A DNA stretch of 33,196 nucleotides from assembly GCA_947470025.1 (NCBI GenBank), contig CANIRU010000013.1, forward strand, positions 1 through 33,196. Direction: 5' to 3'. The position numbers and the translations under genes are program-made. Position 1 is the stretch's first letter. Each line of letters begins with the position of its first letter. Origin of the DNA: Chloroflexota bacterium. GTDB taxonomy: Bacteria > Chloroflexota > Dehalococcoidia > UBA2979. The notes below the pieces were generated by a model that saw only the letters and a program-made list of their open reading frames with translations, was not told where the DNA came from and searched no databases. Positions 1 to 33,196 of the stretch are shown piece after piece.

Positions 1-12
1 CGCGGGCCGTCC

Positions 13-30
13 GTTCGAGGTATCTCGAAC
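13..30 (-). terminator. Short hairpin downstream of SBP1
   Basis: GTTCGAG-GTAT-CTCGAAC perfect 7-bp stem just past the SBP1 stop; no clear T-tract. Confidence 0.35.
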
Positions 31-55
31 CCGCCAGGGGCGGGAGAAACGCGGG

Positions 56-1837
56 TTAGGCGTCCTTCCAGACGTACTTCATGATGTTCCAGTTCCAGCC
101 CGGAGGCGGACGGAAGTTGTGGACCTTCTTGTTGGAGACCACCGGGGAGTCCGGGGCCGGCCAGTAGAAGTTCCAGACGTTCTTCGCCATGCGCTTCTGC
201 ATGTCGTAGACGACCTCGCGGCGGGCGTTGCGGTCCTGCGTGAGGCGCTGCTTCTCCATGACGTCCAGGAACGCCACGTACTCCTTGTCGTTCTTGGCGA
301 GGGCGCCCCAGCTGTCCATGCTCGCGCCGACGAGCGCGCCGCCGCCGCCGACCTGCGCGAAGGCGTAGGTCTGGATGTCGGGCCGCACGATGAAGGACTG
401 GTACACGCCCTTCTTCGCCGCGTCGGTGTTCCTCAGGTGGGACGCGTACTCCACGATCTTGATGTCCATGGTGACGCCCACGTTGGCGAGCATCGACTTC
501 ATCAGGTCGGCGAACGGGTACGTCACGGTGTACGAGCCGATGTTGGAGGTCTGCAGCGGGAACTGCAGCTTCTCCGTCCCGGCGGCGGCGAGGAGCTTCT
601 TCGACTCGGCCGGGTCGTACTTGAACGACGGATCACCGTCCGCGCCCATCTTCGACGGATCCAGCGCCCAGTAGGTGAGCCACGGAAGCACCATGGTGCC
701 GTTGCGCCCACGTCCGCCGTACAGGTTCTTCACCCACGACTCGCGGTCTACAGCCTTCGCCACGGCGGAGCGGACGCGGACATCGTTGAACGGCGCCTGC
801 GTCATGTCGAAGATCCACGGGTTCCACACCATGCAGGGCTGCCAGTTGACCTGCAGGTTCTTCGCCTTCTCCAGCTCCAAGCCCTGCTGTACCGAGAACT
901 GAGTCAGCGGCCCGAATGCGTCCAACTGCTCGGCCTGCAGCGCGGCGGCGGCCGCCGCGGGGTCCAGGATTAGCGGATGGTCGATGCCGTCCAGGTAGGC
1001 GATCGAACTGTCGTAAAAGTTCGGGTTCTTCTTGAACTTGAACCCGGAGGCAGGGACGTACTCGGTCGGGTAGTAGGGGCCCGCACCGCGGACCTGCTCG
1101 ATGGAGATGATGTCGCCGTAGCCGGGCGCCGTCTTGCCTAGGTCGGTGCCCTTCTTCGTGACGACTTCCTTGTGCTCGACGGCCCACGTGTGCTGGCCGA
1201 GCATGGAGAGCACGTCCGCGTCGGGCTTGGCGACCTTGATCTGCAGCGTGTAGTCGTCGATGGCGGTCGCGTTCGGCTTCTTGCCGGTGTAGAGGCTGGG
1301 GAAGTTCACCTGCAGCCCCCCGGCCGGCGTCTTGATCGCGGACTGGCGCTCCAGCGTCCAGACAACGTCCTGCGCCTTCGCCTCGAGGCCGTCCGGGGTC
1401 TTCACGCCTTTGCGAAGCTTGAAGTTCCACGTGAGACCCTGGTCGGGGGTCTCCCACGACTCCGCGAGGTCGGGAATGACGTTCTCGACGGGGCCGGGGC
1501 TGTCGGGGCGCTCGTCCCACTGGGTGAGTTTCACGCCGGTGATGTTCGCGACGGAGCCCATCGCCGAACCGCCGACGCGGTCGAGGTCGAGGCCCGGCAC
1601 ATCGCCGGAGAGTTGACCGGCGATCCGGAGCGTGCCGCCCTTTTTCGCCTGCGCGCCGCCAGTCACGGCGGTCGCCGTCCCCGCCACGGCGGTGCCGCCG
1701 GCGGTTGGCTTCGAGGTTCCGCTGCTGCAGCCGATGAGCGCCGCCCCAGCGAGGCCGACCGCGCCCGCGGCTCCCCCTCGCAGCACGGAACGTCGCGATA
1801 CTTGATGCGATCCAGACCAGTAGCCCGCGTTGCTCAC
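56..1837 (-). CDS. ABC transporter substrate-binding protein (family 5, peptide/opine/nickel type), Tat-type lipoprotein signal
   Basis: ORF with GTG start at 1837 (SNAGYWSGSHQVSRRSVLRGG...AALIGCSSG): twin-Arg motif plus lipobox, then SBP_bac_5-like body (LAESWETPDQGLTWNFKLRKGVK). The upstream extension to 2176 is judged spurious. Confidence 0.9.
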   Translation of the reverse strand: MSNAGYWSGSHQVSRRSVLRGGAAGAVGLAGAALIGCSSGTSKPTAGGTAVAGTATAVTGGAQAKKGGTLRIAGQLSGDVPGLDLDRVGGSAMGSVANITGVKLTQWDERPDSPGPVENVIPDLAESWETPDQGLTWNFKLRKGVKTPDGLEAKAQDVVWTLERQSAIKTPAGGLQVNFPSLYTGKKPNATAIDDYTLQIKVAKPDADVLSMLGQHTWAVEHKEVVTKKGTDLGKTAPGYGDIISIEQVRGAGPYYPTEYVPASGFKFKKNPNFYDSSIAYLDGIDHPLILDPAAAAAALQAEQLDAFGPLTQFSVQQGLELEKAKNLQVNWQPCMVWNPWIFDMTQAPFNDVRVRSAVAKAVDRESWVKNLYGGRGRNGTMVLPWLTYWALDPSKMGADGDPSFKYDPAESKKLLAAAGTEKLQFPLQTSNIGSYTVTYPFADLMKSMLANVGVTMDIKIVEYASHLRNTDAAKKGVYQSFIVRPDIQTYAFAQVGGGGALVGASMDSWGALAKNDKEYVAFLDVMEKQRLTQDRNARREVVYDMQKRMAKNVWNFYWPAPDSPVVSNKKVHNFRPPPGWNWNIMKYVWKDA

Positions 1838-2000
1838 GGTGAAGTCCCTCCCTCGACAGCCGTGCGGTCGGACGTCCGGCGTCCGATGCCGATAGCGGGT
1901 TATAACACGACGAATGCGCCCGCTGTTGAGAAGGTACGCGCGAGGGGCGGCCGCGGATGTGCCGCTGAAGGCCCGGGAGCGGGCGGGGCGTCGGAAGCGG

Positions 2001-2876
2001 CTAGCCGAGCACCTCGGCGGGGTTCGCCTGCACCATGCGGCGGACGTCTTCCTTGCTGAACCCGGCGTCCAGGAAGCGCTCGATCCACGAGCCGAAGCCG
2101 GACGGGGCGGGCGGGTTCGGCGCCTGTCCGAGGTCGGTCGAGAGGATGACGTGGTCCGCCCCGACGGCTCGCACATCCGCGATCATCGCCGCGGCAGCCT
2201 CGTCGCCGCCGTCGCGGAACGAGTTCGTGCCGGCCTGCTCCACGAACGCGCCGAGGCCCGCGAGCTCCGTCTGCACCTCGACCGGGATGAAGAACGGCGT
2301 GGCGTGGGAGACGATCGAGCGGATGCCTCGACGGCGGGACTCGCGCACGAGGGCGAGCGTCTCGGTGGGCGAGAGGTGGCCGCTGCAGAGCGTCGCACCG
2401 TGCTCTGCGATCAGGTCGAGCAGCTCGTGCACGACCGGGATCAACGCGCCCGCGCCGTCGAGGACGGTGATCGCGGGTGCCTTCGCGTTCCAGCGCCCGA
2501 AGCGCTCGTGCGACCACACGCTGTCGAACGTCGGGAACCACACGACGCTGGTGCCGATGCGCAGGGCCGCATCGAGCGCGTCGGGGTTCAGCCCCCCGAC
2601 CTGGTGGTCGAGGGCGATCGCGCCGTGCACTTTCAGCGTCGGCACCTCCGCCTGCAGCGCCCACGCGAGGAGCTGCGTCGGAAACTCGTGGCTCTTCAGC
2701 ACGATGCCGGCCATGCCCGCCTCAACGGCCGCGTGCACGAGGGCGCGCGCGTCCATCTTGCGCTCAGCGAAGGGGTCCGGCGACCAGTGCGCGTGCACAT
2801 CGATGGCGCCGCGGAGCAGGTCGCGGGCGTCGTCGCGGAGCTCGGACAGCGATTCGGCACGGTAGGGCGTGGGCAC
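2001..2876 (-). CDS. Amidohydrolase-like TIM-barrel protein (DUF6282-like)
   Basis: 291 aa; AIDVHAHWSPDPF metal-binding HxH, GIVLKSHEFPT, HLSPTETL, LSTDLGQ motifs. Confidence 0.8.
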   Translation of the reverse strand: MPTPYRAESLSELRDDARDLLRGAIDVHAHWSPDPFAERKMDARALVHAAVEAGMAGIVLKSHEFPTQLLAWALQAEVPTLKVHGAIALDHQVGGLNPDALDAALRIGTSVVWFPTFDSVWSHERFGRWNAKAPAITVLDGAGALIPVVHELLDLIAEHGATLCSGHLSPTETLALVRESRRRGIRSIVSHATPFFIPVEVQTELAGLGAFVEQAGTNSFRDGGDEAAAAMIADVRAVGADHVILSTDLGQAPNPPAPSGFGSWIERFLDAGFSKEDVRRMVQANPAEVLG

Positions 2877-2940
2877 GGTGGTTCCCTTCGGTCAGGCGGA
2901 TGTCTCGCGGCACGATACAGCAACACCCGGCGCCGGCGCG

Positions 2941-4266
2941 TCAGGCGGCAGCCGATGCGCCTCGCTCGGTCGGGTGCACCGGCGGGGGCGACAGAGCGAA
3001 CGCGATCGCGGCGACGACGCAGACCGCCGCGAACGCGAGGAACGCGGGGACGTAGCCGCCGGTCGCGTCGAACACGGCGGCCGTGATCAGCGGCGCCATC
3101 CCGCCGACGGCGGTGTTCGCGAGCGTCGAAAAGCCGGTCAGCGACCCCACGATGCGGCGCCCGTAATAGTCGGGGATCGCCTGCACGTTGAGCAGCTGCG
3201 AGCCGGAGACCGCGACGCCCAGCCACAGCGTGGTGATCGCAATCCCGGTGTACGTCCGCTGGAAGGTGAAGAACGCGATCGAGATCGTGTAGATGACGGC
3301 GAACGCGACCAGTGTCCGGTAGAGCCCGATCCGTCCCAGGAACCACGCCCATACCCATCGCCCCGCGAAGACGCCGCCGCCGTAGATCGACACGATCCAC
3401 GCGCCATCGATCGCGGAGTAGCCGAACGACTGCACGAACCCCGAGATGTTGATGAAAATCGCCGACGAGGGCATCGAGGTGAGCAGGAAGCCAGTGGTCA
3501 TGAGCCAGAACGCGCGCGTCCGCAGTGCTTCGCGCACGGTCCATGCCGCGTCACGGATGCGAGTGCTCGGGCGTCCCGCGGCAGCCGCGGCAGCCTCGCG
3601 TGCGTCGAGCTCGCCCGGCGTGTCACCGTCGGGGAGCAACCCGACGTCCTCGGGCCGGCGGCGGATCGTGACCCAGCAAGCCGGCGCGACCGTGAAGCAG
3701 GCGATGCCGAGGATGAGCCAGACCATGCGCCACCCGTAGTGCTCGTTCACCCATGCGGCAGCAGGTACCGCGGCGATCCCGGCCGTGGCCGAGCCCATCG
3801 AGTACCACGCCACCGCGCGATTCCGATTCCGGACAAACCAGTTCGGGATCATCACCCGGGGGCCGAGCAGTCCGATGCCCGGCGTCGCGATGCCGTAGAG
3901 CGTCCACGCGAGGTAGACCGCCGGCTTGCTGTACGCCATCGACACCGCGATGAGGCCGACTCCTGCGATGACCGAGCTGACCGTCATCAGCACGCGCGAC
4001 CCGTGGCGATCGACGATCGGACCGAGCGGCAGCGCGAGCACGCCGCTCAGACCGCGTGTGAGCAGCAGGACGGCGGTGATGCTCTTCTGATTCCAACCCA
4101 GGTCGTGCTGCATCGGCAGGATCAGGGATCCGAAGATCCAGCCGCCGGCGCCCGCGGTGATCAGCTGCGTGTAGTACGAGATGAGGACGATCCACCACCC
4201 GCGGTAGACCCCGCGAAGGCGCGTCCGCTGTGCGGCGAAGAGACTCGCGGCGCTCACCTCGACCAT
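2941..4266 (-). CDS. MFS transporter (monocarboxylate/oxalate-formate antiporter-like)
   Basis: 441 aa with about 12 hydrophobic segments; GWWIVLISYYTQ..., LPLGPIVDRHGSR. Confidence 0.85.
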   Translation of the reverse strand: MVEVSAASLFAAQRTRLRGVYRGWWIVLISYYTQLITAGAGGWIFGSLILPMQHDLGWNQKSITAVLLLTRGLSGVLALPLGPIVDRHGSRVLMTVSSVIAGVGLIAVSMAYSKPAVYLAWTLYGIATPGIGLLGPRVMIPNWFVRNRNRAVAWYSMGSATAGIAAVPAAAWVNEHYGWRMVWLILGIACFTVAPACWVTIRRRPEDVGLLPDGDTPGELDAREAAAAAAGRPSTRIRDAAWTVREALRTRAFWLMTTGFLLTSMPSSAIFINISGFVQSFGYSAIDGAWIVSIYGGGVFAGRWVWAWFLGRIGLYRTLVAFAVIYTISIAFFTFQRTYTGIAITTLWLGVAVSGSQLLNVQAIPDYYGRRIVGSLTGFSTLANTAVGGMAPLITAAVFDATGGYVPAFLAFAAVCVVAAIAFALSPPPVHPTERGASAAA

Positions 4267-4395
4267 CCGATCTCACTGCGAGCCTGGGGGTGGCGTGCCA
4301 TGCCCCGGCGAGTGCATGCGGATGGTACACGCGCCTCGCAACGAGATTGGGCGCGGGCGGGGAGTGAACGTTGAGGTGACGAGTCCGCTCAACTT

Positions 4396-4497
4396 GGCCG
4401 CGCGGGGCGGCCCACCCCTGCCCCTCCCTGCGCGGGAGGGTTCCGAAAAGGAGACGAACCAACCGTGAGGAGCTGCGCCCCTCACGCTCCCGGCAGA
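4396..4497 (-). repeat. REP-like multi-hairpin intergenic element, copy A
   Basis: Reverse complement aligns over about 100 bp with 16377-16475; contains hairpins 4396-4412, 4422-4440 and 4464-4486. Confidence 0.75.
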
Positions 4498-4581
4498 ATC
4501 CGTCTGGCCGCGCTGCGTTAGTGCGAGGGATTCGAACCGCTGCCAGAGCAGCCATCGGAAGCGTTCCGCAGATCGGGTTCC

Positions 4582-4680
4582 TCAAAGGGCGAAGCCCTTT
4601 GAACGTCATCCCCCTTCCCGCGCCCCGCGCGAAGCGCTGCTCTGGCGGGAGGCACCGCGGCGGCAGGGGGATGGGCCGCC
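4582..4680 (+). repeat. REP-like multi-hairpin element, degenerate copy B (opposite orientation to A)
   Basis: TCAAAGGGC-GAA-GCCCTTTGA perfect hairpin, then CCCCCTTCCCGC...GCGGGAGG...GGGGGATGGGCCGCCCC, the same module order as 16382-16475. Confidence 0.5.
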
Positions 4681-4707
4681 CCGCTCGTCCACCTCGATCT
4701 TCCGCGC

Positions 4708-5256
4708 TTACGGCAGTCGAGGCGTCCCGGCGGGGGCTTCGACCTCGAAGGTGTTGAGCGCCGTGCCGACGAACAGGTAGTAGCCGACGAGGCCGGCGAG
4801 GTCGACGACGCCCGCGTTGCCGTAGCGCGCCAGGAGCGCGTCGAACGTCGGTTGGGTCACGCGCTTCTCATCGAGGAGTTCGCGGACGTACTGGATGATC
4901 TCGCGCTCCTCGTCGGTGAGGGTCGACAGGTCTCCACGGTTCGCGATCGTGTCGATCACCACCTGTCGCACTCCATCCCGGAGTCCGAACGCGACGTGGC
5001 TGGCCCACATCACCTCGGCGTTCATGAACCGGGCAACGGCCAGCGTAGCGGTCTCCACCTGCGCGGGCGTGAGCCGGGAGTTGAAGCGCACATAGTTACC
5101 AAGGTTCGAGGAGCGCGTCGCCACCTCCGGGCTGTGCAGAAGCACGCCGTACGGACCGCCCATCGAGCCGCCGCGCGCACCGGCCACCTCGTCAAACGCG
5201 GCGCGGAGCTCCTCGGGGGTCTCGTCGCGAGTGATGTAGCTGGGGATGCGCGGCAT
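4708..5256 (-). CDS. Carboxymuconolactone decarboxylase family protein
   Basis: 182 aa; AQVETATLAVARFMNAEVMWASHVAFGLRDG, CMD-like fold motifs. Confidence 0.85.
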   Translation of the reverse strand: MPRIPSYITRDETPEELRAAFDEVAGARGGSMGGPYGVLLHSPEVATRSSNLGNYVRFNSRLTPAQVETATLAVARFMNAEVMWASHVAFGLRDGVRQVVIDTIANRGDLSTLTDEEREIIQYVRELLDEKRVTQPTFDALLARYGNAGVVDLAGLVGYYLFVGTALNTFEVEAPAGTPRLP

Positions 5257-5363
5257 GGCAGTTCCTCTCGAGGGCGACGGCGGGCTGGCGAGAGGATACG
5301 CGCGGCGCGGCTATGATGCCCGCGTCGCGTGCCGAGATGACGCGACCAGTGAAGGAGCGCGCG

Positions 5364-6059
5364 ATGCCTGACGTCGGTGGTGGATTGCTGCTGGTCCTCG
5401 CGGACGAAGCCCCCGGTCAGTACCTGGAGATGGAGCGCTGGTACGAAGATGACCACCTCTACGAGCGCTCCGCTATCGAGGGCTTCCTGTACTCGCGCCG
5501 CTACATCTCGCTGGAGGGGAGGCCTCGTTCGCTGACGCTCTACGAACTCACCGACGCGGGCGTCGTGCATGGCGACGGGTACGCGAAGGCGTGGGAGCGT
5601 GAGAACCGCATCGCCGCGCAGCGCAAGGATGCCGGCAACCCGATCCCCCAGCGTATGGTCATGACCGTCCGCAACGAGTACGAGCGCATCGCCTCGGTCG
5701 GCAAGCACCCGCGCGACATCGGCGCGTTCATCTGGATGGTGCGCGAGGACATCCCCGAGGCGCAGGCCGCGGTGCTGACGCGCTGGTATGACGAGGAGCA
5801 CCTGCCGCTGGTGACCGCGCTCCCCACCGTGCGCGGCGTGCGTCGCTACCGCGCGACGGTCGGGACGCCTGCGTACCTCACGGTGTACGACCTTGCCACT
5901 GCCGACACCGTGACGAGCGATGCGTGGAAGCGATCGTTCGAGACGCCGTCGGCCGGGATTCTTGCGCAGCGCACCGAGGCGATCACGAATCTCGGACAGT
6001 TCTTCAAGTATGTTGATCACGAAGAAGCACTGCGCGAGATGGCGACGTGGCCGCAGTAG
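5364..6059 (+). CDS. Hypothetical protein, duplicated EthD/dimeric alpha-beta barrel-like domain
   Basis: 231 aa from ATG 5364 with upstream GAAGGAG; two internal units with (M/L)ERWYEDDHLYERSAIEGF and LTRWYDEEHLPLVTALPTV. Confidence 0.65.
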   Translation: MPDVGGGLLLVLADEAPGQYLEMERWYEDDHLYERSAIEGFLYSRRYISLEGRPRSLTLYELTDAGVVHGDGYAKAWERENRIAAQRKDAGNPIPQRMVMTVRNEYERIASVGKHPRDIGAFIWMVREDIPEAQAAVLTRWYDEEHLPLVTALPTVRGVRRYRATVGTPAYLTVYDLATADTVTSDAWKRSFETPSAGILAQRTEAITNLGQFFKYVDHEEALREMATWPQ

Positions 6060-6106
6060 ACATCACTGCGATCCGGCGTCGATCGCGAGCGGACGAATGA
6101 GGCACG

Positions 6107-6667
6107 ATGGACGTCTACACCGCGATCGAGACGCGGCGCGATAGCGAGACCTGCGCGCCGGAGCCGCGCCCCCCGCGCGAGGTGATCGAACGGTTGATCA
6201 CCGCCGCGACGTGGGCGCCCAGCCACCGCCGCACGGAACCGTGGCGGTTCACCGTTCTCGCGGGCGATGCGCGCTCCTCGATGGGGAGTGCCATCGCGGA
6301 TTGGATGGCAGGGAGCGGCGCGGCGAACGAGGGCCAACAGGCCGCCACACGGGTGCGCCTGCTACGCGCGCCGGTCGTCATCGTGGTATCGCAGGTCGGC
6401 AGCCCCGACGATGCGATGCGCGACCGCGAGGACTACGCCGCGTGCTGGTGTGCGATCGAGAACCTGCTGCTCGCCGCACAGGCCGAAGGCCTCGCCGCCC
6501 ACACGAGCACGGGTGGCATGGTGGAGTTCGCCGGCGCGAAGCAGTACCTCGGTCTCGAGGAGCATGACCACATCATCGCGTACATCTACCTCGGCTACCC
6601 GCCCGAAGGCGGCGTGACCAAGCAAGGCGCGAGGCGCCCGCCGGTGGTGCGCTGGGAGTGGGAGTGA
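6107..6667 (+). CDS. Nitroreductase family protein
   Basis: 186 aa; METRRDSE-type start, ATWAPSHRRTEPWRFTVL, IENLLLAAQAEGLAAHTSTG. Confidence 0.9.
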   Translation: MDVYTAIETRRDSETCAPEPRPPREVIERLITAATWAPSHRRTEPWRFTVLAGDARSSMGSAIADWMAGSGAANEGQQAATRVRLLRAPVVIVVSQVGSPDDAMRDREDYAACWCAIENLLLAAQAEGLAAHTSTGGMVEFAGAKQYLGLEEHDHIIAYIYLGYPPEGGVTKQGARRPPVVRWEWE

Positions 6668-6674
6668 CGCAGGC

Positions 6675-7652
6675 CTACAACCACTCCTTGCGGCGGAACA
6701 GCACGTAGAGGCCCAGCGACAGTCCCGCGGTCAACCCGATCGAGGCCCACGCGCCCCACACTTCGCCGAAGCCGGGGTACGGCACGTTCATCCCGTAGAA
6801 GCCGGTGATCAGTGTCGGCACGGCGATGATCGCCGCCCAGCTCGTCACCTGCTTCATGATCAGGTTCTGCCGGTAATCGCGCAGTGACAGGTTCGTCTCC
6901 ACGATCGTGCCGACGAGGTCACGCAGCGCGTCCGTCGACTCGGTGACGCGCAGGATGTGGTCGTAGACGTCCTGGTAGTACGGGTACAGCTCGTCGGCGA
7001 CGGCGGAATGTTCGCGGCGCATCAGCGAGCTGACGGCCTCGCGCATCGGCACGACGAGGCGGTGGAAGTGCACGAGCGCCTGCCGCATCAGGAACCATCG
7101 ACGTTGCTCGACGGGCGTCAGCGGACGTTCTGCGAAGATGCCCTCGCTGACTTCGTCGTAGTAGTCGTCGAACATCCCGACCGCGTCGAAGTAGCCGTCC
7201 ACGATCACGTCGAGCAGCCCGTAGAGCAGGAAGCTCACGCCAAGCCGCGCAAGGTCGGGCGACTGGTCCCAGCGGCTCGTCATCGCGTCCACGTCGAAGC
7301 CAGCGTCCTTGCGCACCGTCACGATCCAGCGCTCGTTGAGGAAGGTGTCCACTTCGGTCTCGCGAACCTCAGCGGTGGCCGGTTCGATGGCGAGCCAGTG
7401 GGACGAGAGGAAGAGGTGCGTGTCGTAGCGGTCGAGCTTCGGGCGCTGGTGCGGGCCGAGCGCGTCGTCCACGGCGAGTTCGTGCAGGTCGAGCTCCACA
7501 GCGAGCTGCTCGAGGTCGGCGCGGTCGGGGTTGAGGAAGTCCACCCACACGAACGTGTCCGGGCGGGCGAGCTGGACCGAGACATCCTCCAGCGGGAAGT
7601 CCGACGACTCGAGCATGCCGTTGCAGTAGACGCGGGTGTGAGCAGCGGTCAT
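6675..7652 (-). CDS. corA: CorA-type magnesium/divalent metal transporter
   Basis: Start at 7652 (MTAAHTRVYCNGM); C-terminal YGMNVPYPG, the GMN signature, with two TM helices. Confidence 0.9.
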   Translation of the reverse strand: MTAAHTRVYCNGMLESSDFPLEDVSVQLARPDTFVWVDFLNPDRADLEQLAVELDLHELAVDDALGPHQRPKLDRYDTHLFLSSHWLAIEPATAEVRETEVDTFLNERWIVTVRKDAGFDVDAMTSRWDQSPDLARLGVSFLLYGLLDVIVDGYFDAVGMFDDYYDEVSEGIFAERPLTPVEQRRWFLMRQALVHFHRLVVPMREAVSSLMRREHSAVADELYPYYQDVYDHILRVTESTDALRDLVGTIVETNLSLRDYRQNLIMKQVTSWAAIIAVPTLITGFYGMNVPYPGFGEVWGAWASIGLTAGLSLGLYVLFRRKEWL

Positions 7653-7720
7653 GCGGACTCCCTCGCGTGCGCGGATGACATCGTCCAGTGTGCGCGCTCG
7701 ACTGCTCTCTGCGCGACTTG

Positions 7721-7772
7721 AGGCCCGCAGGTCTGGATCACGCGTGCCGGGTATTCCCGGCATGAGCGCGAA
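7721..7772 (+). repeat. Intergenic repeat copy 1 flanking the GNAT gene
   Basis: GGCCCGCAGGTCtGGATCaCGCGtGCCGGGTATTCCCGGCATGAGCGCGAA; near-identical to 9050-9131 except for an extra segment there. Confidence 0.75.
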
Positions 7773-7777
7773 GGAGA

Positions 7778-9010
7778 CTAGAAGAACACAGGCGTCCACG
7801 GCGCGCGGTCGGTCGCGAAGATCGCATCGGCACGCGTGAGGGCGCCCGGGGTGTGCTCCTCCACACCGCGAGCGTGGGCGATCGTGCTGGGGCGCGTGCC
7901 GCCGAGGTAGACGGACGCCAGCGCCCACGCCTCCACGGTGACGTCGGGAGCGTCGGTGGTCGGCGTACAGCGCGCGCCCTCGGGTGAGACGTCGAGGCGG
8001 ACGCGCCCGGTGTTCCACTCGCAGAACGCGTCTCGCACGTCGAGGACGATCGAGTCGGTCACCGCGTAGGCGCGCCGTTCCAGCGCCGAACGGACATCGA
8101 CGAGCCGGAGCCACGATCCGTCCTGTACGAGGCGCCGCAGGCGTCGGGGATCGAGGAGCATCCACGGCAGCGGGTCGTCGAGCGGGCGCAGGTCGGCGGA
8201 GATCTCCGCGACGAGGTCGATGCTGAAGATGAATGACCAGAGCGCTCGGGCCGCCTCGTTCGTCACGGCCATCAGCTCACGGATGCGGATCTCGTTCGCC
8301 ATGATCCGCTCGGGCCAGTGGTTTGCGACGCGGTAGATCGCAGTGCCATCGATGCGCCCATCCACGCGATACACGATGTGGAAGAACGCGCTGGCGCCGT
8401 CGCGGGTGGCCGGGTCGTCCTCGTGGAACGTCTCCCACTGGGCGCGGGTGCGCGGGAAGAAGCCGGGTCGTCCCGCCATCGCGCGAGCCATCGCCTCGGG
8501 CCACTCGGCGCGGGCCATGTCCGCATCGACGAACTCGATCGTGCCGTTCGAGGGCGCTTCACCATCCCTCCCCGGATGTGTCGCCACGTACGGCTTCTCG
8601 ATGCGCCACCGCTCCACCCATGTGGCGAGGCCGTAGCCGAAGCGGTTGTAGATCAGGCTCTCGGACGCCCACAGGATGGCGAAGTCGATACCGTCCGTGT
8701 GCAGGCGCGTCATGTGGTCGCGCATCAGTCCGGTCAGAGCGCCTCGACGGCGGTGGGTCGGCTGGACGGCCACGTTGGTGATGCCGCCGAGGCGCTCCGA
8801 GGCGCCGCCGGGCAGCGTCAGGCGCAGGTCGTGGATCACGCTGCTCGCGATGAGCGTGTCGCCATCGAACGCGCCGATGTCGCGCTGCTCGTCGAACCGC
8901 TCGTTCGCCTGCCGGAAGTAGGTGTCCGAGGCGTGACGGCCGTAGACCATCGAGTGGATGCGGATGAAGTCCGCGATCTCCTCGCGAGCGATCAGTCGCA
9001 CCTCGAACAT
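7778..9010 (-). CDS. GNAT family N-acetyltransferase, Eis-like with C-terminal sterol-carrier-like domain
   Basis: 410 aa; GGITNVAVQPTHRRRGALTGLMRDHM acetyl-CoA motif, ILWASESLIYNRFGYGLAT typical of Eis-type proteins. Confidence 0.88.
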   Translation of the reverse strand: MFEVRLIAREEIADFIRIHSMVYGRHASDTYFRQANERFDEQRDIGAFDGDTLIASSVIHDLRLTLPGGASERLGGITNVAVQPTHRRRGALTGLMRDHMTRLHTDGIDFAILWASESLIYNRFGYGLATWVERWRIEKPYVATHPGRDGEAPSNGTIEFVDADMARAEWPEAMARAMAGRPGFFPRTRAQWETFHEDDPATRDGASAFFHIVYRVDGRIDGTAIYRVANHWPERIMANEIRIRELMAVTNEAARALWSFIFSIDLVAEISADLRPLDDPLPWMLLDPRRLRRLVQDGSWLRLVDVRSALERRAYAVTDSIVLDVRDAFCEWNTGRVRLDVSPEGARCTPTTDAPDVTVEAWALASVYLGGTRPSTIAHARGVEEHTPGALTRADAIFATDRAPWTPVFF

Positions 9011-9049
9011 CGCTCGCCTCCTCTTCCACTGACCGCCCGAGCACCTCGC

Positions 9050-9131
9050 GGCCCGCAGGTCGGGATCGCGCGCGCCCGGCCAGGTATTCCCAGCCTATCG
9101 ACGACACCGGTATTCCCGGCATGAGCGCGAA
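9050..9131 (+). repeat. Intergenic repeat copy 2 with internal partial duplication
   Basis: GCCCGCAGGTCGGGATCGCGCGCGCCCGGCcaGGTATTCCCaGCC...CCGGTATTCCCGGCATGAGCGCGAA; direct repeat of 7721-7772. Confidence 0.75.
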
Positions 9132-9242
9132 ACGAAGCCGACCGGCAGTCTAGCCTGCGGCGCGACTACACTGCGCGGGGCCCGGCCGGTTGAGGCGCGA
9201 CCTCGACGCCGCGCCACACCAAGGCAGGTCGAGGAGGCAGCC

Positions 9243-10019
9243 ATGCGCGTCAACACTACGAAGGCGAAGCTCGCGGAGGGGAAGGTCGTCATTGGCGGCA
9301 TTGTCAGCGGCTTCTCGCCCGAGATCGTCGAGTTGCTCGCACTGCTGAGGTTCGACTTCGTCTTCCTGGACTGCGAGCACGGCTCGATGAACGAGGACCA
9401 GGTCGAGCACATGGTGCGCGCGGCGGAGTCATTCGGCATCACGCCGATCGCGCGCATCCCGAATCACGAGGACTCGACGATCCTCCGCTACCTCGACCGC
9501 GGCGTGCAGGGGCTGATCATCCCGCACATCAACACTGCCGAGGCCGCCACGGCGATCGCCGCCGCCTCGCGGTACCACCCCCTGGGCCATCGAGGCTCCG
9601 CCAGCGGCCGCGCCCACGATTACGGCGTGACGATGGCGCGCCCGGACTCGATGGCGTTCATCAACGACAACGTCCTCGTCATCCCGATGTGCGAGGAGGT
9701 CGAGGCGGTCGCGAACCTCGACAGCATCCTCGCCGTGCCGGGGATCGACGTGGTGCACGTCGCCTCGGGTGACCTCGGCCAGAGCATGGGGCACCCACCG
9801 ATGGCGGAGGTGCGCAAGGTGATGTCGGAGGTGGTGAAGAAGACCAAGGCCGCCGGCAAGTGGGCGGGCATCGGCGGCAACGGCGTGACCGACCACACGG
9901 GCATCGCCGACCTCGTGCGTGACGGCGCGCAGTTCGTCACCATCCCCGCGCTCGGCCTGCTGCGGATCGGCGCCGAGCAGTTCCGCGACGGCGTCGCCGC
10001 CGCGATCGCTGCGAAGTAG
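9243..10019 (+). CDS. HpcH/HpaI aldolase/citrate lyase family protein
   Basis: 258 aa; FDFVFLDCEHGSMNEDQVEHMVRAAE, GVQGLIIPHINTAEAA. Confidence 0.92.
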   Translation: MRVNTTKAKLAEGKVVIGGIVSGFSPEIVELLALLRFDFVFLDCEHGSMNEDQVEHMVRAAESFGITPIARIPNHEDSTILRYLDRGVQGLIIPHINTAEAATAIAAASRYHPLGHRGSASGRAHDYGVTMARPDSMAFINDNVLVIPMCEEVEAVANLDSILAVPGIDVVHVASGDLGQSMGHPPMAEVRKVMSEVVKKTKAAGKWAGIGGNGVTDHTGIADLVRDGAQFVTIPALGLLRIGAEQFRDGVAAAIAAK

Positions 10020-10027
10020 GGACGACC

Positions 10028-10912
10028 ATGGCACACGACGACTCGACCCCCATCGAGTGGCAGGCACCGCCGCTCGCCACCGACGCCCACTTCCACGTCT
10101 TCGGGCCGATCGAGCAGTACCCGGCAGGCACGCCTGACCTGCGTTACCCGATGCCGCTCGCACCGCTGGCGGACTACCTGGCGCTGGCCGGGAGGCTCGG
10201 CATCCAGCGGCACGTCTTTGTGCAGCCCAGCGGGTACGGGCGCGACAACTCGTGCCTCCTCGACGCGCTGCGGACAGTGGGCCTCGCCGCCGCGCGCGGC
10301 ATCGTCGACATTGACGAGGAGATCCCGGACGCCGAGCTCGACCGACTGAACGCGCTGGGCGTGCGCGGCGTGCGCATCAACGTCTCGCCGATCCACCCGC
10401 CCGACCCGGCGCTCGCCGCCTCGATGCTGCCGAGGATCGAGCGGATGGCCGCGCGCTGCGCGGAGATCGGCTGGTCGCTGGACTTCCTCGCACCGGGCTG
10501 GCTCACTCGCGAGCTGTTCAACACGACGCTCAAGACGCTGCCGGTCGACTTCTCCATTGCCCACATGGGCATGTTCCTCGCGAAGGATGGCGTGCAGCAG
10601 CCGGGGTTCCAGGAACTCCTCGACTTCCTGCGGCACGGCCAGAGCGAGGGGGGCGGGCGCTGCTGGGTGAAACTGACGGGCGTCTACCGCATGTCCACCG
10701 CCGAGGGCTTCGCGGACACCGCGCCCTTCGCGCGTGCCCTCGCCGAGGTCGCCCCGGACCGGCTGATCTGGGGGAGCGACTACCCGCACCTGTCGTTCGA
10801 GCGCGTCTCCTCGATCGGGCTGTTCAACCTCCTCGGGCAGTGGTTCCCGGATGAGGCGCTGCGGCGCCGCGTGCTGGTGGACAATCCGGCGACGCTCTAC
10901 GGGTTCGAGTAG
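10028..10912 (+). CDS. Amidohydrolase family protein (2-pyrone-4,6-dicarboxylate hydrolase-like)
   Basis: 294 aa; TDAHFHVFGP, VQPSGYGRDNSCLLDAL, LIWGSDYPHLSF; starts 8 nt after the aldolase stop. Confidence 0.88.
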   Translation: MAHDDSTPIEWQAPPLATDAHFHVFGPIEQYPAGTPDLRYPMPLAPLADYLALAGRLGIQRHVFVQPSGYGRDNSCLLDALRTVGLAAARGIVDIDEEIPDAELDRLNALGVRGVRINVSPIHPPDPALAASMLPRIERMAARCAEIGWSLDFLAPGWLTRELFNTTLKTLPVDFSIAHMGMFLAKDGVQQPGFQELLDFLRHGQSEGGGRCWVKLTGVYRMSTAEGFADTAPFARALAEVAPDRLIWGSDYPHLSFERVSSIGLFNLLGQWFPDEALRRRVLVDNPATLYGFE

Positions 10913-11026
10913 TCGTGGAATCACGGGCGAAGTGGACGCAAGGTGACTTGCCGCGAGCGAGTAGGATGCGTCCCGCGCCCCCGCTCGGGCGGTCGCCAGC
11001 TCAAAACAGCACAGAAGAGGGACACC

Positions 11027-11821
11027 ATGATCGACTACGGCATCAGCGGTAAGACCGCCATCGTGACCGGCGGTAGCGTCGGCATCGGCCGCGCCTGCGC
11101 CACCGCGCTCGCCGGGCAGGGCGTGAACGTGGCGATCGTCGCGCGGCGGCTCGACCGCCTCGAGCAGGCGGCGAAGGAGATCTCCGAGGCGACGGGCGGC
11201 AAGGTCATCGCGATCTCCGCCGACATGACGCAGACCGATGACGTGAAGCGCATGGTCGCCGAGACAGTGAAGCAGTTCGGCGGCGTCGACATCCTCGTCA
11301 ACAACGCCGCGTCGTTCCCGTACGGCTCCTCCACCGAGCTGACGGTCGACGACTGGCTCGCCCACTTCAACGTGAAGGCCTTCGGCTACCTCCGCTGCAT
11401 GTTCGAGGTGCTGCCCTACATGAAGCAGGCGGGCTGGGGCCGCATCATCAACATCGCCGGGCAGGCCGCCCGCGCCGGTGGTGGCAGCGCCGGGGCGAAC
11501 AACGCCGCGATCATCAACATGACGAAGGGCTTCGCCCTCGACCTCGCCGCCCAGCACATCACCGTGAACGCCGTGCACCCGGGCGGCCCGTCGGACACCG
11601 ACCGCGACGCAATGAAGATGGAATACGACGTGCGCACGCTCGGCATCACGATGGAGCAGGCCAAGGCGGCCGCCGAGGCCCGCAAGCCCCCGATCGGTCG
11701 TCACGTGGTCTCCGCCGATGCGGCGCACATCGTGCTCTTCCTAGCCGCGGCGCAGTCGAGCGCGATCACGGGCGAGACGATGGCCGTCGACCCCGGTGCC
11801 GACCGCACCGTCATCTACTAG
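11027..11821 (+). CDS. SDR family NAD(P)-dependent oxidoreductase
   Basis: 265 codons; TGGSVGIGRACA nucleotide-binding motif, LVNNAA, active-site region altered (IINIAGQAARAGGGSAGANNAAI). Confidence 0.9.
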   Translation: MIDYGISGKTAIVTGGSVGIGRACATALAGQGVNVAIVARRLDRLEQAAKEISEATGGKVIAISADMTQTDDVKRMVAETVKQFGGVDILVNNAASFPYGSSTELTVDDWLAHFNVKAFGYLRCMFEVLPYMKQAGWGRIINIAGQAARAGGGSAGANNAAIINMTKGFALDLAAQHITVNAVHPGGPSDTDRDAMKMEYDVRTLGITMEQAKAAAEARKPPIGRHVVSADAAHIVLFLAAAQSSAITGETMAVDPGADRTVIY

Positions 11822-11845
11822 CCGGTCGTTCGAGGCAACACGCTG

Positions 11846-11871
11846 CAGGAGCGCCCTCGTGGGCGCTCCTG
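11846..11871 (+). terminator. Hairpin terminator between convergent SDR and cyclase genes
   Basis: CAGGAGCGCCC-TCGT-GGGCGCTCCTG followed by TTCGTTGT; 11-bp perfect stem. Confidence 0.8.
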
Positions 11872-11927
11872 TTCGTTGTGGCGGTGCAAAGGGCCCTTTC
11901 GCCTTCCGCGGTCGATCTACCTCAAAC

Positions 11928-12872
11928 CTACTTGAACGCCTGCGCGTTCGGCGGGGAGCCGACGCCGCGCGGGAGGTTGAGCGGCTTCGCGATGAGGAGC
12001 ATCTCGTAGATGCCGTCGCGAGCGCAGTCCTCGGCCAGTTCGTCGAGTGCCCACAGTTCGCCGATCTGCATGCCGAAGAGGCCGACCATGCGGCGGTGCT
12101 GGAAATTCAGTGGGACGGGCGGCAGCGCCTCCACTGCGATGTTGTCCGCATTGATCGAGGCAATGTGGTTGTCCCACAGCCAGACCGCGGTCTCGCGCAT
12201 GCCATCGAGCCCCGGCGACGGCGCGGCGATGTCGAAGCGCTCCGGGCCCTGATCCTTCGAGTTGAGGTACCACTCCATCCAGCCGGTGCGGAGCAGCAGG
12301 ATGTCGCGCGGTCGGATCGCGACGCCCTGCTTCTTCGCGATCGCCTCGAGCATCGGCCCGTCGATGCCGATGCGCTCGTGGACATCGAATTTGTCGCCCA
12401 TGAAGCGGGGGAAGTCGAGGAGCACGGCGCGGCCGTTGATGCCGTGCTCAGCCCAGTGTTGGATGCCGAGGCGGTCGCCCGGCTGCTCGTCCAGGTCATC
12501 GTCCTGCAGGCCGGTGTAGTAGCCGCGCGAGCCGAAGCGCACGTGGCGCAGTCCGTCGATCTGGCTCGAGCCCTGGAGGTAGAAGTGGTCCAGCGAGTCA
12601 TCGCCGCCGGACTGGCGGCGGTAGACGTGGTGGATGTACGGCTGGCGGCCCCGGTCGCCCTCGATGCGCTCGGGCTGGTCCAGCGGCAGGTCGAGGTTGA
12701 AGCTCACGCCGCGCTTCACGAGCTTCATGCTCTCCGCGACGTGCTCCGGCGTCAGCAGGTTGATCGTGCCGAGGTTGTCGTTCTCACCCCAGATGCCCCA
12801 CGCGTGGTGCTCCTCGGTGCCCTCGATCAGCGGCAGGTTCTCGTAGCTCGGCAGGCTGTTCAGATCGACCAC
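11928..12872 (-). CDS. Cyclase family protein (kynurenine formamidase-like fold)
   Basis: 314 aa; HHAWGIWGENDNLGTINLLTPEHV, FYLQGSSQIDGLRHVRF, DILLLRTGWMEWY. Confidence 0.85.
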   Translation of the reverse strand: MVDLNSLPSYENLPLIEGTEEHHAWGIWGENDNLGTINLLTPEHVAESMKLVKRGVSFNLDLPLDQPERIEGDRGRQPYIHHVYRRQSGGDDSLDHFYLQGSSQIDGLRHVRFGSRGYYTGLQDDDLDEQPGDRLGIQHWAEHGINGRAVLLDFPRFMGDKFDVHERIGIDGPMLEAIAKKQGVAIRPRDILLLRTGWMEWYLNSKDQGPERFDIAAPSPGLDGMRETAVWLWDNHIASINADNIAVEALPPVPLNFQHRRMVGLFGMQIGELWALDELAEDCARDGIYEMLLIAKPLNLPRGVGSPPNAQAFK

Positions 12873-12995
12873 GTGGCCCCCTCAGGCTGCTGCGCCGCCC
12901 GAGGTCGAGTGGCGCGGCGCAGTCATAGCAGAGACGCGCGTGCCGGGGAAGCGCGCTACGATTCGCGCCTTGTTACTCGGCGCTAGGAGTCTCGC

Positions 12996-13922
12996 ATGAG
13001 CGTCCGCATCGGCCTGGGCATGTCCACGTTCCCATTCACCTCGCCCCGCGCGATGTGGCGCTGGGTCGAGACCTGTGAGGACAGTGCGATCGACTCGATC
13101 TGGCAGACCGACCGCCTCATCTCCTCGGAGCCGTTCCTCGAGCCGCTGACCACGCTCGCCGCGCTCGCGGGCGGCACATCGAGGCTCAAGTTCGGGATGA
13201 ACGTCCTCGTCCTGCCGCTGCGCGATCCGCTCGTCGTCGCCAAGCAGTGCGCCAACATCGACTACCTCAGTGGCGGACGTTTCCTGCCGGCCTTCGGCGT
13301 CGGCAGCGACAACGCCGTCGAGTGGACGGCTGCGGGCATCGACCGCGCGCACCGCGGCCAGAGCACCGACGAGGCGCTCGGCCTGATGGCGCGCCTCTGG
13401 GCGGGCGAGACTGTGACGCACGAGGGCAAGTACCACCGCTATCGTGGCGCTCGCATCGCGCCGCTGCCGGTGCAGTCACCGCTGCCGCTGTGGATCGGCG
13501 GGTCGAGTCCCGCCGCCGTCCGTCGCGTAGCGACCGTGGGCACCGGCTGGATCTCCGGCGCCCAAACGCCCGCGCAGATCGCTCCCGTGATCGCCGCGAT
13601 CCGCGCCGCGAGCGCTGAGGCGGGCCGGCCCGTGGACGACGACCACTACGGCGCGACGTTCTCCTTCCGGTTCGGGAGCATGGACGATGCTCCGGCGCAG
13701 GCGGCAGCCACTGCGCTCGCACGGAACGCACCGAACACCGACCCGCGCTCGATCCTCGCGGTGGGCGATGAGCAGACGATCCTCGCGCGCCTGCGGGAGT
13801 ACATCGCCGCCGGGGCGTCGAAGTTCGTGCTGCGTCCGCTCGGCACCGACGACGACGACATCGTTGAGCAGACGCGGCGGCTCATCGACACCGTCGTCCC
13901 GGTCGCGCACGCGCTGGGCTAG
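12996..13922 (+). CDS. LLM class (F420/flavin-dependent) oxidoreductase
   Basis: 308 aa; LGMSTFPFTSPRAMWRWVETCEDSAIDSIWQTDR, GGRFLPAFGVGSD, PLPLWIGGSSPAAVRRVATVGTGW. Confidence 0.9.
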   Translation: MSVRIGLGMSTFPFTSPRAMWRWVETCEDSAIDSIWQTDRLISSEPFLEPLTTLAALAGGTSRLKFGMNVLVLPLRDPLVVAKQCANIDYLSGGRFLPAFGVGSDNAVEWTAAGIDRAHRGQSTDEALGLMARLWAGETVTHEGKYHRYRGARIAPLPVQSPLPLWIGGSSPAAVRRVATVGTGWISGAQTPAQIAPVIAAIRAASAEAGRPVDDDHYGATFSFRFGSMDDAPAQAAATALARNAPNTDPRSILAVGDEQTILARLREYIAAGASKFVLRPLGTDDDDIVEQTRRLIDTVVPVAHALG

Positions 13923-13928
13923 CGCCGA

Positions 13929-13955
13929 CCTCGGACGGTTCTCGTACCGTCGAGG
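13929..13955. terminator. Bidirectional hairpin between convergent genes
   Basis: CCTCGgACGGT-TCTCGT-ACCGTCGAGG with a one-base bulge, filling the gap between two convergent stop codons. Confidence 0.65.
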
Positions 13956-14891
13956 CTACGCGAGCTTCAGCAGGCGCTTCGCGTTGCCGTTCGCCACCAA
14001 CTCCTTCTCACGGTCGGTGAGCGGGAGGCGGCGCATGACCGACGCGTACAGCGCGGGGTCGTTTAGCGGGTAGTTCGTGCCGAAGAGGATGTGCTCCGCG
14101 CCGCACTCGCGGATGAACGCGACGAGCGACTCGTCCGTCAGGTGCTCGTTCGGGTCGTCCAGTTCGTGCAGGCGGCCGGACAGGTCGGCGTGGAAGTTCG
14201 GGAAGCGGTGGCAGAGGTCGATCACGTCGGCCTCGTACCCGTGGCCGAGGTGAGCGATGTTCACGACGAGGTCGGGGAACTGCGCGAGTGGCCCGGCGAA
14301 GTACTTCGGGCTGCCGTAGTGGTCGCCACGTGCCCCGAGCTCGCCGCCCGCGCCCGCCTGGGACACGATCGGCACGCCGAGGCGCGAGATCGCCTCGTAC
14401 GCCGGCATCATCCGCGCGTCGTCCACATACATCGCCAGAGCGAGCGGCACGATCTTCACCCCGCGCGCGCCTCGGCCGACCTTGTCCTCGATCTCGCCGA
14501 CCAGCGTCGCCTCGTCCATGTAGACCGGGTCGAGGCCAGCGAAGGTGAAGAAGTTGGGGTGTTCAGCGCTGACACCCATCGCCCACTCGGTGTTGGCGAT
14601 CATGCGCTGGGCCATCATCGTCTGGACCTCGTGCTCCACCGCCGCGCGCTCGGCGGGGTCGGTGGGCAACTCCTGGCTCTTGATACGCGCCTCGTACATG
14701 AAGCGCGTCGGCGTGTACATCAGTTGCACGGCGTGCGTGATGTTCGAGGCGGCCATGATGCCGGAGAGTTCCTCGATGGTGCCGTCTCGCACGATGTCGG
14801 TGCGGCCCGTCGACTTCTGCCAGCCGATGCCCCGGTCCGCGCTCGCGAACGTGTGGGTGTGGATGTCGATGATCTCGAGGTCGTCGGCCAC
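13956..14891 (-). CDS. Amidohydrolase family protein (Amidohydro_2, ACMSD-like)
   Basis: GTG start at 14891 (VADDLEIIDIHTHTFASADRG); HIHTHTF metal motif, GAEHILFGTNYPLNDPALY. Confidence 0.85.
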   Translation of the reverse strand: MADDLEIIDIHTHTFASADRGIGWQKSTGRTDIVRDGTIEELSGIMAASNITHAVQLMYTPTRFMYEARIKSQELPTDPAERAAVEHEVQTMMAQRMIANTEWAMGVSAEHPNFFTFAGLDPVYMDEATLVGEIEDKVGRGARGVKIVPLALAMYVDDARMMPAYEAISRLGVPIVSQAGAGGELGARGDHYGSPKYFAGPLAQFPDLVVNIAHLGHGYEADVIDLCHRFPNFHADLSGRLHELDDPNEHLTDESLVAFIRECGAEHILFGTNYPLNDPALYASVMRRLPLTDREKELVANGNAKRLLKLA

Positions 14892-15015
14892 TGGGCTGCT
14901 CCTTCGTTGCAGGGGCACCGGCATTGCGCGGTGCGCGGGCGCAAGGTACCACCGGGGCGGCGCGCCGCCCATTACAGTGCTGGTGTGCGGCTCGAGTGCT
15001 GGCCGAGGAGGCCCG

Positions 15016-15456
15016 ATGGCGATCCCGGACATGGAGCGGCTGCGTGCCTCCTGGCGTGCCCAGCCCGAGCGCGCGCGCCTCGGCGTGGTTCCCGAGCGCA
15101 TCGACGAGGATTCCGCCGTCTACACCGTCGACCTCCGCTACGGCGACGGGCGCGAGGACGATCCGCTCTACACCTCGGCAGCGGTGACGTTCGCCGCCGA
15201 CGTCGCCGCCACCTCGGCGGTGCGGGGACGCCTCGACGAGGCACTGCAGCAGCTCAACGGCACGATCAGCCTGCACCTGAACTTCCTCGCGCCGCTGGTC
15301 GGACTGATCACGATCGTGACGCGGGTGGTTTCGATGGGCGAGCAGGACGCCGTGATCGACATCATTGCGCACGATGATCGTGGCACTGCAGTGCTGAAGG
15401 GGGTCGTGGACTACTCCCTGCGTCCCCGCGCGCCGCGCGAGGATCACCGGAAATGA
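15016..15456 (+). CDS. PaaI/hotdog-fold thioesterase family protein
   Basis: 147 codons from ATG 15016 after GAGGAGG; AVTFAADVAATSAVRG, TISLHLNFLAPLVGLITIVTRVVSMG. Confidence 0.75.
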   Translation: MAIPDMERLRASWRAQPERARLGVVPERIDEDSAVYTVDLRYGDGREDDPLYTSAAVTFAADVAATSAVRGRLDEALQQLNGTISLHLNFLAPLVGLITIVTRVVSMGEQDAVIDIIAHDDRGTAVLKGVVDYSLRPRAPREDHRK

Positions 15457-15881
15457 GCGCGCCGCGCACGCCCGCCGAGTGGGAGGCCACGCCGTTCTTC
15501 CGCGAGTACGACCTGCGTGTCGACGCGGTGGGCGACGGCTACGCGCGCCTCGCCGCCCATCGCGAGGCGATCAAGCTCCGTGGCGCGCGCGATGGGCTCA
15601 ACGGTGGCATCGTCGCATCGCTCGGTGAGGCCGCAATGCGCGTGTGCCTGGCGAGTATGCTCGGCGACGGCGAGCAGGCCGGGCCGACGCGCGAGCTCAC
15701 CGTCGCGTTCCTGTCGAGCGCACGTGGCGACACCAGCCTTGTGGAGGCACGCATGATGCGCAAGGGTGGCACGCTCGCCGTCGGAGACGTTGAGCTGCGG
15801 AATGCCGAGACCGGCGAGCTGAACGCGAAGATCCGCGTGTCGTGCGAGGTGCATCGCGCATTCTCGACGCCCGCTAGATAG
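15453..15881 (+). CDS. PaaI/hotdog-fold thioesterase family protein
   Basis: 142 aa; ATGA overlap with the preceding gene; LNGGIVASLGEAAMRVCLASMLGDG, TRELTVAFLSSARGD. Confidence 0.75.
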   Translation: MSAPRTPAEWEATPFFREYDLRVDAVGDGYARLAAHREAIKLRGARDGLNGGIVASLGEAAMRVCLASMLGDGEQAGPTRELTVAFLSSARGDTSLVEARMMRKGGTLAVGDVELRNAETGELNAKIRVSCEVHRAFSTPAR

Positions 15882-15901
15882 CTCGAGACGAGAGGGAACC
15901 G

Positions 15902-16291
15902 ATGCCGTACGCGATCAACCACATCCACATCAAGGCCGACGACCCGCAGAAGACCGCAGCGTGGTTCGTGCAGGCGTTCAACTTCACGATCTTCAGCGAC
16001 ACACTCCGCGCGGGCGGCGTACGCTTCGTCGCGTGTGACTCCGAGACCGGCTTCCGCGTGAACATCTCCGGCGCGCCGGAGGGCAAGACGCTGCCCCGCG
16101 GCACCGCCGAGGAGCACGAAGGCCTGGAGCACTTCGGCTTCGACTCCGACAACCTCGAGGCCGACATCGAGCGATTGACGGCCCTGGGCGCGAAGCTGGT
16201 GGTGGAGCCGTTCATGGGCTCGGTGTCGCGCGTCTGCTTCTTCGAGGTGCCGGACCACGTCCGCATCGAATTGATCGAGCGGCCTGCGTAG
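15902..16291 (+). CDS. VOC (glyoxalase/bleomycin resistance) family protein
   Basis: 129 aa; INHIHIKADDPQKTAAWFVQAF, EGLEHFGFDSDNLEADIERL. Confidence 0.88.
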   Translation: MPYAINHIHIKADDPQKTAAWFVQAFNFTIFSDTLRAGGVRFVACDSETGFRVNISGAPEGKTLPRGTAEEHEGLEHFGFDSDNLEADIERLTALGAKLVVEPFMGSVSRVCFFEVPDHVRIELIERPA

Positions 16292-16304
16292 CTCGACTCG
16301 CAGG

Positions 16305-16336
16305 AGGAAGGGGGCTTCGTCCCCCACCCCTCCCGG
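16305..16336 (-). repeat. Partial REP-like element, copy D (inverted relative to copy C)
   Basis: Reverse complement reads CCGGGAGGGGTGGGGGACGAAGCCCCCTTCC, sharing modules with copy C in the opposite orientation. Confidence 0.4.
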
Positions 16337-16376
16337 TGGCCTATTCAGAGGACCTGTCGCGGCATCGTCTACTCCG

Positions 16377-16478
16377 CCGGGAGTCTGAGGGGCGCAGCCC
16401 CTCAGACTTGGTTCTCTTCCCTCTGAACCCCTCCCGCGCCGGGAGGGGTAGGGGTGGGCCGCCCAACGCGGCCACCCC
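16377..16478 (+). repeat. REP-like multi-hairpin intergenic element, copy C
   Basis: Three perfect or near-perfect hairpins: 16382-16408 (12-bp stem, GCA loop), 16428-16448 (CCCCTCCCG-CGC-CGGGAGGGG), 16451-16478; aligns with the reverse complement of 4396-4497. Confidence 0.8.
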
Positions 16479-16549
16479 GCCCCAACTCTCAGCAGGCAGC
16501 GTGCGTCCGGGTCCCCTCGCGCGTTCCTCGCGGCGCGACGCGGGGGCGC

Positions 16550-17515
16550 CTACTTCTTCATCGTCGCGGCCGCCTCGAACGTCGCGCGCACCGAGCGCAC
16601 GAGCATCGCGTCGACCTGGTCATCGGTCACGCCGTGCGCTTTGAGCCACGGGATTTGCACCTCGGACACGAGGCAGAACGCACGCGGGTTCTCCGGTCGC
16701 ACGCCCCCGCTGGCCGGGCCACCGTTGAGGCTGTACGACGCGCTGTCGTGACTGAGGCACACCTGCTCGGCATAGCCGGCCTCGACGAGGGTCAGCGCAA
16801 CGCGCGCCCGGCGCTCCTGCTCCGCCTCGTCGATGCGCGGCGAGAACCGGTCGAGGCCGACCGTCGCGCCACGCTTCGCCATCCGCAGCACGTAGTCCAT
16901 GTCCGTGCTGTCGTTGGTGTGCCCGATCGTGACCGCGCGGAGGTCCAGTCCTTCCTCCTCGAAGATGTCGAGGAGTCGGTCGCCGTGGTAGTCGGCAGGT
17001 CGGGTGTGGCAAGTGATCGGCAGGCCGGACGCCTTCGCGGCTCGGGCCGCGCCGCGCGCCATCTTCTCCATCTGGATGCGCAGCGGCTCCAACTGATACT
17101 CGATGTCCCAAGCCAGTTTGATCATCCCCGGGCGGATCGAGGTGCCCGCGATCCCGTCGTTGATCTCCCGCAGCATGAACGCTGCCGCGCCGTCCTCGTC
17201 CCACGCGCTGTACGGCATCGGCACCCAGCGGTAGACGCCAGTGGCGCAGATCACGTTCATCGGCGTCTTGCCGGCGATGCCCTGGAACAGGCCCTCGTCC
17301 CGGCCGAGGTCGAGCGGCGTGCAGTCGATGACCGTGCGGATGCCGACGTCGTACGCGTGCTGAAGTGCCTCGACGCCGCGGCGCACCGCGTCGTCTCGGT
17401 TGTAGTAGCCGAGGCGCTCGAAGCTGCCCATACCGCTGTTCAGGTGCTCGTGCGTCAGCGTCGCACCGAGCTCGGAGGTGTCCTTCGGTCCGTTGATCGT
17501 CTGGATGGTTGCCAT
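16550..17515 (-). CDS. Phosphotriesterase-related (PTE/lactonase-like) protein
   Basis: 321 aa; LTHEHLNSG (HxH), GMIKLAWDIEY (candidate carbamylated Lys), CHTRPADYHG, VTIGHTNDS, CLSHDSASY. Confidence 0.92.
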   Translation of the reverse strand: MATIQTINGPKDTSELGATLTHEHLNSGMGSFERLGYYNRDDAVRRGVEALQHAYDVGIRTVIDCTPLDLGRDEGLFQGIAGKTPMNVICATGVYRWVPMPYSAWDEDGAAAFMLREINDGIAGTSIRPGMIKLAWDIEYQLEPLRIQMEKMARGAARAAKASGLPITCHTRPADYHGDRLLDIFEEEGLDLRAVTIGHTNDSTDMDYVLRMAKRGATVGLDRFSPRIDEAEQERRARVALTLVEAGYAEQVCLSHDSASYSLNGGPASGGVRPENPRAFCLVSEVQIPWLKAHGVTDDQVDAMLVRSVRATFEAAATMKK

Positions 17516-17586
17516 TGGTTCTCACGCCCCCTTCAGAGCGCGGCGACGATAGCACGCCCTATGTCCGTGGACTGCCGCCCCGCGAA

Positions 17587-17612
17587 CAACGCCGCCCTCG
17601 TGGGCGGCGTTG
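17587..17612 (-). terminator. Hairpin terminator downstream of the NTF2-like gene
   Basis: CAACGCCGCCC-TCGT-GGGCGGCGTTG; on the minus strand it is followed by TTCG. Confidence 0.75.
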
Positions 17613-17643
17613 CGTGTCGTGTTTCGACGATCCGGGCGGGGAG

Positions 17644-18030
17644 TCAGCGCGAACGGATCTCCGTCGCCTGCCAGCTCGCGCACTTCCACGCGCCGGCGTC
17701 GTTGATCCAGACGCAGAGGAATGTCGTCTCTAGGTTGCGGTGGTTGTCCACCGGCCCCATCTCCTGGTGCCCAACGCCCTGCACGAGGACGACGCCCGGG
17801 TACACGCGGTAGGACTCGTCGGTGATCGTCCATACGTGGTAGCGGCGGCTGCCGTTGCGGAACGACTCCAGCCACTCCTCGCGCGTGTCCGCGTGCCCGC
17901 TGCTCGCGTGCGTGAACGTGTAGTCCGACGCGACGAGGCCCTCGAGCGCGTCGGCGTCGGCCGCGACGGTGCCGTCCAGCCAGCGCTGCAATGTCGCGCG
18001 GACCTCGCGGGTGGTGTCCGTGTTCACCAT
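17644..18030 (-). CDS. Nuclear transport factor 2/SnoaL-like family protein
   Basis: 128 aa; ALEGLVASDYTFTHASSGHADTREEWLESF, AWKCASWQAT; TAATG stop/start overlap with the upstream gene. Confidence 0.8.
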   Translation of the reverse strand: MVNTDTTREVRATLQRWLDGTVAADADALEGLVASDYTFTHASSGHADTREEWLESFRNGSRRYHVWTITDESYRVYPGVVLVQGVGHQEMGPVDNHRNLETTFLCVWINDAGAWKCASWQATEIRSR

Positions 18031-19046
18031 TACGGGATCAGCACGCCGCGGCCGAAGAACGAGCTGGCATCGAGCCGCCGGTTGGCCTCGACGACGTCGT
18101 CCAGCGCCATGGGATCGATGATCGACTTCACCTTGCCCTCTGAGACGAGCGTTAGCGAGTCGGCGAAGTCCGCCATGTCGCCGGGACCGGCGCCGCGGAG
18201 CTGCGTCTCCTTGCCGAAGAGGAACGCCGGGTAGAGGTCGATCTTCTGGCGGTACACCTGCCCCGTGAACACGTAGCGCGCGTTCCGGGCGAGCGAGCGG
18301 AAGATCGGGCCGAACAGGTCGGGGTGCCCGACGTTATCGAGGACGACCTGCGGCCCCCCATCGGTCACCTTCACGATCTCTTCCCAGTAGTCCTTCCCCT
18401 GTGCGACGACCACATCGTCCGCGCCGGCCGCGCGCAGTTGGTCGACCTTCGAGGGCGACGAGGTCACCGCGATCGCGCGCCCGCCCAGCGCCTTCGCCAC
18501 CTGCATCCCGTGCAGGCCCAGGCCGCCGCCCGCGCCGGTGATCAGCACGTTCTCGCCCGGCTTCACCTGTCCCACATTGCGCAGCGCGTTGAGCGTGGTG
18601 CCCACCGTGCACGCGATCGTCGCGGCGTCCTTCAGGTCGATGTTCTCGGGCACCTTCAGTAGACCCGGTACGGGGAGCGCGACGTACTCGGCCCAGCCGC
18701 CGTAATTGAACTTCCGTCCCTGCTCGCACAGGATCTCGCGGCCGATGCGGCAGTTGGTGCACTCGCCGCAGTGCGTCTGCTGCTTCGTTGCGACGCGGTC
18801 GCCAATGGCGAAGCCGGTCACCTTGTCGCCCAGCGCGACCACGGTACCCGCGATCTCGTGCCCGATCGTGAAGGGGATGCCGACGTGCGGGCGCGTGAGC
18901 CCGTTGCGGTCGGACTGGTCGTGGCCGCAGAGGCCGACCGCGGCGACCTTCACGACGACCTGCATCGAGGTCGGCTCCGGCTGCGGGACATCCTCGATCT
19001 TCACGTTCTCGGGGGCGCCCTGTTCGTATACGCGGGTGGCCTTCAT
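18030..19046 (-). CDS. Zinc-binding medium-chain alcohol dehydrogenase
   Basis: Start at 19046 preceded by GAGGAGG; VGLCGHDQSDRNGLTRPHVGIPFTIGHEIAGTV, structural-zinc cysteines CGECTNCRIGREILC, GAGGGLGLHGMQVAKALGG. Confidence 0.93.
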   Translation of the reverse strand: MKATRVYEQGAPENVKIEDVPQPEPTSMQVVVKVAAVGLCGHDQSDRNGLTRPHVGIPFTIGHEIAGTVVALGDKVTGFAIGDRVATKQQTHCGECTNCRIGREILCEQGRKFNYGGWAEYVALPVPGLLKVPENIDLKDAATIACTVGTTLNALRNVGQVKPGENVLITGAGGGLGLHGMQVAKALGGRAIAVTSSPSKVDQLRAAGADDVVVAQGKDYWEEIVKVTDGGPQVVLDNVGHPDLFGPIFRSLARNARYVFTGQVYRQKIDLYPAFLFGKETQLRGAGPGDMADFADSLTLVSEGKVKSIIDPMALDDVVEANRRLDASSFFGRGVLIP

Positions 19047-19187
19047 CTCGTCGTCCTCCTCGTGCATCTCGGGTTCGGTGGCAGATAGTACGCCCGCCGT
19101 GCGCGTCGGTGCGCTCGTCGGGGCGCTCCGAGTCGAGGTCGCGCGGTCCGCGGGGTCACGTGTGGTAGATTCTGCGGCGCATTGCTG

Positions 19188-19236
19188 TGGGTGACCCAAC
19201 TGTCAGTAGACGCCGGATCATTCAGATTCTTATAAC
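19188..19236 (+). promoter_or_regulatory. Promoter P1 with upstream palindrome (candidate operator)
   Basis: TAGACG (19207-19212)-18 bp-TATAAC (19231-19236); perfect palindrome TGGGTGACCCA at 19188-19198. Confidence 0.6.
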
Positions 19237-19291
19237 CGCTTGAACCGGAACCCCTCGGGGGTACCTGCGCGACTGCCCGGAAGGATCGGCT

Positions 19292-20533
19292 ATGCCGAAG
19301 GTGTTCGAGGGATTCACGGTCATCGAGCTGGCGGACCGCCGGAACCAGTTCGTCGGGAAGCTGATGTCGGACTCGGGCGCCCGGGTCATCCAGATCGAGC
19401 CGGTCACCGGCAGCGACGGCCGCTTCACCGGCCCGTACGTGAACGACCAGCCGGACCCGAACAAGTGCCTCGACTACTGGTGGTACAACACCGGCAAGGA
19501 GAGCCTCGCGATCGACGTCACGAGGCTCCCCGGCCAGGATCTGCTGCGCCGGCTGCTGGCCACGGCTGACCTGTTCGTGGAAAGCACCCGCCCCGGCACC
19601 CTCGCGCGGTACGGCCTCGACTACGCCACGGTGTCGAAGACCAACCCGCAGCTGATCTACGCGTCTCTCACCGACTTCGGGCAGGACGGCCCGTGGGTCG
19701 GCTACACGATGAACGATTCGGCGCACCTCGCCCTCGGCGGGCAGATGGGCAGCACCGGGTACTCCGAGCCGAAGACGACGCCGATCGGCGGGCAGGGCCG
19801 GCAGGCCTACAACATGGCGTCGATCATGATGCTGCACACCATCACGGCGGCGCTCTTCGAGCGCCTCGGCAGCAACCTCGGTCAGCACCTCGACGTTTCG
19901 ATCCACGACTGCTGCGCGGTGTGCACGGAGCGCGCCGTGTCCTACTGGATGTGGTACGACGAGCCGTTCCTGCGCCAGACCGGCCAGCACGCCGCGCCGA
20001 CGTACCGCACCAGCAACCAGATGCAGGCCGCAGATGGCCGCTACGCCATCGTCACCACGCCGCGCTTCAACCAGAACTCCTGGGTGAAGATGATCGACTG
20101 GATGAAGGAGAAGGGCGTCGCGGGCGAGCTCGAAGAGCCGCAGTGGATGGACGAGTTCTACCGCGCCGAGCAGGTGCGTCACGGCACCGCCGTCGCGGAC
20201 GGCATCAAGCGCCTCATCGCCACCGAGACCGCCGAGCAGGTCTTCCTGCGTGGGCAGGGCATGGGCCTCCCGTGGGTCGACATCCGCCGTCCCGAGGAGA
20301 ACTTCGGCAAGGATCACTACAAGGAGCGTGGCTTCTGGGTGGACGTCCAGCACGACGAGATCGGCAAGGCCGTGCCGTACCCGAAGGGGTTCTACCTCAG
20401 CGACGAGCTGGGGATGCGCCCGGAGCGCCGCGCGCCACACCTCGGTGAGCACACGAGCAGCATCCTCACGAAGGACCTCGGCCTCAGCACCGCGCAGGTC
20501 GACATTCTCACCTCGACGGGAGTCGCACGATGA
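19292..20533 (+). CDS. CaiB/BaiF (class III) CoA-transferase family protein, subunit 1
   Basis: 413 aa; GFTVIELADRRNQFVGKLMSDSGARVIQIEP, LFVESTRPGTLARYGLDY. Confidence 0.92.
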   Translation: MPKVFEGFTVIELADRRNQFVGKLMSDSGARVIQIEPVTGSDGRFTGPYVNDQPDPNKCLDYWWYNTGKESLAIDVTRLPGQDLLRRLLATADLFVESTRPGTLARYGLDYATVSKTNPQLIYASLTDFGQDGPWVGYTMNDSAHLALGGQMGSTGYSEPKTTPIGGQGRQAYNMASIMMLHTITAALFERLGSNLGQHLDVSIHDCCAVCTERAVSYWMWYDEPFLRQTGQHAAPTYRTSNQMQAADGRYAIVTTPRFNQNSWVKMIDWMKEKGVAGELEEPQWMDEFYRAEQVRHGTAVADGIKRLIATETAEQVFLRGQGMGLPWVDIRRPEENFGKDHYKERGFWVDVQHDEIGKAVPYPKGFYLSDELGMRPERRAPHLGEHTSSILTKDLGLSTAQVDILTSTGVAR

Positions 20534-21831
20534 CTGGACCGGGACTGCCGCCGGGCTTCCTGAACGGCGTTCGCATCATCGACTTCACGTGGTACGCCGT
20601 CGGCCCCTGGGGGCCGCGGATGCTCGCGCCGTACGGCGCCGAGGTCATTCACATCGAGCCGCCGCACCAGCCGGACGACCACCGCTTCGACTTCCGCCCC
20701 GCGCGCGGCATCAACGCGAAGGACCAGAAGGTCTGGCAGGAGGAGGGCTCGCCGCCCTTCTACACCGGTCCGTATTGGAACCAGCTGCACAACGGCAAGC
20801 TTGCGATCTGCCTCAACACCCGCCACCCGGAGGGGATGCGGCTGCTGCACGAGCTGATCAAGAAGAGTGACGGGCTCGCCGAGAACTTCTCCGGCAACGT
20901 GCTCGACTCCTGGGACCTCACCTGGGAGAACCTGCTCGCGCTGAACCCGAAGCTCACCTACCTCAGCACGGCCGGCTTCGGGCACAAAGGACCGTGGGGC
21001 GGCTTCCGGACGTTCGGCCCGTCGGCGCAGGCCGGCAGCGGCCTCACCTACACCTCGGGCCTGCCGGGCCGCGAGCCGGCCGGATGGGGCTACTCCCACA
21101 TGGACATCGCCGGGGGCTGGATCGGCGGCCTCGGCCTGATCATGGGCCTGCTCCAGGCGAAGCGGACCGGCAAGGGCGTCCGCGTGGACTACGCGGTGAC
21201 CGAGGCGGCCATGTCGCTGCTCGGCCCGTACTTCCTCGATTTCCAGGTCAACGGCCGCGGCACGGACCGCCCCGACTTCCCTCCCGGCAACCACTCGGAG
21301 TGGCCGGGCCTCGCCCCTCACAACACCTACCGCTGCGCCGGCATCGACCGGCAGGGGCAGGACTGGTGGGTGTTCATCGCCGCCGAGACGAACGAGCAGT
21401 GGGAAGCGCTGTGCGACGTCATGAAGAAGCCGGAGCTGTTGACGGACCCGCGCTTCGCGACGAACGAGGCGCGCGTCAAGAACCAGGACGTCCTCGACGA
21501 GATCATCTCGACGTGGACGGCGCCTCGACGTCGCTACGAGATCCAGGACGTGCTGCAGTCCGTCGGCGTGATCGCAGTCGCGGTGCAGGGCGCCGAGGAC
21601 CGCGTCGACTACGACCCGCAGCTCCGCCACCGCGACGTGTACCCGGTGATCCAGCATCCGGAGATCGGCGAGTTCGAGATCGAGGCGTTCCCGCCGAAGA
21701 TGTCGCGCACGCCCGCGAACAACTCCCTCCGCTCCCCGCTCATCCGCGAGCACACCGACTACGTCTTTGGTGAGCTTCTGGGCATGAGCGAGAAGGAGAT
21801 CGCGGAGTACAAGGACCAGGGCATCATCTAG
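20530..21831 (+). CDS. CaiB/BaiF (class III) CoA-transferase family protein, subunit 2
   Basis: 433 aa; ATGA overlap with subunit 1; VRIIDFTWYAVGPWGPRMLAPYGAEVIHIEPP, GWGYSHMDIAGGWIGGLGLIMGLLQAKRTGKG. Confidence 0.93.
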   Translation: MTGPGLPPGFLNGVRIIDFTWYAVGPWGPRMLAPYGAEVIHIEPPHQPDDHRFDFRPARGINAKDQKVWQEEGSPPFYTGPYWNQLHNGKLAICLNTRHPEGMRLLHELIKKSDGLAENFSGNVLDSWDLTWENLLALNPKLTYLSTAGFGHKGPWGGFRTFGPSAQAGSGLTYTSGLPGREPAGWGYSHMDIAGGWIGGLGLIMGLLQAKRTGKGVRVDYAVTEAAMSLLGPYFLDFQVNGRGTDRPDFPPGNHSEWPGLAPHNTYRCAGIDRQGQDWWVFIAAETNEQWEALCDVMKKPELLTDPRFATNEARVKNQDVLDEIISTWTAPRRRYEIQDVLQSVGVIAVAVQGAEDRVDYDPQLRHRDVYPVIQHPEIGEFEIEAFPPKMSRTPANNSLRSPLIREHTDYVFGELLGMSEKEIAEYKDQGII

Positions 21832-21856
21832 CCCTCGTTCGCTTCGAGGACCCCCA

Positions 21857-21890
21857 ACGGGCCGGGCGAGAGGAACTCTCCCCGGCCCGT
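21857..21890 (+). terminator. Strong hairpin downstream of the CoA-transferase operon
   Basis: ACGGGCCGGG-c-GAGAG-GAA-CTCTC-CCCGGCCCGT, 15-bp stem with a single bulge; no long T-tract. Confidence 0.75.
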
Positions 21891-21990
21891 CGGCGTGCTG
21901 CGTACTTCGTGCACATTGTCACGAACGACCGCGGCGCTCGGGCGAGATTCCTGCACGGTGAACATCCGCTTGTATCCGTGTGGCGTACTA

Positions 21991-22039
21991 GTCATGACGG
22001 AGATGTCCGTAGACGAGGCAATCCCATCGTTCCTATAAC
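21991..22039 (+). promoter_or_regulatory. Promoter P2 upstream of the ABC permease operon
   Basis: gTCATGAc palindrome, TCCGTAGACGA, TAGACG (22010-22015)-18 bp-TATAAC (22034-22039); near-identical to P3. Confidence 0.65.
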
Positions 22040-22292
22040 CGCGAGTAGTTGGCGTGACTGGATCAGCGATCGTCGGGACTCAATCGAGGCAAGCCACGTG
22101 CGGCTGGGCCTCGGCGAGCAATGCCGTATCCGCGATATCCTCGCGCGCCACAGAAGCGTGAATCGGTGGGAGGGCGGCCCCAGATCGCCCTTGCCTGACG
22201 CATAGAATGACGGCCATCGGACTGACGCCGCGGCGCGGGGAAACGCCAACGCACCAGTCAGACCGGTGGTCACCGGATTGCGGGAGGGCTAG

Positions 22293-23240
22293 ATGACCAG
22301 ATACGTGTTGCGCCGCTTGCTCGGCATGATCCCGACGCTCCTCGTGCTGTTGTTCATCGTCGTCTCACTCGTCCGGCTGCTGCCGGGAAACGTGGTCGAT
22401 ATCCTGCTCGCCGACGGACGCGCAACCGCCGAGACGAAGGCGCAACTCGCCGCCAAGCTCGGACTCGACCAGTCCTTGCCGGAGGCGTACGTCCGCTACG
22501 TCGGAGGCGTCATTCGTGGCGACCTCGGCAGTTCGCTGTGGACCGACGTCCCGGTCACGCACATGATCATGTCGCGCGCCCCCGTCACCGCCGAGGTGGC
22601 CGGCATCGCGATCCTCGTTTCCATCTTGATCTCGATCCCGCTGGGCGTGACCTCCGCGGTGCGGCAGGACTCGTTCCTCGACTACGCGCTGCGCAGCGGG
22701 TCGATCGCTGGCATCAGTCTGCCGAGCTTCGTCGCGGCGCAGGCGATTGTGGTGCTGCCGGCGCTGTGGTGGTCGAAGTCGATCCCATTCCAGTACCAGA
22801 CGTTCGCGGAGAATCCATCGCAGCACCTGATGATCATCCTGCCGGCGGCGTTCGTCCTCGGCCTGCGGCTGTCCGCCACGATCGCGCGCATGATGCGCAC
22901 GACGATGCTGGACGTGCTGCAGCAGGACTACATGCGCACGGCCCGCGCCAAGGGCCTGACGAACTTCGGCATCATCGTGAAGCACGGTCTGAAGAACGCG
23001 CTGATTCCCGTGGTGACGCTGCTGGGCCTGCAGTTCGCGGCACTCGTCGGTGGCTCCGTCATCACCGAGAGCATGTTCGCGCTGCCCGGCATCGGCCGCC
23101 TACTGCTCGATGCGATCACGCGCCGCGACTACCCCGTGATCCAGGGCGTCGTCGTCTCGGTCGGCATTCTCGTCATGGCGACCAACCTGCTCGTCGACCT
23201 CTCGTACGGCTACCTCGACCCCCGGATCCGCTACTCCTAG
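22293..23240 (+). CDS. ABC transporter permease (DppB-like)
   Basis: 315 aa; MTRYVLRRLLGMIPTLLVLLFIVVSLVRLLPGN; EAA loop RTARAKGLTNFGIIVKHGLKNALIPVVT. Confidence 0.95.
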   Translation: MTRYVLRRLLGMIPTLLVLLFIVVSLVRLLPGNVVDILLADGRATAETKAQLAAKLGLDQSLPEAYVRYVGGVIRGDLGSSLWTDVPVTHMIMSRAPVTAEVAGIAILVSILISIPLGVTSAVRQDSFLDYALRSGSIAGISLPSFVAAQAIVVLPALWWSKSIPFQYQTFAENPSQHLMIILPAAFVLGLRLSATIARMMRTTMLDVLQQDYMRTARAKGLTNFGIIVKHGLKNALIPVVTLLGLQFAALVGGSVITESMFALPGIGRLLLDAITRRDYPVIQGVVVSVGILVMATNLLVDLSYGYLDPRIRYS

Positions 23241-23291
23241 CCGAGCGCGCCCGATCGTCGAGAACATGACCATGCAGGAACGGAACCGTTG

Positions 23292-24218
23292 ATGGCAATG
23301 ACTGAAGCCGCACAGCAGTTTGGTCGATCGGTGGCCCCGCCGAGCATCCCGTACCGGGTGCTGTCGGCCACCTGGAAGTTCCTGCGCCGCAAGCCGCTGG
23401 GGGCCTTCGGCGCGGTGATCACGCTGCTGCTGATCCTGACGGCGCTCTTCGCCGACAGCATCGCCCAGTACAACCCGCTCGAGCAGAGCCAGCGCACGGC
23501 ACTGATCGCGCCGAACTCCGTGTACTGGGCCGGCACCGACCAGTTCGGACGCGACGTGTTCAGCCGCCTCGTCTACGGGGCGCGGATCTCGCTCTTCGTG
23601 GGCGTCTTTGCCGTGATGTTGGGGCTGATCCCGGGCACCGCCCTCGGCGTCCTGAGCGCGTACCTCGGCGGGACGTTCGACTACCTCGTTCAGCGCGTGG
23701 TCGACGCGATCCAGGCGGTGCCGGGCATCATCCTGCTGATCGCGATCATGGTGGTGCTGGGAGCCAGGTTCCCCGATGTTCCCTCGCAGGTGATCGTCGT
23801 GATCGCCCTCGCGTTACCGAACGCGGTCTCCGAGTCGCGCGTCCTTCGAGGCGCCAGCATGCAGGTCGCGCGCAGCGAGTACGTGATGGCCGCGCGAGCG
23901 GTGGGGGCGACGGACGTCCGCGTGATGATGAAGCACGTCCTGCCGAACATCACGTCGCCGATCATCATCCTGGCGTCGCTCGCGTTTGGTCAGTTCATCC
24001 TGGCCGAGGCGACCCTCAGTTTCCTCGGGTTCGGCATCCAGGCGCCGGCGCCGTCGTGGGGCAACATGCTTTCCGCCGAGGGCCGCGCGTACATGTTCGC
24101 CGCGCCGTGGCTGCTCTGGGGCCCGGCGATCGCGCTCAGCCTGGTCGTCTTCGGCGCGAACATGTTCGGTGACGCCCTGCGTGACGTCCTCGACCCGCGT
24201 CTGAAGGGCTCGCGCTAG
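23292..24218 (+). CDS. ABC transporter permease (DppC-like)
   Basis: About 308 aa; HxxGTDQFGRDVFSRLVYGARISL, EYVMAARAVGATDVRVMMKHVLPNITSPIII. Confidence 0.95.
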   Translation: MAMTEAAQQFGRSVAPPSIPYRVLSATWKFLRRKPLGAFGAVITLLLILTALFADSIAQYNPLEQSQRTALIAPNSVYWAGTDQFGRDVFSRLVYGARISLFVGVFAVMLGLIPGTALGVLSAYLGGTFDYLVQRVVDAIQAVPGIILLIAIMVVLGARFPDVPSQVIVVIALALPNAVSESRVLRGASMQVARSEYVMAARAVGATDVRVMMKHVLPNITSPIIILASLAFGQFILAEATLSFLGFGIQAPAPSWGNMLSAEGRAYMFAAPWLLWGPAIALSLVVFGANMFGDALRDVLDPRLKGSR

Positions 24219-24246
24219 CCTCGAGGTTCCTCATCAGTGATTCGCA

Positions 24247-24274
24247 AGCGGGGATCGAGCAATCGTTCCCCGCT
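24247..24274 (+). terminator. Hairpin downstream of the permease operon
   Basis: AGCGGGGAtCGA-GCAA-TCGtTCCCCGCT; about 11 bp with one internal mismatch. Confidence 0.6.
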
Positions 24275-24348
24275 GCGTGTCCCCCCCCGACGCGGGGCTC
24301 GCTGTCTCCAGACGTTGTGATGCACGTCACGAATGCGGTGCTGCCTCG

Positions 24349-24397
24349 ATCATGATGGGAATGTCCGTAGACGACCTTGAATCTGAGTTCCTATAAG
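24349..24397 (+). promoter_or_regulatory. Promoter P3 upstream of SBP2
   Basis: aTCATGAt palindrome, TCCGTAGACGA, TAGACG (24368-24373)-18 bp-TATAAG (24392-24397). Confidence 0.65.
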
Positions 24398-24451
24398 GAG
24401 CGTATCCCGAGAACACCCGGGTGCTCGGCATCTGAACTGGAGGGGTCCTCA

Positions 24452-26218
24452 ATGCCGTCTGGTGACTACTGGTCTCGAATCGATGCGGCTCGGGTGAGCC
24501 GCAGGTCCATGCTCCGCGGCAGCGTCCTCGCCGGCGCCGGTCTGGCGAGCGCCGCGCTCATCGGCTGCAGCAGTGGCCCGAAGAAGTCCGTGAACGACGC
24601 GGCACCGCAGTCCGCGAGCACCCCGGCGGCGGCCGCCGTCGCACCGCAGGCGGAACGTGCCGGCATGCCCGTGGTGAAGGGCACGCCCAAGAAGGGCGGC
24701 ACCTTCACGCAGCAGCTGACTGAGACGAATGTCCAGCACGACCAGCACACGGCCGTCTCCAACTCGGAGTGGATGATCATCGGTCAGCGCGCGCTGGAGC
24801 TGGACGAGTGGTCCGGCAAGCTGCGCCCGAGCCTGATCGAGTCGTGGGAGATCCCCGACAAGAACACGTTCCTGCTCAAGGTGCGCAAGGGCATCAAGAT
24901 GCACAACCGCGCGCCCTGGAACGGGCGCGACTGGGACGCGGCTGACCTGGCGTGGAACCTGAACCGCATCGCGGGCAACACGGCGGACGCCGAGAAGCTG
25001 CCGAAGGGCAACTTCCAGCGTTCGACCACCCTCGAGGGCATCTCGAAGGTCGAGGCGATCGACGCGACCACGGTCAAGGTGACGATGGCGAAGCCCAGCA
25101 GTGGCTTCCTGAACGGCATCACCGAGATCCGCAACGTCATGATGCCGAAGGAGATCGTGGACATCGGGTTCAAGGACCCGATGAAGTTCGGTGGCATGGG
25201 CCCGTACATGATCACGGAGTCGCAGGACGGCGTCCGCCAGACCTACAGCCGCCACGAGGGCTACTGGGTGAAGGATCAGCCGTACTTCGACAAGGTGGTG
25301 CAGGTCGCGATCCCGGACCGCGCGGCGAGCCTCGCCGCCTTCGTCTCCAAGCAGGTGAGCCACTTGAGCTCACCGACCGCTCAGGAGCAGAAGACGATCC
25401 AGACGGCGCGCACGGACGCGCTGTTGTACTCCTACGTCGGCGTGAACTACCAGTTCGTCATGTTCAACTTCAAGCACAAGCCGTTCGCGGACATCCGCGT
25501 CCGCAAGGCGCTCAACCTCGCCACGGATCGTGACGAGGTCGGCAGCGGGTACCACGGCTCCGGTTGGGGCTGGCTGGCCGCGTTGCACCCGAACTTCCCG
25601 GAAGCCTGGAACGAAGACAAGGTGAAGACGCTCGCGGGCTGGAACCCGGCAACCAAGGCCAAGGACCGCGAGGAGGCCGTGAAGCTCCTTTCGGCCGCGG
25701 GCTTTGCTGACGGCGACAAGCTCGAGTTCGAGATCATGCACAAGGTCAAGGCAGACAACCGCGAGAACGCCCTGCGCTTCCAGGCGCAGATGGCAAAGCT
25801 GTTCCCGAAGATCAAGATCGTGATCAAGGCGCCCGAGACGGCGGTCTTCGACAAGTCGCAGGCCGGCAAGGACTTCCAGTCCATCTCGAACGACTCCACG
25901 ATGGCCCCGGACGCGGTGCTCGAGGCCTACGCGCGCTGGCACAGCAAGGGGAGCCGCAACTACGGCTCCTTCGAGAACGCCGAGGCGGACGCGCTGCTGG
26001 ACAAGGCGCTCGGCGAGCTTGACCTGAAGGCGCGTCAGGATCTCCTGAACACCTTCCAGGACAAGTGGGTCTCCGACTGGATGCCCCACGTCCAGTTCTA
26101 CGCGACGCCGACCCGCCACTTCGTCCAGCCGAACATCGGCGGGTTCGACAAGGCGTTCGGCCCGTGGGACAGCGGTCGCGGCATCACGCACAAGACCAAC
26201 CTTATCTACGAGGTCTAG
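24452..26218 (+). CDS. ABC transporter substrate-binding protein (family 5), Tat-type lipoprotein signal
   Basis: 589 codons from ATG 24452 after GGAGGGG; ARVSRRSMLRGS...AALIGCSSG; SBP_bac_5 body. Confidence 0.93.
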   Translation: MPSGDYWSRIDAARVSRRSMLRGSVLAGAGLASAALIGCSSGPKKSVNDAAPQSASTPAAAAVAPQAERAGMPVVKGTPKKGGTFTQQLTETNVQHDQHTAVSNSEWMIIGQRALELDEWSGKLRPSLIESWEIPDKNTFLLKVRKGIKMHNRAPWNGRDWDAADLAWNLNRIAGNTADAEKLPKGNFQRSTTLEGISKVEAIDATTVKVTMAKPSSGFLNGITEIRNVMMPKEIVDIGFKDPMKFGGMGPYMITESQDGVRQTYSRHEGYWVKDQPYFDKVVQVAIPDRAASLAAFVSKQVSHLSSPTAQEQKTIQTARTDALLYSYVGVNYQFVMFNFKHKPFADIRVRKALNLATDRDEVGSGYHGSGWGWLAALHPNFPEAWNEDKVKTLAGWNPATKAKDREEAVKLLSAAGFADGDKLEFEIMHKVKADNRENALRFQAQMAKLFPKIKIVIKAPETAVFDKSQAGKDFQSISNDSTMAPDAVLEAYARWHSKGSRNYGSFENAEADALLDKALGELDLKARQDLLNTFQDKWVSDWMPHVQFYATPTRHFVQPNIGGFDKAFGPWDSGRGITHKTNLIYEV

Positions 26219-26241
26219 CCTCCGCCCGCCGGCAGAGCGAC

Positions 26242-26269
26242 GAAGGGGCGCCCGAACGGGCGCCCCTTC
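26242..26269 (+). terminator. Hairpin terminator downstream of SBP2
   Basis: GAAGGGGCGCCC-GAAC-GGGCGCCCCTTC followed by TGCTTG. Confidence 0.8.
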
Positions 26270-26322
26270 TGCTTGCCCGATACACTTCGCGCATCCCGCT
26301 CCCGCTGCACTCGAGGTATCGC

Positions 26323-27258
26323 ATGGCCCCTTCCAAGAACTTCCGCGGCGTGTTCCCAATCCTCGCCACCCCGTTCCGGGACGACGAGACGGTCGACCTC
26401 TCGTCGATGCACCGGCTCGTGTCGTTCATGGGGCGCATCGGCGCGGACGGCGTCACGGTGCTCGGCGTGCTGGGCGAGTCGAACCGACTCACCGACCGCG
26501 AGCGCGAGCAGATCATCGCGACCGCCGTCGAGGCGGCCGGCGACATGCCGGTGATCGTCGGCGCGAGCCACGCGGGCACAAGCGGCACGATCGACCTGAG
26601 CCAGATGGCGCAGTCCCTCGGCGCCGCGGCGGTCATGGTCGCGCCCTCGTACGAGCCGATCCCGAATGACGACCGCGTGCTGGACTACTTCACGCGCGTC
26701 GGGCAGGCGATCGGCATTCCGCTGGTGGCGCAGGACCATCCCGCCTCCACGCAGGTGCACATGCCCGTCTCGCTCTTGCTGCGGATCATCGAGCAGGTGC
26801 CCGCCGTGGCGTGCCTGAAGGAGGAGGGCGTCCCGACCCCCACGCGCGTCGCGGCGCTGCGTCGAGGCATGGCGCGGCAGGTGCCGGTGCTCACCGGGCT
26901 CGGCGCGCTCTACGGCCTGTTTGACCTCGAGCAGGGCTCGGCCGGGTTCAACACCGGCTTCGCGTTCCCAGAGGTACTGATGGCGATGACCCACGCCGCC
27001 GAGGCGGGGGACTGGGCGACGGCACGTGATCTCTACGCGCGCTTCCTGCCGCTGATCGTGTTCGAGCAGCAGCCCGGTGTCGCCATCCGCAAGGAGATCC
27101 TGCGCCGCCGCGGCCTGATCGAGGGCGCTCGCGTGCGCCATCCCGGCGCGGGACTGACCACCGAGGTCGCTGACCAGCTCACGCGCGTCCTTGACTGGGT
27201 GCTGCCGGGCGTCGACCTGACGCAGCCGTTGCAGCTCGGCGCGGCGGCAGTGAAGTAG
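26323..27258 (+). CDS. Dihydrodipicolinate synthase/N-acetylneuraminate lyase family protein
   Basis: 312 codons; RGVFPILATPFRDDETVD, GVTVLGVLGESNRLTDRER, AVACLKEEG. Confidence 0.92.
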   Translation: MAPSKNFRGVFPILATPFRDDETVDLSSMHRLVSFMGRIGADGVTVLGVLGESNRLTDREREQIIATAVEAAGDMPVIVGASHAGTSGTIDLSQMAQSLGAAAVMVAPSYEPIPNDDRVLDYFTRVGQAIGIPLVAQDHPASTQVHMPVSLLLRIIEQVPAVACLKEEGVPTPTRVAALRRGMARQVPVLTGLGALYGLFDLEQGSAGFNTGFAFPEVLMAMTHAAEAGDWATARDLYARFLPLIVFEQQPGVAIRKEILRRRGLIEGARVRHPGAGLTTEVADQLTRVLDWVLPGVDLTQPLQLGAAAVK

Positions 27259-27260
27259 AG

Positions 27261-27800
27261 CTACTCGCGGAGCTCGTCGCGGAAGACGGGCGGCTGCGCC
27301 GGGCCGAGATCATCGGGGCTCTCGGCGCGATCGCGATCCTCGTGCGTGAAGTGCGCGGGGGCCGCGCTGGCGGGCTGCGGTGCATCGTCTGTCGTGAATC
27401 CGATGCGTCGGTGGGTGTTGTCGCAGAACGGCTTGTTCTCGCTCGCGCCGCAACGGCACAGCGCCAGCCGCGTCTCTCGTGCGATTGTCGTGCCCTCGGG
27501 CGTGGCGATGTGCAGATCGCCGCGCAGCACCAACGGGCCGTTCGGGATCGTGACCACCGTCGAAGGGACATCGGGAGCCTCGGTCGTCCCGTCCGTGCGC
27601 AGCCAGTGCAGCGCGCCTGTGGGGCAGCGCTCTACCGCCTGGACGATTGAGTCCGCGCCGGCGGCATCGATGCGGACCCACGGTCGCGCGAGGGGATTGA
27701 AGACGCTGGGCAGCGCACGGATGCATTCGGCGACGTGGACGCAGCGTTGTGAGTCCCACAGCACCTGCAGGTCGCCGGACTCGTAGATACGCGTGGTCAT
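27261..27800 (-). CDS. Divergent 4Fe-4S mono-cluster plus CDGSH iron-sulfur domain protein
   Basis: 180 codons; CVHVAECIRALPSVFN...VERCPTGAL (Fer4_19-like) and CRCGASENKPFCDNTHRRIGF (CDGSH motif). Confidence 0.9.
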   Translation of the reverse strand: MTTRIYESGDLQVLWDSQRCVHVAECIRALPSVFNPLARPWVRIDAAGADSIVQAVERCPTGALHWLRTDGTTEAPDVPSTVVTIPNGPLVLRGDLHIATPEGTTIARETRLALCRCGASENKPFCDNTHRRIGFTTDDAPQPASAAPAHFTHEDRDRAESPDDLGPAQPPVFRDELRE

Positions 27801-27824
27801 ACAGGCCCCCTCCGCGGTCACTCT

Positions 27825-27843
27825 ACCTCGAGAGGTCCGAGGT
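27825..27843 (-). terminator. Weak hairpin downstream of the MFS gene
   Basis: ACCTCG-N7-CGAGGT. Confidence 0.25.
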
Positions 27844-27853
27844 GGGGCGCAGC

Positions 27854-29164
27854 CTAGACGGAGAGGCGGCGCAGGCTGCCCGCGCGGAAGTAGAAGACTA
27901 CGGCGAGGGCGGCGACGAGGCCGCCCATGATCATCAGCGCGATCGATGCGCTGTACACGTCGGCCAGCGTCCCCGCGAACATCGATCCCAGCGGGAGCAT
28001 GCCCTGGTTGAGCATGTAGATACCCATCACCCGGCCGCGGTACTCGTCCGGGATCGCGAGCTGCACCACCGTCTGGCTCGCCGTCATGTACGCCATCTGC
28101 GTTCCCCCGACGGCAACGAGCGTCACCAGCACCACCAGCAGCGTCGAGGCGAACGCGAGCGCGATCAGCGAAACGCCGAGCGCGAGCAGCGAGCCGAGCA
28201 AGAGCAGTCCATAGCGGACGTTGTTCTTCATCCTCGCGACGAACAGTGTCGCGACGACCGCGCCGAGGCCGGGCGCGGCCATCAGCATGCCGAACGTGCC
28301 CGGCGTGCCGTCCAGCACCTCGGCGTTGAATTGCGGCAGGATCGCGATGTACGGCAATGCGATCACGACCGGCACGAGCGCGAGCATCATCTGCACGCGC
28401 AGCGTCGCGCTCCGCCACACAAAGACGGCGCCCTCCTTGAGGTTCTCGATCGCACTCCCGGCCGGCTTTGTGTCGTAGAACGATGGCTGGAAGGCGAGCT
28501 GAAGCACCAGGAATGCCACGATCAGGTACGCGGCGGACTGGATCAGGAAGTTCTCCCCGGCGCCCACCTTCGCGATCATGATCCCCGCCAGCGCCGGCCC
28601 GATGATCCGCGTGATGTTGAAGCCGGCGGAGTTGAGCGCCATCGCGTTCATCAGGTCCTCGCGCGGCACGCTCGCGGGGATGACTGACTGGCGGACGGGC
28701 ATGTTCAGCGCCCAGGCGACGCCGCTGAAGAGGCAGAACACGAAGATGTGCCAGACCTGCAGATTGCCGCTCACGATGACGATGGCGAACGCCAGGGTGA
28801 GCACCATCTGGGCGACCTGCGTCCAGAGCATCAGCCGCTTCTTGTCGTAGCGGTCGGCCATGACGCCGCCGAAGGGGGCCGCGAACAGGGGCACGGAGCG
28901 CGCACCGCTCGCGAGCCCGACGACGAACGAGGAGTTCGTCAGGGCGAAGGCGAGGTAGTTGATGGTGACCTGCTGGAGCCAGAGGCCGCTCGCGGAGAAG
29001 AGCGTGCCGATGAACAGCAGGCGGAAGTTGCGGTGCCGCATCGAGCGGAACATGCCGCCCTCGGCCTCAGCGACGCCGTGCAGCGTCTCGGGCCTCGAGT
29101 TGGTGTGGAGGGCAGGGGCGGCGGGCGCGTGGAGTGCCGGTTCCTGCTCGATCGCCTGGGCCAT
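27854..29164 (-). CDS. MFS transporter (enterobactin exporter EntS-like/MFS_3)
   Basis: Start at 29164 (MAQAIEQEP; alternative 29182); FRSMRHRNFRLLFIGTLFSASGLWLQQVTI, GVMADRYDKKRLM. Confidence 0.9.
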   Translation of the reverse strand: MAQAIEQEPALHAPAAPALHTNSRPETLHGVAEAEGGMFRSMRHRNFRLLFIGTLFSASGLWLQQVTINYLAFALTNSSFVVGLASGARSVPLFAAPFGGVMADRYDKKRLMLWTQVAQMVLTLAFAIVIVSGNLQVWHIFVFCLFSGVAWALNMPVRQSVIPASVPREDLMNAMALNSAGFNITRIIGPALAGIMIAKVGAGENFLIQSAAYLIVAFLVLQLAFQPSFYDTKPAGSAIENLKEGAVFVWRSATLRVQMMLALVPVVIALPYIAILPQFNAEVLDGTPGTFGMLMAAPGLGAVVATLFVARMKNNVRYGLLLLGSLLALGVSLIALAFASTLLVVLVTLVAVGGTQMAYMTASQTVVQLAIPDEYRGRVMGIYMLNQGMLPLGSMFAGTLADVYSASIALMIMGGLVAALAVVFYFRAGSLRRLSV

Positions 29165-29249
29165 GCGTGCCCCTTCCTTCACGCGACCCTACGGGATAGC
29201 AGACGTTGTCGTCAACGTGAAGGTTGCGCGGCAGGCGCGGCCAGCGCCC

Positions 29250-29948
29250 TCAGGCGACGCGCGGCTTCGAGGCGAGCGCGGTCACCACACGTACGGCCAT
29301 CACCACCGTCAGTGCTGCCGTCGTGCCGAGGTAGAGCCAGGTGACGAGGGGGGTGCCGGAGTCGGTGCCGACCGTGATCCCGTGAGCGAGCGCGAGCAGC
29401 ATGACGCCGAACGAGAGGGCGTGGATCGCGCGCCAGGCCGTGTACGGCACAAGCGTTCGCAGCCACGAGCTGATCGCGATCACGGCCAGCCCGAGACCCG
29501 CGATCGTGCCGATCCCGATCTCCCACGTCAGCCTCGCCGAAGCGAACGGGATGACCGCGGCCCACGGCGTCACGTGCGACTCGGCGTGCGTGACCAGCAC
29601 GAGGACGTGGAGCACCGTCGAGATGACAGCGGCCAGGGTCCACTCCTGATGGAAGTCCATCACCCACTTCTTGGACAGCGTGCCTCCGGCGCCGCCGGAG
29701 GAGACGAGTGACCCGAAGATCATCGACAGCCACAGCGCGATGTAGGCGAGGAAGCCGAGCGCACGTCCCGCCCACCAGAGCAGCGGCTGCTCCGCGCTCG
29801 CCATTCCGCTCCACAGTTCGAGGCTCGCGTAAGTGGCCAGCACGCCCAGGCTGGCGAACACCAGCACGTAGACGGGCGTCGGCAGGCGCCACGGTCCGCG
29901 TTCGTACTCCGGTGCGCCCATCTCGGCGGACGGGGTCAAGCGAGCCAT
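29250..29948 (-). CDS. Ferric reductase-like transmembrane (cytochrome b-type) protein
   Basis: About 232 aa, several TM helices with paired His (DFHQEWTLAAVISTVLHVLVLVTH, WRAIHALSFGVMLLALAHGI); 13-nt overlap with apbE. Confidence 0.75.
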   Translation of the reverse strand: MARLTPSAEMGAPEYERGPWRLPTPVYVLVFASLGVLATYASLELWSGMASAEQPLLWWAGRALGFLAYIALWLSMIFGSLVSSGGAGGTLSKKWVMDFHQEWTLAAVISTVLHVLVLVTHAESHVTPWAAVIPFASARLTWEIGIGTIAGLGLAVIAISSWLRTLVPYTAWRAIHALSFGVMLLALAHGITVGTDSGTPLVTWLYLGTTAALTVVMAVRVVTALASKPRVA

Positions 29949-30805
29949 AAACGCATCCCCTCGGTCATCTCCCACTGCCCGTCGCGCAGCACTAGTGCGT
30001 CGGCCCCGTGCGCCGCGAGGCTCGCGAGGCCGCGTTCGGGGCTGGCGATGAGCGTGGTGGCGAGGACATCGGCGAGCGTCGCTTCGCGCGCGATCACGAC
30101 CGCCTCGGCGATCGTGTGGCGGGAGGGTGCCCCGGTTGCCGGGTCGATGATGTGGTGCGCGTCGCCGCCCGCTGCCTGCCATCGACGGCGGCGCGTCGAG
30201 GAGGTGCACACGGCCGCATGCTCGAGCCGCACGGCGAGGCCTTCGCCCACGCCGACGCGCCACGCCTCGCCGCGCTCGTCGCGGCCTGCAGCGCGGATGT
30301 CCCCACCGCCGTCGATCAGGTAGTCGTGTCCTCCGGCCTGTTCGAGAGCCTCGGCGACGCGGTCGACCGTCCAGCCCTTCGCGATCCCGCCGAGGTCGAT
30401 GGTGCCGGGGCCACCCAGTCGCACCTCGTCGCCGCACACGTCGATCTGGAGCGCCGTGAGCGGAGGCGTGAACGTCAGCAGGGATGTGCCTCCGCGGGCG
30501 TCGAGGCCGGCGATGCGTTCGAACGTCCGGTCGTACCCCGCGGCGTTCAGGGCCGCGCCCACGCGCACGTCGAACGCCCCGCCGGTCGCCTCGTGCATCC
30601 CGAGCGCGTGCCGCACGAGCTGGGCGAGCACGGGGTCGCGCAGAGTGCGCTCGCGGTTCAGCCGTGACAGCGCGGATCCGGGAAGGAAGCGGGAATAGCG
30701 CTGCTCCGCCTGGTGGACGAGCGCTTCGAACGGTGCGAGGTCGAGGGCGATGGGCGTGCCGATCCACCAGTCGGTGTTCATCGCCCGGAAGGTGCGGGTG
30801 TGCAT
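29936..30805 (-). CDS. apbE: FAD:protein FMN transferase (ApbE family)
   Basis: 289 aa; FRAMNTDWWIG, SRFLPGSALSRLNRE, GTIDLGGIAKGWTVDRVAEAL, LIDGGGDIRAAG, HHIIDPATGAPS, ADVLATTLI. Confidence 0.93.
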   Translation of the reverse strand: MHTRTFRAMNTDWWIGTPIALDLAPFEALVHQAEQRYSRFLPGSALSRLNRERTLRDPVLAQLVRHALGMHEATGGAFDVRVGAALNAAGYDRTFERIAGLDARGGTSLLTFTPPLTALQIDVCGDEVRLGGPGTIDLGGIAKGWTVDRVAEALEQAGGHDYLIDGGGDIRAAGRDERGEAWRVGVGEGLAVRLEHAAVCTSSTRRRRWQAAGGDAHHIIDPATGAPSRHTIAEAVVIAREATLADVLATTLIASPERGLASLAAHGADALVLRDGQWEMTEGMRLWLA

Positions 30806-30810
30806 CAGCG

Positions 30811-31275
30811 TTAGGAAGCGCGCGAGCGGCGCGTGGTCGTGGCGCGGGGGGGCGCCGCGGTGGTCGGCACTGCGGGCGCGACCGTCGGCGTCGCGGTCGG
30901 GGCCGGCACGAGGGTCGGCGTCGCGGCCGGTGTCACCACCGTGGCCGCCTTTGTCGCGGTCGCGGTCGCGGTCCCGGCGGGCGGGGTCGTGGCGCCCGGG
31001 GTCGTGGTGGCGGGGATGCTCGTCCTCGTGGGGGTCGCCGTGTCAGTTGCGGGCGGCGTGGCGCTCTGAGTCGGAGCGGCGACGGGGGCCACGGTAGGGG
31101 CGGGCGTCAGCTGCTGGGATGCGAGCGTCTGGGTGCTGCCGAGATTCTCGGCCGTCTCCGGCGGCGGGTTGCCCTCAACCTGGAGGACGCCGAGCCACGC
31201 AGCGGCCAGCGTCGCGGCCGATCCGGCGGCGACGGAGAGACGCGCGATCGTGCGACGGTCACGCGGAGCAGCCAT
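30811..31275 (-). CDS. Small exported/anchored Thr/Pro/Ala-rich low-complexity protein
   Basis: 154 aa; N-terminal hydrophobic segment, then TPTLVPAPTATPTVAPAVPTT-type linker; ATGA-type overlap with the upstream gene at 31275. Confidence 0.6.
   Translation of the reverse strand: MAAPRDRRTIARLSVAAGSAATLAAAWLGVLQVEGNPPPETAENLGSTQTLASQQLTPAPTVAPVAAPTQSATPPATDTATPTRTSIPATTTPGATTPPAGTATATATKAATVVTPAATPTLVPAPTATPTVAPAVPTTAAPPRATTTRRSRAS
30953..30973. repeat. Short tandem repeat (GTCGCG)x3.5 inside the Thr/Ala-rich CDS
   Basis: gtcgcggtcgcggtcgcggtc; encodes the TATATAT stretch. Confidence 0.7.
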
Positions 31276-31640
31276 TAGTCGTCTCCGTCTGCGTCGCGGC
31301 TACCGCGATCACGGTAACCCTCGTGGTGGTCGTCGTGTTCGGTTTCTCGTATTCGACTCGAGGTGCTCGGAACCGTGACAGCCCGCACCGACTCTGGGCG
31401 GACCACCCGCTCGAGCGGCGCCGGCGCCGTCATGGCGCCTCGGGTGTCCGGCGTGCTCACGGGCGTTAGCACCGGCAGCGTCACCGGCTGCGTCGTGGGC
31501 GGCGCCTCCATCATCGACACCGCGGAGGTGCTCACGGGCGGACGGGAGGGGAGACTCCCCGTGGCCGCGACCATCCCCACGATCGAGGTGACGACGACTG
31601 CCCCCGAAAGGGCATATGCAAATCCCACGGCTCGGTTCAT
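31275..31640 (-). CDS. Small exported/anchored protein with Pro/Thr-rich linker and His/Asp-rich C-terminus
   Basis: 121 aa; TM MNRAVGFAYALSGAVVVTSIVGMVAATG; tail RIRETEHDDHHEGYRDRGSRDADGDD. Confidence 0.55.
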   Translation of the reverse strand: MNRAVGFAYALSGAVVVTSIVGMVAATGSLPSRPPVSTSAVSMMEAPPTTQPVTLPVLTPVSTPDTRGAMTAPAPLERVVRPESVRAVTVPSTSSRIRETEHDDHHEGYRDRGSRDADGDD

Positions 31641-31834
31641 TTCGGCCTCCGCTACTAGAACGATGATCTCGGTCAGACGTTAGGGAAGCGTGAGATCAGG
31701 ATGAAGCTCTGATAACCCGCCGGGAGGTTCTTGAACGCCGCGGATCGCCGTCCCGCGGGGCTTCGAGGTACGATCGATGCTCAAACAGACATGAGATCGC
31801 CGGGCGCCGGCGAAACACGAGAGATGAGCTGCCG

Positions 31835-32245
31835 ATGTCGATGGCTGACTACAACAAGACAATCATTGAGGAGTTCCGCGCCAACCAGGGGAAGGTGGGT
31901 GGCAACTTCGAGGGCCGCCCCGTCCTCCTCCTGACGACCAAGGGTGCGAAGTCGGGCAACCAGCACACCACACCCGTGATGTACCTGGACGAGGGTGGCA
32001 GCCGCTACGTGTTCGCCTCCATGGCCGGCGCCCCGACGAGCCCCGCCTGGTACCACAACCTCGTCGCTGACTCGAAGGTGACACTCGAGGTGGGCACCGA
32101 GAAGTACGAGGCGAAGGCGACCGCCGTCGACCGCGCCGAGCGTGACCGCGTGTACGCGATCATGGCCACGAAGTACCCGAACTTCGCCGAGTACGAGACG
32201 AAGACGACGCGCGTGATCCCGGTCGTGAAGCTCGCGAAGGCGTAG
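31835..32245 (+). CDS. Nitroreductase/deazaflavin (F420)-dependent oxidoreductase, Ddn-like
   Basis: 136 aa; FEGRPVLLLTTKGAKSGNQHTTPVMYL, SPAWYHNLVADSKVTLEVG. Confidence 0.93.
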   Translation: MSMADYNKTIIEEFRANQGKVGGNFEGRPVLLLTTKGAKSGNQHTTPVMYLDEGGSRYVFASMAGAPTSPAWYHNLVADSKVTLEVGTEKYEAKATAVDRAERDRVYAIMATKYPNFAEYETKTTRVIPVVKLAKA

Positions 32246-32272
32246 CCCTCGGCCTGCACGACGTAGAACGAG

Positions 32273-32298
32273 CAGAGGCGCCCGCGAGGGCGCCTCTG
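32273..32298 (+). terminator. Hairpin terminator downstream of the Ddn-like gene
   Basis: CAGAGGCGCCC-GCGA-GGGCGCCTCTG followed by TTGTATT. Confidence 0.8.
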
Positions 32299-32360
32299 TT
32301 GTATTCGGGCTCAGAACCCGCTCCCGTTCGCGAAGGGCCGGGTGGGGGTCCCCCGATCCC

Positions 32361-33176
32361 CTACCGCTCCGGGCCGATCAGCGTCACGCCGCCATCGACC
32401 ACGATCGCCTGGCCGGTGACGAAGCGCGCCTGGTCGGAGAGGAGGAAGCGGACCATCTGGCCGGTGTCCCAGCCCGTGCCCTCGATCTTCAGCAGGCTCG
32501 CGCTGGCGCGCTGCTTGCGCCGCTCTTCCGTCATGCCGCGCTCGTACACCGTCGGCGTGTAGACCGGCCCGATGATCACGCAGTTCACGCGGACGTTGTC
32601 CTTCGCGTGATCCACCGCCATCGCGTGGGTGAGCGAGATGTTCGCGCCCTTCGTGATCGAGTAGATCAGCGCGTTGCCCTTCGGACGGAGCGCCGACACC
32701 GACGAGATGTTCACGATCGCGCCGCCGCCGGCTGTCTCCACCATTGCGGGGATGGCGTAGCGGCTCATCAGGATCTGGCTCTCGACGTTCATGGCCATGT
32801 ACTCGCGGTACTTGTCCATGTCCATCGTCACAACGGTGCCGGGCGAGCTCTCGCCGACGTTGTTGTCGAGGCCATCGACGCGCCCGTACTTGGCGACGGT
32901 CTGCTCGATGATCGACTTGCAGTCGGCTTCCCTCGCCACGTCCCCGGTGATGACGCAGGCCTCACCGCCCTCGGCCTTGATCATGTCCACGGTCTTCTGC
33001 GCCGGGCCGACGCTGCGGCCGACCACGACCACTTTGGCCCCGGCGCGGGCGCAGAGGATCGAGGCCCCTCGACCGTTGCTGATGCCGTCGTCGAACGCAC
33101 CGCCACCGGTCACGATGACGACCTTCCCGGCCAGCCCGGTGTCGTTCACCATCATCTGCGGTTCAGTCGTCGTCAT
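32361..33176 (-). CDS. SDR family NAD(P)-dependent oxidoreductase
   Basis: 271 aa; VTGGGAFDDGISNGRGASIL, IVNISSVSALRPKGNALIYSITKGANISL. Confidence 0.92.
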   Translation of the reverse strand: MTTTEPQMMVNDTGLAGKVVIVTGGGAFDDGISNGRGASILCARAGAKVVVVGRSVGPAQKTVDMIKAEGGEACVITGDVAREADCKSIIEQTVAKYGRVDGLDNNVGESSPGTVVTMDMDKYREYMAMNVESQILMSRYAIPAMVETAGGGAIVNISSVSALRPKGNALIYSITKGANISLTHAMAVDHAKDNVRVNCVIIGPVYTPTVYERGMTEERRKQRASASLLKIEGTGWDTGQMVRFLLSDQARFVTGQAIVVDGGVTLIGPER

Positions 33177-33196
33177 ATCCCCCTCAACCTTCCGGC

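Follow-up and report, generated by a model that had tools for sequence, protein, structure and literature searches.

Three operons in the window (the whole stretch of 33,196 nucleotides analysed here) and a fourth one elsewhere in the same genome are preceded by one two-block promoter signal. We put at about 0.5 the probability that the four sites, P1, P2, P3 and the fourth, form one small regulon, with promoters of the sigmaA type that depend on a dedicated regulator. The window is contig C13 of the genome G000 (2.17 Mb, 80% complete); since the genome is incomplete, sites beyond the four may be missing.

When the pattern GTAGACG-N14-TTCYTATAA was searched, three matches without any mismatch were found in the window, with GTAGACG at 19206, 22009, and 24367. 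In shuffles of the window, with up to 3 mismatches allowed, the mean was 0.02 matches, and the rest of the 2.17 Mb genome gave none at up to 2 mismatches. The preliminary description had defined P1, P2, and P3 by GTAGACG, exactly 14 bases and TTC(T/C)TATAA, and this was borne out at all three. Its end points were correct, but its starts were one base late, as TC(A/C)GTAGACG begins at 19203, 22006, and 24364. The identity that it gave for P2 and P3, from TCATGA through GTAGACGA, was exactly 22/25 positions when read directly. TCATGA is indeed present in P2 and P3, but the TGAC at the same place in P1 had been overlooked, and so had the TG preceding TCMGTAGACG, which is part of the conserved block. 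The proposed elements of the three sites are as follows.

19190-19212, forward strand: proposed P1 operator, GGTGAC-N5-TGTCAGTAGACG, with GTAGACG at 19206-19212 (pattern, alignment, conservation)
19231-19236, forward strand: proposed P1 -10 box, TATAAC, 18 bases 3' of TAGACG
21993-22015, forward strand: proposed P2 operator, CATGAC-N5-TGTCCGTAGACG (pattern, alignment, conservation)
22034-22039, forward strand: proposed P2 -10 box, TATAAC (pattern)
24351-24373, forward strand: proposed P3 operator, CATGAT-N5-TGTCCGTAGACG (pattern, alignment, conservation)
24392-24397, forward strand: proposed P3 -10 box, TATAAG (pattern)

In full, the signal reads TGAY-N6-TGTCMGTAGACG-N17/18-TAYAA. The first block, TGTCMGTAGACG, was searched alone and occurred at 4 exact places in G000, each of them followed by a -10-like box. 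The three sites described before were among these; the fourth, with TACAAC as its second box, had been overlooked. It lies on a contig other than the window, upstream of an SDR gene and a second, paralogous CoA-transferase pair.

G000:C3:5538-5589, reverse strand: fourth site, CATGAC-TTCGT-TGTCAGTAGACG-N18-TACAAC (block search)

Conservation in relatives, proposed earlier as a check, was found. In a congeneric species (G001), the signal stands at the same four promoters, three times on contig C5 and once on C35, and in a third species (G005) two sites were present, both on small contigs. When the ten sites of the three species were aligned, TGA, TGTC, GTAGACG, and TA.AA were invariant, and the spacing from operator to -10 was 18 bases in 9/10 sites and 17 in the remaining one. 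An exact search for TGA-N6-TGTCMGTAGACG-N17/18-TANAA in 44 genomes of the family returned exactly these ten sites, and the core TGTCMGTAGACG-N17/18-TANAA returned the same ten only in 393 Dehalococcoidia genomes. With a profile built from the ten sites, the sites scored 36-48 bits, and the next best among the candidates scored in the 44 genomes reached 14 bits; the pattern searches are firmer, because the profile scored limited candidates per genome. The 12-mer alone had one further match, within a coding sequence (G001:C1), which was taken as chance, about 0.35 matches being expected per genome of the size of G000. The whole-genome scan, also proposed beforehand, thus placed the motif not commonly before unrelated genes but at four operons of one kind, each site lying upstream of an operon and the element being rare elsewhere.

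The blocks were compared between G000 and G001 over the four orthologous pairs of sites. The CATGAY block was 92% identical, the TGTCMGTAGACG block 100%, and the -10 hexamer 96%, against about 28% for the far-upstream flank and 58% for the 18-base spacer (ungapped). A similar contrast of blocks and flanks was seen among the paralogous sites inside a genome. Hence, the element is kept beyond its flanking sequence, and this conservation points to a function for the blocks.

The genes around the three sites of the window are listed below.

18030-19046, reverse strand: zinc-type alcohol dehydrogenase, divergent from P1 (Pfam ADH_N, ADH_zinc_N; start placed by eye)
19292-20533, forward strand: CoA-transferase family III, BbsEF-like subunit, P0002 (Pfam CoA_transf_3; best solved relative 9fn0_A)
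20530-21831, forward strand: CoA-transferase family III, the other BbsEF-like subunit, P0001 (best solved relative 9fn0_B)
22293-23240, forward strand: ABC permease of the Opp/Dpp B type, P0004, behind P2
23298-24218, forward strand: ABC permease of the Opp/Dpp C type, P0005, behind P2
24452-26218, forward strand: family 5 solute-binding lipoprotein, P0003 (Pfam SBP_bac_5), behind P3

P0001 overlaps P0002 by 4 bases. As in BbsEF, the benzylsuccinate CoA-transferase, the family III genes are adjacent, and A and B of 9fn0 are each the best solved relative of one of them; judged from these likenesses, the P1 pair appears BbsEF-like, with genes for two distinct family III subunits side by side. 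The alcohol dehydrogenase gene may have its intergenic region in common with P1. In G001, the genes behind the fourth site follow in the order SDR, CoA-transferase pair, OB-fold-like protein, thiolase-like protein, TIG protein, and solute-binding protein (SBP), the OB-fold-like and thiolase-like proteins being named by eye, and from SDR through SBP they appear to be one operon. Elsewhere in the window, a strong terminator-like hairpin of 13 pairs is present at 16381-16409, 3' of a VOC-family gene region.

P0002 had 46 matches in G000. The motif was considered as the promoter of all close CoA-transferase paralogs, and this was rejected: other paralogs, similarly close to the P1 gene, lack the motif and carry other boxes upstream. 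The motif-bearing CoA-transferases were grouped in 0/200 bootstrap trees, and the placement of the motif on the tree needs two changes. Among the paralogs, L036, L038, L040, and L047 have boxes of their own, CTTTACG...GTGCTACATGC, and L043, L052, and L053 have GTGCGnTACNATC-like ones; these groups are perhaps further promoter classes. Judged by the P1 CoA-transferase, the closest relatives of the window genome are metagenome-assembled; most of these genomes have the label Chloroflexi or Dehalococcoidia, and one comes from Lake Baikal. It may be noted that for the public bins L101, L115, L109, and L110 the species names given, Dehalococcoides mccartyi and Bordetella parapertussis, are improbable; these labels look wrong, because the first-named bin falls in the genus of the window by searches.

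To describe the general promoter, an EM model was fitted to upstream regions in 400 kb of G001. It gave a weak TTG(A/C)C-like box and TAnnnT, mostly 17-18 apart, and starts from the sigma70 consensus or from the motif converged on one profile. Hexamer counts against reversed sequence were swamped by dinucleotide bias and were left out. By eye, TAGACG-N18-TATAAC agrees at 4/6 and 5/6 positions with TTGACA and a TATAAT-like box, and no site appeared in the consensus scan. Judged by the EM profile, TAGACG and TATAAC stand at about the -35/-10 distance and GTAGACG is not the general -35. The housekeeping-type spacing noticed earlier therefore agrees with the general promoters of G001, but GTAGACG does not serve as their -35. 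An ordinary housekeeping promoter was rejected, as there are four sites per genome at most and GTAGACG differs from the general -35. An RNA leader element was rejected as well: an Rfam scan of the window gave no family match, and the P1 and P3 leaders are short. The motif occurs only at four operons of this kind, is kept across species and differs from the general promoter; the earlier suggestion of a dedicated input linking uptake and CoA activation is therefore well supported. It had named a regulator or a specific sigma factor, and of the two a transcription factor, acting on a sigmaA promoter, is favoured.

We propose that each core promoter is of the sigmaA type. Its -35, TAGACG in place of TTGACA, would be weak; the spacer has 18 bases, or 17 at one site; and in the -10, TATAAC/G or TACAAC, the usual final T is missing. 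The putative operator, CATGAY-N5-TGTCMGTAGACG, would lie directly upstream of the -35 and overlap it and, with a transcription start about 7 nt past the -10, would span about -53 to -31. Under this presumed start the leaders would be 49 nt at P1 (up to P0002), about 247 nt at P2, and 48 nt at P3. A dedicated regulator would bind the operator; it would most likely be an activator of the class II type, with its site centred near -42, and would turn on jointly the BbsEF-like heteromeric CoA-transferase, the Opp-type ABC permease pair and the solute-binding proteins; at the fourth site, it would also switch on the SDR and the second CoA-transferase pair. In class II activator geometry, a site near -42 is combined with a weak sigmaA promoter. 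Similar to CRP class II-type sigma70 promoters, the sites would have an operator near -42, an overlapped weak -35, and a near-fixed distance to the -10; unlike there, the operator sequence and the regulator are not those of a known family, and the symmetry of the operator is weak.

No regulator was recognized by eye among the listed ORFs of the window. The likeliest protein in hand is a MarR-like winged-helix protein of 150 residues encoded beside the fourth site, and we tentatively suggest it as the regulator.

G000:C3:5797-6246: gene of the MarR-like winged-helix protein, divergent from the fourth site
G001:C35:20903-21352: its counterpart, likewise divergent from the fourth site

The gene is single-copy, lies about 210 bp from the fourth site in G000, is 73% conserved in G001, and neighbours the fourth site wherever that locus is assembled, in G000 and G001. 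No equivalent was found in G002 or G003 and only distant homologues in G004; nor was it found in G005, whose assembly is also without the fourth site. As the homologues in another genus have no such motif nearby, the candidate is tied to the motif by position only. Its structural model had a low overall confidence, with helices and wing confident at residues 56-112, and the best structural matches were MarR and ArsR proteins, HcaR included (TM 0.4 over the whole chain). The predicted winged-helix fold and a gene divergent from a catabolic operon are shared with the MarR regulators of organic-acid catabolism, such as HcaR and PcaV; unlike for these, Pfam MarR_2 scored 24.6 bits, under the cut-off of 27, and the N-terminal third of the model is of low confidence. 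In G001, an ArsR-like gene lies 4 kb upstream of P1, at L064 10932-11732, with the cluster on one side and a transporter gene on the other. It was rejected as the regulator, since its match in G000 is weak, partial, and with stop codons, and no convincing counterpart.

A repressor could act instead, covering the -35 of ordinary sigmaA promoters until its ligand releases it and the operons are induced. The conserved block does overlap the -35, and winged-helix proteins of the MarR and ArsR types, whose fold the candidate is predicted to have, are mostly repressors. However, the core promoter looks weak, with TAGACG and a -10 without the last T of the TAnnnT profile, and the near-fixed distance between operator and -10 (18 in nine sites, 17 in one) suits an activator better, so that we regard a repressor as unlikely. 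Two conserved boxes at near-fixed spacing would also be explained if they were the -35 and -10 of a dedicated ECF-type alternative sigma factor; the housekeeping factor is not the only one of the sigma70 type present, and in both G000 and G001 one ECF factor was read next to an anti-sigma gene. But at 12 to 23 bases the upstream block is longer than -35 boxes usually are, the second box looks like the -10 of sigmaA, and 0/4 sites lie before a sigma gene, although ECF factors usually direct transcription of the gene that encodes them. Such a factor is thus improbable, and slightly more so is an alternative sigma with an unusually long upstream recognition block that drives only these four catabolic promoters in a small Dehalococcoidia group.

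Part of the likeness of P2 and P3 is explained by duplication. In G001, P2 is followed by an SBP gene (L065 3639-5390) and then by the permeases, and this SBP is 77% identical to the one behind P3 in the window. The ends of the long P2 leader of the window match both flanks of the SBP gene in L065, and therefore the SBP was lost in the window genome or gained in G001.

22062-22187, forward strand: part of the P2 leader without a G001 match, where G001 has the SBP gene

By this comparison, P2 and P3 probably arose by copying of the promoter plus SBP gene, which explains their 22/25 identity, whereas P1 and the fourth site are not covered by it. Common descent alone, with copies of one ancestral promoter moved along with duplicated genes and no present shared regulator, fits P2 and P3 having both stood before SBP paralogs, but is very improbable, as spacers and flanks diverged to near randomness and the blocks did not, the CoA-transferases with the motif do not form a single clade (in 0% of 200 bootstrap trees), and other close paralogs have different upstream boxes.

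Many CoA-transferase paralogs in one genome are also a feature of the CaiB/BaiF expansion in SAR202, where these enzymes were proposed to feed diverse acids into CoA pathways (PMC5395668). The main text of that paper has no mention of promoters or regulation; here, unlike there, a common promoter signal connects particular CoA-transferase pairs with a transporter. A non-exhaustive search of the regulon literature on Dehalococcoidia gave nothing evidently on such a signal, and we call the proposed regulon new, its general type being already known. In SAR202-like uncultured bacteria with dozens of CoA-transferase paralogs, the pairing of enzyme and transporter is not readable from gene content alone. 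The promoter signal of the four operons ties CoA-transferase pairs to one ABC importer and to binding proteins, and indicates a candidate regulator. Probably, one dedicated regulator jointly controls the import of some organic compound and its chemical activation, and in this small pathway module a ligand found for the binding protein would hint at what the transferase acts on.
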